The position numbers and the translations under genes are program-made. 64,000 nucleotides of DNA from Gemmatimonas sp. GTDB taxonomy: Bacteria; Gemmatimonadota; Gemmatimonadetes; Gemmatimonadales; Gemmatimonadaceae. Under the pieces are notes generated by a model that worked only from the letters and a program-made list of their open reading frames with translations, was not told the DNA's origin and ran no database searches. Where the stretch lies: assembly GCA_011390935.1 (NCBI GenBank), contig JAABRL010000010.1, positions 23,031 through 87,030 of the forward strand. The letters are read 5' to 3'. Shown here in pieces: positions 1 through 64,000 of the stretch (the first letter of the stretch is position 1; each line of letters opens with the position of its first letter).

Positions 1-311
1 GTGGGCTCGGGCGCGGGTGCCGGCCGTGGCGCGCGCGGGCGAGGTGCCGGGGCGGGAGCCGGAGCAGGCGCGGGCTCGGGAGACGGGTCGGGTTCCGGCG
101 TGGGCGATGGTTCGGAGGCGGCCGTATCGCCGAAGGCCGAGGGCAGCGGCGTGGTGGTGGCCGCGCTCGCAAGGCTGAGGTCGCGCGAGAGGTCGTCGCC
201 GAGTGCCGGCTCGGCATCGCTGCCGCCGCACGCCGCGACCAGCCCGAGTGTTACAGCCATGGCCGCCATTCGCACAGGGCGGAGCAGAGAATCAGCGCAA
301 ACGCTCATCAT
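1..311 (-). CDS. Putative lipoprotein with Pro/Glu/Ala repeats (truncated by window start)
   Basis: Reverse strand from ATG at 311 reads MMSVCADSLLRPVRMAAMAVTLGLVAACGGSDAEPALGDD...PTPEPDPSPEPAPAPAPAP; lipobox LVAAC; open to window edge. Confidence 0.6.
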   Translation of the reverse strand, partial: MMSVCADSLLRPVRMAAMAVTLGLVAACGGSDAEPALGDDLSRDLSLASAATTTPLPSAFGDTAASEPSPTPEPDPSPEPAPAPAPAPAPRPRAPRPAPAPEP

Positions 312-425
312 CGGACGATACTCCCCTCAGAGTCCTGTCGCGACTGCCTTGGTGCACGCGCGCGTGGTCACACTACTCGTCACAGGCCCGCCCGGTTCCG
401 TCCGGTGCGTGCCGCCGCTCTTCCC

Positions 426-1676
426 ATGACCAGTCCGAGCTCGCTTCCACCAACCGCCCAGGACGTTCACCTCGCTCGGCAGCCGATCTACGATACCGGC
501 AACCGGTGCGTGGCGTACGAGCTGTTGTACCGGGCCTCGTCGGCGAGCACGTCGGCGGGCGGCTTTTCGGTGGATGTGATGTGCAACGACACGGCGCTGC
601 ATGCGGTCGTGTCGATCGGGCTGGACCGGCTCACCGGTGGTGCGCCCGCGTGGGTGAACATCGGGCGCGAGCACCTGGTGGGCGACCTGTACCGCGTATT
701 CCAGCCGCGGGACGTGGTGCTCGAACTGCTCGAGACGATCACGCCGGACGACACGGTCATCGAAGCGGCGCGCCGCGCCGTGCGCGCCGGGTACACGCTC
801 GCGCTCGATGACTTCGAGATGAAAGCCTCGTGGGCCCCGCTGCTCGAGCTCGCGCAGATCGTGAAGGTGGATGTGCTTGGCCACGATGCACACAGTCTCG
901 CGCTGTTCATTGCCCCGCTCAAGAAGTATCCGCACCTCAAGCTGCTCGCCGAACGTGTGGAGACGGGTTCCATGCGCATGCTGTGCGGCAAGCTGGGCTT
1001 CAGTCTGTATCAGGGCTACTACTTCAGTCGCCCCGAAACGCTCGGTGGGCGCTCGCTCTCGCTGCAACAGGCCACCATCGCCAATCTGCTCGGCCTGTTG
1101 AGTGACCCCGAAGTCACCGAGCGCGCACTCGATGAGGCGTTCCGGTCGCATCCCTCGCTGTCGTACGCGCTGCTGCGCATCGTGAACTCGGCGAGTCTCG
1201 GCTTTCGGAACGTGGAATCGATTCCGTACGCGATTCAGTTGCTGGGGCGATCGGCGCTGTCCCGCTGGTTGCTGATTCTGCTCGTGTCGGGCGTTGCCTC
1301 ACGCAGCCCGATTGCGCAGGAAGCGGTGGCACACGCGCTGGCGCGCGCGCGCTTCTGCGAACTGGTGACGGAGACGATGGGATCGGGCGATCCGTCTTCG
1401 CGCTTTCTGGTGGGGCTGCTGTCGCGCTTCGACGTGCTGCTCGGCCTGCCCATGGAAGAGGTGCTCGGGCGTCTGCCGGTGAGCGCCGAGGTGCGCGATG
1501 CACTGCTGCACGGCGTAGGGCCGCATGCATCGGTGCTCGGCCTGGTGGACGCGTACGAACACGCGGCCTGGGACGACGTGGAAGCGCTCGGCGGTGGTGT
1601 GGGATTGGCCGAAGCGTACGCGCAGGCGGTGGCGTGGGCGCGCGCGCGACTGTCGGTGGGGCCAGCGGGGGGGTGA
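426..1676 (+). CDS. EAL and HDOD domain protein (YuxH-like)
   Basis: VHLARQPIYDTGNRCVAYELLYRAS...LELLETITPDD...YTLALDDFE, then HDOD-like SYALLRIVNSASLGFRNVESIPYAIQLLGRSALSRWL. Confidence 0.85.
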   Translation: MTSPSSLPPTAQDVHLARQPIYDTGNRCVAYELLYRASSASTSAGGFSVDVMCNDTALHAVVSIGLDRLTGGAPAWVNIGREHLVGDLYRVFQPRDVVLELLETITPDDTVIEAARRAVRAGYTLALDDFEMKASWAPLLELAQIVKVDVLGHDAHSLALFIAPLKKYPHLKLLAERVETGSMRMLCGKLGFSLYQGYYFSRPETLGGRSLSLQQATIANLLGLLSDPEVTERALDEAFRSHPSLSYALLRIVNSASLGFRNVESIPYAIQLLGRSALSRWLLILLVSGVASRSPIAQEAVAHALARARFCELVTETMGSGDPSSRFLVGLLSRFDVLLGLPMEEVLGRLPVSAEVRDALLHGVGPHASVLGLVDAYEHAAWDDVEALGGGVGLAEAYAQAVAWARARLSVGPAGG

Positions 1677-1726
1677 GACGTGCGCGGTCGATGGTCCGAC
1701 CGCGCCGCGGGTGAAGCCGAGCGGAA

Positions 1727-2590
1727 CTAGCGCGCGCTGACGGGTGGTGGCCCGATGGGTGGCGGACCTGCCGCGGGATCACTGGGCCCGGAACCCTCGG
1801 TGGTGACGTCGGGAATGTCCGTGAACGGCAGCAGCAGCGAGATGCGTCTGTTGGCCGGCGATGTGGGGTCGTCGGGCACACGCAATCGTTTGTCGGCGTA
1901 TCCACGCACCTCCACCAGCCGCCCGTCGCCGAGCCCCGTCGTTTCCAGCACGCGTCGCGCCGCGTTGGCGCGGTCGGCGCTCAACTCCCAGTTGGTGTAG
2001 GTCGCGCCCGAGCCGAAGAGCGCCGCGTCCGTGTGCCCTTCGAGCACGATCGGATGCGACAGCGACGCCAACTCCGTGCCGACCAGCTGCAAGACGAGCG
2101 CTGTCGCGGCCTTCATCTGCGCCGATCCGAGCGGGAAGAACACGTCACCCGAGCCGCTCTCGATGAGTTCGATGCGCAGTCCGTCGCGCGTGACGACCAC
2201 ATCAACCTCGGCGTTGAACTTGGCGAGCGAATCGTTCGCCGCCAGCTTGGACATGATCTTCTGACGTGCCGCTTCAAACGTTTTTTCTTCGTTCGCGCGC
2301 ACGAGCACACGCAGCTGCGACCGCTGGATGTTCGTGGGCGTCGAGCCGATGGAGACCGGGCTCGAGCCCGCGCCGTAGCCCTTGCGATAGCCCACCGGGT
2401 TGGAGAAGTAGCCTTCGATGGCCGACTTGGTCTGGTCGTCCATGCCCAGAATCCACATCACCATGAAGAACGCCATCATGGCGGTCACGAAGTCGGCGTA
2501 GGCCACCTTCCATGAGCCGCCGTGGTGTCCGCCACCGCCGGCGACCTTCTTCTTGACGATGACGATCTTCTTGCCGCCGCGTGCGGACAT
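1727..2590 (-). CDS. motB: Flagellar motor protein MotB (OmpA-like C-terminus)
   Basis: GGGHHGGSWKVAYADFVTAMMAFFMVMWILG plus OmpA-like domain. Confidence 0.95.
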   Translation of the reverse strand: MSARGGKKIVIVKKKVAGGGGHHGGSWKVAYADFVTAMMAFFMVMWILGMDDQTKSAIEGYFSNPVGYRKGYGAGSSPVSIGSTPTNIQRSQLRVLVRANEEKTFEAARQKIMSKLAANDSLAKFNAEVDVVVTRDGLRIELIESGSGDVFFPLGSAQMKAATALVLQLVGTELASLSHPIVLEGHTDAALFGSGATYTNWELSADRANAARRVLETTGLGDGRLVEVRGYADKRLRVPDDPTSPANRRISLLLPFTDIPDVTTEGSGPSDPAAGPPPIGPPPVSAR

Positions 2591-2593
2591 GGG

Positions 2594-3451
2594 CTACGCC
2601 GCCTTCTTGCGCGTGAGCTCCTCGAGCTCCGTGAAGCTGGGGCGCTCGTGCGGTTCCACGTTGCGTCGGGCGAACTCGACGGCGGTCATGGGCGCATCGC
2701 CACGCGCGAACGAGAGCAGTGCGGTACGAATGCACAGCATGTAATCGTGCTCGGCCTCGATGCGCGACTCCATGGCCTTGGCGACCGGGCTCATCAGCCC
2801 GTACGCGAGCAGGATGCCGAGGAACGTACCCACGAGCGCGGCGGCCACCTTCTGACCGATTTCGGCCGCGTCGCCACCGATCGAGCCCATCGTGATGATG
2901 ACGCCGAGCACGGCGGCCACGATGCCGAAGCCGGGCATGGCGTCGCCCACGTTGGTGACCGCGTGCGGGACTTTCATGGCCTCGTGGTGATGCTTCTCGA
3001 GGTCCATATCCAGAATGTCGGCGAGGTTGTGGTCCTCCACCGCGCCGGTGAGCAGCACCTTGAGTGTGTCGCACAGCAGCGACACGGCGTGGTGGTTGCC
3101 GAGAAACGAGGGATAGCGCTTGAAGATGTCCGAGGCTTCGGGATCTTCGATGTGCGCTTCGAGTCCCACGAGACCGTCCTTGCGGGCCTTCTGAAAGACT
3201 TCGTACAGCACCTGCAGCAGTTCGGCGTAGGCCTGCGCGCCGAAGGGGTTCGGCTTGATCAGGCCGAGCAACTGTGCGAAGATGGCTTTGATGACAGCGG
3301 GTGGATTGGCGGCCACGAGGGCGCCGAGTCCGGCGCCGCCGATGATGACGAACTCCGAGGGCTGCACCAGCACGGCAAGCTGGCCGTGGTGCATGACGTA
3401 GCCACCCAACACGGCGCCGAAGACGATGACGAGACCGAGAATGACAATCAC
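2594..3451 (-). CDS. motA: Flagellar motor stator protein MotA
   Basis: VIVILGLVIVFGAVLGGYVMHHGQ..., MPGFGIVAAVLGVIITMGSIGG; GTG start at 3451 preceded by AGGA. Confidence 0.93.
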   Translation of the reverse strand: MIVILGLVIVFGAVLGGYVMHHGQLAVLVQPSEFVIIGGAGLGALVAANPPAVIKAIFAQLLGLIKPNPFGAQAYAELLQVLYEVFQKARKDGLVGLEAHIEDPEASDIFKRYPSFLGNHHAVSLLCDTLKVLLTGAVEDHNLADILDMDLEKHHHEAMKVPHAVTNVGDAMPGFGIVAAVLGVIITMGSIGGDAAEIGQKVAAALVGTFLGILLAYGLMSPVAKAMESRIEAEHDYMLCIRTALLSFARGDAPMTAVEFARRNVEPHERPSFTELEELTRKKAA

Positions 3452-3490
3452 GCGGAAGTTCCTGAACGCGGGAAACGCTGACGGAGCGGG

Positions 3491-4144
3491 ATGGGCGCTG
3501 TGAGCAACGCCGAGACGCGCGCGCGATGGCTCGAGGTACACGACGAGTTGCTGCGCGGCGTGACGCACGCGCTGAGCAATCGGGTGGCCACGATGTCCGC
3601 CGCGGCATACATGCTGGAATACGACGATGTCACGGGCGCCCAGGCGGCCGCATCATTGCGCGTGGAAACCGAGCGCATGGATACGATGCTGCAGCTGTTG
3701 CGGTTGCTCCCGTCACGAGACGATCGTGAGTTCGAGCCCGTGTCGCCCGGTGACGTGATCACCCAGGCGGTGGCGTTGCACGCCCACCATTGTGATCTGC
3801 GCGATGTGCGCGTCGCCGTGACGGTGAGCGATACCGTGCTGCCGGTGTGGGTGGAACCGCATGCGTTCCTGCAGGCGCTGCTGCTGGCGCTGACGAGTGC
3901 CAAGCGATCGGCTTTCGACGCGAGCGGCGAGGTGCTGCTGCTGGTCGATGGCGATGCCGATGCAGTGCACATGACCGTACACCCCGAGCCGGCGCATGCC
4001 CTGGCCGACGCCGTCGCGGCGCGCGACGTGGCGGCAGCCAACGGCTGCTTGCAGAGCGCGTTCGGTGCGGCCGTGCTGCGGGCCGATGGTGGGTGCGTGC
4101 TCACGCTGCCGACGCTCCCTGCGGCGCGACGCGCGGGTCGCTGA
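3491..4144 (+). CDS. Histidine phosphotransferase/histidine-kinase-like protein with degenerate ATPase region (ChpT-like candidate)
   Basis: LRGVTHALSNRVATMSAAAYMLE resembles an H-box/DHp helix; no canonical N or G boxes; SD GGAGCGGG before ATG. Confidence 0.55.
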   Translation: MGAVSNAETRARWLEVHDELLRGVTHALSNRVATMSAAAYMLEYDDVTGAQAAASLRVETERMDTMLQLLRLLPSRDDREFEPVSPGDVITQAVALHAHHCDLRDVRVAVTVSDTVLPVWVEPHAFLQALLLALTSAKRSAFDASGEVLLLVDGDADAVHMTVHPEPAHALADAVAARDVAAANGCLQSAFGAAVLRADGGCVLTLPTLPAARRAGR

Positions 4145-4355
4145 GGAACGCGTCCAGCACCTCGGCGTTGACGGGCACGCTGGCGCGCTGATTTTCCGAG
4201 GCCACCTGCTGAGCCAGTTCACCGCGCAGAATGCGCAGCGAGGACGGCGCCTCGATGCCGAGGCGCACGCCGCCCTTGTCGCAGGCGACCACCACGATGC
4301 GAATGCCACCCTCGATGAGAATCGATTCGCCTTCCTTTCGTCCGAGTACGAGCAT
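4101..4355 (-). CDS. csrA: Carbon storage regulator CsrA
   Basis: MLVLGRKEGESILIEGGIRIVVVACDKGGVRLGIEAPSSLRILR. Confidence 0.95.
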   Translation of the reverse strand: MLVLGRKEGESILIEGGIRIVVVACDKGGVRLGIEAPSSLRILRGELAQQVASENQRASVPVNAEVLDAFLSDPRVAPQGASAA

Positions 4356-4369
4356 GGGTCTTCGCTCCG

Positions 4370-5818
4370 TCAGACGAGAGAGAGGATGGTCTGCAGCATT
4401 TCGTCGGCCGTCTTGATGAGCTTGGTGGCGGCCACGTACGACTGCTGCACACGCATGAGCATGATCAGTTCTTCGTCGGTGCTCACTCCGCTCACCGACT
4501 GACGGCGCGACTCGGCCTGGTCGGTGAGTGTGGTGCGCACCATGACATCGTCTTCCGCACTGCGCACGGCGAGTCCGAGCCGCGTGACCGTGCTGCGAAA
4601 GAACGCGTTGAATCCGGCGGTTTCCGTCTCACCGCCGGGGCCAGTGAACGACACCGCCGTGGTGTTGTTGCGCAAGCCGCTGAGGGCGGTGGCGACGGTG
4701 TTGTCGAGCGGTGCGTTGGCATCGCCCGAACTCGCGATGTTGGCTGGATCGGCCGCGATGGCGGAGGAGAGGCGGAGGGTTCCCGCGCGCACCGGATCGC
4801 CGACGGTGCCGGGATCGAAGAAGTTGCCGGCGGCGGTGCCGGGAATCGTGGTGCCCGTGAACACGTAGCCGCTCGAGTGCGCGCTGTTCACCGCAGTCGC
4901 GAGCGCTGACGCCAGCGCATCGAGGCGACCACGCAGCTGCGGCACGTCAGTGTTGATGACGTCCACCATGGCCTTGAGTTCGCCCGCGAGTGGCGCGAGT
5001 CGGTCAACGCTGTTGCCGAGCAGCAGCTTGACGGGCACATCGGCGGGCGTGACGGCGGGCGGCGGTGTGGGCGGGTCGAGCTCCACACGCAGCGCGCGCG
5101 CCGAGGTGCCGTCCACGAGCGTGGAGTTGGCCAGCATCACGGAGACCGACCCGTCACGCTGCGTTTCCACGCGGGTACCGGCCATGCGCGACAGATCGTC
5201 GAGCAGCAGGTCGCGGCGATCACGCAGGTCGGACGCGACCACACCACCCGCTTCGGAAGTGGTGATGCGCCCGTTGAGTTCGGCCACCTGCTCGGCGAGC
5301 TGATTGATCTGCGCGACGGTGGTTCCGAGGCGCGAGGTGGCCTGCTCGCGTGACTGCGTGAGGCCGGTGTCGTAGTCGCTGAACAGCTGGGCGAGCTGCT
5401 GGCCACGCTGCTGCACCACGGCCTTGGCCGACAAGCTGCCGGGCGTGGTGGCGAGTTCGCTGAACGAGGACCAGAACTGGTCGAGCTTCGCGGCCATACC
5501 GGCGTCGCTTGGTTCGCCGAACATCTCCTCGACCTGCGAGAGCGCGTCGCGGCGGTAGTTCGACTCGCCAAGCAACGTGCTCGCGCTGCGGAAGGAGCGG
5601 TCGAGGAGAATGTCGCGCTGCCGCTCGACCCCATCGAATCGCACGCCGGTGCCGATGTTGCCGTACGGCATGCGGACCGGTGTGGACGCGGAGAGCAGCG
5701 GCCGCTGCCGTGAATAGCCCGGCGTCTCGGCGTTCGCCACGTTGTGCGACACCACCTGCAGTGATGTCTGGTGCGCGAGCAGCGCAGTGCGCGCAATGCC
5801 GAAGAGTCCGGATGCCAT
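4370..5818 (-). CDS. flgK: Flagellar hook-associated protein FlgK
   Basis: N-term FGIARTALLAHQTSLQVVSHNVANAETPGYSRQR; C-term DEELIMLMRVQQSYVAATKLIKTADEMLQTIL. Confidence 0.95.
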   Translation of the reverse strand: MASGLFGIARTALLAHQTSLQVVSHNVANAETPGYSRQRPLLSASTPVRMPYGNIGTGVRFDGVERQRDILLDRSFRSASTLLGESNYRRDALSQVEEMFGEPSDAGMAAKLDQFWSSFSELATTPGSLSAKAVVQQRGQQLAQLFSDYDTGLTQSREQATSRLGTTVAQINQLAEQVAELNGRITTSEAGGVVASDLRDRRDLLLDDLSRMAGTRVETQRDGSVSVMLANSTLVDGTSARALRVELDPPTPPPAVTPADVPVKLLLGNSVDRLAPLAGELKAMVDVINTDVPQLRGRLDALASALATAVNSAHSSGYVFTGTTIPGTAAGNFFDPGTVGDPVRAGTLRLSSAIAADPANIASSGDANAPLDNTVATALSGLRNNTTAVSFTGPGGETETAGFNAFFRSTVTRLGLAVRSAEDDVMVRTTLTDQAESRRQSVSGVSTDEELIMLMRVQQSYVAATKLIKTADEMLQTILSLV

Positions 5819-5821
5819 GGC

Positions 5822-6364
5822 TCAGGCCGTCCGATTCACAACGAGTCCGCGCGACGGCGCCACATTCACGTCCGCGCCATCGGCGACGTAGGTGGCCGAC
5901 GATTCGGGCACGCCGGAGAGCACGCGCACCTGCGAGGTGTTCTGCGCGAGCGCTTCGCGCAACAGCTTGCGGTTCATGCCGACTTCGCGCGAGAGCGTGT
6001 CGGCCGCGGCCTGCAATCGAGCGCGCGCATCTCGCAACCGGCCATCGGCCTGGGGGCCGAGGCGCTCTTCGAGTTCGCGCAACGGCATATCGGCGTTGCC
6101 ACCGAGCAGTTCGTTGAGCTGGCGACGACGCTGCCGCGCCTGTCCGAGCGTGGCGAGAATGCGGTGGGTGGCGAAGACGCTCTCGTCGACGCCGTCGATG
6201 TCATCGGCGCCGACCGCAGAGCGCTGACGTCGCATCTGCGCGACGAGATCGTCAAGCAGACGGCGTTCGGTCACGAGCGCGTCGTGCAGCGCATCGAGCA
6301 CGGGTGGTGCGTGCATCGGCGCGGCCATGGGCGGAAGTTCGGCGGTGAGCAGGGCAGGCGACAT
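5822..6364 (-). CDS. flgN: FlgN-like flagellar chaperone
   Basis: Position between flgJ and flgK; helical LHDALVTERRLLDDLVAQMRRQRSAVGADD... Confidence 0.7.
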   Translation of the reverse strand: MSPALLTAELPPMAAPMHAPPVLDALHDALVTERRLLDDLVAQMRRQRSAVGADDIDGVDESVFATHRILATLGQARQRRRQLNELLGGNADMPLRELEERLGPQADGRLRDARARLQAAADTLSREVGMNRKLLREALAQNTSQVRVLSGVPESSATYVADGADVNVAPSRGLVVNRTA

Positions 6365-6720
6365 CAGAGGTCGGTCTGGCGAACGGAATCGGGGAGCGAG
6401 CCGGCGGGGGCCGGATCGGGCTGAGGAGCTGCGATGTCGAGGTGGCGACTGAGCTGGCGATACAGCGCCGCCGACAGGCCGCGCTCCCAATGCTTGGGAG
6501 TCTCGGCAGCAAGGTGCTGATCCATCAGTGCCGTGAACATTTCTTCGCCGGTGCCGCCGGAGACGATGCCTTCGTCCTGCGGCACGGACTCGCGCATGGC
6601 TTTGTAGAGCTGCTGCACGAACACGCCTTCGAGCTGGCTGGTGGCCTGTTGCAGCCGTGCATCACGCGCGGGCTGTGGTGCGGTGCCCACACCGACGGTC
6701 GGATCGATGCGGCCGATCAT
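6364..6720 (-). CDS. flgJ: FlgJ rod-binding protein, N-terminal domain only
   Basis: LEGVFVQQLYKAMRESVPQDEGIVSGGTGEEMFTALMDQHLAAE; 118 aa, no glucosaminidase domain. Confidence 0.88.
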   Translation of the reverse strand: MIGRIDPTVGVGTAPQPARDARLQQATSQLEGVFVQQLYKAMRESVPQDEGIVSGGTGEEMFTALMDQHLAAETPKHWERGLSAALYRQLSRHLDIAAPQPDPAPAGSLPDSVRQTDL

Positions 6721-7778
6721 CGGATGATCACCTCGGCGGTGATCGCGCCCACGTCGCGCAGGGCGGCGAAGATGGCGGCGATCTCCTGCGGGGGCGTCTG
6801 CACGGCGTGCAGGGCACTGGCCACCTTCTGCACCGGGGTGCCGATGGCCATGCGCACGTTGCCCGGCGTGTCATTGGTCGTGGCGGGCTCGGTGGGCGCG
6901 TCGCCAATGGAGAGCGTTACGCCACCGTGGCTCACCGAGGCAGGGCCGACCGTGAGGTCGCCGCCAATGACCACCGTGCCGTCCTTGCCATCGATCACCA
7001 GGCGCGGCTTCGTATCGGGACGCACGGCGAGTTCGAGCACTTTGGTGAGCGCGGCGGCCCGTTCGGCGCCGGCGGGGAGCGCCAGCATGACCGAGCCTTC
7101 GTCTTCAACCGTGGCGACGGTATCGCCGAGTTGGCCGTTGATGGCCGAGGCGATGCGCGACGCGGTGCCCAGATCCGGCTCGCGCAAGAACAGTCGCGAA
7201 CTGGAGGCATTGAGCGTGGGGCGCGGCAAGTTCGCTTCGAGCAGGCCGCCGGCCGGAATGCGCGCCGACGTTTCAATGGTGGGGGCGTAGCGCGTGGCCG
7301 AGCCGCCTTCACTCACGAGCAGCGCCCCCTGCGCGGTGGCGAGCGACGGACCACCGGGGTCACCCACGAGCGGGGTCATGTAGAGCACACCGCCACGCAG
7401 CGAGCGCGCGTCGCCCATGCTGGCGACCTGAATCTCGAAACGTCCACCAGCGCGCAGGTATGGCGACACTTCGGCGGTCACGAGCACCGCGGCGACATTG
7501 CGCATGCGCAGCAGCGCGGGCGGCACTTCGATGTCGAAGCGACGCAGCATGTTGATGACCGACTGCACGGTCTGGCCGCCGGACTGTCCGCCAATGGCGC
7601 GGTCGCCAGTGCCGTCGAGGCCCACCACCAGGCCGTAGCCCATGAGCCGCACGGGCAACACGCCCTCGGCAGTGGTGAGGTCGCGAATGCGGGCTTCCGC
7701 TTGCGCGTGCGCCGACGCGGGCACGAGCAGGAGCAGCGCCGCGATCACGCGCCGCGCAGAACGCAGAGCCGTATTCAC
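6717..7778 (-). CDS. flgI: Flagellar P-ring protein FlgI
   Basis: ARIRDLTTAEGVLPVRLMGYGLVVGLDGTGDRA; GTG start overlaps flgH stop. Confidence 0.95.
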   Translation of the reverse strand: MNTALRSARRVIAALLLLVPASAHAQAEARIRDLTTAEGVLPVRLMGYGLVVGLDGTGDRAIGGQSGGQTVQSVINMLRRFDIEVPPALLRMRNVAAVLVTAEVSPYLRAGGRFEIQVASMGDARSLRGGVLYMTPLVGDPGGPSLATAQGALLVSEGGSATRYAPTIETSARIPAGGLLEANLPRPTLNASSSRLFLREPDLGTASRIASAINGQLGDTVATVEDEGSVMLALPAGAERAAALTKVLELAVRPDTKPRLVIDGKDGTVVIGGDLTVGPASVSHGGVTLSIGDAPTEPATTNDTPGNVRMAIGTPVQKVASALHAVQTPPQEIAAIFAALRDVGAITAEVIIR

Positions 7779-8443
7779 GGGAGGAAGAGGCCGAGGATCT
7801 TGGTGAACAGCCCGGACTTGGCCTTGCCGAGCGGACCCGGCGAGTTGTACGACACGGTGGCGTCGGCGATGCGATACGACTCGACGAGGTTCTGCGGTGA
7901 CACGTCCTGCGCGCGCAGCCAGCCTTCGAAGATCACGTTCTGCTGCGCCTTGTCCACGGTGATGTTCTTGGCGCCGCGCACCTGCATGAGGCCGTTGTCC
8001 CCCATCGCGATCACGCGCACGCTCATTTCGTTCTGGAAGCGATTCTCGCGCCGGAGTGCGCCACGCTGCTGCGTGTCGGCATCGTTGCGGGCGTCGATGC
8101 CACCGGTGCGTGTGCCCTGCAGCGGAATGCGAATGGAGGCACCCATATTCCGGCGCCGATTGTCGGTCGCGATGTTGTCCTTCACGGCCGTGGAGATCGT
8201 GTAGTCGTCGATGAGGACGGTGATCACGTCCCCCACCGCAAAGGCGCGGCGATCGGAGACCCACGACTGACGCGGCGCGCGCGTGGGGATGGTGTCCGCC
8301 GAGGCTACCGCGGGTGTGGCGGGTGGCGTGGCCGGTGGGGTGGCGTCCTGGGCGCGAAGCGTGGGGGCACCGAGCAGCAGTGCGGCCAACATGGCCAGCA
8401 GCAGATGCGGGAGCAGCGACGTCGCGGCAGTGGGGCGGGTCAT
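7775..8443 (-). CDS. flgH: Flagellar L-ring protein FlgH
   Basis: AVGDVITVLIDDYTISTAVKDNIATDN...NEMSVRVIAMGDNGLMQVRGAKNITVD. Confidence 0.93.
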   Translation of the reverse strand: MTRPTAATSLLPHLLLAMLAALLLGAPTLRAQDATPPATPPATPAVASADTIPTRAPRQSWVSDRRAFAVGDVITVLIDDYTISTAVKDNIATDNRRRNMGASIRIPLQGTRTGGIDARNDADTQQRGALRRENRFQNEMSVRVIAMGDNGLMQVRGAKNITVDKAQQNVIFEGWLRAQDVSPQNLVESYRIADATVSYNSPGPLGKAKSGLFTKILGLFLP

Positions 8444-8459
8444 GTGCAGAGCTCCTCGC

Positions 8460-9017
8460 TCAGCGAAGGCGAACAGAATCGGGGGCGATCACGATGCCGT
8501 CGAGGCGACGGGTGCGACCGATCCGAACGGTGACGCTGCCGCCGATGGGGGCGGAGCGCAGGGCAATGGCAGAGACGGCGAGCTGCACGGTGCCGTCGTT
8601 GTAGATGGCGTGCACGGGACGGCCGGCGGTGACGGCAGGCACCGGGATCACCGCGGGTGTGCGCAGCCACTCGCCGACCCCGATGGGGCGCTGTACCAGC
8701 CAGCCGGCCTTCGGTGTGGTGGTGTCTGCGCCATACGGCGGGCGACGCTGCACGAGCGTGTCGGCGAGCGTGAAGTCCGCGGCCTGGAGCGTGTCGCCGC
8801 GCATGAGCGGCCGCACGGCAATCGCACGGGTCCACACCAGCGTGGCGGCACTCGTGGCGCGCGCCGCGGGGGTGTATGCGAGCGCGGACTGCGTCTGCAC
8901 TTGCGCGCTCTGCGCGTCGAGCGCGTGCAGCGGCAGGAGCGGGGCGAGCACGGTGGCCGCGACGCCGCCGATGACGGTGGCGACGAACAGCAGCGCGAGA
9001 CGGAACGACGCAGGCAT
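8460..9017 (-). CDS. flgA: P-ring assembly chaperone FlgA
   Basis: LMRGDTLQAADFTLADT...VHAIYNDGTVQLAVSAIALRSAPIGGSVTVRI; position. Confidence 0.82.
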   Translation of the reverse strand: MPASFRLALLFVATVIGGVAATVLAPLLPLHALDAQSAQVQTQSALAYTPAARATSAATLVWTRAIAVRPLMRGDTLQAADFTLADTLVQRRPPYGADTTTPKAGWLVQRPIGVGEWLRTPAVIPVPAVTAGRPVHAIYNDGTVQLAVSAIALRSAPIGGSVTVRIGRTRRLDGIVIAPDSVRLR

Positions 9018-9023
9018 CGCGCG

Positions 9024-9812
9024 TTATCGGGCGATGTTGTTGGCGATCTGACCCATCTCGTCGGACGTCTTGATGGCCTTCGAGTTGATCTCGTACGCGC
9101 GCATGGCGGTGATCATCTCCACCATTTCCTGCACGATTTCCACGTTCGACGCTTCGAGGCTGCCCTGCTGCAGGCGTCCCATGCCTTCTTCCGAGGGGAA
9201 GCCGATGCCGGGGATGCCGCTGGCCGCGGTGGGGGCGTAGAGATTCTGGCCGAGCGACATGAGACCGCTCGGATTCACGAAGCGCGCGAGTTCGATGCGT
9301 CCCGCTTCCATGGGCTCGATGTCGTTGGCGCGGCGTACGCTCACGATGCCGGTGGCCGAGACGGTGATTTCGCTGACGTCGTTGGGGATGTTGATGGGCG
9401 GCACGAGGCCATGACCGTTGCTCGTGGTGAGCATGCCCTGGTCGGAGATGCCGAAGCTGCCATCGCGTGTGTAGGCGATGTCGCCGTTGTTGAGCTGCAC
9501 CTGGAAGAAGCCTTCGCCCTCGATCGCGATATCGAGATCGCGTCCGGTCTGGTCGATGGCGCCCTGCGTGTGCATGCGCTGCACGGCGGCGAGGCGTGTA
9601 CCACGGCCCACCTGCACGGCCGGCGCCGTATTGGCATCGGCGGTGCCGAGCACCTGCGTGCCCTGCACGGTCTGATAGAGCAGGTCTTCGAACTGGGCTC
9701 GGCTGCGCTTGAAGCCGGGCGTGTTGACGTTGGCCAGGTTGTTGGCGATGACCTGCGTGCGGGTCTGCTGGGCCATCATGCCGGTGGCGGCGGCGCGGAG
9801 TGCGGGATCCAT
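9024..9812 (-). CDS. flgG: Distal rod protein FlgG
   Basis: LRAAATGMMAQQTRTQVIANNLANVNTPGFKRSRAQFEDLLYQ. Confidence 0.95.
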   Translation of the reverse strand: MDPALRAAATGMMAQQTRTQVIANNLANVNTPGFKRSRAQFEDLLYQTVQGTQVLGTADANTAPAVQVGRGTRLAAVQRMHTQGAIDQTGRDLDIAIEGEGFFQVQLNNGDIAYTRDGSFGISDQGMLTTSNGHGLVPPINIPNDVSEITVSATGIVSVRRANDIEPMEAGRIELARFVNPSGLMSLGQNLYAPTAASGIPGIGFPSEEGMGRLQQGSLEASNVEIVQEMVEMITAMRAYEINSKAIKTSDEMGQIANNIAR

Positions 9813-9835
9813 GGGTCAGGTGTCGTGTGAGAGAC

Positions 9836-10555
9836 TCAGACAGGCTTGCCGAGATCGTTGACGGCGATGCCGCGCACCGAATCGAGGGCGGTGATGGTTT
9901 TCTGGGCTGCGCCGAAGCGGTGCAGGACCTGCAGCATGGAGGTCATGGCATCCATGGGGTTCACATTGCTTTCTTCGACCACGCCCTGTTTCACGCGACG
10001 GGCGGCCACGTCGAGCGGCTGGCGCGAGGCGTCGGGCACGAAGCGCACGCCGCCTTCGTGGACCGGGTTCACCCCGGCGGCGATGGCTTCGATGCGCAAG
10101 CGGCTGAAGGGACGGCCGTTGAGCTGCACCTGTCCGCCGGCATCGATGGTGAGCTGGCTGGCGGCCACGCCGTTGGGGAGCGTGAGCGTGCCGGTTTCCG
10201 CGAGCAGCGGATTGCCCGCCGAGTCCACCACGCGCCGTTCGGCGTCGAGGCGGAAGTTGCCGCCGCGCACATGCCGTTCACCGGCGGGGGTGTCGATGAC
10301 GAAGAAGCCATCGCCTTCGATGGCGAGATCGAGCGGATTGCCAGTGGGTGACATGGTGCCAGGGCTGAGATCCACGCGGGTCTCGGTGGCCGCGACGGCG
10401 TCGTCGATCAGCCGGGCGAAGACCTGCTCGCGCTTGAAGCCGGAGGTGCTGACGTTGGCGAGGTTGTTGGCCAGCACCTGCTGCCGTCGCTCGAGCATGG
10501 CGAGCGAGGCGGCCGCACTGGTCATTCCATTGAGTCGGACGGGTCCTGGGGGCAT
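9836..10555 (-). CDS. flgF: Proximal rod protein FlgF
   Basis: MLERRQQVLANNLANVSTSGFKREQVFARL; rod/hook family, upstream of flgG. Confidence 0.9.
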   Translation of the reverse strand: MPPGPVRLNGMTSAAASLAMLERRQQVLANNLANVSTSGFKREQVFARLIDDAVAATETRVDLSPGTMSPTGNPLDLAIEGDGFFVIDTPAGERHVRGGNFRLDAERRVVDSAGNPLLAETGTLTLPNGVAASQLTIDAGGQVQLNGRPFSRLRIEAIAAGVNPVHEGGVRFVPDASRQPLDVAARRVKQGVVEESNVNPMDAMTSMLQVLHRFGAAQKTITALDSVRGIAVNDLGKPV

Positions 10556-10630
10556 GGCAGCGGTGCGTTAGGCCGGGGTGGGTGTGTCGACTGCTCGATC
10601 ACACCTCCGGCGTCTGCGCCCATATAAAGC

Positions 10631-10659
10631 AACGGTCGGGCCACGTTGGCCCGACCGTT
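10631..10659 (-). other. Perfect 13-bp stem, 3-nt loop hairpin in the flgF leader
   Basis: AACGGTCGGGCCA-CGT-TGGCCCGACCGTT. Confidence 0.75.
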
Positions 10660-10670
10660 TGGGTGTTTCG

Positions 10671-10688
10671 TAAGTTGTTGATTTGTAT
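10671..10688 (-). promoter_or_regulatory. Shared flagellar upstream box ATACAAATCAACAACTTA (minus strand)
   Basis: 16/18 identical to the box at 37041-37058 upstream of flgB. Confidence 0.5.
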
Positions 10689-10704
10689 TAACTTGGATAT
10701 ATGC

Positions 10705-10719
10705 AGGCAAATAGTGCCG
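10705..10719. promoter_or_regulatory. Inverted repeat AGGCA-N5-TGCCG upstream of flgF
   Basis: aggcaaatagtgccg. Confidence 0.5.
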
Positions 10720-10742
10720 AGTGTGTGTTGAGGCGCTTGGCC

Positions 10743-10757
10743 CGGCAAATCATGCCG
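10743..10757. promoter_or_regulatory. Inverted repeat CGGCA-N5-TGCCG upstream of flgF
   Basis: cggcaaatcatgccg; reverse complement shares 14 nt with 21031-21044. Confidence 0.55.
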
Positions 10758-10844
10758 TTCTGGGCGGGAGTTGCCGTCGGTTTTCGGGAATAGGGTCGGG
10801 GCGAGGTCTGATCTGGAAACTGCAACCGAGTTGGGAAAGAAGGG

Positions 10845-10910
10845 AAGAATGGATCAAGGAGGAACAAGGCATCGCGGCTCGCGGGCCTTGTTCCTCCTTG
10901 ATCCATTCTT
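10845..10910. repeat. 26-bp perfect inverted repeat with 14-nt spacer; imperfect pairing continues outward
   Basis: aagaatggatcaaggaggaacaaggc (10845-10870) / gccttgttcctccttgatccattctt (10885-10910). Confidence 0.9.
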
Positions 10911-11003
10911 TTCTTCGTCTTGAGCTCAGCTGTAGTTTCGACCGGCCGCGACGTCTACGAGAACGCCGCGCGAGACCGTACACGGCGCCGGGAAACGCCG
11001 GCG

Positions 11004-11372
11004 CTATCGAAGCAGGTGCGTGGCGTAGTACGTAGGCGCACCAGTTCGGACCTCCCCGACGGCCCGGAACCTCACTCTCGCACCTGGAGCGATCGTTCCA
11101 TCGGCCACACTGGCGAGAACCTGAAGCAGCAACTGGTCTCGACCTCCAAGCTCTCGACCGACGACGTGAACGTCCGCCCCGGTACGAAACGATTCGTTCG
11201 GATGCAACAGCACTTGGACGCGGTGCGGCGCAGCCTTCACGATCACCGTATCGACGGTGCCTTCAACGACAAAGGGGGGTTCGACCGCGAAGCCCGAGTC
11301 GGCCGCGCAGGAAACCGACGACACCAACAGCGCCGCCGCTGCGAGCACACCTCTCCATGTTGACCTCAGCAC
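11004..11372 (-). CDS. Small lipoprotein, paralog B of a tandem pair
   Basis: VLRSTWRGVLAAAALLVSSVSCAADSG...GEVRTGAPTYYATHLLR; lipobox; similar to 11653-12027. Confidence 0.65.
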   Translation of the reverse strand: MLRSTWRGVLAAAALLVSSVSCAADSGFAVEPPFVVEGTVDTVIVKAAPHRVQVLLHPNESFRTGADVHVVGRELGGRDQLLLQVLASVADGTIAPGARVRFRAVGEVRTGAPTYYATHLLR

Positions 11373-11590
11373 GCGAACCCCGGTGCACAAACATTGGTGA
11401 GCACTCCAAGATCCTGCGCGATGTTGGTGAGCCGATTCGAGTAGGTGACTGTTGGGTCTGGCATGTGCGGTCCTCACCAAAGCACGCCGTACCAAGCGTG
11501 ACTCTCTCTCTTCTGAGCCAACGAAACATCGGAGACCCGCTGTCTCCCCTTTGAGACCACACGTTGGTGACGTCCGAGCAGCGCTGCTCA
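11372..11590 (-). pseudogene. 3' remnant of an S1-type protease gene (duplicate of the end of 12021-13400)
   Basis: CSDVTNVWSQRGDSGSPMFRWL...(frame disruption)...LTNVCAPGFAC*; strong nucleotide match to 12021-12240. Confidence 0.8.
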
Positions 11591-11652
11591 TGCGTCATTT
11601 CGACTTCTCGCCTACCCAACTCAGAAGCGGTCGATGGTACAGACTCGCGCGC

Positions 11653-12027
11653 CTACCGCCGCCGCCATTTCGTCGCGAGGTACATGGGAATACCCGTTCG
11701 CACCTCTCCATCCGCGACGAAGAATGTCACCTTCCGACCGTTCGAGATCGACCCATCGAGCGTGCCGGCGAGTACGCTCCGAAAGAGTGCGTTGCTTCCA
11801 CCTTCACGGGAGCCGTACACATTCACCTGAGCCTGACCGCCGCGAGCGTCGTCGCGGTCGATCTGGACGCGAATGCGGGTCAGCTGCGGATACACCTGTA
11901 CGTCGATCACGGTACCCGAAACGGTACCGCGATCCTCTATGACCTGCAGGGACGAGGAGTCGCATCCAAGCAGCACAAACGATAGTGCGGCCAACGCGAT
12001 GGCGCGCTTGAGTTGGGACACTAGCAT
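11653..12027 (-). CDS. Small lipoprotein, paralog A of the tandem pair
   Basis: MLVSQLKRAIALAALSFVLLGCDSSS...GEVRTGIPMYLATKWRRR; start overlaps protease stop. Confidence 0.7.
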   Translation of the reverse strand: MLVSQLKRAIALAALSFVLLGCDSSSLQVIEDRGTVSGTVIDVQVYPQLTRIRVQIDRDDARGGQAQVNVYGSREGGSNALFRSVLAGTLDGSISNGRKVTFFVADGEVRTGIPMYLATKWRRR

Positions 12028-13400
12028 GCGAACCCCGGCGCACAAACATTCGTGAGCGCGCCAAGATCCTGCTCGATGTTGCTGAGCCGATTCGAATAGG
12101 TGACCGTCGGATCTCCGCTTTGCGGTCCTCCCCACAAAATGCCGTACAAGGCGACGTTGTCACCCCCAAGCCAATGAAACATCGGAGACCCGCTGTCTCC
12201 TCCGTCGGACCACACGTTCGACACGTCCGAGCAGAACTGCTGCCTGAAAGACAACCAGACACACGTCTGGGTGATCTGTCCGGTTGTTCCCCCACTCGTG
12301 CGTCCCGTCTTGTCCAGCCAGGTGCCGACCAGTATGGTGCTGAGGCGCTGCGTGATCGTGCGGTAGCCAGCAACCACGAGCCCGCCAGGTCCGAGGTACC
12401 CGTTATAATCAGTCTTGGCGATGAACCCGTAGGGCGCGCCGCTCAACCGCATCGTGTTGCGCGTGAAATACGAGGCATCGCTCCATCGGCACGTCGGCCA
12501 CAGCGACGATAGACACCGGTAGTTCGGCCTATCGTGTGATTCGGAACCGACTTCGTTGGTGGGCAGTAGCCACGTTGGCTGTGTCAGCGGGTTCCAATCC
12601 AGCTCTCGGTCCAAGGCGGAGCAGTGCGAATTGGTGACCATGACCGGCACCCCTAGGCGGAGCGCCCGAAAGCCCATGGTGCAGTAGTCGAGAGCACCCG
12701 GACCGTAGCGGACTTCTATCCCGCCAACCAGCCACTGATGGAAATCCTGAACCGTGATGCGTGGTGCCGATCGCTGCACGCGCGTGATCGCGTACGCCGA
12801 CTCCGGAAGGCCCATCGCGTGTGCATGGGCCTTCACCGCCTCGTCTCCAGTAGCCGAGAGCGTACCGACGAGCAGTCGGTTTCGCGTCTCGTCGATGTCC
12901 AGCATTTCGATGTCGTCCCGCTCCATCAAGGCGCCGAACGCATCGAACCACTCACGCAGCTGGTAGAAATCGTGTTCGACTCGTTGAATCGTGATGCCGG
13001 CATACGCACTCAGGAGCGGGATACGTGTCGCCAAACGCATACTGGCCACGTAGCGACGGACCGCTGACTCATCGCCCCGCTCGGTCAGGAGGACGGCGAG
13101 GGTGCTGTCCGCACGCACGTACACTCCGGCGAAGCCCGGCGCCTCGGCGCGCGAGGCGCGCGCCCATTCATCGTCAGACGAGATCGGCGATCGGAACCAG
13201 TAGGGCTCCGTCGCACTCTCTACACGGCGCGACGCAGGCACGTCCGGTTCAACGACCGTCAATGAATCGCCGCTTTGGCCGCACGCGGAGAGCAGCGCTC
13301 CGGCGAGTATCCGTGCAGCAATCGCGCGGTGTGTACCGGTACCGCGGGGGGGGGGAGAAACTGCAATGTCGCCTCCGGGTAGCTTGTAGTTGTGATCCAA
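12021..13400 (-). CDS. Trypsin-like (S1) serine protease, predicted lipoprotein; start uncertain because of the C10 tract
   Basis: VMVTNSHCSALD (His box) and GDSGSPMFHW (Ser box); lipobox LLSAC; TTG start at 13400 in the current frame. Confidence 0.75.
   Translation of the reverse strand: MDHNYKLPGGDIAVSPPPRGTGTHRAIAARILAGALLSACGQSGDSLTVVEPDVPASRRVESATEPYWFRSPISSDDEWARASRAEAPGFAGVYVRADSTLAVLLTERGDESAVRRYVASMRLATRIPLLSAYAGITIQRVEHDFYQLREWFDAFGALMERDDIEMLDIDETRNRLLVGTLSATGDEAVKAHAHAMGLPESAYAITRVQRSAPRITVQDFHQWLVGGIEVRYGPGALDYCTMGFRALRLGVPVMVTNSHCSALDRELDWNPLTQPTWLLPTNEVGSESHDRPNYRCLSSLWPTCRWSDASYFTRNTMRLSGAPYGFIAKTDYNGYLGPGGLVVAGYRTITQRLSTILVGTWLDKTGRTSGGTTGQITQTCVWLSFRQQFCSDVSNVWSDGGDSGSPMFHWLGGDNVALYGILWGGPQSGDPTVTYSNRLSNIEQDLGALTNVCAPGFAC
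13346..13355. repeat. Homopolymer G10 (C10 on the coding strand) in the protease signal-peptide region
   Basis: accgcGGGGGGGGGGagaaa. Confidence 0.95.
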
Positions 13401-13498
13401 CTACACACAAAACAGGCTGAACACCCACTGCAGGTTTGTCAAGACACAGCGTCGCGTCGCACTGTCGGTCTTGATCTCTTCTTCCTCCCTTCCCCCAT

Positions 13499-14086
13499 TC
13501 AGTTGCGACTGCGGTTCCCGTTCGATGGAAGCGGCGTTCCCGTCTGCGTCACCGCCAGCAGCAGCGCGATCGCATCCATGGGCAGGCCGGTGTGTCGAGA
13601 AATCTCGAGCGGGCTCGACCCCTGCGCGGCGAGTGCGCGCACGCGCTGCGGCACGCCAGACGGCGAGCCGCGGCGACGCGACGGGACCGTGGGAATCGGG
13701 CTGGCCGCCGAGCGCGGCAGGCGTACCGGTGTGGCGGCGCGGCGCCGAGCCAGATGCCAACTGCGCAGCGCGGCCGCGCCGAACGCCGCGCCGGCGAGCG
13801 CGGCGATCAGCATGCCGAGCCGACGCGGGGAACGATCACCGAGCACGAGATCGAGCATGCCCTGCGCACCGCCGAACGACGTGATCCACTGCCCCGCGTC
13901 TGCGGTGAGCATGGTGGAGCGCGTCGCAATGCTGGCACCGGCGAGCTTGGCGACCGGGAGCAGCTGATCGGGCGCGGCCCAGGCCGCACCACCCACCACG
14001 CCCACCGCCGAGACGGCAAGCGTGATGCCGAGCAGACGCCACGGGCGCATATCGTTGGACGCCTTGCGTGCGAGACGCGTGGTCAT
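13499..14086 (-). CDS. Membrane protein coupled to fliA, SwrB/YlxL (DUF6115)-like candidate
   Basis: Hydrophobic N-terminal segments; C-terminal VRALAAQGSSPLEISRHTGLPMDAIALLLAV; overlaps fliA stop. Confidence 0.5.
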   Translation of the reverse strand: MTTRLARKASNDMRPWRLLGITLAVSAVGVVGGAAWAAPDQLLPVAKLAGASIATRSTMLTADAGQWITSFGGAQGMLDLVLGDRSPRRLGMLIAALAGAAFGAAALRSWHLARRRAATPVRLPRSAASPIPTVPSRRRGSPSGVPQRVRALAAQGSSPLEISRHTGLPMDAIALLLAVTQTGTPLPSNGNRSRN

Positions 14087-14838
14087 GCGATGCGCTCCCG
14101 CATGGGCTGCAGGTCGGTGCGCAGCTTGCCGAGTGCCTTGGAGCGAATCTGCGAGACGCGCGATTCCGTGAGCTCGAGCACCTTGGCGATTTCGTGCAGC
14201 TTGAGCTCTTCGAAGTAGTAGAGCGACAGCACGATGCGCTCCTGCTCCTTGAGACGCAGGATCGCGTCCTTGAGGAAGTGCACCTCCTGCTCGTGGTTGA
14301 TCGCGTCTTCGACTTCGCTGTCTTCGTTCGTGGTGAGCACTTCGATCGGCGCGGGGGCGTGGCTCTCGCGCTCGCCCGGTGCCCGATCAAGCGGAATGTG
14401 ATGCGCGCCTTCCACGTCGGCCTGCCAACGCCACAGCGTCGCACGGTCCACCCCGAGGTGCTCGCACAGTTCGTCGTCATCGGGCAGGCGACCGAGCACG
14501 CGCATGAGCGTTTCACGCGCCGCGGAAATTTCGCGCGTCTTGCGACGGATCGAACGCGGGACGTGATCCTGCTTGCGCAGTTCGTCGAGAATCGCGCCAC
14601 GAATGCGCGGCGCCGCAAAGGTGCTGAACGCGAGGCCGCGTGACGGATCGAAGCCTTCGAGGGCGGTCATGAGCCCGATCGTGCCGGCACTCACGAGTTC
14701 ATCGAAGTCGGCACGAACGGCCAACGTGCGCGACATCTGCCGAGCGACGTGATGCACAAGGCCGAGATGCTCCTGGAGCAGGTTCGTGCGGGCAGATTCG
14801 CTCCCCTGCTTGAAGGAGTCCCAGAGCGTGTGGTTCAT
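14083..14838 (-). CDS. fliA: Flagellar sigma factor FliA (sigma-28)
   Basis: LVHHVARQMS...FDELVSAGTIGLMTALEGFDPSRGLAFSTFAAPRIRGAILDELRKQD...SLYYFEELKLHEIAKVLELTESRVSQIRSKAL. Confidence 0.95.
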   Translation of the reverse strand: MNHTLWDSFKQGSESARTNLLQEHLGLVHHVARQMSRTLAVRADFDELVSAGTIGLMTALEGFDPSRGLAFSTFAAPRIRGAILDELRKQDHVPRSIRRKTREISAARETLMRVLGRLPDDDELCEHLGVDRATLWRWQADVEGAHHIPLDRAPGERESHAPAPIEVLTTNEDSEVEDAINHEQEVHFLKDAILRLKEQERIVLSLYYFEELKLHEIAKVLELTESRVSQIRSKALGKLRTDLQPMRERIA

Positions 14839-14873
14839 GACGGCAGATCCTCGGGGGGTAGTAACGGGCACGG

Positions 14874-15767
14874 TCAGGCACCAAGGCGAGAGGTGGAGGC
14901 CGCGGGCACCATGCGAAGCACGGTGTCGTGGGCGGCGACGGCGACCGGAGAGCCGGTCACGGCGTCGAGAAACGGCATGCCGGCGCGCAGCGCGGCATCG
15001 AGTGCGGAGTCATTCGGCAGCGCGCCAGCGAAGGCGATCGCGCGTCCGAGAAACTGCTCGGCGCCGTGCGCGATGGTGTCGGCCACGCGCGAGGCGGTGG
15101 CATCGTCGAGACGGTTGGCGAGCAGGTCGATCGCCAGCAGCGGATGACGCACATGCACCGCCTTGAGCAGTGCATACGAGGACGCGAGGGCGACCGGGTC
15201 CTGACCACCGGTCACCACCACGAGACGTACCGAACTGCGCGCGCCATCGAGCGCCGCCAGCACGGTGTCGAGCCGGGCACCCGCATCGATGACCACGAGC
15301 GCGAATGACGCGGCGAGCGTGTGCAACCGAGCAAAGCAGGCGCGACGCTCGGCGGTGGAGAGCAGCGGATCGGGCGCACCGGCGTCGGTGCGTCCTCCCG
15401 CCACAAGGGAAAGCGTGGGAGCGATGGTGATCGCGAGATGATCGGCGGTCGCGGCTGCACCGCGCAGCATCGGCCAGCGCATCAGCGGCGTGACGCCGAG
15501 CAGCAGCGCCTGCGGTCCCACCAGTTCGTCACCATCGATGAGCAGCGTGCGATGTCCGTCACCGGCCGCGGCGAGGGCGAGCAGCGCGGCGGCGAGCGAC
15601 GTGCCGCTGCCACCACGTCCACTCGCGCACACCAGCACGACGGGCCCGTTCGCGTCGGTCGTCCGCGCGCGCGTGCGTGCGCCCACCACATCGCGCATCG
15701 CATCGAGCTGCGATGTGGCAATGGTTGGACGCGAATCGCGCGCCGCATAGGTGAGCATGGCCGACAT
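14874..15767 (-). CDS. flhG: FlhG/MinD-like ATPase with degenerate deviant Walker A
   Basis: VVLVCASGRGGSGTSLAAALLALA...RTLLIDGDELVGPQALLLG; adjacent to flhF. Confidence 0.75.
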   Translation of the reverse strand: MSAMLTYAARDSRPTIATSQLDAMRDVVGARTRARTTDANGPVVLVCASGRGGSGTSLAAALLALAAAGDGHRTLLIDGDELVGPQALLLGVTPLMRWPMLRGAAATADHLAITIAPTLSLVAGGRTDAGAPDPLLSTAERRACFARLHTLAASFALVVIDAGARLDTVLAALDGARSSVRLVVVTGGQDPVALASSYALLKAVHVRHPLLAIDLLANRLDDATASRVADTIAHGAEQFLGRAIAFAGALPNDSALDAALRAGMPFLDAVTGSPVAVAAHDTVLRMVPAASTSRLGA

Positions 15768-16609
15768 CAGGCGGCGACCCAGCTGTCGTCGGCGTCAATG
15801 CCGAGTCCGAGTGCACGCAGCAGCCGCGGCACCGATGGTGCGAGGTGCGCGGGCACGTCCTGGCCGTCAGTGATCCAGCGCGTGGGCAACGCCATGGACA
15901 ACGCGAGGTCGCTCACGCCACGTTCGGCGGGGACTTCGTCGAGCTTGGTGAGCACGAGATGCGTCGCGCCGCGATGCGTCGGCGACGTGCGATACGCACG
16001 CTCGGCGGCGAGCGCAATGTCGGCGCGGATCGTGGCGGGCAGCACGAGATGCACTTCGTCGGGCGCGATCGCGTCGAGCAGTGAACGCCACCGATCGGAC
16101 ACGTCGGCGGCCGCGGGTGAACGGCCCGGCGTGTCGATGATCACCACATCGCAGTCGCGCAGGCGCGTGAGTGCTTCGGGGATTTCGCGCGCGTCGTACA
16201 GCACCTCGAAGGGCACGTCGGCGAGCTCGGCGTACGTGGCGAGCTGTTCCATTCCACCGACGCGATACGTATCGATGGTGAGCAGGCCGGTGCGTCCGAT
16301 GCCGAAGGTGCCGGGGCGCACCGCAAGCTTCGCCGCGGTGGTTGTCTTGCCGGCGCCGGTGGGGCCAACGAGTGCGATGAGGTACGGGCGTCCGTTGTCG
16401 CGGCGCAGCGGCGTAGGCAGCGCATCGGCCGTGAGTCGAGCGCGTGCGTGCTCGAGCGTGGCCGCGGGTGCGGCGAGCACTTCGACAATCGGTACACCGT
16501 CGTCGCGCAGGGCCCGCGTGTGCAGGATCATGACGTCGTCGCCCAGCGCGCGGCGCGCACGCTGCGACACCTGGCTGAAGTCGGCGCCGCGGAAGCACTC
16601 AAGCTGCAT
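15767..16609 (-). CDS. flhF: Flagellar SRP-like GTPase FlhF
   Basis: LIALVGPTGAGKTTTAAKLA...LLTIDTYRVGGMEQLATYAE...VVIIDTPGRS; ATG at 16609. Confidence 0.95.
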   Translation of the reverse strand: MQLECFRGADFSQVSQRARRALGDDVMILHTRALRDDGVPIVEVLAAPAATLEHARARLTADALPTPLRRDNGRPYLIALVGPTGAGKTTTAAKLAVRPGTFGIGRTGLLTIDTYRVGGMEQLATYAELADVPFEVLYDAREIPEALTRLRDCDVVIIDTPGRSPAAADVSDRWRSLLDAIAPDEVHLVLPATIRADIALAAERAYRTSPTHRGATHLVLTKLDEVPAERGVSDLALSMALPTRWITDGQDVPAHLAPSVPRLLRALGLGIDADDSWVAA

Positions 16610-18689
16610 GTGACATTTCCCAGGTAGCGACACTGGTGAGCGTGATGGACGCCGGCAGTTCGCCGAGCGAGATGATCGGAAGCGCCGGGAGGACCGGTTC
16701 GATGAGGCGACGCACGCCCACGCGCAGCGATGGCGGCGTGATGAGCGGCAGCGGCCGGCCGTCCACGGTGTGCGTGGTGGCGAGCTGATTGAGGTCGCGC
16801 AGCAGAGCGGCGAGCGTATCGGGCGTGAGTAGCGGCGTGCCCTGCTGCGCCATGCGCGGCGAGAACAGTCCGGTGAGCGCCGCTTCGAGCCGTGCGCCCA
16901 TGGTGACACCGCGCACCGTGCCGGTCGCATCGGCGAAGAGCCGGGCGATGACGTTGGTGAGCGCGCGACGCACGCCTTCCGTGAGCACTTCGGGGTCCTT
17001 GGTGCTCTCGGCGCCATCGCCGAGCGCTTCGAGAATCGTGACCAGGTCGCGAATGGGCACCCGCTCGCGCAGCAGTCGCTGCAGGACACGATGCAGGGTG
17101 CTGAGCGACACCTTGTTCGGAATGATTTCTTCCACGAGCGCGGGGTGCGACTTCTTGAGCGTTTCGATCATGCCCTGCACTTCCTGACGGCCGAGCAGTT
17201 CGGCCGCATTGCCCTTGAGCGTTTCCATGAGGTGCGTGGCCACCACGGTCGTGGGTTCCACCACCACGTAGCCGAGCGCTTCCGCTTCGGTGCGGCGTGG
17301 TGCCGCGATCCACTTGGCCGGCATGCCGAACGACGGGTCGACCGTGTCCATGCCGTCGATGTCGGCGACCACGCCGCCGGTGTCGAGCGCCATGAGAAAA
17401 CGCGGCAGCACTTCACCGCGCGCGACTTCGGAGCCGCGCAGCTTGATGAGGTATTCGTTGGCCGGCAGACGAATGTCGTCGCGAATGCGAATGGGCGGCA
17501 CGAGAATGCCGAGCTCGAGTGCGGCCTGCTTGCGCAGCAGCGAGATGCGTTCGAGCAGGTCACCGCCCTGCGATTCGTCCACGAGCGGAATGAGCGCGTA
17601 GCCCACTTCGAGTTCGATCGGATCGATCTGCAGCAGATCGCGCATGGGATCGGCTTCCTGCGGCTCCTCGGGCTCGGGCGCGGGTTCGATCAGCGCGAGT
17701 TCGTTGCGACGGTCTTCCTGCTTGCCGCTGGAGCGTGCGAGCAGCGCGGTGCCACCGGCGAGCGCGAGGAACGGGAGCAGCGGCAGCCCTGGCACGAGCG
17801 CAAACGATCCGAGCAGGCCGGCGGTGATCCACAGCGCGCGCGGGTGGGCGCCCAGCTGATTGCCGATGACCACACCAATGCGGTCGGTGCCCGTGGACGC
17901 CGTGACCATGATGCCGGCGGCGGTCGAGATGATCAGCCCCGGAATCTGCGAGACGAGGCCGTCACCGACGGTGAGAATCGTGTAGGTGGAAGCGGCGTTG
18001 GCGAAGTCCATGCCACGCTGCACCACACCAATGAAGATGCCGCCGAGGATATTGATGACGACCACGAGAATGCCGAGGATCGCGTCGCCCTTCACGTACT
18101 TGGACGCACCGTCCATGGCACCGTAGAAGTCGGCCGTGCGCGAAATGTCATCGCGACGCTTGCGTGCTTCCTTTTCGTCGATGAGGCCGGCCGAGAGATC
18201 GGCATCGATGGCCATCTGCTTGCCGGGCATCGCATCGAGGGTGAAGCGCGCCGCGACTTCGGCAATGCGGCCGGCACCCTTCGTGATGACGATGAAGTTG
18301 ATGCCGACGAGAATGAGGAAGATGACCACGCCCACGGCATAGTTGCCGCCGATGACGAACGCACCGAACGCTTCGATCACCTGACCCGCTTCACCGCGCG
18401 AGAGAATGAGGCGCGTGCTCGAGACGTTGAGGCCGATGCGGAAGAGCGTGAGCAGCAGGATCAGCGACGGAAACGAGCTGAAGTCGAGCGGATTGGTGTT
18501 GTAGAGCGAGACGAGCAGCACGGTGAGCGAGAGCCCGATGCTGGCCGCGAGACACAGATCGAGCAGCAGCGGCGGCAGCGGCAGCACGATGAGCGCGATG
18601 ACGAACACCACGGCGAGTGCGAGCGCGACTTCTGCACGCTTGCGGCCGGCCAGGCCATCGAGAGGGATCGGGAGAGCAGCGCTGGTCAT
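16599..18689 (-). CDS. flhA: Flagellar export protein FlhA
   Basis: LCLAASIGLSLTVLLVSLY...FPSLILLLTLFRIGLNVSSTRLIL...GNYAVGVVIFLILVGINFIVITKGAGRIAEVAARFTLDAMPGKQMAID. Confidence 0.97.
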   Translation of the reverse strand: MTSAALPIPLDGLAGRKRAEVALALAVVFVIALIVLPLPPLLLDLCLAASIGLSLTVLLVSLYNTNPLDFSSFPSLILLLTLFRIGLNVSSTRLILSRGEAGQVIEAFGAFVIGGNYAVGVVIFLILVGINFIVITKGAGRIAEVAARFTLDAMPGKQMAIDADLSAGLIDEKEARKRRDDISRTADFYGAMDGASKYVKGDAILGILVVVINILGGIFIGVVQRGMDFANAASTYTILTVGDGLVSQIPGLIISTAAGIMVTASTGTDRIGVVIGNQLGAHPRALWITAGLLGSFALVPGLPLLPFLALAGGTALLARSSGKQEDRRNELALIEPAPEPEEPQEADPMRDLLQIDPIELEVGYALIPLVDESQGGDLLERISLLRKQAALELGILVPPIRIRDDIRLPANEYLIKLRGSEVARGEVLPRFLMALDTGGVVADIDGMDTVDPSFGMPAKWIAAPRRTEAEALGYVVVEPTTVVATHLMETLKGNAAELLGRQEVQGMIETLKKSHPALVEEIIPNKVSLSTLHRVLQRLLRERVPIRDLVTILEALGDGAESTKDPEVLTEGVRRALTNVIARLFADATGTVRGVTMGARLEAALTGLFSPRMAQQGTPLLTPDTLAALLRDLNQLATTHTVDGRPLPLITPPSLRVGVRRLIEPVLPALPIISLGELPASITLTSVATWEMSHAA

Positions 18690-18694
18690 GGGAA

Positions 18695-19807
18695 TCAGGC
18701 AGCGACGGTGTCGAGCTCAGCCGTACCGCGCCACGCCTTGCCGTAGCGCTGCCGCTGACGGAGTACGAAGGCGAGCACTTCTGCGACGGCGAGATAGAAA
18801 TCGACCGGGATCATCGAGCCGATGCGCGCGGTCTTCACGAGCGCACGGGCGAGCGGCTTGTTCTCGATCACGGGCACACCGGCCGCGAACGCGATCGCCT
18901 TGATCTTCTCGGCGACCTTGCGCTGGCCAATGGCGAGCACGAACGGCGCCGGTGCCAGATCAGGGTCGTATTTGAGGGCGATGGCGATGTGTGTCGGGTT
19001 GACGATCACGACATCGGCCGACGGCACGTCCTTGAACATCTGCTTGCGAATGCGTTCGCGTGCGATCGCGCGCCGACGCGCCTTGATGTTGCCATCACCT
19101 TCGGCGTTCTTGTATTCGTCTCGCACTTCCTGCTTCGACATCTTGAGATCTTCGAGTCGCTGCCAGCGCTGGTAGCCGTAATCGGCGAGCGCGATCACGA
19201 GGAAGAGCATGCCGGCGTTGCGCAGCAGCGACATCGTGTAGCGTCCCACGGTGGCCATGAGCGCGGTGGGCTCGAGCAGCGGGAGCACTTCGAGATCGGG
19301 CATGGCGCGACGCATGGTGATGTACACGACCAGTGCGATCACCCCCATCTTGCCGAGCGACTTGGCCAGCTCCACGATCGAGCGGGTGGAGAAGATCTTC
19401 TGCACACCGCTGATCGGATTCATGCGCGAGAACTTCGGCGCAAGCGGCTTGGCGGTGATGATGGGACCCACCTGCGCGAGATTCACGCCAACACCAATGG
19501 CCACGCTGGCGGCGAGCACGCCGCTCAGGGCGGCGAGCGTCTTCCAGCCGATGCCCTGCAGCAGCCCCACCGCCGCGGTGCCGACGCGCGACGGATCGCC
19601 CGCGTACATGAGACTCTGTCCCATGGTGTCGAGCAGAAAGCGCCAGAGCGGCGGGCCGGCGGTCGTGAGCGTGATGGTGGTGGCGAGCAGGAATGCGGCC
19701 GTCATGAGCTCCGGGCTCTTCGCGATCTGGCCTTCTTCGCGGGCATCCTGGAGCTTCTTGTCGGTCGCGTTCTCGGTTTTTTCGCCGCCCGGTCCTTCCT
19801 TCGCCAT
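18695..19807 (-). CDS. flhB: Flagellar export protein FlhB
   Basis: KTENATDKKLQDAREEGQIAKSPEL; autocleavage motif NPTHIAIALKYDP. Confidence 0.97.
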   Translation of the reverse strand: MAKEGPGGEKTENATDKKLQDAREEGQIAKSPELMTAAFLLATTITLTTAGPPLWRFLLDTMGQSLMYAGDPSRVGTAAVGLLQGIGWKTLAALSGVLAASVAIGVGVNLAQVGPIITAKPLAPKFSRMNPISGVQKIFSTRSIVELAKSLGKMGVIALVVYITMRRAMPDLEVLPLLEPTALMATVGRYTMSLLRNAGMLFLVIALADYGYQRWQRLEDLKMSKQEVRDEYKNAEGDGNIKARRRAIARERIRKQMFKDVPSADVVIVNPTHIAIALKYDPDLAPAPFVLAIGQRKVAEKIKAIAFAAGVPVIENKPLARALVKTARIGSMIPVDFYLAVAEVLAFVLRQRQRYGKAWRGTAELDTVAA

Positions 19808-19808
19808 G

Positions 19809-20594
19809 TCAGCGACCTCCCGGCAGCGCGAGCGCGCCCATGGTGCGCTCGAGCGAGAGCGCGAAGCTGGCGGGCCACTCGTTGATCGCACCGGCGACCA
19901 CGGCGAGCGTGAGGGCAAAGACGAAGAGCCCGATCCCGATCTGCAGCGGGAAGGCGACGCTGAAGATGTTCAACTGCGGCGCGGCTCGGCTGAGCACGCC
20001 GAGTGAGACGTTGGTGAGCATGATCGCGCCCAGTACCGGGGCGGCGAAGCGCAGGGCAGCGCTGAAGATCGTGCCGGCGGTGTCGGCGAGCACGCGGGCG
20101 CCGTCGTCCATGGCGATCGCGCCGCCGAGGGGGAGCACGCGGAAGGTGTCCGCGAGCGCCTCGAGCATGAGCAGGTGTCCGCCGGCGGTGAGGATCAGCG
20201 TCAGCGTGAACAGCTGCATGAACTGGCCGAGCACCATCGTCTGGCCACCCGTGGTGGGGTTGACGATGGCCGCGCCGGAGAGGCCGATGGAGATGGAGAG
20301 CACGTCACCGGCGGCTTCCGCGCCGGCCACGATGATCGCGCCGGCGAAACCGATGGCAAAGCCGATGAGCGTTTCGCCAAGGAAGGTGGCCGGGGTGATC
20401 GCCACGCCGCCGGCCGGCGCGCTCGCGAGTGCGGTTGGGAGGAGGAGCACCGCAAACATCACGAGACACGCCGTCCGGAGACGCATGGGGACGGTCTTGG
20501 CCGACCACATGGGAGCGACCATGAGCAGTCCACCGACGCGCAAGGCGACGAGCACGAGCGCTGAGGCCACGCCGGGGGCGAAGAGATCCGGCAC
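19809..20594 (-). CDS. fliR: Flagellar export protein FliR
   Basis: LFAPGVASALVLVALRVGGLLMVAPMWSAKTVPMRLR; GTG at 20594. Confidence 0.93.
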   Translation of the reverse strand: MPDLFAPGVASALVLVALRVGGLLMVAPMWSAKTVPMRLRTACLVMFAVLLLPTALASAPAGGVAITPATFLGETLIGFAIGFAGAIIVAGAEAAGDVLSISIGLSGAAIVNPTTGGQTMVLGQFMQLFTLTLILTAGGHLLMLEALADTFRVLPLGGAIAMDDGARVLADTAGTIFSAALRFAAPVLGAIMLTNVSLGVLSRAAPQLNIFSVAFPLQIGIGLFVFALTLAVVAGAINEWPASFALSLERTMGALALPGGR

Positions 20595-20599
20595 CCGAG

Positions 20600-20869
20600 T
20601 TACCCGACCATGCCAGGGATGCCCTGGATGAGGGACGTCGTGTACTTGATGAGGATCTGCAGCAGCCAGGGGAGGCCGATGATGAAGGCCCCGCCGACCA
20701 TGATCAGCTTCGGCACGAAGGTGAGCGTCTGCTCCTGGATCTGCGTCACCGACTGGATCACGCTCACCAGCAGTCCGACGCCCAGCGCGATGATGAGCAT
20801 CGGCATGGCAATCATGAGCGCGGTGAGGATCGCTTCGCGTGAGAGGTCGATGACGAACTGATGAGACAT
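20600..20869 (-). CDS. fliQ: Flagellar export protein FliQ
   Basis: REAILTALMIAMPMLIIALGVGLLVSVIQSVTQIQEQTLTFVPKL. Confidence 0.96.
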   Translation of the reverse strand: MSHQFVIDLSREAILTALMIAMPMLIIALGVGLLVSVIQSVTQIQEQTLTFVPKLIMVGGAFIIGLPWLLQILIKYTTSLIQGIPGMVG

Positions 20870-21029
20870 GAGATCGTGGGCGCCGAAGTGAACGAGCTGT
20901 GACTGGTGATACAGAAAGCAGGAGTCGTACCAGCGCGATATCCGGGTTTCGGATTAGGGAAAGTGTTGTGTTTGATAGAGTTAGATGTGTCGGTTCGTGC
21001 ATGCCCCTTGCCGGCACAGCGCGTAGAAG

Positions 21030-21044
21030 AGGCATGATTTGCCG
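21030..21044. promoter_or_regulatory. Inverted repeat AGGCA-N5-TGCCG upstream of fliQ
   Basis: aggcatgatttgccg; 14-nt identity to the reverse complement of 10743-10757. Confidence 0.5.
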
Positions 21045-21117
21045 CCTTGCACCCCACGCATTGCCGATCGAGCTATGGCGGAAGGATTTGCCGAGTGGTG
21101 GCTGGCAGGGTGCGAAA

Positions 21118-21155
21118 CGCCAACGGGCGCCCCCGTGTGAGGGCGCCCGTTGGCG
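21118..21155 (-). terminator. 15-bp perfect hairpin downstream of fliP, putative terminator
   Basis: CGCCAACGGGCGCCC / GGGCGCCCGTTGGCG, 8-nt loop, about 22 nt beyond fliP stop. Confidence 0.7.
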
Positions 21156-21176
21156 TGTCGGCGGTTGACGTCCGCG

Positions 21177-22628
21177 CTAGCGGAAGCTTTGCACCAGACT
21201 CTGGATCGTGAGACTCCAGCCGTCGACGAGCACGAAGAGCAGCAGCTTGAAGGGGAGCGAGATCATCGCCGGCGGCAGCATGAACATGCCCATGGCCATG
21301 AGGACCGAGGCCACCACCGCGTCGATCACGATGAAGGGCAGGTAGATGGCGAAGCCGATCTGGAAGGCCGTGCGGAGTTCGCTGGCCACGAACGCCGCCA
21401 TGAGCACGTGCAAGGGCACGTCGTCGGGGGTGTCGGGCTGCTCCATGCGGCTGAGCTCCACGAAGGTGCGCAGGTCCTTTTCATTGGTCTGCCGCAGCAT
21501 GAAGGCGCGGAACGGCTGCACGCCCACCTTGAGCATTTCGGTCTGCTGGATCTCGCCGGCGAGCCAGGGCGCGATTGCGGTGCGGTTGGCCTCGGTGATG
21601 GTGGGGGCCATCACGAAGCCGGTGAGCAGGAGGGCGAGGCCGGCGACCAGGTGGGCCGGTGGCGCGCTCTGCGTCCCCATGGCCTGCTTGAGGAAGTGCA
21701 GCACGATGAGAATCCGGGTGAACCCGGTCATCATGAGCAGCAGCGTCGGGATGAGCGTCATCAGGCCCATCATCAACACGACACCAACCGTACCGTTCAA
21801 GCGCAGTTCGTCATTTTCACCGTTTCCAACGCGCAGGTCGAGCTGCGGGACCAGCCCGGAGAGCGCTTCACTCGCGCTCACGGGGGCCGGTTGTGCCGGA
21901 TCGACCGTGGCTACGCCGGGAGCGGCGGCGGCACGTCCCGTGGCCGGCGCGGTCGGCTGCGGCGCGGTCACGGTGGGCGCGGTGATAACAGGCGCGGTCG
22001 GCTCGATCGGGGCGGTTGGCGCGGTCGTCACGGGCGCCACGGCCGGCTGCGCCACAACGGTGGCCGCCGGTGCAAACGCGCCCACCAGGAGGAACGCGGC
22101 GATCCCCAGCAGTCGCGTGGACGGCGCCAGCGTCATGGAGAGCACGGCGCGCAGGTCGTGCGCCCTCGGCTCGCTGACCTGCAGCGCCGTAGCGAGTGTC
22201 TGATCGAACGGCGTGATGCTCGCGCTGGCGGACATCGCGGGACGGGGGGCGGGCGCTCCGCCGAAGAGACGGTGCCAGCCAGGAAGCGCGCTCACACCGG
22301 CGAAGGACTGGCTCGCGGCCGAACTCGAGGCGAGCGGCAGGGCAATCTCGCTCCCCGCCAGCACGCGCTGCCGATCGGCTTCGTCCACTTCGAAGAGCGG
22401 GTGCACCCCGCCTTCGCCCATGGACACCACCATCACCTTCTCGCCAATGCGCACCACGGCCAACCCGGACTTCGGGCCGAGCGGCAGGCGCTGCACCACC
22501 TCCACGGGGAGGCGACTGCGCGCGCCCAACGAGCCGGCGCCGACGCGCTTCATGGCCCACACGGCGATTGCGATCAGCCCAAGAACAAAGGCCAGCGCCG
22601 CGAGAATGCCGAGGAAGGCAGGAAACAT
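21177..22628 (-). CDS. fliP: FliO-FliP fusion protein
   Basis: N-term FliO: RLPLGPKSGLAVVRIGEKVMVVSMGEGGVHPLFEV; C-term FliP: GTVGVVLMMGLMTLIPTLLLMMTGFTRILIVLHFLKQAMGTQSAPPAHLVAGLALLLT. Confidence 0.92.
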   Translation of the reverse strand: MFPAFLGILAALAFVLGLIAIAVWAMKRVGAGSLGARSRLPVEVVQRLPLGPKSGLAVVRIGEKVMVVSMGEGGVHPLFEVDEADRQRVLAGSEIALPLASSSAASQSFAGVSALPGWHRLFGGAPAPRPAMSASASITPFDQTLATALQVSEPRAHDLRAVLSMTLAPSTRLLGIAAFLLVGAFAPAATVVAQPAVAPVTTAPTAPIEPTAPVITAPTVTAPQPTAPATGRAAAAPGVATVDPAQPAPVSASEALSGLVPQLDLRVGNGENDELRLNGTVGVVLMMGLMTLIPTLLLMMTGFTRILIVLHFLKQAMGTQSAPPAHLVAGLALLLTGFVMAPTITEANRTAIAPWLAGEIQQTEMLKVGVQPFRAFMLRQTNEKDLRTFVELSRMEQPDTPDDVPLHVLMAAFVASELRTAFQIGFAIYLPFIVIDAVVASVLMAMGMFMLPPAMISLPFKLLLFVLVDGWSLTIQSLVQSFR

Positions 22629-22660
22629 GAGGTCGTGTGCTCAGGCGCGAGGGCGGAACA

Positions 22661-23095
22661 TCAGGCGGCGGCGTCCTGCTTGGTCGGCGCGCCACGCGCC
22701 AGAATGCGCGTGATACGCACACCGAAGTGCTCGCCGAGCACCACCACTTCGCCCTCGGCGAATCGACGGTCGCCGACGAAAATGTCGATCGGTTCACCGG
22801 CCAGTCGCTCGAGCTGGATCACCGAACCGCGACCGAGGCGCAGGATTTCCTGTACGGACATCGTGGTGCGTCCGAGCTCGATCGAAATCGGCAGCGTGAG
22901 ACTGAAGAGCATCGCCAGCGGCACTTCGGAGTTACCGGCGGCGGCCCGTTCGAACTCGGCCAGCTGCGGCGCCGACGGAGCGCTGGGCTCGCGCGACGTT
23001 TCGGGGATCGCGTCCTGTGTCGCGGTGATCGGCTGTCCAGCGGCTTTCGCGGCCTGAACGCTCGCGACCAGCGCATCGATTTCTGCGGGATTCAT
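22661..23095 (-). CDS. fliN: Flagellar switch protein FliN
   Basis: LPISIELGRTTMSVQEILRLGRGSVIQLERLAGEPIDIFVGDRRFAEGEVVVLGEHFGVRIT. Confidence 0.96.
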   Translation of the reverse strand: MNPAEIDALVASVQAAKAAGQPITATQDAIPETSREPSAPSAPQLAEFERAAAGNSEVPLAMLFSLTLPISIELGRTTMSVQEILRLGRGSVIQLERLAGEPIDIFVGDRRFAEGEVVVLGEHFGVRITRILARGAPTKQDAAA

Positions 23096-23161
23096 CGGGG
23101 AAAGACCGGGAGAGTCGAAACGTGAGTGAATGAGGAGCGCTGCACGGGGCGGCGGCGGGCG

Positions 23162-24139
23162 TCAGCCATCGGACGGGTTGACCCCATCGTGGATGCGTAC
23201 CGCGAGCGCATTGCCGACACGGCCCGCCTGGCCGACGAAGCGCTCCTGCTCGCCGGTGCGGATGATCAGCTTCGCGTCCTTGGGAATGCCGGTGGGCAGG
23301 ATCTTCCCGACCGACAGCGACATGAGCTCTTCGACCGTGATCTCGAACTTCGGGAGGCGCACCGAGATCGGGACGGGCATTTCGCGCACCGCGTTCTCGG
23401 TCTTGAGGCGCGCGGCTTCGCGTTCCGCGTCGCTCGAGTGCAGCAGGGCGAGGCGCTGCTGGCCGCTCGAGGTGAAGAACTTGTCGAGCACGGCAAAGGG
23501 CAGGCAGATGAGCATGAGGCCGCTCTGGCCACCCGCCGTGATTTCCACGTTGGCCACGAGCACCGGGTCTTCCCGATTGGCCACCTGCAGGATTTCCGGG
23601 GACGATTCGAAGCCGCTGACCGCCAGCTCCATGGGCACGTGATCCTGCCAGATCTCCTCGGTGAGCTGCGTGACGCGCTCAGCCACGGTGCGGATCGCCA
23701 TGCGTTCGATCGGCGTCAGCGACCGTACGGGGAAGGACGCCTGCCCGGTGCCACCAAACACACGATCGATGACGTAGAATCCGAACTCGGGCCCGATGTC
23801 GATCACGCCTTTCTGTCCGGTGCCGTTGATCTCGAAGATGAAGGAAGAGCAGGGGGTCGGCAGCGACAGCGTGAACTCGCCAAAGCTGAACTGCTCCACG
23901 CTCTGCAGTCGCACCTCGATCTGACCGCGCACGCGCGAGATGACCCACGCCTCGAGGTTTTTCACCAAGCGCTCGTACATGGCCTCCAGCGTGCGCAGGC
24001 GCTCTTTCGAGACGCGCGCCGGCCGACGGAAATCGTAGACCTGGACGTCCACTGCGGCACCGGCGCGCGGCGTCAGGCGCCCTGCGCCGCTTCCGAGCAG
24101 CCGATCGATGTCGGTCTGGGAGAGCGTTTCAGAGGCCAT
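23162..24139 (-). CDS. fliM: Flagellar switch protein FliM
   Basis: LSQTDIDRLL...VYDFRRPARVSKERLRTLEAMYERLVKNLEAW. Confidence 0.96.
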   Translation of the reverse strand: MASETLSQTDIDRLLGSGAGRLTPRAGAAVDVQVYDFRRPARVSKERLRTLEAMYERLVKNLEAWVISRVRGQIEVRLQSVEQFSFGEFTLSLPTPCSSFIFEINGTGQKGVIDIGPEFGFYVIDRVFGGTGQASFPVRSLTPIERMAIRTVAERVTQLTEEIWQDHVPMELAVSGFESSPEILQVANREDPVLVANVEITAGGQSGLMLICLPFAVLDKFFTSSGQQRLALLHSSDAEREAARLKTENAVREMPVPISVRLPKFEITVEELMSLSVGKILPTGIPKDAKLIIRTGEQERFVGQAGRVGNALAVRIHDGVNPSDG

Positions 24140-24148
24140 GCATGCGCC

Positions 24149-24697
24149 TCACTGCACCACGTACTGCGGGAAGTAGACGCGCGCGACGGTTTTCGCGCCG
24201 AAGCGTTCGTTGAGGGCCGTGGTGAGTTGCTCCTTGATTGCCTCACGACCACCGATATCGGCCAGTTCGTCCACCGTCTTCTGTCCGAGCGAGCTGAGCA
24301 CGACATCGCGCAGTTCGGCGTCGCGTGACTGCAGCGTCGTGATGGCCGCGGCGTCCTTGCACTGCAGGGAGACGGTCAGCATCAGCCAACGCGTCCCGCC
24401 GGAACCGGCGGGGTTGAGTACCAGGTTTTCCAGCGTCATGACCGCGGGCGTCCCGGAGGCCGACGAATCGTCTTCCGCGTGTTCGTCCTCCTCGCCCTCC
24501 GCATGGTCACCGGACGAAGCCGTTGGCGCAGGGGTGGCGTACCCGAGCGTCTTGGCCGTCATGGGGCCTACGATCACGGCGCCGGAGCCGGCACCAATGG
24601 CCAGACCGATCACCACGGCGGCGGCAAGCGGGAGTTTGGCTTTCAGCCCGGTAGGAGCCGGGGCCTGGTCGGTCGAGGATGCGTCTGCGTCAGCCAT
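24149..24697 (-). CDS. fliL: Flagellar basal body protein FliL
   Basis: Single TM then MTLENLVLNPAGSGGTRWLMLTVSLQ...AELRDVVLSSLGQKTVDELADIGGREAIKEQL. Confidence 0.9.
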   Translation of the reverse strand: MADADASSTDQAPAPTGLKAKLPLAAAVVIGLAIGAGSGAVIVGPMTAKTLGYATPAPTASSGDHAEGEEDEHAEDDSSASGTPAVMTLENLVLNPAGSGGTRWLMLTVSLQCKDAAAITTLQSRDAELRDVVLSSLGQKTVDELADIGGREAIKEQLTTALNERFGAKTVARVYFPQYVVQ

Positions 24698-24735
24698 GTG
24701 CGAGATCGGGAAAGGGAGAATCCGACTCGCTCAAT

Positions 24736-24752
24736 AAGCAGGACTGGTGCCA
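24736..24752 (-). promoter_or_regulatory. Candidate sigma-54 promoter upstream of fliL
   Basis: Minus strand TGGCACCAGTCCTGCTT: GG-N10-GC spacing, close to TGGCACG-N4-TTGCW; about 39 nt before the fliL ATG. Confidence 0.4.
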
Positions 24753-24940
24753 GCACGATCAGCGGCCGCACGCGCTCCACGTAAACGCAATATTGACAAC
24801 GCTTTGCGAGATATGGGCCACGCCACGCCCCCGTCGCAGGATCCCGCTGCCCATCTCGCCGCACAGGCACTTTCGTCTCGTATGCGGCAACTGCTGCCGC
24901 CTCATGCCAGCCGGAAGCTTCTGCCGAGTGCGCGCACGAC

Positions 24941-24973
24941 GCGCCCACCGCGACGACCTCTCGCGGTGGGCGC
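24941..24973 (-). terminator. 13-bp perfect hairpin downstream of flgE
   Basis: gcgcccaccgcga / tcgcggtgggcgc, 7-nt loop, about 20 nt past the flgE stop. Confidence 0.65.
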
Positions 24974-24992
24974 GCGTTCGACCTCGCGCCGG

Positions 24993-26513
24993 TTAGCGCT
25001 TGATGCCCATCAGCTCCTGCAGCATTTCGTCGGCGGTGGAGACCACCTTGCCGTTGGCCTGGAAGCCGCGCTGCGCCACGATCATGCTCGTGAATTCCTG
25101 CGCGAGATCCACGTTCGACATTTCGAGCGCGCCGCTGGTGAGCTGTGACTGCGAACCCTCGAGGGCGAAGCCGAGCACGCCGGAGCCGGAGTTGGCCGAC
25201 TCCTGGTACATGTTGTCGCCGACCCGCAGCAGACCGGCCGGGTTGTTGAAGTCCGCCAGCACGATCTTGCCGAGCGGCGAGGTGGTGCCGTTGGTGAAGA
25301 AGCCGGTGATGAGGCCGAAGCGGTCGATGGAGAAGTTCTGCAGCGAGCCGGCCGTGTAGCCGTCCTGATCACGGAGTACCGCGGTCGAGCTCGTGGAGGC
25401 GAACTGGGTGAGTCCGTTGACGCCGCCGTTGAGCTTCACGTTCACCTGCACCGGATTGGCGCCAGGCACCGCGAAGTCGATCCCGGCGGTGATGTTGGTG
25501 GTCATGATGCCGGTCGGATCGAAGGTGAACGTCCCGGTGTTCACACCCGGATCCGCGGAGGTCGGGCTCATGAAGTACGACACCTCGATCGCCGCGTCGG
25601 CCGGCATGGAGGCCGTGAAGTCGATCTGCGGCGGCGGACCGGCCGAGAACGACCACGCCGCTGGCGACTCGTAGCTGGCGCCCGTGGGGCTCGTGACACG
25701 CACGTTGGCCGGCAGGATTTCGTAGCCGGCGGGCGGGGCGGACAGCAACGCCGGGTTGGTTGTCGGATCGGCGCCGGTTTCGAAGCTCTGCCGGGTGGCG
25801 CTGGTCATCGGATCGAGCTGCCACTGCCACTCGTTGGCCCCGGTCTTCCACATCTGAATCTTCACGTCGTGCTTGGTGCCCTGCGAATCGTAGACGGCGA
25901 TCTGTGTTTCGGTCCACGCACGTTCGTTGATCGGCAGCGCGCGGTCGAGCGGATCGTTGAAGTCGCCCTGGAAGTTCGGGGCGGACGCGTTGAGGTTGCC
26001 GGCCAGCGTGACTTCGCTGGTGGGCTTCGCCGAGACCTTCTGGCCGAAGGGCAGGCGGATATCCTGAATGCCGTCCTGCAGGATGCCGTTGTCGTACACG
26101 CGTCCCTGCACCACGAAACCGTTGGTGGGCGACACGAGCTGTCCGAGCGCGTCCACCTGGAAGTTGCCGGAGCGCGTGTAGAAGCTCTGGTTGCCCTTGC
26201 GCACGACAAAGAGCGAGTCGCCCTGAATGGCGAGGTCGGTGCCGAGGCCCGTGCTCTCGATGTTGCCCTGGTTGAAGATCTGGTCGATGGACCCGATCTG
26301 CATGCCGAGGCCGATCTGGATGGGATTGATACCGCCCTGGTCACCAGGCGGACGGCTCGCGCCCTGCAGCAGCTGGGCAAAGCCTTCCTTGAAGGTGACG
26401 CGGCCGGCCTTGAAGGCCACCGTATTGACGTTGGCAATGTTGTTGCCGATGACGTCCATGCGCACCTGATGGTTGCGCAGGCCGGACACACCGGCGAAGA
26501 GGGAACGCAGCAT
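24993..26513 (-). CDS. flgE: Flagellar hook protein FlgE
   Basis: MLRSLFAGVSGLRNHQVRMDVIGNNIANVNTVAFKAGRVTFKEGFAQLLQGAS. Confidence 0.95.
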   Translation of the reverse strand: MLRSLFAGVSGLRNHQVRMDVIGNNIANVNTVAFKAGRVTFKEGFAQLLQGASRPPGDQGGINPIQIGLGMQIGSIDQIFNQGNIESTGLGTDLAIQGDSLFVVRKGNQSFYTRSGNFQVDALGQLVSPTNGFVVQGRVYDNGILQDGIQDIRLPFGQKVSAKPTSEVTLAGNLNASAPNFQGDFNDPLDRALPINERAWTETQIAVYDSQGTKHDVKIQMWKTGANEWQWQLDPMTSATRQSFETGADPTTNPALLSAPPAGYEILPANVRVTSPTGASYESPAAWSFSAGPPPQIDFTASMPADAAIEVSYFMSPTSADPGVNTGTFTFDPTGIMTTNITAGIDFAVPGANPVQVNVKLNGGVNGLTQFASTSSTAVLRDQDGYTAGSLQNFSIDRFGLITGFFTNGTTSPLGKIVLADFNNPAGLLRVGDNMYQESANSGSGVLGFALEGSQSQLTSGALEMSNVDLAQEFTSMIVAQRGFQANGKVVSTADEMLQELMGIKR

Positions 26514-26549
26514 GAGTGGAAATGTCCTCCGTTGGAGTGGGACCGCGGG

Positions 26550-27344
26550 TCAGTTGCGGAGTTGCAGGAGCTCGCTGAACGGCACGCTCAGTGAGTCGCC
26601 GAGCATGAGTACGGGTTGGCCCTGCTCGTAGCGCAGGCCGGTGATGCGTCCCGTGGTAAAGGTCTGGGCGGCCACGAACTGGCCGGTGTCGTTCGTCACG
26701 TCGAAGCGATAGGTGTAGCGGCCGGCATCGAGTGGCGGATCGAAGCCGAAGTCCTCGAGCGGGATCGACTGCATCCCCTCCTTGACGTTGTTGACGGTGC
26801 CCTGCGAGATGACGCGCCCGCCTTCGTCAAGCACGCTGAGTCGGCCGAGTCCGGACATGGCGCCCGTGTCGATCGTGATCGCACCGTTGCCGTCGCGGTC
26901 CACGAACATCTGATTGCCTTCCATGACGCCGGTCTTGCCGACGGTGTTGATGGCCATCGACTGTTCGAGCAGCATGGCCATCGCATCACCCTGCATCACG
27001 GTGATCTCGGTGAGATCTTCGAGTGCGAGGCCGAGCTCGACCTGGCTGCCGGCCACGGTCTGCAACGATTCATTGATGTCGATCAGCTGCTCCACCTGCG
27101 AGAACTGCGCGAGCTGCGCGGCCATTTCCTGGCCGTCCATGGGGTTGAGCGGATCCTGATTCTTCATCTGCGCCACGAGCAGCTGCAGAAACTCATTGCG
27201 GCCGAGGGCATCGTTCTTCTTGCCGGAGCCGATCGGCGGTGGCGGCGTGGGCTCGGCCACGGCGGTCGGTGGCGTGACCTCACCCGTATCAAAGCGCGGG
27301 CTGAGCGACGTCGGACTGACGGCGCGAGTGATATCGAACATCAA
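26550..27344 (-). CDS. flgD: Flagellar hook capping protein FlgD
   Basis: ALGRNEFLQLLVAQMKNQDPLNPMDGQEMAAQLAQFSQVEQLIDINESL. Confidence 0.96.
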   Translation of the reverse strand: MMFDITRAVSPTSLSPRFDTGEVTPPTAVAEPTPPPPIGSGKKNDALGRNEFLQLLVAQMKNQDPLNPMDGQEMAAQLAQFSQVEQLIDINESLQTVAGSQVELGLALEDLTEITVMQGDAMAMLLEQSMAINTVGKTGVMEGNQMFVDRDGNGAITIDTGAMSGLGRLSVLDEGGRVISQGTVNNVKEGMQSIPLEDFGFDPPLDAGRYTYRFDVTNDTGQFVAAQTFTTGRITGLRYEQGQPVLMLGDSLSVPFSELLQLRN

Positions 27345-29452
27345 CGCTGCTCCTGCCGGTCATCGCGCCGGCGCTGCTGGGGTGACTCGTCGTGAGCCTG
27401 GCGCGGATCGCGTTCGGCGTGCGGGCGAGCGGGCTGCCGATCGCGCGGCGACTGCTCGAAGGTGCCGCCCTGCTGGCCGGCGGAGGCTCCAGCGGCGCGC
27501 AGCGTCTCGCCGCGGTCGCTCAGCGCCTGACGTACCGCATCGCCCTCCTGTGGGCGTGCGGTCTGCTGCACCTTCATCTTCTCGGTGTCGAGGCCGTGAC
27601 GACCGAGCGCGTCCTGCAGGTCGGCCGTCTGCATGCGCAGGCGATCGGCGAGGGCGCCGCTCGAGGTGGTGACCTGCGTATCCACCACGCCGCCGCGCAG
27701 CGTCACACGCACCTGCTCGGGACCGTCCGGCGAATCGAGCTGCATGGTGAGTGACGAGAGCGCACGTACCGGCGCATCTTCCCGCAGGACGGCAATGGCT
27801 TCAGCGCGCGACGCGCTGTCGCTGCCAACCGGCATGGTGACCTTGAGCGTGTCCCCGTCGAGCAGGCGGGTTGCGGTCGGCGACAGTGCGCCCACCGCGG
27901 AGAGATTGTCGAGAGCGGACGCGCGCATCGGACGTGACTCGGCGTCCCGCGGATCACGGGGGGAACCCCCGCTCTGCTGGTCGCCCTGTCGGGCCGCGGC
28001 GCTGGCGAGCGCGGCGGTACGCACGGCTGCACCTGGTACCGTGTCGGGCGTCGTCGGGGCCGGCGTGCCGAGATCGCGACCGAGGCGCTCGGCGGCGCGC
28101 GGCATGCCACTGGTGCCGACGCGAGCGACCTGTGCGACCTGCGCCACGCGGGCCACCGAGGCCACGCGGGCAACGGCCGCCACACCACCGGTGCTGGCAA
28201 TCGCCGCCGCGCGTGACGCGTCCGCTGCGGTGCCGGCCGCGCGCGTGCTCGCGGCAATGGCTTCGCGGTCCATCGCGGCGGCATGTTCGCCATGCGACCC
28301 CGAGCCGCGCAGTTCGAGGTGGCCGGGGTCGCGCATGCCGAGCGTGCGCAGCCCTTCTTCCTGGGCGATCACATGCAAGCGCGTGTAGCCCTGTGGGTTG
28401 TGCCACTGACCATCGATGATGACGTCCGCCGCTTCACCACTCAGGTGAGCGCTGTCGAGCGTCCACGTGACCACTGGCCCGGGACGCGTGCGTCCCTGTG
28501 CGTAGAGGTGCTCCTGGCGTTCCGACGAGCGCACCGTTTCGACGACCTGCACATCGTGTCCGAACTCATCACGCATGCGATCGATCACACGATCGAGCCG
28601 CGCGCGGAAGGCCGGCGCGAGCGCCTCGGGATCACGAACGGCGGTCGTCACGTCGTCTGCAGAGCGATTCACCGCCTCGGCGAAGGCCGGGCGCACCGAT
28701 TCCGCGAGCACACGTCCGCGTGGAGTGCCGGCGACGTCGAGTAGTGCGTCGAGGGCGCCACGTACACCAGCCGCCGCCCGATCACCGCGCGCGAGCAGCT
28801 CGCCAGCGTTCCCCGTGCGCACGCGATCGGCGAGCGCCGCGAAAGCGGCTGAGGACGCCTCGAACGGATCAGTCGCGCTGGTGGTGCTCAGCGCATTCGT
28901 GTTGAACAGACTGTCGGTACTGGTCACGGAACGTCGCGAGGTTGCGTCGAGTGCGGCCAGCACTTCGCGCGCCCGGTCGGACGCAGCGGCGGGCAGATTG
29001 CGCAGCAGGTCGCGCGGCACATCGCGCGACAGGTCGCGCGGCGATGACGACGCCGGCGCACGGCTGTCCCGATCGTTCGGCACGAGCTCGTCCATGTCCG
29101 GTGTCGCGGACTCATCCGGCGCGAGCTCTCCGTCGATCTCCGGCGACGGTTCGTCGGCGTTGACCGTGCCCAGCAGTGCGCGCTGCGCCTGTGCCTCGTG
29201 TGCGGTGTTCACGGCGAGCAGCGCCAGCAGTGCTGCGAAGTCGGGTGGTGTGGTGCTGCGCGCGATCGGTTCGTCGCGACTGGTCGCGTCGTTGCGCTCG
29301 CTCACGGGCGTGCGTTCGGCGCGCTCGGGGCGTACCGGACGCATCGTGGGTCGAGTGCGTGCGCCGATGTTCACGTCCGGTGTGCGATCCGGAAGATTCG
29401 CGGACCGATCACGTGGCGTGGCGTTCGTGGGGGCAAAAGGCAGGAGGCTCAC
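27341..29452 (-). CDS. fliK: FliK-like hook-length control protein with internal M15-type peptidase domain
   Basis: C-term Flg_hook-like LTMQLDSPDGPEQVRVTLRGGVVDTQVTTSSGALADRLRMQTADLQDALGRHGL; internal VRSSERQEHLYAQGRTRPGPVVTWTLDSAHLSGEAADVII...DPGHLELRG. Confidence 0.85.
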   Translation of the reverse strand: MSLLPFAPTNATPRDRSANLPDRTPDVNIGARTRPTMRPVRPERAERTPVSERNDATSRDEPIARSTTPPDFAALLALLAVNTAHEAQAQRALLGTVNADEPSPEIDGELAPDESATPDMDELVPNDRDSRAPASSSPRDLSRDVPRDLLRNLPAAASDRAREVLAALDATSRRSVTSTDSLFNTNALSTTSATDPFEASSAAFAALADRVRTGNAGELLARGDRAAAGVRGALDALLDVAGTPRGRVLAESVRPAFAEAVNRSADDVTTAVRDPEALAPAFRARLDRVIDRMRDEFGHDVQVVETVRSSERQEHLYAQGRTRPGPVVTWTLDSAHLSGEAADVIIDGQWHNPQGYTRLHVIAQEEGLRTLGMRDPGHLELRGSGSHGEHAAAMDREAIAASTRAAGTAADASRAAAIASTGGVAAVARVASVARVAQVAQVARVGTSGMPRAAERLGRDLGTPAPTTPDTVPGAAVRTAALASAAARQGDQQSGGSPRDPRDAESRPMRASALDNLSAVGALSPTATRLLDGDTLKVTMPVGSDSASRAEAIAVLREDAPVRALSSLTMQLDSPDGPEQVRVTLRGGVVDTQVTTSSGALADRLRMQTADLQDALGRHGLDTEKMKVQQTARPQEGDAVRQALSDRGETLRAAGASAGQQGGTFEQSPRDRQPARPHAERDPRQAHDESPQQRRRDDRQEQR

Positions 29453-30105
29453 GGCTGCGTGCTCCCCGACGGCGCCGAGCCGCCCTTGGTGATGATCGCC
29501 GCGCGCGAGGCCGGCATGGCGGCGAGAATCGCGGCCGTCTGTCGATCGGCCATCATGGTCAGAATCGTGCGCACATCACTGTCGGACATCTGCTCGAGCA
29601 CCTTGGCCGCGTCGCGCGCGGACATGGAGCCGAAGATCTTGGCCAGCCGCTTCTCGGGGATCACTTCGCCGCTGGTTTCGGCAAGTGCCTTGGCGGCCGC
29701 TTCTGTGGCGACCTCCGCGCTGGACTTCTCGGGAACGGGCGTCGGCGCGGGTTCGGGCGTGCTCACCGGCGCAACCGGCGTCGCGGCGACGGCCTTGGTG
29801 GGCTTCGTCGATGCCGCGGACTGTGCCGTGGCCTCGAGATCCGCTTCGCGCGCGGCGAGCAGCGCACGAATCGAGTCGGCGGGCGTGAGTTCGGCGTCGT
29901 CCGCAGCAAACGCTTCGGCTTCACGCGCCACGCTGTCCGCGGCCAGGCTGTCGGCCACGATGCTGTCAGCGACCGCTCGGCCGATCGAATCCTGCACCAC
30001 GACATAGATCGCGTGCGCGGTGCGCGCGTGCATTACGGCGTAGCCGGCGCTGCCGGTCATGCCGACCACAAGCGCGAGAATGGCTGGAAGCAAGAGGGCT
30101 TTCAT
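29449..30105 (-). CDS. MotE-like flagellar protein (MgtE-N-like C-terminal helices)
   Basis: EKRLAKIFGSMSARDAAKVLEQMSDSDVRTILTMMADRQTAAILAAMPASRAA; between fliJ and fliK. Confidence 0.75.
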   Translation of the reverse strand: MKALLLPAILALVVGMTGSAGYAVMHARTAHAIYVVVQDSIGRAVADSIVADSLAADSVAREAEAFAADDAELTPADSIRALLAAREADLEATAQSAASTKPTKAVAATPVAPVSTPEPAPTPVPEKSSAEVATEAAAKALAETSGEVIPEKRLAKIFGSMSARDAAKVLEQMSDSDVRTILTMMADRQTAAILAAMPASRAAIITKGGSAPSGSTQP

Positions 30106-30662
30106 CAGACGGAATCCGGAGGAATGGCCACCGTGGCCAACGGCGTCGGGGTGCGGCGCGACGGTTGGTTCGTGGACGGCGGCAGCGCCGCGATGGCGGC
30201 GTCGCGCGTGTCGAGTGCGGCGAGTGTGCGCCGTGTGAACTGCGTCAGCGCGATCTCATCCATCAGCGTGCGGTCCCGCTGCACCGTGGCATCCGTCCAC
30301 CGTTCGCTGTGCCGATCCTTGAGCCGGTCGAGCACGCGACGATCGCGGGATGCACGCTGCAGTGCCGCCTGTGCCTCCGCGACCACACGCTCGGCGGCGG
30401 CAACATCATCGGCCGCGCGTACGAGGCGATCGTCGAGCGCGCCAATCAGAAACTGCAGATGCTGCAACTCGCCGGCGGTGATGAAGCCGCGCGCCGCGGC
30501 TGACAGCGTCTCGCGCTGCAGCGTGCGCAGCGACGCGATCGCATCCTGACGGCGACGCGCATCATCGGCGTTGTCCGTGGCGTCACGCACGGCGCGGGCA
30601 CGGGCCTGCTCCGACTGTTCCCGCAGCTCGAGCACGCGCTGCAGACGAAACTTGAAACTCAT
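30105..30662 (-). CDS. fliJ: Flagellar export chaperone FliJ
   Basis: MSFKFRLQRVLELREQSEQARARAVRDA; downstream of fliI. Confidence 0.88.
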   Translation of the reverse strand: MSFKFRLQRVLELREQSEQARARAVRDATDNADDARRRQDAIASLRTLQRETLSAAARGFITAGELQHLQFLIGALDDRLVRAADDVAAAERVVAEAQAALQRASRDRRVLDRLKDRHSERWTDATVQRDRTLMDEIALTQFTRRTLAALDTRDAAIAALPPSTNQPSRRTPTPLATVAIPPDSV

Positions 30663-32020
30663 GCGGTTCTCCGCGTGGCGTGGGCGATGGTGCCACCAAG
30701 CTGCGTGAGCGCACCATAGGTGTCGCCGTAGAGCGTCAGCTCATCGGGCGACTGGCGCAGGAAGTCGAGCACCGACTCGCGATGCGCGAGTGCGGCGTCG
30801 GCGTACGGATCGCTTCCCTTCTGGTAGGCGCCCACCATGATCAGATCTTCCTTTTCGCGGTAGGCCGCTTCGAGGCGTTGCACTTCCGAGGCGGAGTCAC
30901 GTTGCGCCTTCGACACGATGGCGTCGCGCACGCGGCTCTTCGATTCGAGAATGTCGATCGACGGGTAGTGGTTCTGCGCGGCCAACTTGCGTGTGAGCAC
31001 GAGATGTCCGTCGAGTATCGAGCGCGCGGCATCGGCCACAGGTTCGTTGAAGTCATCACCGTCCACGAGCACGGTGTAAATGCCGGTGATGCCGCCGCGC
31101 GCGCCGTTGCCGGCGCGCTCCAGCAGGCGCGGCAAGTTCGCAAACACGCTGGGCGGATAGCCCTTGGTGGTGGGCGGTTCGCCGGTGGCCAGGCCGATTT
31201 CGCGCCAGGCCATCGCCACGCGCGTCACGGAGTCCACCATGAGCAGCACCTGCTTGCCCTGATCGCGGAAATACTCGGCAATCGCCGTGGCTACGAGCGC
31301 ACCGCGGGCGCGCACGAGCGCTGCCTGATCACCGGTGGCGACGATCACGACGCTTCGCGCGAGCCCTTCGGCACCAAGCGCGTTGTCCAGAAAGTCCCGC
31401 ACTTCGCGGCCGCGTTCACCGAGGAGTGCAATCACGTTCACGTCCGCTTTCGCGTGCCGTGCAATCATGCCGAGCAGTGTGCTCTTGCCCACGCCGGAGC
31501 CGGCGAAGATGCCCACACGCTGACCGCGGCCCATGGTGAGCAGACCGTCAATGGTGCGCACCCCGGTTTCGAGCGGACGATCGATCGTCTGGCGGTCGAG
31601 CGGATTCGGCGGTTCGGCCGAGAGCGGTACGCGCTCGACGACATCGAGCTTGCCTTTGCCGTCGATCGGATGGCCGAGGCCATTCAGTACACGACCGAGC
31701 AGCGATGGACCGACGTCCACACCGAACGAGCGGCCCAGTGGCTGCACGCTGCTGCCGGGGTGCAGGCCATCCATTTCGCCAAGCGGCATGAGCAGCACGC
31801 TGCGCTCGTTAAAGCCCACCACTTCCGCGAGCACGGAGCGATCGCGCGAGTGGCTGGTGACGCGGCACAGTGCGCCAAGGCCGGCATCGAGTCCGGTGGC
31901 TTCAAGCACGAGCCCGACCACCCGCACGACCCGTCCGTAGGTCGCGAAGCTGTCCACGTCCGCGAGGCGCGATGCGAACGCATCGGCCGCGTGATGCAGC
32001 GAGGGCGCGTTCGTGGTCAT
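30659..32020 (-). CDS. fliI: Flagellar export ATPase FliI
   Basis: GQRVGIFAGSGVGKSTLLGMIARHAKADVNVIALLGERGREVRDFLDN. Confidence 0.97.
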   Translation of the reverse strand: MTTNAPSLHHAADAFASRLADVDSFATYGRVVRVVGLVLEATGLDAGLGALCRVTSHSRDRSVLAEVVGFNERSVLLMPLGEMDGLHPGSSVQPLGRSFGVDVGPSLLGRVLNGLGHPIDGKGKLDVVERVPLSAEPPNPLDRQTIDRPLETGVRTIDGLLTMGRGQRVGIFAGSGVGKSTLLGMIARHAKADVNVIALLGERGREVRDFLDNALGAEGLARSVVIVATGDQAALVRARGALVATAIAEYFRDQGKQVLLMVDSVTRVAMAWREIGLATGEPPTTKGYPPSVFANLPRLLERAGNGARGGITGIYTVLVDGDDFNEPVADAARSILDGHLVLTRKLAAQNHYPSIDILESKSRVRDAIVSKAQRDSASEVQRLEAAYREKEDLIMVGAYQKGSDPYADAALAHRESVLDFLRQSPDELTLYGDTYGALTQLGGTIAHATRRTA

Positions 32021-32718
32021 GCCTGCACCTGACCGAGGGTCCGGTAGGTGCGCTCGAGCGCCGTGTCAATGCGGCCGTCGAGCACACGCTCGCGTCCTTC
32101 CACCAGGCAGCCGCCGCGCACGATGTGCGGATCGGCATGCCAGTGCACTTCACGGGTGGCCGGCACGATGAGCGTGGTGGCCTCGAGCGCTTCCTGCACG
32201 ATAGCGTGGTCGTCGGGGTGCAAGCGCACGCTGATGGTGCGTTCGAGTGGGAACTGCTTGATCGCGCGCGTGACCAGACTGGTGATCACGGACGCGTCGG
32301 TGGTCAGTTCGCGATGAATGAGATGACGCGCGATGGTCACCGCGATCGCGGCCAGATTCTCTTCCACGTTGCCAAGCCATCGCTGCTCGTGGGTGTGCAC
32401 GGCCTGCGTGGCTTCGCCGAGAGCCTGCGCGATGCGCGCCACCTGATCGTGGGCGGCCGCACCGGCAGCCTCGATGCCCGCGGCGTGACCGCGCGCAAAG
32501 GCATCGGCCTCGATCGCCGGGCGCAGCGCGGCCAGCCGCGCCGCGACGCGGGCTTCGAGTTCGTGATCGGCGGCCAGTTGCGCGGCCGATGCCGCCTGCA
32601 CTTCGGGAGCGACCGGTGTCTCGGTCCCCCCGAAGTCGTCGAGTGGCATGAACACATCGCTCATGTCGAGCTCGTCGAGCGCCCACGGCGCCGGCGTGGC
32701 GGCGTCAGACGATGACAT
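32017..32718 (-). CDS. fliH: Flagellar export ATPase regulator FliH
   Basis: AIAVTIARHLIHRELTTDASVITSLVTRAIKQFPLERTISVRLHPDD; position between fliG and fliI. Confidence 0.88.
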   Translation of the reverse strand: MSSSDAATPAPWALDELDMSDVFMPLDDFGGTETPVAPEVQAASAAQLAADHELEARVAARLAALRPAIEADAFARGHAAGIEAAGAAAHDQVARIAQALGEATQAVHTHEQRWLGNVEENLAAIAVTIARHLIHRELTTDASVITSLVTRAIKQFPLERTISVRLHPDDHAIVQEALEATTLIVPATREVHWHADPHIVRGGCLVEGRERVLDGRIDTALERTYRTLGQVQA

Positions 32719-33748
32719 CGTCGGTTCCGGCAGAGAGCACGATCTCGCCCGTTTCCTCCAGGGCGCGGATCTTCGACACGATGTCGGACTGCGAGGCTTC
32801 CACGTCGCGCATCTTGACCGGGCCCAGGAACTCGATCTCTTCCTTGAGGCCGGCGACGGCACGCTGCGACATGACCCCCATGATGCGCTGACGCAGCTCC
32901 GGACTTGCGGCCTTGAGGGCCAGCGCCAGCTGCTTGACGTCGATCTCGCGCAGCAGGCGCTGCAGCGACTTGTCGTCGAGCGAAATGAGGTCCTCGAACA
33001 CGAACATGAGGTTCTTGATCTGGTCGCTGAGTGCGGGATCGCGCTCCGTGACCGCTTCGAGCACTTCCTTCTCGAGCGAGGTGCTCACGAGGTTGAGCAC
33101 GGCGGCGACGGCCGCGGGGCCGCCCACGCTGCTCATGCCCTGCGTGAACGCCATCTCGGCTTCGCTGCCAATGGCCCGCTCCACGAGCGAGATCATTTCG
33201 GGCGACACCTTCTCCATGCGCGCGATGCGGAACATCACTTCGCCGCCGAGCGTCACGTCGAGTTCACGCAGGATCTGCGCAACGTGGGCCGGGTCGAGGT
33301 GTGCCAGAATGAGCGCGATCGTCTGCGGGTGTTCACCGCGCAACGTGCTGCCCAGCTGCTGCGGATCGGCGCGCCGCAGACGACCGAAGCGATCGCTGTC
33401 GGCGAGCTGTCCTTGAATGCGCTTGAGAATCTGCTGCGCTTTGGCGGTGCCGAATGCTTCCTCGAGCACTTCACGCGCGAACTCCACGCCACCGGTATTG
33501 AGCGAGTCCACGCCCACGGTGAGCTCGAGCCATTCGGCGAGCACCGTGTTCACGGTCTCGGGGGGCACCCGATCGAGCGTGGCCATTTCGAGCGCCACGA
33601 TCTCGGCCTCTTCAGCGTGCAGCTGCCCGGTGATCTTTGCGGCATGCTTCGCGCCGAGCGCCATGCACACGATCGCCACCTTCTGGCGACCGGTCAGGCG
33701 ATCGAGTGCATACCGATCTGCACCACGGGTAGCGACGGCAGTGCTCAC
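32705..33748 (-). CDS. fliG: Flagellar switch protein FliG
   Basis: LRREHPQTIALILAHLDP-like motif; VFEDLISLDDKSLQRLLREIDVKQLALALKAASPELRQRIMGVMSQRA. Confidence 0.97.
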   Translation of the reverse strand: MSTAVATRGADRYALDRLTGRQKVAIVCMALGAKHAAKITGQLHAEEAEIVALEMATLDRVPPETVNTVLAEWLELTVGVDSLNTGGVEFAREVLEEAFGTAKAQQILKRIQGQLADSDRFGRLRRADPQQLGSTLRGEHPQTIALILAHLDPAHVAQILRELDVTLGGEVMFRIARMEKVSPEMISLVERAIGSEAEMAFTQGMSSVGGPAAVAAVLNLVSTSLEKEVLEAVTERDPALSDQIKNLMFVFEDLISLDDKSLQRLLREIDVKQLALALKAASPELRQRIMGVMSQRAVAGLKEEIEFLGPVKMRDVEASQSDIVSKIRALEETGEIVLSAGTDDVIV

Positions 33749-33750
33749 GC

Positions 33751-35325
33751 TCAGCTCCTCAACCAGGCGCGCGTCACACGAACCGCGGCGTCAGGGCGCT
33801 GCTCGACCGTGGCGATCGCCTGTTCGCGTTCCATCGTCGTGGCCGGAGGCGGCAGCTTGACGGGACGCTTTGCCACCTCGATCGCATCGTCGTCGGCGTC
33901 ACTGCTGTCGGCGGAACCACTCGTGAGCGCGGCGGTCGCTGCCGGCGTTGACGGTGCCGTCAAGGCGGGTGTTTCGGCCACGGCTGGCAGTACGGGGGCC
34001 GGCGGTGCGCGCAGTGCCTTCACCATCACGAGCGTGAGTACGAGCAGCACCAACAGCGCCGCGATCGTGATCACGGGCTTGGGGTTGTTCATCACCTGTG
34101 TCACGATCGTGGCCTCGGGGAGCGAATCCGCGATCGGTGCATCGAGCAGCGGCATGTCGAAGGGCGCGCTCACCACTGACATGCCGTCGCCGCGCGCTTC
34201 ATCTACGCCGAGCGCATTGCGCACGAGTGTTTCAATGCGCGCAAGTTCTTCGGGCGAACGCGGCGTGATCGCGGGCGGCACCGGCTCCGCGCCATCTTCG
34301 GTGGGCGTGATCGTGACCTTGTCGGCCACGAGGACCGCCACCGTGAGCTTGCGCACCGTGCCCACAGCGCCGCTGTACGTCTCCACGCTGCGCGTGGTCT
34401 CGTACGACGTGGACGTGTTCGACGACGAGGCGCCGGGCTGTCCGTCCTGCGGCAGGATTTCGGCCTTCTGCTCGGTCACGATCGCCTGCTGCTCGGGATC
34501 GATCGACTGCGTGGTGCGCTCGACCTTGTCGAAGTTGATCACGGCGGCCACCTGCACACGTGCGTTCCCCGCGCCAACCATGCGCGACACCAGCGCCTCG
34601 GCCTTCTCTTCCAACCGCTGCTCCACTTCGCGCTGCATGGTGAGCTGGCGGCTCGAGAACCCGACGCCACCCACATCATCGATGTCGGTGAGTGCGTTAC
34701 CGCGCTCGTCCACGATCACGACGTGATTCACATCGAGTCCGCTCACGGAGCCGGCGACCAGGCTGGCAATGCCGCGCACGGTCGAGGCCGCCGGCGTTTC
34801 GCCACTGCGCATGGCCAGCGTCACCGACGCCTTCGAATCGCGCGTGTCCTTGCGAAAGAGCTTGTCATCTTCGAGGGCGAGGTGCACCTGCACACGCTCC
34901 ACGCCCTGCATCTTGCCGATGTTGCGCTCGAGTTCCCCCTCGAGCGCGCGACGATAGTTCACCTTCTGTGTGAAGTCCGTCATGCCCCACGTGGGCTTGT
35001 CGAACAGCTCGAGCCCGGGGCGACCGGTGCCCGGCAGCTCCTCGCGCGCCAGCGCCACACGCGCCTTGGCGACATCGGCGCTCGGCACGAGGATCGACGA
35101 ACCGGCGTTGCGCAGCTGAAACGCGATGCCGGCTTCCGTGAGCTTGTCGGTCACGGCGCCGGCCGACTCAAGCGGCAGATCGGTGTACAGCGGCACGAAC
35201 GTGGGCGCGGTGGCCCAGCGCGAAAGCGCCAGCACCGCCACGGTCGCCGCCACGCCCACGGCGATGATGGCCGTCTGGCGCGAGCCGTTCACACGGCCAA
35301 AGAGGGATTCCAGCATGGACGCCAT
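33751..35325 (-). CDS. fliF: Flagellar MS-ring protein FliF
   Basis: FVPLYTDLPLESAGAVTDKLTEAGIAFQL...RRALEGELERNIGKMQGVERVQVHLALEDDKLFRKDTRDSKASVTL. Confidence 0.96.
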   Translation of the reverse strand: MASMLESLFGRVNGSRQTAIIAVGVAATVAVLALSRWATAPTFVPLYTDLPLESAGAVTDKLTEAGIAFQLRNAGSSILVPSADVAKARVALAREELPGTGRPGLELFDKPTWGMTDFTQKVNYRRALEGELERNIGKMQGVERVQVHLALEDDKLFRKDTRDSKASVTLAMRSGETPAASTVRGIASLVAGSVSGLDVNHVVIVDERGNALTDIDDVGGVGFSSRQLTMQREVEQRLEEKAEALVSRMVGAGNARVQVAAVINFDKVERTTQSIDPEQQAIVTEQKAEILPQDGQPGASSSNTSTSYETTRSVETYSGAVGTVRKLTVAVLVADKVTITPTEDGAEPVPPAITPRSPEELARIETLVRNALGVDEARGDGMSVVSAPFDMPLLDAPIADSLPEATIVTQVMNNPKPVITIAALLVLLVLTLVMVKALRAPPAPVLPAVAETPALTAPSTPAATAALTSGSADSSDADDDAIEVAKRPVKLPPPATTMEREQAIATVEQRPDAAVRVTRAWLRS

Positions 35326-35330
35326 CGGGA

Positions 35331-35657
35331 TCAGGACTGCATGCTGATGAGCGTGCGATAGCTCTCAACCATCTTGTTGCGCATCTCGATGAGCAGGTCG
35401 AGGGCGATGCCGGCTTCTTCCTGGGCCGCCATCACCTGGTGCAGCTCGACGTCTTCACCGGACACGAAGCGACGCGTCATGTCGCCGGCGTGATCGCGCA
35501 CTTCGGAGATGCCGTTGAGCGCCTCGGTGAGCGTGTTGCCGAAGGAGGGGCCGTCCGGCGCGATGCCGGGGAGCGGAATGGCGCGGGCGCCGGTGTCGAG
35601 GCCGGGCTGCTGGAACTCGGCCAGGCTGCGCGCGATCAGGTCGATTTTCGTAGTCAT
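35331..35657 (-). CDS. fliE: Flagellar hook-basal body protein FliE
   Basis: FGNTLTEALNGISEVRDHAGDMTRRFVSGEDVELHQVMAAQEEAGIALDLLIEMRNKMVESYRTLISMQ. Confidence 0.95.
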   Translation of the reverse strand: MTTKIDLIARSLAEFQQPGLDTGARAIPLPGIAPDGPSFGNTLTEALNGISEVRDHAGDMTRRFVSGEDVELHQVMAAQEEAGIALDLLIEMRNKMVESYRTLISMQS

Positions 35658-35670
35658 GGCAGTCAGCTCC

Positions 35671-36033
35671 TCAGGCGCGCACGTCGAGTCGGCCGCCGCG
35701 TGCTGCGGGCGGGGCGGGCATCGTGGCGCTCTTGATCTTGCCGTACGTCAGCGGGCCGAGGGACGCGGTCTTCGCGAAGAAGGTGCGCTCCTCGGTGGTG
35801 AGCACACTCCAGAGCGCCGGATCGGTGCCGGCCGGCGCTTCGGCCGGGACCGACGTCGGGGTGGCCGCGATCGACGGACGCGCGTTGCCCGCGGTCGGTC
35901 GCTCGGGGAGTGCCGTCGTGCGCTCCGGCGCCGGACGCGTGCCGTTGATGGCGCCCTGCGCGGCGCCCTGCGGCGACGCGGGGCGGCCGAGCGGGGCAAG
36001 CAGCGGGTTCTGGGAGATGCCGTTGAGACTCAT
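35671..36033 (-). CDS. Hypothetical small protein between flgC and fliE
   Basis: MSLNGISQNPLLAPLGRP...ALWSVLTTEERTFFAKTASLGPLTYGKIKSA; co-directional in basal-body operon. Confidence 0.65.
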   Translation of the reverse strand: MSLNGISQNPLLAPLGRPASPQGAAQGAINGTRPAPERTTALPERPTAGNARPSIAATPTSVPAEAPAGTDPALWSVLTTEERTFFAKTASLGPLTYGKIKSATMPAPPAARGGRLDVRA

Positions 36034-36061
36034 GGCGAATGACGCGGTGTCGTGGGATCGA

Positions 36062-36655
36062 TCAGATGTCGAGCGCGGCGCGCAACATCGACTTCGTGGT
36101 TTGGAAGACCGAGGCGTTGGCCTCGTACAAGCGCTTGGCATCGAGGAGCTGCACGAGCTCCTGCGTGGGGTCGATATCGGGGTAGCGCACGTAGCCGTTG
36201 GCGTCGGCGTCCGGGTGGCCGGGCTCGTAGACCAGACGTCCCGCGTCGGCGGCGTCTTCGGTGGTGCCCGTCACGCGCACGCCATACATCCCGTCGTCCG
36301 GCGTCACCACCGGGATCTGGATGGTGCGCGGCGCGTCGCCGGCATACGCCGGTACCTGGAACGGGGCGGCACCGAACGGACCGACCGGCGCGCGGAGCGT
36401 GCCGTTGACGGCAGGCTGCGTCCCGTTGCCGGCGTCCTCGCGCGTGGCGGTCTCGATCACAGCCGTGCGACGACGATACGGCCCGCCCTCGGCAGTCCGT
36501 GTGACGTCGGCGTTGGCGATGTTCTGGGCGATCGTTTCCATGCGGGCGCGCTGCGCCGACAGGCCGCTGGCGGAAATGCCGAGCGAGCGGAAGCGCGGGC
36601 GCGGTGGCTCCACACCAGCGGCCGGCAGCAAGGCGAGCGGGCGCGGTCCGGTCAT
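36062..36655 (-). CDS. flgC: Proximal rod protein FlgC
   Basis: SLGISASGLSAQRARMETIAQNIANADVTRTAEGGPYRRR...LLDAKRLYEANASVFQTTKSMLRAALDI. Confidence 0.95.
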   Translation of the reverse strand: MTGPRPLALLPAAGVEPPRPRFRSLGISASGLSAQRARMETIAQNIANADVTRTAEGGPYRRRTAVIETATREDAGNGTQPAVNGTLRAPVGPFGAAPFQVPAYAGDAPRTIQIPVVTPDDGMYGVRVTGTTEDAADAGRLVYEPGHPDADANGYVRYPDIDPTQELVQLLDAKRLYEANASVFQTTKSMLRAALDI

Positions 36656-36954
36656 GCGCCACCACCCTTGATGGCCGAGCGCAGGCTCGAGTAGGTGCGC
36701 TCGAGCAGCTTGGCGGTAGTGAGGTAGCGCAGCTGCTCGTCCGCGAGGTCCATCATTTCCTGCTCCACGTCCACCGGATTGGCATTTTCGGCGATCTGGT
36801 CGCCTTCTCCTGCCCGGAGCGCGAAACCGTCGCTGTTGTCGAGCGACGCCTTCGCCACCCGATCGCCAATCGCGCGTGAGCGCCCGACACTCTGGTCGAG
36901 CGCCGAGCGAAGCGGCGACGCGTTAGTGACTCGATCAATGAATCCGAAGAGCAT
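36652..36954 (-). CDS. flgB: Proximal rod protein FlgB
   Basis: DQIAENANPVDVEQEMMDLADEQLRYLTTAKLLERTYSSLRSAIKG. Confidence 0.93.
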   Translation of the reverse strand: MLFGFIDRVTNASPLRSALDQSVGRSRAIGDRVAKASLDNSDGFALRAGEGDQIAENANPVDVEQEMMDLADEQLRYLTTAKLLERTYSSLRSAIKGGGA

Positions 36955-36960
36955 GAGAGG

Positions 36961-36990
36961 CCTCGTGAGACGACGTGGATGTCCACGAGG
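36961..36990 (-). promoter_or_regulatory. flgB leader hairpin pairing with the Shine-Dalgarno
   Basis: Minus strand CCTCGTG...CACGAGG, right arm contains GAGG 6 nt before ATG; competing GTGGA/TCCAC stem (36975-36986). Confidence 0.5.
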
Positions 36991-37040
36991 TCTAGAAGCA
37001 ATGCTCGGGCCAGACGGAATCTGTTTCGGTGCTCTTCCGT

Positions 37041-37058
37041 TAAGTCGTTGTTTTGTAT
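37041..37058 (-). promoter_or_regulatory. Shared flagellar upstream box ATACAAAACAACGACTTA (minus strand)
   Basis: 16/18 identical to 10671-10688. Confidence 0.5.
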
Positions 37059-37096
37059 AGCTTTATGAATACACGCGATTGGCGCAGCACATCCGT

Positions 37097-37111
37097 CGGC
37101 ACAAACTGCCG
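37097..37111. promoter_or_regulatory. Inverted repeat CGGCA-N5-TGCCG, copy 1 upstream of flgB
   Basis: cggcacaaactgccg. Confidence 0.55.
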
Positions 37112-37142
37112 ATGTGCAATTCGTGCCGCTGATCACCGCCGG

Positions 37143-37157
37143 CGGCACAAACTGCCG
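37143..37157. promoter_or_regulatory. Inverted repeat CGGCA-N5-TGCCG, copy 2 upstream of flgB
   Basis: cggcacaaactgccg, identical to copy 1. Confidence 0.55.
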
Positions 37158-37268
37158 AGCACGACGATGCTGTCATCTCCTGACTTCGCGCTCACGGGGT
37201 GATGTCGGCTGGGCGTAGTGCCCGCGGTGACGACGCCGTGACGATCCGGCGACCTCGCGGCGCGCTGC

Positions 37269-38849
37269 GTGCGCGCTATGTTGTCGCGCATGACCTCTGC
37301 TCGCGTACTCTCCCTGCTGGCGTCGCTTACCCTGCTGGCGCCGCACGCGTCGATCGCTCAGCCCGCGCCCTTCCTTATAGAAGAGGCCACGATCGCGGAG
37401 CTGCAGGACGCGCTGCGCGCGCGTCGCCTCACCTGCCGCGCGCTCACCCAGGGGTACCTCGACCGGATCGCCGCGTTCGATAAACGCGGTCCATCGATCA
37501 ACGCCATCATTCTGACGCACCCGCGAGCACTGGCCATCGCGGATTCGCTGGATGCGCATGCGGTCGCCGGTCGGCCGCTCGGCCCGCTGCACTGCGTCCC
37601 CATGATCGTGAAGGACAACTTCGAGACGCACGATCTGCAAACCACGGCCGGCTCGCTATCGCTGGCGGGCTGGGTGCCGCCGCAAGACGCCACCATGGTG
37701 AGACTCGTGCGACAGGCTGGCGCCATTGTGCTGGCCAAGTCGAACATGGCCGAATGGGCGTTCACGCCATACGAAACGGTCAGCTCGATCCTGCCGGGGT
37801 ACTCGAAAAATCCCTATGCGCTCGACCGCGTCACCGCCGGCTCGAGCGGCGGGACCGCCGCGGCCGTGGCCGCGAGCTTCGGGGCCGTGGGATTGGGCAC
37901 CGATACCGGCAACTCCATCCGCGGGCCGAGCGCGCATCAGGCGCTCGTGGGAATTCGGTCCACCATGGGGCTCACGTCACGTGCTGGTGTGGTCCCGCTC
38001 AATAGTGGCGCCGATATCGCCGGCCCCATGGCCCGCACCGTCGCCGATGCCGTGGCGGTGTTCGACGTGATCGCGGCCAGCGATCCGGCCGATCCGGTCA
38101 CCGCACCGGCCAACGCACGACGCGACGCGCGCTACGCCGACCAGCTTCGGCGCGGTCAGCTGCAGGGTGCGCGCATCGGTGTCCTGGTGCAGGCGTATGC
38201 GCGGCCGACGCACGACGCCGAAGTGGATCGGGTGTTCACGAAAGCGCTCGAGGATCTGGCGGCGGCGGGTGCCACGATCATCCCGGACGTGCGCGTGCCG
38301 GCCCTCGATACCATTCAACGCATGCAGCGGGGCGGGTGCAATCGGTTCAAGCACGACCTCGAGGCCTACTTTGCCGATCGCGCACCCAACGCACCGGTAC
38401 GCACCCTGGACGCGATTCTGCGCAGCGGTCGCTACCACCCCACGGTGGAATCGCGGCTGCGCGCGGGCGCACAATCGCCAGACGATCCCGAGACCAGCGC
38501 TGGCTGCCAGAGCCGCGAGCGCAGTCGCGCCGCGCTGCGAATCGCGGTGCAGCAGCTCATGGACGATCAGCAGCTCGACGCGCTGGTGTATCCCACCTGG
38601 AGCAATCCACCGCGATTGATCGGCGATCTGAACACGCCGCATGGCGACAACAGTCAGCTGTTCGCACCGAGCACGGGTTTTCCGGCGATCACCGTGCCCA
38701 TGGGCTACACGCGCAATGATCAGTTGCCCGCCGGCATCAGCTTTTTCGGCCGTCCGTGGAGTGAGGGGCGACTGATCGGCCTCGCGTTCGATTACGAACA
38801 GGCCACACGACATCGGCGCGCCCCCGCAGCAATTCGAAACGAATTCTGA
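37269..38849 (+). CDS. Secreted amidase (amidase signature family)
   Basis: VPMIVKDNFET...AGSSGGTAAAVAASFGAVGLGTDTGNSIRGPSAHQALVGIR; signal peptide. Confidence 0.9.
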   Translation: MRAMLSRMTSARVLSLLASLTLLAPHASIAQPAPFLIEEATIAELQDALRARRLTCRALTQGYLDRIAAFDKRGPSINAIILTHPRALAIADSLDAHAVAGRPLGPLHCVPMIVKDNFETHDLQTTAGSLSLAGWVPPQDATMVRLVRQAGAIVLAKSNMAEWAFTPYETVSSILPGYSKNPYALDRVTAGSSGGTAAAVAASFGAVGLGTDTGNSIRGPSAHQALVGIRSTMGLTSRAGVVPLNSGADIAGPMARTVADAVAVFDVIAASDPADPVTAPANARRDARYADQLRRGQLQGARIGVLVQAYARPTHDAEVDRVFTKALEDLAAAGATIIPDVRVPALDTIQRMQRGGCNRFKHDLEAYFADRAPNAPVRTLDAILRSGRYHPTVESRLRAGAQSPDDPETSAGCQSRERSRAALRIAVQQLMDDQQLDALVYPTWSNPPRLIGDLNTPHGDNSQLFAPSTGFPAITVPMGYTRNDQLPAGISFFGRPWSEGRLIGLAFDYEQATRHRRAPAAIRNEF

Positions 38850-38907
38850 CAGATTACGCGTCTGCCCCCCGCACATCGCCTCCGACCGCACCTCGCCACT
38901 ACGCGCC

Positions 38908-41523
38908 ATGACTGAACAGTTGAAGGCGGCGCCGAGTTTTCCGAGCGGCGACTACGAGATCGATAGTGTGCTCGGCTCGGGCGGCATGGCTGTCGTGTAT
39001 CGCGCGCGCGATCTGCGGCGGCAGCGGTCGGTGGCCATCAAGGTGCTGCGCGCCGAACTCACGCACGTCACCGGCTCCGATCGCTTCCGTCGGGAGATCG
39101 CTGTGGCGGCGTCCTTTGCGCACCCGCACATCGTTCCGCTGCTCGATCTGGGCGAGGCGCTCGACGCGCTCGGTCGCACCGTGCCGTTTTATGTCATGCC
39201 CCTCATCGAAGGGGAGACGCTGCGTGAACGCATTCATCGCGCGCCGCCGCTCACCGTGCCCGAAGCGCTCCGGCTGACGCGCGAGATTCTCGGTGCGCTG
39301 CACTACGCGCATCGGCAGGGGATCATTCACCGCGACATCAAACCGGCCAACGTGCTGCTCACCGGCGGACACGCGCTGGTGGCCGACTTCGGCGTCGCAC
39401 GCGCGCTGCCCGGCGCCACCGGCCTCTCCGAGTCCGACAGCACGATCACCCTCTCGGGGCTCACCGTCGGCACGCCAGCGTACATGAGTCCCGAGCAGGC
39501 GCTTGGCGACAAGTTCATGGACGAGCGCACGGACCTGTACTCCGCGGCGTGTGTGCTCTACGAAATGCTCGCCGGTCAGCCTCCGTTTGCGGCCGACTCA
39601 CCGTCGTCCATCATTTCGCTCAAGCTGAAGGGACAGGTCAAGCCTGTCAGCACCTTCCGCCCGGACATCCCGACAGCGCTCGATCAGGTGCTGCTTCGGG
39701 CGCTCGCCCCGGAACCGTCGCTCCGCTTCCCGACGGCGGCGGCGTTTGTCGACGCGATCGCCGATTTCGACAGCAGCGCGCACGTGCTCACACGCACCGG
39801 CATGAGCGCGGCGTCGCTGAGTCCGCCGTCTGGCTCCTGGACGATCCCGACCTGGGCACGACGGGTGCCCTCGACGACCGACACCACGATGTCGCCGATC
39901 GCACGCGGCGCCACGCTGCTCGCCGTCGCGGCCGCGGTTGGCGCGGTGGTGCTCGGAACGCTGCTCATGCGCGATCGGACCGCGACGCCCGCCGAGCCCC
40001 TCACCGATCGCGCGCGTGTCGCGGTGCTCCCATTCGAGCTGATCGATGCGGACAGCACGCTGGCCACCATGGCCAGCGGGCTCACGACCGATCTCATCGA
40101 CGAACTGTCGCGCTTCCCCGCGATCGCGGTGATCTCCCGCAACGGCGTGGCACCGTTCGCGGGCGGGCTGGTCACCACCGACAGCGTGGCGCGTGCGCTC
40201 AACGTGGGCAGCGTGGTCACGGGCGATGTGCGTCGGCTTCGCGATAGCGTGACGGTTACGGTGCGCCTCATTGACGGAAGCACGAGCACCCAGCTGGCGA
40301 GCGCCAGCGCCTCGGGGCCGGACCGTGATGTGCTCACCGTACGGGCCACGCTGCTCGATTCGGTGACCACGTTTTTGCGGCGCGTGATCGGTCAGCAGCT
40401 GGGGGATTCGCGACTGCAGGGGACCTCGAACCCGGAAGCGTGGGCGCTGCTCGCGCAGGCGCGCGGCATGGGCGAAGGGGAGCTGCTGCGCGCCGGCGCG
40501 CTCACACCGAGCAATCGCGCGTCCCGCTTCGCCGTGGCGGATTCCCTGCTCATGCGGGCCGCGTCACTCGATACCCGATGGGCGGCCCCCTATGTGCTGA
40601 GCGGTCGCCTCCTGCTGCAGCGCGCAGGGTTCGAAGAAAGCGCGGCCCTGCGCAGTCCGAACTCCAGCACCGATCCGGCGGCGACGCCCGACGCGCTTCG
40701 TCGCGCAGCCGTGGACCGCGCCGAGCTCGCGCTGGCGCGTGATCCGTCCGACGATCAGGCGCGGCATCTGCGCGGTCGCGCGCGACTCGATCTGTGGCGC
40801 ACCGCGCGGCCGGTCGCGCCCGACTCGCTGCGCGCTGCGGCCGAAGCCGACTTGCGCGCCGTCACCGGGCGCCGTCGCGATATGGCCGAAGCCTGGAACG
40901 ACCTCAGCAGCCTGCTGCAGCTCACCGGCAACTACGAAGGGTCGCGGGTTGCGGCTGAAGCGGCGCTCACTGCGGACGCGTTCCTTCGCAGTGCCGAAGC
41001 CGTTGTGAGCCGCCTGCATTTCACGTCGCTGGGCAGCGGACGCATTGATGACGCACGCATGTGGTGTGATCGTGGTCGCACGCGCTACCCGCGCGATCCA
41101 CGCTTCTGGGGCTGCGAACTGACGACCCTTGGCTGGACCGGCCATACCCCCGCCGACGTGTCCACAGCGTGGCAGCTGCTGCGGGCCAGCGAGGCCCGTG
41201 ATACGAGCAACCTGCTGGCCGCCGGCTGGGGCACTCGACGGCTGCTGGTGGCGGCGGTGACCGCGCGGGCCGGACTTGCGGACAGTGCGCGAGCGATCGT
41301 GGCAGACGTGCGAGCGAATGTGCCGCCGTTCGTACCCGAAGATCAGCTCGACTACGGGGAGGCGTATGTCTCTGCGCTGCTCGGCGACTCGGCGCGCGCC
41401 CTCCCGCTGCTCGAGCGCTACCTGCGCGCCAATCCCGCGCTGCGAGGGCAAGTGCGCAACAGTCCGTGGTTCGTCGCGCTGCGCACCAACGCCGATTTCA
41501 TCGCACTCACCGCGCCGCGCTGA
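38908..41523 (+). CDS. Serine/threonine protein kinase with TolB-like and helical-repeat C-terminal region
   Basis: LGSGGMAVVYRARD...IIHRDIKPANVLL...VADFGVARA; then VAVLPFELIDADSTLATMASGLTTDLIDELSR. Confidence 0.92.
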   Translation: MTEQLKAAPSFPSGDYEIDSVLGSGGMAVVYRARDLRRQRSVAIKVLRAELTHVTGSDRFRREIAVAASFAHPHIVPLLDLGEALDALGRTVPFYVMPLIEGETLRERIHRAPPLTVPEALRLTREILGALHYAHRQGIIHRDIKPANVLLTGGHALVADFGVARALPGATGLSESDSTITLSGLTVGTPAYMSPEQALGDKFMDERTDLYSAACVLYEMLAGQPPFAADSPSSIISLKLKGQVKPVSTFRPDIPTALDQVLLRALAPEPSLRFPTAAAFVDAIADFDSSAHVLTRTGMSAASLSPPSGSWTIPTWARRVPSTTDTTMSPIARGATLLAVAAAVGAVVLGTLLMRDRTATPAEPLTDRARVAVLPFELIDADSTLATMASGLTTDLIDELSRFPAIAVISRNGVAPFAGGLVTTDSVARALNVGSVVTGDVRRLRDSVTVTVRLIDGSTSTQLASASASGPDRDVLTVRATLLDSVTTFLRRVIGQQLGDSRLQGTSNPEAWALLAQARGMGEGELLRAGALTPSNRASRFAVADSLLMRAASLDTRWAAPYVLSGRLLLQRAGFEESAALRSPNSSTDPAATPDALRRAAVDRAELALARDPSDDQARHLRGRARLDLWRTARPVAPDSLRAAAEADLRAVTGRRRDMAEAWNDLSSLLQLTGNYEGSRVAAEAALTADAFLRSAEAVVSRLHFTSLGSGRIDDARMWCDRGRTRYPRDPRFWGCELTTLGWTGHTPADVSTAWQLLRASEARDTSNLLAAGWGTRRLLVAAVTARAGLADSARAIVADVRANVPPFVPEDQLDYGEAYVSALLGDSARALPLLERYLRANPALRGQVRNSPWFVALRTNADFIALTAPR

Positions 41524-41583
41524 CGGCCGCCTGTCTGGCGACCGTCGGGCGTGCTCGATCCGACGCGCCTGTCGCGGAGGCGA

Positions 41584-42030
41584 TCAGGGTTCGACGGTGT
41601 GCGCGAACTGCGTGATCACGCGCTGCATGCGCGCCAGTTCGGCCTTGTTCTGGAACCACGCGCCCATCACGTTCGCCGGCTGCTCGGAGTAGTTGAACAG
41701 CAGAATCGACGGGGGCGTGGGCAGCAGCAGATCCATCAGGGCACGCACGCTCTGTCCCGCGCGTCGCGCGATGCGATCGTCGGGAAGCTTCGACTCACCG
41801 AGCGCCTGGAGCAGCCGCAGCGCCAGCTCGAGCTTCTGCGGCCCCCACGAGGCCTCGGGAAGCAGCTTCGCCAACGTGGCGTCGAACGACACGGCTGCAG
41901 CGCGTTCCACCACGGCCGCGTCGAGCGTCACCGGTCCTTCACAGATGACCTCACCGTCCGGCGTCACGCGGCAGATCAGCGGCGGATCTTCGTCGTACCG
42001 TGCCAAACGGAGGGAATCAGCAGACGACAT
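41584..42030 (-). CDS. Hypothetical protein
   Basis: MSSADSLRLARYDEDPPLICRVTPDGEVICEGPVTL...; SD GGAG before ATG at 42030. Confidence 0.55.
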   Translation of the reverse strand: MSSADSLRLARYDEDPPLICRVTPDGEVICEGPVTLDAAVVERAAAVSFDATLAKLLPEASWGPQKLELALRLLQALGESKLPDDRIARRAGQSVRALMDLLLPTPPSILLFNYSEQPANVMGAWFQNKAELARMQRVITQFAHTVEP

Positions 42031-42071
42031 GAACACACACTCCAAGTTGCGAGAGGGTCAGCGACACAACA

Positions 42072-42737
42072 TCAGCGAGCAAAACAATAAAACAGTCCGT
42101 TGCCGCCCGTGCCGATGAGATTCTGCTGACTGCACCCGCGCGTGGGGTGCGCGGAGTTCCACGAGGTGGGGCGCAGGCCACCGCCCTGCTTGTCGTGATG
42201 CCCCGCGAGCGCAGCGCCGCTGTCATTGCTGGTCCAGTTGCCGCAGGTCGTGTCGGTGGTATCGACGGCGAATGTGCCATCGGGCATGGAGCCCGTGAGG
42301 ATATCGTGCTGGTTCGGCGTGTCGCCGCGACCGTTCACCATCGCGCCCTTCTCGTTCAGGCTCCCTTCCTTGCCGAGCGCGTTGTCGTCGCTGTGCAGGT
42401 GCGCAACGTCGCGTGCAACGAGGACCCCCTTCGCGTTGTACCACGGTCCCGAGCCGATGCGATCCTTCGCGTGCACCGCAGGCTGACCCCCAGCCGGTGC
42501 GGCGCTGAGGTACGCGCGCCACTCGCGACCGGTCACCCCTGCGGCCTCGGCCAGCGTGGCGCAGTGCCGATCGGCCCCCGCCAGGCCGCCAAGATTCGCA
42601 CCGTCGCCGGGGCCGACGCTGGTGATGAAGAAGCTCATCGTCTGGGCCGGTGGTGTCGACTCGGTGGGGGCGGTGACGACGAGGGCGGCGGCCGCGGCGG
42701 CCAGCGCGGTGAATGCGGCGGGCAGGGCGAGATGCAT
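42072..42737 (-). CDS. Secreted protein with DUF1554/endostatin-like lectin-type domain
   Basis: Signal peptide; MSFFITSVGPGDGANLGGLAGADRHCATLAEAAGVTGREWRAYLSA...CGNWTSNDSGAALAGHHD. Confidence 0.7.
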   Translation of the reverse strand: MHLALPAAFTALAAAAAALVVTAPTESTPPAQTMSFFITSVGPGDGANLGGLAGADRHCATLAEAAGVTGREWRAYLSAAPAGGQPAVHAKDRIGSGPWYNAKGVLVARDVAHLHSDDNALGKEGSLNEKGAMVNGRGDTPNQHDILTGSMPDGTFAVDTTDTTCGNWTSNDSGAALAGHHDKQGGGLRPTSWNSAHPTRGCSQQNLIGTGGNGLFYCFAR

Positions 42738-42942
42738 GGAGAGGCTCCGGGGAGGGGGTAGATACGCAAAGGTGCGTCGTGTTTGGCCAATGGGCAAATC
42801 GCGGGCGGACTGTTGCGCGGATGCAACAGTCAACTTCCTGGCCAAGCGTCCGAAACTGAGCCATGCGTGATCAGGTGGCGTGCTGCGGCCTGATTGACGA
42901 TCCCACCGCTGGTCCCCTGCCGTTCCCTCCGCCGGACCTGAT

Positions 42943-45417
42943 ATGTCGCTCCGCCTGACCCACTGGCCCATTGCGCGAAAACTCGCGCTGGCCTGCCTGC
43001 TTTTCGGTGTTGTGCCCGTTGCCATCATCGTGCCCCTCGGCCTGAAAGGGGTCGCCGACAGTGCCCGCGAACGCGCCGCGGACCGGCTGCGCGAAACCGC
43101 CGGACATCTGGCCGACAAGATCGATCGCAACCTGTTCGAACGCTATGGCGACGTGCAGGCGTTCGGCTTCAATGATGTCGTGCTCGACCGCGCGCACTGG
43201 TACCGCACCGCCAGCACCAGCAATGGCATTGCGCAGCGCATCAATGCGTACGTGGACGCGTACGACATCTATCCGCTGGCCATGTTCGTGGACGCCGAGG
43301 GGCGGCTGGTGGCCGTCAATGACCGCGACGCGCAGGGGGAACCCCTGGAGTCGGCGGCTCTGTACGCAACCAACTACGCCGACCGTCCATGGTTTCGCGC
43401 GTGCATGAGCGGCGCCTTCACCACGAAGATGGCGTTCAGCGATGAAGTCAACACGGTGGCCGACGGCACCGTCATCTCGGCGGCGCATGCCGACGAGGAC
43501 GTCCGTGCGGTGTACGGCGCCGCCGCGCCCGAAGTGATCGGATTTTCCGCGCCGGTGCGTGATCGCGCGGGCGAGGTGATCGGGTGCTGGCACAACTTGG
43601 CCTCGATCGGTCTCGTGGGCGACATGCTCGCCGCGGCTGCCGCAGATCTGAAGACGGCGGGATACCCCGGCGCGATCCTGCTGGCGGTGGACAGCACGGG
43701 ACATCCCCTCGAGTACCGCGGTGCGCTTGGTGCCGACGACGCCGGGTCGGCCGTGCGCGCGTTCGGACCGGCCATCGCCGCGCTCTCGGCCGGTGAATCC
43801 GGCCACCTGCCCGCGGCACTCGACGGTGTGCCCATGGAGGTCGGCTTTGCACACCTTCGCGGCGCGCTGGGCTACCCGGGCATGAACTGGGGGGTTCTCA
43901 TGGCGGTACCACAGGCCGAGATCGATGCGGCGGCCAATCTCCACGGCATGACGCGCGCGGCCTCGTTGCTCTCCATCATCTTCGCCATGGTGATCGTGGC
44001 GATGGCGCAGTGGTTGGGCGCGCGAGTGGCGCGCCCGATCGCACGGATGGCCGAGGTCGCGCAGGCGGTGTCGATCGGGCGCCTCGATCACACCGTGCCT
44101 TGGCCGTCGCAGGATGAAATCGGCGCCGTCGCCTTGTCGATCAATCGGATCGTGGAGTCACAGCGAACACTGGCCGCAACCGCCACACGCGTCGCCGCGG
44201 GTGACACCGCGGCGGAGGTGACTGTTCGGTCCGAACACGATGAACTCGGCAGTGCCTTCGTGGTGCTGCGCGATACGCTGGCTCAGCTGGTGGGCGAGAT
44301 GCAGCGACTGTCCGCGGCCGCACAGCAAGGCAACCTGGACGTGCGCGGCGACGCCGCCCGTTTTCAGGGGGCCTTCAAGGATCTCATCGCCGGTGTCAAC
44401 GCCACCGTCGACGCGGGCACCGCGCCCGTGCGCGATGCGCGACGCGTGCTCGACCGGGTTGCCGCGCGCGATCTCACCGCCCGCATGAGCGGACGGTACG
44501 AGGGGGAGCATGCTGTCCTTGCGACAAGTCTCAACGCGGCCGTGGCCGATCTCGCGGAGGCGCTCTGCGACGTGCGCGGTGAGGCACAGCGCATCTCCTC
44601 GGCCACCGAGCAGGTCGCGACCGCAGCGCAGGAGCAGGCCAACGGGGCGACGGAGCAAGCCGGCCTGCTTGCCTCGGTGCACCAGGATGTCTCCCAGTTG
44701 CGTACGCGCGGTGCCGCGGTCGCAGAGCGGGCCACCGAACTGCGACAGTTGGTGACGGCCACGCGAGACGCCGCCGAAACGGGGCACGCGCGCGTCACGG
44801 AAGTGGCGAAGGCGCTCGACGTGATTCGCGAACGCGCGTCGGCCACGCAGCGCATTGCCCGCAAGATCGAGTCGATCGCATCGCAGACGAACCTGCTCTC
44901 GCTCAACGCGGCCGTGGAAGCGGCGCGCGCTGGCAGCGCGGGCGCTGGCTTCGCGGTGGTTGCGGAGGAAGTGCGATCGCTTGCACTTCGCGCCTCGGAC
45001 GCGGCGCGGGAAACGCAGAGCGTGATCGACGAGGCCATCGCGAGCGTGGCCGATGGTGTGCGCGTGGGGGCGGTGGCCGTGGACGTGCTCGCCCGCATTC
45101 AGGGGCAGGCCAGCCAGGCCTCGGTCGTGGTCCTCGATATCGACGAGGCCACGAAGGAGCAGGCGGTGCGACTCCAGGCGATTGAACAGTCGGCCACCGC
45201 GGTCGCCGACGTCACGTCGGCAGCCGCGGCAAGCGCCGAAGAGACGGCGGCGGCCTCGTCGGAGATGGCCTCACAGGCGGGGACGCTGTCCGAGCTCGTG
45301 GGGCGGTTCCGTCTCTCGGCGCGGAGCACGTCAGGTCGCCACACGCGTCGCCTCGCCGTGACGCACGCGGCGTCGGTGCCATCGGGCCGTGAACTCGATG
45401 AGATGCTCGTGTCGTAG
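42943..45417 (+). CDS. Methyl-accepting chemotaxis protein (periplasmic sensor, HAMP, MCP signalling domain)
   Basis: [55 protein letters not shown]. Confidence 0.95.
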
Positions 45418-45458
45418 CGGGGAGTCGTCATGGGGCGCATCGCCGTATCATTCGCCCC

Positions 45459-46640
45459 ATGTCCATCCTCGATCGCGATACGCTCGGCGCCTTCTGCCGC
45501 CACACGCACGTCGAGCTCGCCGGTGCCCCGACCGGTCTGCTCGCGGGCCTCACCTTCGGCCTGAAGGACCTGTTCGATGTGGCCGGCCATCGCACGGGCT
45601 TCGGGAGCCCGGACTGGTGGCGCACGCATGCGCCGGCGATGCGCTCCGCGCCGGTGCTCACGCAGCTGCTCGCGGCCGGTGCGTCGATGGCGGGCAAGAC
45701 GCACACCGAAGAGATGGCGTTCAGTCTCACCGGCGAAAACGCGCACTACGGTACACCGGTCAATCCGGCCGCACCGGGGCGTGTGCCGGGTGGCTCCTCG
45801 AGCGGGTCGGCAGCGGCGGTGGCGGGCGGGCTCGTGGACTTTGCGATCGGCACCGATACCGGCGGCTCGGTGCGCGCACCGGCGAGCTTCTGCGGCATCT
45901 ACGGTATCCGTCCAACGCACGGGCGTATTTCGCTCGATGGCGCGTGCCCACTCGCGCCGGGCTTCGATACGTGTGGCTGGTTCGCACGGGATGCTGATCT
46001 GCTCGCGCGTGTGGGCGAGGTGCTGTTGGCCGCACCGATCATGGGGACACCGGGACGACTGCTGCTCGCGCAGGACGCGTTCGCGCACGCGCTTCCCGAG
46101 ACGGCGTCGGCGCTCGCGGTGGCGGTGACGCGTGTGGAAGCGCTGTTCGGTCCCGCCCACCCGGTGACGGTGAGCGCCGATGGGCTGCCCGCCTGGTTCG
46201 ACGTATTCCGCACGCTCCAGCACGACGAGATCTGGCAGACGCACCGCGCGTGGATCACCGCGGAGCGCCCCGCCTTCGGCCCCATGATCGCGGCGCGTTT
46301 TGCGGCGGTCGCGAACACCGATCCCGGCGCGGTGGCGCGGGCGCTGGCGCGCCGCGTCGAGATCGGCGCGCTCCTCGACGGACTGCTCGCCGATCGTGCG
46401 ATACTGCTGCTGCCCACGGTGCCCGACATCGCGCCGCGCTGCAACGAACCCGCCGAGACGGCGGTGCCGGTGCGTGAGCGCGCCTTGGCGTTGCTGTGCA
46501 TCGCCGGACTGGGCGGTCTGCCGCAGGTCTCGGTGCCGGCCGGCACGGTCAACGGATGTCCGATCGGTCTGTCGCTGATCGCCGCACGGGGCGAAGACGA
46601 GCTGCTGCTCAGCGTGGTGCGGCAGCTCGCGGAGGCGTGA
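45459..46640 (+). CDS. Amidase (amidase signature family)
   Basis: FGLKDLFDVAG...GGSSSGSAAAVAGGLVDFAIGTDTGGSVRAPASFCGIYGIRPTHG. Confidence 0.92.
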   Translation: MSILDRDTLGAFCRHTHVELAGAPTGLLAGLTFGLKDLFDVAGHRTGFGSPDWWRTHAPAMRSAPVLTQLLAAGASMAGKTHTEEMAFSLTGENAHYGTPVNPAAPGRVPGGSSSGSAAAVAGGLVDFAIGTDTGGSVRAPASFCGIYGIRPTHGRISLDGACPLAPGFDTCGWFARDADLLARVGEVLLAAPIMGTPGRLLLAQDAFAHALPETASALAVAVTRVEALFGPAHPVTVSADGLPAWFDVFRTLQHDEIWQTHRAWITAERPAFGPMIAARFAAVANTDPGAVARALARRVEIGALLDGLLADRAILLLPTVPDIAPRCNEPAETAVPVRERALALLCIAGLGGLPQVSVPAGTVNGCPIGLSLIAARGEDELLLSVVRQLAEA

Positions 46641-46644
46641 TCCG

Positions 46645-47742
46645 ATGGCGGTGGCGATTCATTCGCACGCCCCCTCGCTCACGCTGCGCGCCGGACCGGC
46701 GGCGCTCGCGCACCTGCGCGCGCACGGACTCCGCGCCAACGATATTGACGTGATGCCGGGGGCCTCCGGCGGCGCCAAGTGGCTCGCGATCGCCGGCTTG
46801 GACCGGTACGTCTTCGGCGAGTTGCTGCAGGCGCCGCGCACGCGCCCCCTGCACCTCATCGGCTCCTCGATCGGCAGCTGGCGCATGGCCTGTCTCGCGC
46901 AGCGCGATCCGGTGGCGGCCCTCGCACGCGGTCACGACGCGTACATCTACGAGCAACGCTATTCGGCGAACCCCACCGTCGCCGAAATCACCACCGTCCT
47001 CACGCGTGCGCTCGACCTGCTGCTCGGTCCGCACGGCGTGGACGAAATCCTCTCGCACCCCACGTTTCGTGTGCACGTCATCACGGCCGCTGCGCGCGGG
47101 CTCGCCGCGAGCGCGAAACGATCGGTGCTGTCAGCGAGCATCGCGATGGCCGCGGCAGGCAACAGTGTGTCGCGACGCGCGCTCGCGCTCCAGTTCGTGC
47201 GGCGCATCTTTCACAACGCGGGCGTGCACACGCCGTTCGCCCATTTGCGCGATCTGCCCACCGAGCACGTCGCGCTCACGCATGCGTCGTTGCGCGCGGC
47301 GCTGCTCGCGTCAGGGTCGATTCCCCTTCTGCTCGATGGTGTGCGCGTGCCTGGTTCCGGCGCCGATGTGCACTGGGACGGCGGCGTACTGGACTATCAC
47401 CTCGATCTCGATTTCGGTGCGGGGCATGGACTGGTGTTCTACCCGCACTTCTATTCGCACGTCGTGCCGGGGTGGTTCGACAAGGGCTTGCCGTGGCGGC
47501 GCGCGCGCCCGGCGAACTTTGCGCGCGCGCTGCTCGTGGCGCCGAGTGCGGCGTTCGTGGCCGGGCTGCCGGGAGGAAAGATTCCGGACCGGCGCGATTT
47601 TCGCGCGTTCGACGACACGGAGCGCATGCGGCGGTGGCAGCGCACGCGGGACGAATCCGAGCGACTCGGAGACGAACTGCGCACGCTGGTCGCGACTGAT
47701 CGCCTTGCGGACGTCGCGCAGCCCTGGGCGGTTCAGTCCTGA
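46645..47742 (+). CDS. Patatin-like phospholipase family protein
   Basis: MPGASGGAKWLAIAGLDRYVF...LIGSSIGSWRMACLA; DGGVLDYHLDL. Confidence 0.75.
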   Translation: MAVAIHSHAPSLTLRAGPAALAHLRAHGLRANDIDVMPGASGGAKWLAIAGLDRYVFGELLQAPRTRPLHLIGSSIGSWRMACLAQRDPVAALARGHDAYIYEQRYSANPTVAEITTVLTRALDLLLGPHGVDEILSHPTFRVHVITAAARGLAASAKRSVLSASIAMAAAGNSVSRRALALQFVRRIFHNAGVHTPFAHLRDLPTEHVALTHASLRAALLASGSIPLLLDGVRVPGSGADVHWDGGVLDYHLDLDFGAGHGLVFYPHFYSHVVPGWFDKGLPWRRARPANFARALLVAPSAAFVAGLPGGKIPDRRDFRAFDDTERMRRWQRTRDESERLGDELRTLVATDRLADVAQPWAVQS

Positions 47743-47809
47743 GCACATCGACCCAGTGGTATTCTCGTCTCGTCGCATTTCGCGGCGCGTCGGTCGGTTT
47801 GTGGCACCC

Positions 47810-48028
47810 ATGCCCGCTTCGCCCACGACCGCTCGGCGTTTCGCCGTGCTCACCATCGTGATCGGTGGCGTGATACCGGGCATGTCGACAGCCGATCTCG
47901 ACGACTTCGGACCGTCGCGCAACATCATCGGCCTCGAGGTGCATCGGCCGGGTACGATGCCGGCCGAGTTCCAGCAGCTGCGTACGAACACCAACGACGG
48001 CGTGATTGCGGTGTGGACGACGCACTGA
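47810..48028 (+). CDS. Small hypothetical protein
   Basis: MPASPTTARRFAVLTIVIGGVIPGMSTADLDDF... Confidence 0.3.
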   Translation: MPASPTTARRFAVLTIVIGGVIPGMSTADLDDFGPSRNIIGLEVHRPGTMPAEFQQLRTNTNDGVIAVWTTH

Positions 48029-48106
48029 CGTCTGCGTCTGAGCACACGTCTGCGGCGTGCGTGCGCCAGCAACGTGCATCGGCTCACGCATCGCTGGCTT
48101 CGCGAC

Positions 48107-48391
48107 TCAGCGCTGCAGCAGCTGCGTCAGCAGTTCAGGGAGGGCGTGCAGCTGATCGACGTGATCTGGCGCGGAGTTGCCCGCGTATCCGTGCAGTTCG
48201 AAGCGGCCCTCACGCACGGTGCTGAGCTGCTGCATCCCGCGCGGCCCCCACGAAAGGACCGCGGTGCGCTCGAGCGCGAGCGCGTCGAGCAGCCAATCGG
48301 CGGTCTCCGTGGTGCTCGCGTAGGATCCCGGGAGCAGCGCGGCCACGGCCTGATGCGGCAACCAGGCGGCAGCGTGAAAGTGCACTACCAC
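48107..48391 (-). CDS. Hypothetical protein; start uncertain, reading frame continues upstream toward the kinase stop
   Basis: HFHAAAWLPHQAVAALLPGSYASTTETADWLLDALALERTAVLSWGPRGMQQLS. Confidence 0.4.
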   Translation of the reverse strand: MVVHFHAAAWLPHQAVAALLPGSYASTTETADWLLDALALERTAVLSWGPRGMQQLSTVREGRFELHGYAGNSAPDHVDQLHALPELLTQLLQR

Positions 48392-48473
48392 CGGCAGCGA
48401 ATCCTGTGTGCGCGCGGTGCCTGTTGACGCGGTGCCTGTTGACGCGGTGCGTGTCCCCCCGGCGAGCGGAGCC

Positions 48474-50288
48474 CTATGGGCACTGCACGAAGTACTCGAC
48501 GGCCATCATGCCCTGCAGAATGCCGATCTGCCCATCGGAGCGCGCGAGTCTGCGCGCTGCGCGAAATGCGCTGCAGGCGCGGAGGGGATCGTCCACGACG
48601 CCGTTGAGGATCGCGAGTTTGGTGTACGCACGCGCGCTGTCGTTCGGGCCGGGCAGTCGAGGAAGCAGCGCGTTGAAGCGGGGAATTGCGGCCATGGCGA
48701 CCTCCTCCGTGAGATCGGCCACCGCCCGCTCCAAACTGTCCAGCGTCCGCAGCGCGGCCGCCGTGACCGCGGCTGCGTCCTCGACGGTCGGCGCCGGAGG
48801 CGCGGCAGATGTTGCGGGTCCGACCGATGCCGACGGCGCCCCCGCGGCGGCCGACGGCGCCGCACTGGGCGTCGGCGCGCCGCTTGCCTCACCGGACGTG
48901 GACGGTGCGCCACCATCGGCCGGCTCGGCCGGCAACGTACTGGCGTCCGTCGGCACTGCCGAGGCCGTCATCGCGGGCGCATCCGTCGCCGCGCCCGTGT
49001 CGCTGTCGCCTCCACCGCGAAGCACGAGAAACGCCACCACGGCCACCAACGCGACCAGTCCGCCCACGAGCGCCACCGGGGTGCGCTTCGCCGGCGTCGA
49101 AGTGCTCGCACTCGTCGCGACGGGTGTCGCTGCCGGAGACGCTGCCACGACGGTGTTCGCCGCGCCCCGGTTGGCCGCCGCCACCGCCGACGGGGGAGCC
49201 GCCGCCACCACCGTCTGCGCCTTGCGCAACGTGTGTTCCGCGGCGGCCTCGGAGACGAGGCGCGCCACGCTGGGTGTGGGGATCACGTTCACGGACAGCG
49301 GCGTCCGACCGCGCAGCACACCCGTCCCGGTCCACTCCTCCACTGCCGACACGAGCGTCTCCGCGAAGATGAGCGCGGTTGGTGTGCGTTCCGCCGGGTC
49401 GCCCTCCAGCGCCTGATTGAACGCCTGCTGCAGCGACTCCGGCCAGTCGACCTCCGGCGCGGCCTCGCGCAACGTGAGCGGTTTGCTGATCAGCCGCGCG
49501 GTGAGTGTGCGCTCCGGCGTGGAGGCCGAAAACGGCAGCGTACCGGTGAGCAGGTGAAAGGCGACCACCGCCAGCGCGTACACATCGCTGCGGGCGTCGA
49601 TCGCTTCGCCGAGCACCTGTTCCGGGCTCATGTACTCCGGCGTGCCGATGATGGCTCCAGCTTGTGTGAGCTGTGTCTTCTTGCTGTCGCCGTCGTTGAG
49701 TGCTTTGGCGATACCGAAGTCCACCACCTTGCACTTGTCGAGCCCCTGCTCGTCGGTCATCACGAGCACGTTGTCGGGCTTCAGGTCGCGGTGCACGATG
49801 TTGATGCGGTGCGCGGCGTCGAGCCCCTCGGCCACCTGATACAGAATGTTGGCCGCGCGCGTGGGCTCGAGACGGCCGGCCTCCAGGAGCAGCTCGCGCA
49901 GCGTGCGACCGGGCACGAACTCCATGGCCAGATAGACCAGCCCATCGCTCGTTTCACCGAAATCGAAGACACGGGCGACGCGCTCATGTTCAATGCGGGC
50001 GGCGTTCGCGGCCTCGCGATTGAATCGGGCAATGGCGCCGGCGTCCTGCACCATGCTCGAATGCAGGACCTTGATCGCGGCCTGCTGCGGCAGGCGCACG
50101 TGCCCCGCCAGATACACCTGCCCCATCCCTCCCTCGCCCAGCAGCCGACTCACCAGATAACGGTCGGCAATCACACTCCCCACCAGCGACGCCGAGCCTT
50201 CGTCGAGGCGCAGGGTGGAGCCGTCCTTCGGGCAGAACGCGTCGGTGTCCGGGTAGGTCGTGGAGCAGACAGGGCAGGTCTTCGGCAT
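48474..50288 (-). CDS. Serine/threonine protein kinase with N-terminal zinc-ribbon
   Basis: MPKTCPVCSTTYPDTDAFCPKDGSTL; LGEGGMGQVYLAGH...IVHRDLKPDNVLV...VVDFGIAKAL; TM. Confidence 0.92.
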   Translation of the reverse strand: MPKTCPVCSTTYPDTDAFCPKDGSTLRLDEGSASLVGSVIADRYLVSRLLGEGGMGQVYLAGHVRLPQQAAIKVLHSSMVQDAGAIARFNREAANAARIEHERVARVFDFGETSDGLVYLAMEFVPGRTLRELLLEAGRLEPTRAANILYQVAEGLDAAHRINIVHRDLKPDNVLVMTDEQGLDKCKVVDFGIAKALNDGDSKKTQLTQAGAIIGTPEYMSPEQVLGEAIDARSDVYALAVVAFHLLTGTLPFSASTPERTLTARLISKPLTLREAAPEVDWPESLQQAFNQALEGDPAERTPTALIFAETLVSAVEEWTGTGVLRGRTPLSVNVIPTPSVARLVSEAAAEHTLRKAQTVVAAAPPSAVAAANRGAANTVVAASPAATPVATSASTSTPAKRTPVALVGGLVALVAVVAFLVLRGGGDSDTGAATDAPAMTASAVPTDASTLPAEPADGGAPSTSGEASGAPTPSAAPSAAAGAPSASVGPATSAAPPAPTVEDAAAVTAAALRTLDSLERAVADLTEEVAMAAIPRFNALLPRLPGPNDSARAYTKLAILNGVVDDPLRACSAFRAARRLARSDGQIGILQGMMAVEYFVQCP

Positions 50289-50374
50289 GGACAGGTGGGG
50301 GTGGGCCATTGACGTCGGGGCCGGTGCACTGAAGGTTACAGCTGGCCTTCTTTCCTCTTCACGAGGTTTTGTCG

Positions 50375-51094
50375 ATGTTGACACAGCTCGCCGGACGCTG
50401 GACCCGTCGCCTCCTCCCCGCGTTGCTCACGACGGTTGCGTTGCCACTCGCGGCGCAGGGTACGCCCGACACCCGTCCCACTATCGCGGTGCTGTACTTC
50501 ACGAACAGCGCCCTCGTTGATTTCGCGTCCTACGCACCCCTGAGCAAGGGGATGGCCGAAATGCTCATCAACGAAATCGCGCAGAACCAGGCCATTCGTG
50601 TGGTGGAGCGAGATCGCCTGCAGCCGCTGCTCGAAGAGCAGAATCTGCAGAACACCGATCGCGTCGACAAGGAGACCGCCGTCAAGCTCGGCAAGACGCT
50701 CGGCGCGCGGCACATGCTCATGGGCAGCTTCGTCATCGATCCGAATCAGAACCTGCGCATCGATGTGCGTGCCGTGAACACCGAGACGTCGGCCATCGAG
50801 TTCGTGCAGACGGTCAACGGCAAGGCCGACAAGATGCTCGACCTCGTGATCGAACTCGGTACCAAGCTCAACGCCGGACTCAAGCTTCCGGCGCTCAAGA
50901 CGGCGAGCGCCACCGTGCCGGCCGCGAAGAATCCGAATCAGTTCAAGGCGCTCATGGCGATGAGCCAGGCCCTCGACGCGGAGGATCGCGGTGACAAGGA
51001 CGAGGCGGCGACGTTGTATCGCGCGGCGGTGGCGTTGGCGCCGGACTACAAGCCATTGCAGGCGCGTGTAGCGATGCTGTCGCCGAACGAGTGA
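50375..51094 (+). CDS. CsgG/TolB-like secreted protein
   Basis: PTIAVLYFTNSALVDFASYAPLSKGMAEMLINEIAQNQAIRVVERDRLQPLLEEQNLQNTDRVD. Confidence 0.82.
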   Translation: MLTQLAGRWTRRLLPALLTTVALPLAAQGTPDTRPTIAVLYFTNSALVDFASYAPLSKGMAEMLINEIAQNQAIRVVERDRLQPLLEEQNLQNTDRVDKETAVKLGKTLGARHMLMGSFVIDPNQNLRIDVRAVNTETSAIEFVQTVNGKADKMLDLVIELGTKLNAGLKLPALKTASATVPAAKNPNQFKALMAMSQALDAEDRGDKDEAATLYRAAVALAPDYKPLQARVAMLSPNE

Positions 51095-51152
51095 GCGCGC
51101 ACCGATTGTACTGACAGCGCAACATCGGCGATCACCGAGTCGCGGTCATCTC

Positions 51153-51194
51153 GCAGAAGCGCCCACCGTGCTCAGGCACGGTGGGCGCTTCTGC
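51153..51194. terminator. 19-bp perfect hairpin between convergent genes, putative bidirectional terminator
   Basis: gcagaagcgcccaccgtgc-tcag-gcacggtgggcgcttctgc. Confidence 0.85.
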
Positions 51195-51222
51195 ATATCC
51201 GGACCGATCGTGTCGCTCGCGC

Positions 51223-53664
51223 CTACGGCCGCTGGAAGATCGCTTCGATCTCGCGCACGAAGCCGAAGCCGCGATACGTGCACGTGGACACGGGGCCCGT
51301 GCCTTCAAGACACGGACCGTTGAAGCCGATGAACTGATAGCCCGGCGCGGCCACCCCGCGGAACACGCCCGTTGCACCGATCGGCAGCGAGAAGCGGCAG
51401 CTGTTGACCACGCCAGCAGCGCTGGTGCAGTTCGGCTGCGAGGGTACCCCCGGCACGCTGAACGTGACCGAACCCGCGCCGGTGGAGAATGCCATGATCA
51501 TCTGCACGTCGATGGCGGCCGTGAACCGAGCCGACACCGACGTCGCGGTCGTTGGCGTGACGGTGCAGGTGGTGGTGGTCGCACCGGCGCACGCCTCGCC
51601 CCACGACACCAACGCGCTCGCTGGCGCCGGCTGCGCCGTGAGACGCACCGGCGCAAACGGATTCACCGTCATCGCGCAGCCGCTCGGCGCCAGGGTGCCG
51701 AGTGTGATCGTGCAATCAATGCCACCCGAGCCCTCGGCCACCACGCGCCCCGAGCCCGTTGACGTACCGCTCGGCACCATTGCGATCGACACCGGCACCA
51801 GCTCGAACACGGCGCGCACAGTGCGCGGCTCGTCCACGGTGAGCGTGCACAGACCCGTGCCGTCGCACGCCCCACTGAAGCCGTCGAATCGCGACAGGGC
51901 GCCCGAGGCGATACCACGCAACGTGAGCTCCGTGCCGGCATCCACCTGCCGTGTGCATGTGGCATCGGGGGCTGCCAGCGCGACGGTGCAGAACGGCGCG
52001 CCGTCGAGTTGCACGACACCAGCGCCCGGTCCCGTCACCACCAGCGTGAATGGCACGCGGCGTCGCGAGAACGTGGCGCTGACCGACCGCGCCGACGTGA
52101 CGGCCACCGTGCATGTCGGCGCGCTGCCGGCGCATGCTCCGCCCCAGCCACCGAACTCGGAGCGTGCGTCCGGCTCAACCGTAAGCGTGACCGTGCTGCC
52201 ATGTTCTACCGTCGTTGCGCACGAGCCCTGTGTGCTGCCCTGCACGCGCGCACACGTCGCGTCGGGCAGGCCGAGCACTGCACCACTGCCTGCCCCCTGC
52301 AACTCCACCGACAACGCCCGCACGTCGAGGAATCCGGCAGTGACTCGCACGTCATCGCCGCGCACAGTGAGGGCACACGACTCGACACTGCTCGTCGAAC
52401 ACGCCCCGCTCCAGCCCGCGAACCGCTGGCGCGCGGCCATGCCCGTGCTGGAGACCGTCAACAGCAGCTCGGTGCCGTCGATCACGTCCACCTCGCACGT
52501 GCCAACGGCCGCGCTGCCGACAAGGCGACAGTCGAGCCCGCCGCCCACAATCCGGCCCTGCCCATCACTCTCACTGCTGGCCTCCACCGACACCGTCCGC
52601 ACCGCGTGGAAGCGCGCCGTGGCCTGCTGTGCATCGCCGAGCGTGATCGCGCATTCGTTCTCCGTGCCGGCGGTGCTGCAGGCCTCTCCCCACGCGGCAA
52701 ACTGATTCCGGTCGTCCGCGACGGAGCGCAGCGTGACACGCGCGTTGGCGGGGAAGCTGGCCGAGCAGGCGCCGCTCACGGCGGCGGCGTCGATGCGGCA
52801 GTCAATGCCGGCCGGTGTGGAACGCACGACACCACGACCGCTGCCCGCGCTGCCCACGATCGCGAGTGACACAGGGGGCCGCGCAATCGTGGCAGACACA
52901 CTGGCCGACAGGGCGCCGAGCGAGGCCGTGAAGCGGGCGGTGCCCTCGCTCACCGCCGTGATCACACCAGTGGCGGAGATGCTGGCCACCTGGGGGGCGC
53001 TGCTCTGCCACGTGACGGCGCGATCGGTGACCGCGGTGCCGCGACTGTCGGTGATACGCGCTGCAATCGCGCGCGTGGCACCGGGCGTGAGCGACACGCC
53101 GGCGTCCGCTGCGAATGGCGTGCCGTCTGCATCGAGCAGTGTAATGTTGGCGATCTCGAACAACGTGACCGCGCTCGGCAGATTGGCCGGCAGCCCGGGG
53201 GTGAGGCGAATGGGCCCGACCACCTGGCGGTCCACGACCACGCCGTTGACGCGCAGCGCGAGGTTGAGCATCACGGCACACGCGCCACTGTTGCCGTCGC
53301 GCTCCGGATCGGCAAGGCAGGTGGCCACATCCACCGGAATCGGCACGGCTTGCAGCTCGGCGCTCGTGAGCCGCAGCGACTGCGTGCTCACCGGAACCTC
53401 CGAGCCATCGCGTCGCAGGTACGTCGTCACGACATCGAGTGACACGACCTCGGCGTCGTGGTTGCTGGCCAGCGCCACGTTGGCCTGAAACGACAGCATC
53501 GCGGGGGCGACGTCGTCGTTCCGCTGTCCCGGCGTGAGCATGTCGGCGAAGCTGCTACAGGCGCCCAGCAGCGTCGCCATGGCCACAAGGCCGGTGCGTG
53601 CAATGCGACGTCTGATCGGCCGCCGGACCGGGGGCAACGAAGGGGAGCAGTTCACGGTTTGCAT
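51223..53664 (-). CDS. Secreted lipoprotein with Big2-like domain and six 4-Cys InlB-B-like repeats
   Basis: LLGACSS lipobox; VTWQSSAPQVASISATGVITAVSEGTARFTAS; repeats ending ...GWGGACAGSAPTCTVAVTSARSVSATF. Confidence 0.82.
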   Translation of the reverse strand: MQTVNCSPSLPPVRRPIRRRIARTGLVAMATLLGACSSFADMLTPGQRNDDVAPAMLSFQANVALASNHDAEVVSLDVVTTYLRRDGSEVPVSTQSLRLTSAELQAVPIPVDVATCLADPERDGNSGACAVMLNLALRVNGVVVDRQVVGPIRLTPGLPANLPSAVTLFEIANITLLDADGTPFAADAGVSLTPGATRAIAARITDSRGTAVTDRAVTWQSSAPQVASISATGVITAVSEGTARFTASLGALSASVSATIARPPVSLAIVGSAGSGRGVVRSTPAGIDCRIDAAAVSGACSASFPANARVTLRSVADDRNQFAAWGEACSTAGTENECAITLGDAQQATARFHAVRTVSVEASSESDGQGRIVGGGLDCRLVGSAAVGTCEVDVIDGTELLLTVSSTGMAARQRFAGWSGACSTSSVESCALTVRGDDVRVTAGFLDVRALSVELQGAGSGAVLGLPDATCARVQGSTQGSCATTVEHGSTVTLTVEPDARSEFGGWGGACAGSAPTCTVAVTSARSVSATFSRRRVPFTLVVTGPGAGVVQLDGAPFCTVALAAPDATCTRQVDAGTELTLRGIASGALSRFDGFSGACDGTGLCTLTVDEPRTVRAVFELVPVSIAMVPSGTSTGSGRVVAEGSGGIDCTITLGTLAPSGCAMTVNPFAPVRLTAQPAPASALVSWGEACAGATTTTCTVTPTTATSVSARFTAAIDVQMIMAFSTGAGSVTFSVPGVPSQPNCTSAAGVVNSCRFSLPIGATGVFRGVAAPGYQFIGFNGPCLEGTGPVSTCTYRGFGFVREIEAIFQRP

Positions 53665-53671
53665 GGGTTCC

Positions 53672-54949
53672 TCAGAACCGGGTCACGACAACAAGTCCAC
53701 CACCAACGCCAACGAACGACTGCGTGACTGGCGACACACGCGCGGCACGCTGTGTGAGCGAGCCCACCTGCGCGCGCACGTACGGCTGAATCGACAGCAA
53801 CGCGCGCGAGAACTGCATGCCGGTAGTCACGCTGCCGCTGGTCACGCCGGACGTGGGTAACCCTTGATCCACGCCGAGCCCCGAATGCCAGCGACCATCG
53901 GCCGCGACGATGGCATCGCGCCCGGTACCCCAAGGGATCACGGTGCGAACACCGGCCTCGACGTACTGCCCGCTGGAGCGCTCCACGGTACGCCCGTCAA
54001 GTGCAAATGGCGCGCGCCACCGATACGCACTGTACGCGACCAACTCGCGCACACGCGGCGCGGCAATGATGAGCTGCGCATCGGCACTGAGCACCGGCCC
54101 AAGGCGCACCCGCGCTTCACCGCCCGGCAGCCCGACCAACGATGAGTCGCCCACCACGCCGGTGCGCAGCCGATCGTCGGCAAACACGTCGGCCGAGGCC
54201 GCGAGGCTCAATCGATGCGGACCGACGAGGCGATCTGCACCCAGCGACGCCCGAACGACGCCACCCGGCAAATAGTCGGCGGTGCCCGTGCCCGCGATCA
54301 GGGCCGCGACCGGCTGATACCGCCCGCGCGCCTCGTACGATGTGCCGTACGCCACCGCCCACGATCCAACCTGCTGCGCCACGACGACGCCCACCGTGCC
54401 ACTCAACCCCGCACCGACGGGCGCGCTGGCAAAGCCCAGCGCTGGCGCCGCGAGGACCCGCAAGGCGCTGAACTCCGCGCCGTCGAGCGCGGTGCGTCCG
54501 GACGGCGCGTTCAAGCCGATCGTGAGCACCACATTGTCCCGCAGCAGTGCGCCGGTAGCACGCAGGCGCACATCGCTCACGCCACCGAGCGACGCGCGCT
54601 CGGTCTGCCCGGTGGGCGTGCGATACGCCACGTGTCCCGAGCCGTAGAGTGCCGTCACATCGAGGCGCCATCCGTCCGTGATCGGACTCGACGCGGCGAT
54701 CGGCAGCGTGATCTGCGTGGCACGTGGTACACGCGTGGTATCGAGTCCCGCGAATGCGGCCTGCGACAGCCCGGCACCGCCGAACGTCACGCGCTCCCAC
54801 GATCCACCCACCGCCACCGAACGCGTGCCCACGAGGCGCTCCTGCCCCTGCAGACTCATGGGCAGCAGCGCCAGCGCGGTGGTGGCGCGCCACAGATCGC
54901 GGTGCACCGTCGCCGCCTTGAGGGCGTTTCGCCGCCGACGCAAGATCAC
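53672..54949 (-). CDS. Predicted outer-membrane beta-barrel protein
   Basis: Signal peptide, alternating amphipathic strands, C-terminal ...GGGLVVVTRF. Confidence 0.65.
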   Translation of the reverse strand: MILRRRRNALKAATVHRDLWRATTALALLPMSLQGQERLVGTRSVAVGGSWERVTFGGAGLSQAAFAGLDTTRVPRATQITLPIAASSPITDGWRLDVTALYGSGHVAYRTPTGQTERASLGGVSDVRLRATGALLRDNVVLTIGLNAPSGRTALDGAEFSALRVLAAPALGFASAPVGAGLSGTVGVVVAQQVGSWAVAYGTSYEARGRYQPVAALIAGTGTADYLPGGVVRASLGADRLVGPHRLSLAASADVFADDRLRTGVVGDSSLVGLPGGEARVRLGPVLSADAQLIIAAPRVRELVAYSAYRWRAPFALDGRTVERSSGQYVEAGVRTVIPWGTGRDAIVAADGRWHSGLGVDQGLPTSGVTSGSVTTGMQFSRALLSIQPYVRAQVGSLTQRAARVSPVTQSFVGVGGGLVVVTRF

Positions 54950-55911
54950 GGGCGACGCACCTGGATCACGATGGTGACGACGGTGTTCGGGAACGCCGGA
55001 TCGCCCGCGCCGCTCGACGGACGCGTGTACGAGGTGAACAGATCCAGCGGACGGTTGAGACGATCGACCGTGCCCGACACGGGTGCGTTGATCGGACGAA
55101 TGCCCGGGAGCAGCGACGGCACATTGCCGCTGTTGTCCGCGACCGGGCGCAACGCGGCGGCGCGCTGTTTGGGGAGGGAGAAGCTGGGGGCGAGCAACGC
55201 CGCGCTGGAGTAGGCGCTGAAGGCGCGCTTGCGATCACCCTGCAGCTCCGCTCGCACCCCTTCGCCGTAGGCCACGAGTGCCGCGAGACTCGCGGCCGGC
55301 CGCAGGTCGTCCACGGCCGCGCGCTCGGCGGGTGTGAGCGTGACGCCCAACGCATCGAACAGCCGATAGGCGATCACCTTTTCCGCCGCCAGCAACTCGG
55401 AAGCGCTCGATCGTGCGTCCAACGCCTGCTCGAGCACGCCCGTCTCCACGTTCGCGATGCGGACGCTCAGGCGAAACTCACCGTTCGGCAGCGTATCGAC
55501 CGAACCGAGAATGAGTCGGCGCGCCTGAATGAGCTGACCAACGCGCGGTGCACTGAGCGAATCGACGCGCCCTGCGCCAGCGAGGTCGAGCTCCTGCAGG
55601 ATTTCGCCCAGGCGCGCGCGTTCCACGAGCTGCAGCTGACGACTGCGCGAGAGATCGGTGATGAGCAGATCCGACATCGCAAATCCGAGCGCCGTGAGGC
55701 GCGGATCCGTACCGTTCCACGCGAACGGCGGGACACCCAGCGCGCCGAGCGCGGTGGTGTCGAGGCCACGCTCACGCGCGACGGCCGCGGTGACATTCGC
55801 ATCCGCGAGGGGTTGCGGGGCGTTCGTTGACGGCGCACGGCAGGCGCCGAGCGTGAGAGCCAGCGCACCGCCGGTCAGGAGCCAACGCGTGCGCCTGATG
55901 CCCGGACACAC
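54946..55911 (-). CDS. CsgG/TolB-like lipoprotein
   Basis: LLTGGALALTLGACRAPS; LGVPPFAWNGTDPRLTALGFAMSDLLITDLSRSRQLQLVERARLGEILQELDLA. Confidence 0.78.
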   Translation of the reverse strand: MCPGIRRTRWLLTGGALALTLGACRAPSTNAPQPLADANVTAAVARERGLDTTALGALGVPPFAWNGTDPRLTALGFAMSDLLITDLSRSRQLQLVERARLGEILQELDLAGAGRVDSLSAPRVGQLIQARRLILGSVDTLPNGEFRLSVRIANVETGVLEQALDARSSASELLAAEKVIAYRLFDALGVTLTPAERAAVDDLRPAASLAALVAYGEGVRAELQGDRKRAFSAYSSAALLAPSFSLPKQRAAALRPVADNSGNVPSLLPGIRPINAPVSGTVDRLNRPLDLFTSYTRPSSGAGDPAFPNTVVTIVIQVRRP

Positions 55912-55949
55912 AACACCCGAGTGCTGTCGCGCACTGCGGGTGCACGGTG

Positions 55950-55964
55950 ATGACGTTACGTCAT
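55950..55964. promoter_or_regulatory. Inverted repeat ATGACGT-T-ACGTCAT upstream of the CsgG-like operon
   Basis: Perfect 7+7 inverted repeat about 39 nt upstream of the likely start. Confidence 0.4.
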
Positions 55965-56270
55965 GAGCGTGAATCGGCCGGCTGCATCGCGGTCGTTTCC
56001 TGTGTGGCACGCGTCACCCAACATTGCGAAAGGCCGAGAAGGCACCTGACAACTCGAATGGAACCTGCGGCACATATGCCTCAGCGTCAAGGAAAGTAGA
56101 TTGTGTCATGCACGCCACAGGTGCTGCGGTGCGTCCTCCGCAATCCGTGCACGAAGGCGATCCCCGTCACAGGGGCACATCGCCTCTTCCGGAGGCGATC
56201 CGCTGGTGCGAGGTTCAAGGGCGCAGTCAGACGGCGGCATGCTCTTTGCTGCTTTGCATCGATTCGAGGT

Positions 56271-57953
56271 GTGAGGCGGTCTATCGCTTCGTCTTTCGGA
56301 GGTGTGGTGCGTCGATCACCCGCGGTGCGGTGGGTGTTGGGGGGCTCGGCCGTGGTGGTCGGGGTTGCGACAGCGTTCGCGATCCCGGGCGCGTCCGCGC
56401 GTGCCCCGCACCCCGTGGACGCATCCGAGGCCGCCGCGATCGCGCCATCGGCGCCGCCATCTGAAGCGGATGGCACGTCGTCCGAGGGGCCGTCGCTACA
56501 CGGTGTGATCGGCGTGGCGACCAGCGCCCCCCTGGGTTCGGTGACGGCTGGCCCGAACGGCCGGATCAGCGGCACCGCGTCGCTTCAGGTGGCCGCTCAG
56601 GTCGGCACAACGGCGCGCGGCCTGACGATGGCTCCCCTCGGAGGCGCGAATGCCACCGCACCCTCGTTCGGAGGCGCATCCGCCGGTTCGGCGATGATGA
56701 CTGGGGCGGTGGTTTGCGCGGCCGGCGGCGGGGCGGCGTATGCCGCTGGCGGCGGGATGGGGGGCGGCATGGGCATGGGAGGCGGTGTTGGGAGAGGTCG
56801 AGCAGCTTCGACTGCACCTGCTCGCCGTTCGTCGCTGTCGCTTCCCGGTCGCCCAGCGCCGGCGCGGGTCGACCTGACCGCGAGCGCCGAGCTGGCGTCG
56901 CCAGTCAGCACGCTAGTACCGGAAACGGCAGCAGCACCCGTCGCTCCGGCATCCGCCAGCACCACGTTGCCAGAGGCGGCCACGCCATCACGACCGGCGA
57001 GCGCGGTCACCCCATCGACGCGCTCGACGCCCTCCAGTCGCACGACCCCCTCGGTAACACCACCGAGCACGGTCACGGAGCCGTCGAGCAGCGTGCCTCC
57101 CATGGCATCACCACGCGCCGCGTCGCGCACCTCGACGCCGACCGCCACGTCGGTCGCGCGCGGTGGCAGCAGCACGCCGACCGCTGCGAGCCGCACTGCC
57201 CCAACGGCGTCGACGCCGACGAGCAGCGGCGCACCGCCTGAATCGACGCCCACCAGCCGCACCATGTCGCTGCTGGGGCGCACCGTTGGCCTCGGCCCCG
57301 ATGCGCGGGATATCGACCTCACCGCGTCGGGGTTGGCCAATGGCGCGCTGCTCACCGACCAGCTGCTCGCATCGCAGGGGGTGGCCCTCGAGGGCGCGAC
57401 CTACTTCGGCTCGAGCGCGGGGGCGGGCGCATTCAACGCCTTCACGGCGCTCTACGACACACCAGCGCTCCAGAACGGTAGTTCGGCGTCGCCGACCGAG
57501 ACGCTGACCATGCGCTTCGCGCGCCCGGTACGCGCGGTTGGATTCAATCTGTTCGCGGTGCAGTTCGATGAATCGTTCGTGCGCAGCGGCCTCGCGTCCG
57601 GGCCGTCGTTCACCGTGCAGTACGACAATGGTGACGAGCTGCGCGTGGAACGCCCCGTCGTTCAGGATCCCACGCTCTATCGGCTCCTGCCGCCCTCGCA
57701 GCGTCCCGATCCACTCTGGTGGGTGTTCGAGCAGGGCGGCCTCATCAGCAGCCTTACGGTGCACGCCCCGATCTTCTTCGCGTCGGAGCTCGAGTTCGGC
57801 TTCTCCGACGTGGTGGGTGACCTGTATCTCGCCAATCTGCAGGTGATCGACGCGGCGGAGCCTGCGGAGCCGATGCCTGTGCCGGAGCCATCGTCGCTCG
57901 CACTGCTCGGACTCGGCGTCGCGTCGCTCGCGCTACTGCGCCGTCGTCGCTGA
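56271..57953 (+). CDS. PEP-CTERM sorting domain protein with Ser/Thr/Pro-rich linker
   Basis: C-term VPEPSSLALLGLGVASLALLRRRR; N-term hydrophobic segment; start uncertain. Confidence 0.8.
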   Translation: MRRSIASSFGGVVRRSPAVRWVLGGSAVVVGVATAFAIPGASARAPHPVDASEAAAIAPSAPPSEADGTSSEGPSLHGVIGVATSAPLGSVTAGPNGRISGTASLQVAAQVGTTARGLTMAPLGGANATAPSFGGASAGSAMMTGAVVCAAGGGAAYAAGGGMGGGMGMGGGVGRGRAASTAPARRSSLSLPGRPAPARVDLTASAELASPVSTLVPETAAAPVAPASASTTLPEAATPSRPASAVTPSTRSTPSSRTTPSVTPPSTVTEPSSSVPPMASPRAASRTSTPTATSVARGGSSTPTAASRTAPTASTPTSSGAPPESTPTSRTMSLLGRTVGLGPDARDIDLTASGLANGALLTDQLLASQGVALEGATYFGSSAGAGAFNAFTALYDTPALQNGSSASPTETLTMRFARPVRAVGFNLFAVQFDESFVRSGLASGPSFTVQYDNGDELRVERPVVQDPTLYRLLPPSQRPDPLWWVFEQGGLISSLTVHAPIFFASELEFGFSDVVGDLYLANLQVIDAAEPAEPMPVPEPSSLALLGLGVASLALLRRRR

Positions 57954-58077
57954 GTGTGACGCCGTTCGCTCGGCGAGCGGCTGCCCACTCGTTCCAGCAT
58001 GCCGTCAACGTCGCGAAGCAGTGCGCAAGCTGCGCTCTCGCACAGGGGGTTTTTCGCTCTCCCAGACCAGGCATTGT

Positions 58078-58152
58078 TGCACTGGTCATGCAACCGTTCC
58101 GCGTGTATGACTGCAGATACGCGGAGCCGTTCGCTGCAACGGTTCCGGTGCA
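58078..58152 (+). other. Nested-stem structured region upstream of lipoprotein gene
   Basis: tgcactgg/ccggtgca, aaccgtt/aacggtt, ccgcgt/acgcgg nested; SD gggagg follows at about 58165. Confidence 0.4.
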
Positions 58153-58175
58153 CGAACCGTCGTAGGGAGGAACTC

Positions 58176-58673
58176 GTGTCCACATCAGGCGTGCAGATGC
58201 ACATCGCGCCCAAAGTCCGTACACGGCGTCTTGCGATCGCATCGGCGTTGCTCGCCGTGGCTGCGAACCTTCTCGTCAGCTGTAACGAGGCGACCGCGCC
58301 CGATTCCATGGCGCGCGACGTGCGACTGGTCAGCGAACAGGCCGACTATCGGGCGGGCGATGTTGCGCGCCTCGCGGTCATCAACGCAAGCGATCGCCCC
58401 ATCACCGGGGGCCTCTGCCCGCTGTCGCTGCAGCGGCTGCAGCAAGGGCGCTGGTTTCCCGTGTTGCACGACGCGCAGGGATTGGTGAGCGAGTGCGATG
58501 CCATCCGGGTTCTGGTGCAACCGGGCGACAGCCTCGCCCTATTCATGCGGCTGGATTCCAGTCTGTCCCCCGGCACGTATCGCATCGAGCACGGTAACCT
58601 TCGCTTCGACGCGGGCGCCACGCTGCGCGACCTGCGCACCGACCCGTTCGACGTCATTGCGAACGATCGGTGA
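58176..58673 (+). CDS. Small lipoprotein
   Basis: GTG start with SD GGGAGG; MHIAPKVRTRRLAIASALLAVAANLLVSCNEATAPD. Confidence 0.65.
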   Translation: MSTSGVQMHIAPKVRTRRLAIASALLAVAANLLVSCNEATAPDSMARDVRLVSEQADYRAGDVARLAVINASDRPITGGLCPLSLQRLQQGRWFPVLHDAQGLVSECDAIRVLVQPGDSLALFMRLDSSLSPGTYRIEHGNLRFDAGATLRDLRTDPFDVIANDR

Positions 58674-58709
58674 CGCGCGCCGGATGAACCGCGATGCCTT
58701 GCGTCGCGC

Positions 58710-59954
58710 TCAGCCTGCAAAGAGTCCGATGAACAGCTGGCAGAAGAGCGCGCCGACGATCGTCATCGCGAAGCCCCACAGCAGCAGACGACGGAAGAGC
58801 GGCTTCGCATCCTGACCCGCGGGAAGCGCCGCAATGCACAACGCACCGATCGTGGAGAGTGGTGACACATCCACCAGCGCGGCGCCCACGTTGATGCTGA
58901 GCGCGATTTCGAGCGGATTGCCACCGCCGAGCTTTTCCACCATGCCGGGAATCGTGGGCAGGAAGGTGGGATACACCACGCCCGACGTGGAGCTGTACGA
59001 CGAAATCGCGCCCGTGATGAACGCGATCACGCCGTTCACACTCTCGGGCGTGGCGATCTGCGCGAGCAGTGTGGTGAACAGGTCCATGCCGCCGGTGCCA
59101 TCGAGCACGCCGATCAGCACGCTCACGCCGCACACCATCACGATCACGTTCCACGGGACTCGGCGCAGCATCTCGGTGTCGTCGCCGGCATGCACCAGCA
59201 CGAGCAGTGCAGCGGCGGCGAATGCCGCGAAGCCCAGGTTCACCTTGAGCAGCACCACGGCCAGCACCCACACCGTGCCGACCACCAGCGTGATGCGATG
59301 CGAACGGGTGAACGGTTCCGCGTTGGGCAGTGTGACCGATTCCGTGGCGCGCATGAGCTGCAGTCCGCCGAAGAGCAGCCACGCCGCGAGCGCGGCCAGC
59401 ACGTGCGCCGCAAAGTTGGCGGCCCACACGGGCCACTCGTGCCCCGTGAGTCCGGCGCGCGCCATGCCGTCGGCTACGATCACGCCGACAGCACTGAACG
59501 GCGACAGATTGCCGGCGTTGGCGCCGTTGCCGATCATGAGCGCGGTGAGCAGTGCGGGAATGCCTGCGCGTGCACCGGCCGCCATGGCCAGCGGCGCGAG
59601 CAGCGCGACGGCGGCGATCGCTCCGGGCCCCATCGTGCTCACCATGCACGCGAGGGCGAAGAACAGCAGCGGCAGGCGTGACGCGCGACCGCCGCTGAGG
59701 GACAGTGCGCGTTGCGTGAGCACCCCCATGGTGCCATTCGCCTGCGCCACGCCGAAGAGCAGCGTGACGCCGAGCAGCGTGATGAACAGCGATGCGGGAA
59801 ACGCGTCCATGAGCGTCTTCACACTCCAGCCGGCACCGTACAGCGCGATCGGCCACGCGAGGGCGACGGCGAGCACGCCGACGTTCAATCGCGTGCCGAA
59901 GCTCGCGACGATCACGAGGCCAAGTGCACCCACCGACAGGAGCGCCGGATTCAC
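58710..59954 (-). CDS. DASS/MatC-like carboxylate (malonate) transporter
   Basis: Multi-TM; PLLFFALACMVSTMGPGAIAAVALLAPLA...MIGNGANAGNLSPFSAVGVIVADGM; next to a MatB-like ligase. Confidence 0.75.
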   Translation of the reverse strand: MNPALLSVGALGLVIVASFGTRLNVGVLAVALAWPIALYGAGWSVKTLMDAFPASLFITLLGVTLLFGVAQANGTMGVLTQRALSLSGGRASRLPLLFFALACMVSTMGPGAIAAVALLAPLAMAAGARAGIPALLTALMIGNGANAGNLSPFSAVGVIVADGMARAGLTGHEWPVWAANFAAHVLAALAAWLLFGGLQLMRATESVTLPNAEPFTRSHRITLVVGTVWVLAVVLLKVNLGFAAFAAAALLVLVHAGDDTEMLRRVPWNVIVMVCGVSVLIGVLDGTGGMDLFTTLLAQIATPESVNGVIAFITGAISSYSSTSGVVYPTFLPTIPGMVEKLGGGNPLEIALSINVGAALVDVSPLSTIGALCIAALPAGQDAKPLFRRLLLWGFAMTIVGALFCQLFIGLFAG

Positions 59955-61495
59955 GGCGCGTATGGTGGCAGCAGGTGCTTCTGCACCTTGCCGAGCGCGG
60001 TACGGGGGAGCGCGTCAACGCGCACGTAGGCGCGCGGCAGTTTGAACGAGGCGATCTGCGCGCGCAGCGACGTGGTGAGCGCGTCAGCATCCGGGGCGTG
60101 ATCGCACACCAGATAGGCCACCGGAATCTCGCCACGCACCGTATCGGCGACGCCGACGACCGCCGCCTCACGCACGCCAGGCTCGGCGAGTAGCAGCTCC
60201 TCGATTTCGCGCGGATAGATGTTGAAGCCGCCCGAGATGATCAGGTCGCTGCGCCGACCCTGCAGCGTGATGTAGCCGTCGGCCGCACGCGCCCCGATGT
60301 CGCCGGTGCGAAACCAGCCGTCGTGAAATGCGGCCGCGGTGGCATCCGGGCGGTCCCAGTAGCCGTGACAGACGTTGGCGCCACGCACCCACAGTTCGCC
60401 GGCGGTCTCATTCGTGATGGACGCGCCCGATTCGTCGCGAATGTCCACGTCCACGCCCGGGAGTGGCACACCGACGGTGCCCGCTCTCCGCTCGCCCTCG
60501 AGCGGATTGCTCACGTTCATGAGCGTTTCCGTCATGCCGTACCGTTCGAGAATCACGTGGCCATAGCGCTCGCGAAACGCCTCGAGCACCTGCGCCGGCA
60601 GCGGTGCCGACCCGGACACGAACAGGCGCATGTGCGCGCCAATGGTGCGCGCGCGATCTGGTGGCGCGTCGAGCAACCGCACGTACATGGTGGGCACGCC
60701 GAAGAACAGCGTGGGCCGGTAGGCATCGAACCACGCCAGCGCACGCTCGTGCTCGAAGCGCGCGACCAACTTCATATGGCACCCCGACGCCAGCCAGCAC
60801 TGAATACCGTTGCCGAGTCCGTGCACATGAAAGAGCGGCAACGCGGCGAGGTAGCGATCGGTCGCCGTGATCTGCCACGCCGCCACGAGCGCGCGCGCGT
60901 TGGCCACGAAGTTGCCATGCGTGAGCACGGCGCCCTTGGCGAGCCCGGTCGTTCCCGATGTGTAGATCAGTGCGGCCGGCGTATCACTCGTGACCTCGGC
61001 GACGGGCACCGCGGACACCCGTGCCTGGTGCTCGCCATCGACGACTGCGCGACGATCGTGCGCATCGAGTGCGCGATCGAGCTCGCGCATGGCATCGCAC
61101 TCGCGCTCGAGCGCGTCCACGCACCACCACGCCGTGTTGGGCGGCAGATCGGCGGCGTGTTCGGCCGTTGTGATCACGGCGCGCGGCCGCGCATCGCCCA
61201 CGATGTGCGCGATCTCCCGTCCCTTGTAGAGCACGTTGATGGGCACCACGATCACGCCCATCATCATGGCGGCCAGCCACAGATCGATGATCGCCACCCG
61301 GTTGGGCAGGCAGAAGGCGACCCGATCTCCCGAACGCACACCGCGAGCCGCGAGTGCGCGCGCCATTCGGTCTCGGCGCGCCGCGAGTTCACCGAAGGTG
61401 AAGGTGCGCACGGTGCCATCCGAGGCCGCTGCTTCGAGGGCGGGCTGTTCGGCGCGATCGTGCAGCGACGCGTGGTAGAGCTCGGGCAGGTTCAT
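59951..61495 (-). CDS. Acyl-CoA synthetase, malonyl-CoA synthetase (MatB)-like
   Basis: AALIYTSGTTGLAKGAVLTHGNF...ERYGMTETLM...GWFRTGDIGARAADGYITLQGRRSDLIISGGFNIYPREIEELL. Confidence 0.88.
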   Translation of the reverse strand: MNLPELYHASLHDRAEQPALEAAASDGTVRTFTFGELAARRDRMARALAARGVRSGDRVAFCLPNRVAIIDLWLAAMMMGVIVVPINVLYKGREIAHIVGDARPRAVITTAEHAADLPPNTAWWCVDALERECDAMRELDRALDAHDRRAVVDGEHQARVSAVPVAEVTSDTPAALIYTSGTTGLAKGAVLTHGNFVANARALVAAWQITATDRYLAALPLFHVHGLGNGIQCWLASGCHMKLVARFEHERALAWFDAYRPTLFFGVPTMYVRLLDAPPDRARTIGAHMRLFVSGSAPLPAQVLEAFRERYGHVILERYGMTETLMNVSNPLEGERRAGTVGVPLPGVDVDIRDESGASITNETAGELWVRGANVCHGYWDRPDATAAAFHDGWFRTGDIGARAADGYITLQGRRSDLIISGGFNIYPREIEELLLAEPGVREAAVVGVADTVRGEIPVAYLVCDHAPDADALTTSLRAQIASFKLPRAYVRVDALPRTALGKVQKHLLPPYAP

Positions 61496-61514
61496 TGGGC
61501 GGCAGTGTGCGCGG

Positions 61515-62648
61515 TTACGGGCGACGCGCGCTGTCGAGCACGTCGAGAAACGCATCCGGCGCGCCGAGGGAACGCCGCGCGGCACCGCGAGCACAGAGGG
61601 CGCCTACCACGTTGCCGGTGCCGCTGTAGCCGCCCACACCCCACACACCGGGCGCGAATGTGTCTACTACCGGCAGTTCATCGCGTGTGTACGTAACCTG
61701 CGCAGCCCACCGATGCGTGATCGCGGCCATCGTACCAATGCGTGTGCGCAGCCGATGCTCGAGCCACCCTTGAATGCTCGCGCTCGGCGTGTCGCGCGTG
61801 GTGTACTCTTCGGCCTCGCACTGATCGCGACCACCGCCCAGCAGCACCCGTCCATCGGGCAACTGCTGCCAGTAGTCGTAGCCGAACCGCGCGTACACCG
61901 GACGCGGAATCTGCACGTCGTCGGTGGGCGCGGTCGCGAGCATCTGCAAGCGCACCTGTCGCAGTCGATCTGCTGCCGCCGGCAGCAGCGACGCCAGCGC
62001 ACCATCGGCGCATACGAGGATGGTGGGTGCGCGAATCACCGCGCCGTTCGTGAGCTCCACCGCGCCCTCGTGCACGGCGCACACGCGCGTCTGTTCGTAC
62101 AGCGTGGCGCCCTCGGTCTCTGCACGTGCCGCGAGGACGAGCGCGCGTCGCACCGGATGGCAGGCCCCGTCGTCGGGAAACACCAGCCCGACACCTTCCG
62201 GCCCTGCATATCGCTCCACGCGCAGGCCGTCGCGCTGCATGGCGGTGTACTGTCGCTCGCAATCCTCGCGCTCCGTTTCGTCCTCCCACACACGCAACGA
62301 GCCGTGCCACCATGTCTCGTGCGGCGTGTCGCGACGCATGCGAAGCAGTTCTTCAAGTGTGAAGCGATACAGCGCCGCGGCGGCATCGCCCCACTGCGTC
62401 ACACCATCGTGATGAAACGCGGCCATGCCACCGAGCAGAAGTCCGCCGTTGCGGCCCGCCGCCTGCCCCGCAATGCGTCCGGCATCCACACCGATCACAC
62501 GCGCGCCAAGCGCGCGCGCTTCTCGAGCCGCGGACAGTCCGGAACCGCCCAGGCCGACCACGCACACATCGGCCTCCGCATCGTGCGTGAGCGACGGGCG
62601 AACGGGATGTTCGATGCCATCCCACCAGGCGCTGGTGTTTGCTGTCAT
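61515..62648 (-). CDS. FAD-dependent oxidoreductase (DAO family)
   Basis: ADVCVVGLGGSGLSAAREARALGARVIGVDAGRIAGQAAGRNGG...VWGVGGYSGTGNVVGALCARGA. Confidence 0.85.
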   Translation of the reverse strand: MTANTSAWWDGIEHPVRPSLTHDAEADVCVVGLGGSGLSAAREARALGARVIGVDAGRIAGQAAGRNGGLLLGGMAAFHHDGVTQWGDAAAALYRFTLEELLRMRRDTPHETWWHGSLRVWEDETEREDCERQYTAMQRDGLRVERYAGPEGVGLVFPDDGACHPVRRALVLAARAETEGATLYEQTRVCAVHEGAVELTNGAVIRAPTILVCADGALASLLPAAADRLRQVRLQMLATAPTDDVQIPRPVYARFGYDYWQQLPDGRVLLGGGRDQCEAEEYTTRDTPSASIQGWLEHRLRTRIGTMAAITHRWAAQVTYTRDELPVVDTFAPGVWGVGGYSGTGNVVGALCARGAARRSLGAPDAFLDVLDSARRP

Positions 62649-63190
62649 GATTCGATCGAGGTGAGCAGCGCGTGCAGTTTCAGCACCGTGGCCCAGTTGC
62701 GAGTGGTCACGTGTCGTCCGACGCGTCCCATCAGGGCACTCGCCGCCTTGCTCTCGAGCACGCCGTGCGCGCTATAGAGATATGCTGCGTGCGCGCCGAG
62801 CACGAACGCTTCGTCGCTCGTCACCAGTGGTGCAATCGCCGACAACTCGGCCAGCGCACTCGGCTCCGGTGCGAAGCTGACGAACAGTCGCGACGGGTTG
62901 CGGTCGGGGGCCACAATTGTGTTTTCGGCGACGATCGCGTGCATCGTCTCCTCCGGCACCACGATCACCGGCACATCCACCTGCATCGTGTCCAGGAGTG
63001 CCGAACGAGTACTCTGCGCAAGGCTGTCCCAGCTGCGTGCAGGAACGCGTCCCACGGCGTTGCCACTGTTGAGCAGTGTGCGTACGTCTTCCAGGCCGAG
63101 CGCACCGAGTACCTCGCGAAACGCGGCCATGGGTACGCGATTGCGGCCTCCCACGTTCACGCCGCGCAACAACACGATCACCCGCGTCAT
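62645..63190 (-). CDS. DUF1697 family protein
   Basis: MTRVIVLLRGVNVGGRNRVPMAAFREVLGALGLEDVRTLLNSGNAVG. Confidence 0.88.
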   Translation of the reverse strand: MTRVIVLLRGVNVGGRNRVPMAAFREVLGALGLEDVRTLLNSGNAVGRVPARSWDSLAQSTRSALLDTMQVDVPVIVVPEETMHAIVAENTIVAPDRNPSRLFVSFAPEPSALAELSAIAPLVTSDEAFVLGAHAAYLYSAHGVLESKAASALMGRVGRHVTTRNWATVLKLHALLTSIES

Positions 63191-63203
63191 GCGCCGTGCA
63201 CGC

Positions 63204-63788
63204 TTAGGGCGCTGGCCGGCGATAGCGTCCGACGAGCACGCCCTTGCCACGCACGTGGCCGGCCATCGCCGCCATCACGGCGGCGCGCGTTCCGGCGGGG
63301 CTGAGGCCGATTGGGGCCACGGTGATCGGCACGTCGAGTGCGTACAGCTCGAACACGTAGTGATGCATCGGGCCCGTGCTCGCCGCTGCTGGCCCACGAT
63401 AGTACGGTCCGCTGGCGCTGATCTGCCGCATGCCCCCGTCCAGCAGTGCGCCTTGAGGAACGCCTTCAGCGAGCGCGCGCGCCGAACCGGGGATGTTCCA
63501 CACCATCCAGTGCAGCAGATCGTCGGTACCATCGCCGATGGCGGCGTCCACGTCGTGCACGAGCAGCACGAAGCTGCGCGTGGAATCGGGGACGTTGCTC
63601 CACGCGAGCGGTGGCGATACATCGCGGCCGGCCTGTGCGTGACGCATCGGGATCACCTCACCGTCGGCGAACGCTGGCGAGGTGAGCGTGAACGCCGTGA
63701 GGCCGGCGCGCGGTTGGGCGTCAACCGCGCGCGCGCACAGTACGACCGCGGCCGCGAGCACGGCCATCCACCGAACGCGGCCACTCAT
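63204..63788 (-). CDS. YbhB/YbcL (Raf kinase inhibitor-like, PEBP) family protein
   Basis: FTLTSPAFADGEVIPMRHAQAGRDVSPPLAWSNVPDSTRSFVLLVHDVDA...LHWMVWNIPGSARALAEGVP. Confidence 0.9.
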   Translation of the reverse strand: MSGRVRWMAVLAAAVVLCARAVDAQPRAGLTAFTLTSPAFADGEVIPMRHAQAGRDVSPPLAWSNVPDSTRSFVLLVHDVDAAIGDGTDDLLHWMVWNIPGSARALAEGVPQGALLDGGMRQISASGPYYRGPAAASTGPMHHYVFELYALDVPITVAPIGLSPAGTRAAVMAAMAGHVRGKGVLVGRYRRPAP

Positions 63789-64000
63789 CGGAACGAACTC
63801 GGCTGTGTGGCGCGCCAGGCATCGTATCGCGTGCGCAGCGTCTTCACCGGGTTGAGATTCTCCCCCGGCTTGATGGCGTGCGGGCCGCCCTGCTCGGGCT
63901 GCGCCACGGTGAGGTACATCGCGTAGCGGCCGTCATTATGCGACGTGCCGCTCGGATCGGCGCTGTTGGCCATGAGAATGTACGCGATGTATGACGTACG
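63785..64000 (-). CDS. C-terminal part of an unidentified protein (truncated by window end)
   Basis: Open frame to the edge: RTSYIAYILMANSADPSGTSHNDGRYAMYLTVAQPEQGG...QPSSFR. Confidence 0.4.
   Translation of the reverse strand, partial: RTSYIAYILMANSADPSGTSHNDGRYAMYLTVAQPEQGGPHAIKPGENLNPVKTLRTRYDAWRATQPSSFR

Follow-up and report, generated by a model that had tools for sequence, protein, structure and literature searches.

Genes and Features of the Locus

The 64-kb window (the whole stretch of DNA analyzed here) carries on its minus strand a gene for a predicted lipoprotein serine protease, followed by a gene for a small lipoprotein. The features of these genes and of the protease leader are listed in Table 1. 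Read along the minus strand, the order is GGAGG-CGACA-TTG-CAG-TTT-CT-C10-GCGGTACCGG, then ILAGALLSAC, and then the 420-residue mature protein. The immediate context of the poly-C tract on the coding strand is CCCGGAGGCGACATTGCAGTTTCT-C10-GCGGTACC.

Table 1. Positions of the features at the protease locus, in window coordinates.
Feature	Position	Strand	Remarks
TTGACA, possible −35 element	13437..13442	-	Lies in a block nearly unchanged in the sister species
8-bp inverted repeat with 5-nt loop, 5' leader	13385..13405	-	TGTAGTTG-GATCA-CAACTACA
TTG chosen by mechanical ORF calling, unlikely start	13398..13400	-	No Shine–Dalgarno (SD) sequence, in hairpin, frame stopped in the sister species
GGAGG, SD-like	13372..13376	-	Spacer of 5 nt to TTG 13366; same sequence in the sister species
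TTG, probable true start	13364..13366	-	Frame fits at C11/C8 but not at C10
C10 homopolymer	13346..13355	-	In the part coding for the signal-peptide n-region; read from the sequence
OFF-frame peptide, 35 aa + stop	13259..13366	-	From TTG 13366 at C10
Remaining signal peptide, RGTGTHRAIAARILAGALLSAC	13281..13345	-	h-region and lipobox LSAC; all 20 aligned homologs keep the lipobox Cys
Mature lipoprotein protease, 420 aa + stop	12021..13283	-	Alpha-lytic/streptogrisin-like catalytic domain; His220, Asp269, Ser364, numbered from the lipid Cys
Small lipoprotein downstream of the protease	11653..12027	-	ATG (12025-12027) overlaps the protease stop; translation of the two may be coupled

The protease and lipoprotein genes form an island (region 9836-18689) between flagellar genes, which include a flgF/G-like gene, a sigma factor, and flhA. 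A tandem duplication is present at 11004-12027, where the protease and small lipoprotein are followed by a protease remnant and a second small lipoprotein. The remnant is C-terminal (11368-11588) and is 81% identical in DNA sequence to the end of the protease. The second small lipoprotein of the window is the ortholog of the single small lipoprotein at the sister-species locus described below. The ancestor probably had two protease–lipoprotein units. A self-inverted repeat of approximately 124 bp with 77% identity lies at about 10816-10939, in an intergenic position upstream of the flgF-like gene.

The leader upstream of the tract contains an 8-bp inverted repeat. A hairpin is predicted at the same place in the sister species, with a weak z of about −1.6 in both species, and two of the three changed bases in the sister sequence still pair through G-U. 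A 5' leader structure conserved between the two loci is weakly suggested. A sigma-70 scan for a promoter at the protease leader gave no full match.

Tract, Start Codons, and Reading Frame

The preliminary description of this DNA reported ten consecutive C residues ahead of the hydrophobic core and lipobox, and a TTG at 13400 inside a perfect 8-bp hairpin. Direct reading of the minus strand confirms both. The C10 run begins 11 nucleotides downstream of the opening T of TTG 13366, near the 5' end of the ORF. The codon for the lipobox cysteine occupies 13283-13281, and the distance from TTG 13366 to it is 83 nucleotides, so the frame is restored by one additional C (11) or by two fewer (8). The earlier claim that this TTG, 5 nucleotides downstream of GGAGG, is in frame only at 8 or 11 C therefore holds in its coordinates and its arithmetic. 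From this conserved start, C11 gives a 448-aa ORF, while the assembled C10 gives a 35-aa product (MQFLPPPAVPVHTARLLHGYSPERCSPRAAKAAIH*). No in-frame ATG, GTG, or TTG exists between the tract and the lipobox.

In the assembled sequence the longest ORF begins at TTG 13400, which is in frame. It had been proposed as the codon at which translation must start in the present frame, but the conserved start, judged by the sister species, is TTG 13366.

Ortholog in a Sister Species

One close ortholog of the protease was found (L002). It is 86% identical and syntenic, and lies at L002:1052-2308 on contig JALOPN010000281.1 of a congeneric MAG, Gemmatimonadaceae isolate Prado130 (G002). Only the window genome (G000) and G002 carry the protease ortholog; it was not found in the congeners G003 and G004.

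The L002 leader reads GGAGGCGACATTGCAGT-C9-GCGGTAGC. The sequence GGAGG-CGACA-TTG-CAG is identical at the two loci, within the shared stretch GGAGGCGACATTGCAG. Relative to the window, the L002 tract has one C fewer and lacks four bases at its 5' border, and the two leaders differ between SD and lipobox by 5 nucleotides net, entirely at the tract and its border. At C9 the L002 TTG reads in frame into the same lipobox, giving MQSPPRGSDTHRAIAAQIVAGALLSAC. The frame opened in L002 by the counterpart of TTG 13400 is closed by a TAG right behind the tract. Because L002 keeps the SD, TTG, and CAG in frame while the 13400 equivalent is stopped, TTG 13366 is likely the start and the window allele is likely out of frame. 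The comparison makes it very probable that the protease lipoprotein starts at TTG 13366 and that the tract length of the window allele is an OFF, or a miscounted, one.

The position of the tract is kept between the species and its length differs (C10 in the window, C9 plus the border indel in L002), a comparison of two species with one assembly each. The G000 assembly has 111 contigs and is 91.9% complete; that of G002 has 410 contigs and is 64% complete. Both are fragmented and incomplete, and their homopolymer lengths may be miscounted.

The Encoded Protease

The mature part of the protein is under purifying selection. Between the window and L002, dN is 0.092, dS is 0.523, and dN/dS is 0.177 over 420 codons, with no additional frameshift or stop. 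The break in frame is thus not old decay. All 20 aligned homologs share the lipobox Cys, His220, Asp269, and GDSG 362-365 (containing Ser364).

No Pfam family matched the protease at gathering score. A profile built from the alignment finds alpha-lytic protease and streptogrisin B with an E of about 4e-10. An AlphaFold2 model with a pLDDT of 73 has L5 protease and alpha-lytic protease as its best PDB matches (E about 1e-10, TMt about 0.75). The protein is predicted to be a lipid-anchored serine protease of the chymotrypsin (double-barrel) fold, a relation that applies at the fold or clan level only. Its N-terminal region may correspond to a pro-domain, which it resembles.

Distant homologs (about 30% identity; L003-L098) mostly retain the lipobox, and none has a signal-peptide tract longer than 6. 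The long tract is accordingly specific to the clade of the window and L002. Divergence from L002 across 12021-13283 is mosaic, with dS of 0.12-0.22 in the first 180 codons and 0.6-3 in the catalytic half, which suggests recombination between the duplicated units in one lineage.

Chance Expectation for the Tract

The C10 tract is the sole G/C run longer than 7 in the window, where 0.016-0.066 runs of at least 10 are expected (Markov orders 1-3). The whole genome (4.45 Mb) contains three tracts of at least 10 (about 1-5 expected) and six of at least 9 (about 6-20 expected). These counts are within expectation, so length alone is unremarkable. The non-random aspect is the placement of the tract between a conserved SD and start and a conserved lipobox, with poly-C kept in the sister species. 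The case for the tract rests on position, conservation, and frame, and not on length.

Tracts in Other Lipoproteins

C/G tracts were filtered for a start codon with SD no more than 75 nucleotides upstream, an ORF of at least 90 aa when −1, 0, or +1 was allowed at the tract, and a hydrophobic stretch and lipobox downstream. In G002, 5 of the 11 testable tracts of at least 9 lie in lipoprotein signal peptides: the protease tract and those of L045, L139, L140, and L142. The protease tract (C9) is in frame and the other four are out of frame as assembled. L045 contains G12 (frame-shifted reading MRSWSIIARLGGGGALALTLLTGCAGD), L139 contains C14 (MTGSPPPPQRRHSAVGREVLGLIATCWIVLSSVIFVAGCSS), L140 contains C12 (MPKRLPPPREYARNLALVSLICLSACGD), and L142, whose start codon is ambiguous, contains C9 (...SIRRAALRVSLAARRPVAVFAFVGAVACDQP). 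Frames scrambled at the tract in signal peptides of otherwise open genes are what fast slippage would be expected to produce, and equally what repeated miscounts would.

The protease tract alone passes the filter in the window genome (1 of 6 tracts of at least 9). None passes in G003 (0 of 8) or G004 (0 of 8), and 1 of 41 passes in other genera, a lipobox case (L150). Short runs of 5-7 pass in 4 of 86 cases in the window and in 0 of 92 in the genus loci. The filter and its thresholds were fixed after the first cases were known, so the Fisher p-values for long tracts in G000 and G002 combined (6/17) against short runs (4/178; p = 3e-5) and against tracts of other genera (1/41; p = 0.002) are optimistic and indicative only. 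The number of C10+ tracts was also considered as a clade signal and was rejected; such tracts are widespread in 179 genomes of the family, and position alone is informative.

No homologs of the tract-bearing lipoproteins L139 and L140 were found in 60 relatives. The sequence adjoining L139 has matches of up to 86% in congeners, which supports its contig belonging to the genus. The flanks of L140 and L142 match chiefly other G002 contigs, and these two contigs may therefore be contamination.

Long tracts also occur upstream of genes for exported proteins. L127 (G002:C353) has the sequence TTGACA-GAGTCGC-G12-AAGTAT, a possible promoter spacer, upstream of the lipoprotein MRPCTRALLTLLFAAGCTSAADS. 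L129 (G002:C388, 817-1215) has a G13 tract and L141 (G000:C88, 2161-2513) a C13 tract, each upstream of a small Cys-rich secreted protein of unknown family. In G002 the poly-G begins 7 nucleotides (L127) and 4 nucleotides (L129) after TTGACA, with the promoters called by eye. The L141 and L129 tracts are possible promoter-type switches.

A Candidate Switch and Its Alternatives

The preliminary description had suggested a phase-variable switch. Part of that reading is retained, on the basis of the start at TTG 13366, the purifying selection, and the recurrent tracts in lipoproteins of the sister genome. With moderate confidence, C10 is predicted to be a translational slipped-strand switch of an exported lipoprotein serine protease. 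Translation would begin at TTG 13366, driven by GGAGG, and within the signal-peptide n-region the poly-C would be read as prolines. With 8, 11, or 14 C, reading would continue through ILAGALLSAC, leading to export, lipidation, and maturation (ON). At the remaining lengths, including the assembled C10, a stop would follow after about 35 codons (OFF). Slippage during replication would add or remove C residues and so flip the state; a single C gained at the window allele would turn the protease on. The overlap of the downstream ATG with the protease stop suggests that translation of the small lipoprotein may follow the state of the protease, so the two may switch together. We infer the slippage rate, the ON/OFF expression, and the benefit of the protease switch.

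The main rival, considered fairly unlikely, is a miscounted homopolymer: the true tract would be C11 (or C8), the gene would always be in frame, and the OFF state would be an assembly or library artifact. The draft is fragmented and incomplete, a consensus may err by one at runs as long as C10, and the sister ortholog is in frame. Against this, four more signal-peptide tracts of G002 are out of frame, which would require repeated errors, and a run of 9-11 C lies at a slippage-prone site in two species regardless. The possibility that TTG 13400 is the true start in the window species, with a long leader and constitutive expression, is improbable. Its frame at C10 and its longest ORF speak for it, but it has no SD and lies within the leader hairpin, the equivalent frame in the sister species meets TAG right after the tract, and the conserved GGAGG would become coding sequence.

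A recent one-way frameshift that has just inactivated the gene is given similarly little probability. A dN/dS of 0.18, the retention of all catalytic residues, the lack of a second lesion in 420 codons, and a lesion placed precisely at the one reversible site all argue against it, although the gene is out of frame with its conserved start and a true wreck, the C-terminal remnant at 11368-11588, adjoins it. Programmed slippage of RNA polymerase or the ribosome at C10, yielding a fixed low fraction of full-length product from unchanged DNA, receives hardly any weight. Homopolymers of at least 8 are typical of programmed transcriptional realignment, but motifs for slippage in transcription are usually runs of A/T (PMC3711429), and the sister species is in frame without such slippage.

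With the slipped-strand switch as the preferred reading, the locus is well supported as a candidate switch of a known type. The recurrent tracts of the sister genome suggest an on/off system resembling those of some pathogens, and the protease tract is possibly one of a lineage-specific set of switches. More tentatively, and with less than even confidence, a lineage of environmental Gemmatimonadaceae may carry a set of contingency loci, made up of n-region poly-C/G tracts in lipoproteins and promoter-spacer tracts ahead of other exported proteins, that switch a fast-evolving and partly species-specific surface proteome cell by cell.

Most known slipped-strand phase variation comes from host-adapted bacteria, in which it is usually explained by immune evasion. 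A limited literature search found no paper on phase variation in Gemmatimonadota, a result that does not prove absence. It is surprising that an environmental lineage of this phylum may switch several exported proteins, with a signal-peptide design that recurs in a phylum that is not host-adapted. If true, a set of surface-lipoprotein switches in an environmental phylum with no known host would point to other selective forces, such as phages, predators, and competitors. Worth noting is that ORF callers are prone to misplace the starts of tract-bearing genes or to omit these genes.

Comparison with Known Systems

The catalytic domain of the window protease is like that of alpha-lytic protease and streptogrisin B (PA clan, S1-type, with a pro-region) by profile and fold. 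The window protein differs in having a lipoprotein signal peptide, where these enzymes have plain secretion.

The phase-variable surface serine protease NalP of Neisseria meningitidis has poly-C within its coding sequence; the tract ranges from 6 to 15 C, and NalP is ON at 7, 10, and 13 (PMC3723659). The window protein, a predicted surface protease, resembles it in having coding poly-C of about that length. NalP belongs to the autotransporters and comes from a human commensal and pathogen, whereas the window gene encodes a small lipoprotein protease of alpha-lytic type in an uncultured member of the Gemmatimonadaceae. The C-terminal beta-barrel translocator of autotransporters such as NalP is absent from the window protease, whose mature form (420 aa) extends no further than the protease domain. 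The window tract differs further in lying in the n-region of the signal peptide, and its switching is a prediction.

A slippage repeat in a signal-peptide coding region is found in oipA of Helicobacter pylori (PMC10564699), where toggling affects the frame of an export signal, as is proposed for the window locus. Unlike the window locus, oipA has a CT dinucleotide repeat, encodes an outer-membrane protein of a pathogen, and has had its ON/OFF states studied in many isolates. The fetA poly-C of Neisseria is listed as intergenic (PMC5953494). Intergenic switches of the fetA type are comparable to L127 and L129 of G002, where poly-G follows TTGACA; these are loci other than the protease, with promoters assigned by eye. 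The proposed window switch is likened to NalP and oipA in working principle, not in ancestry.
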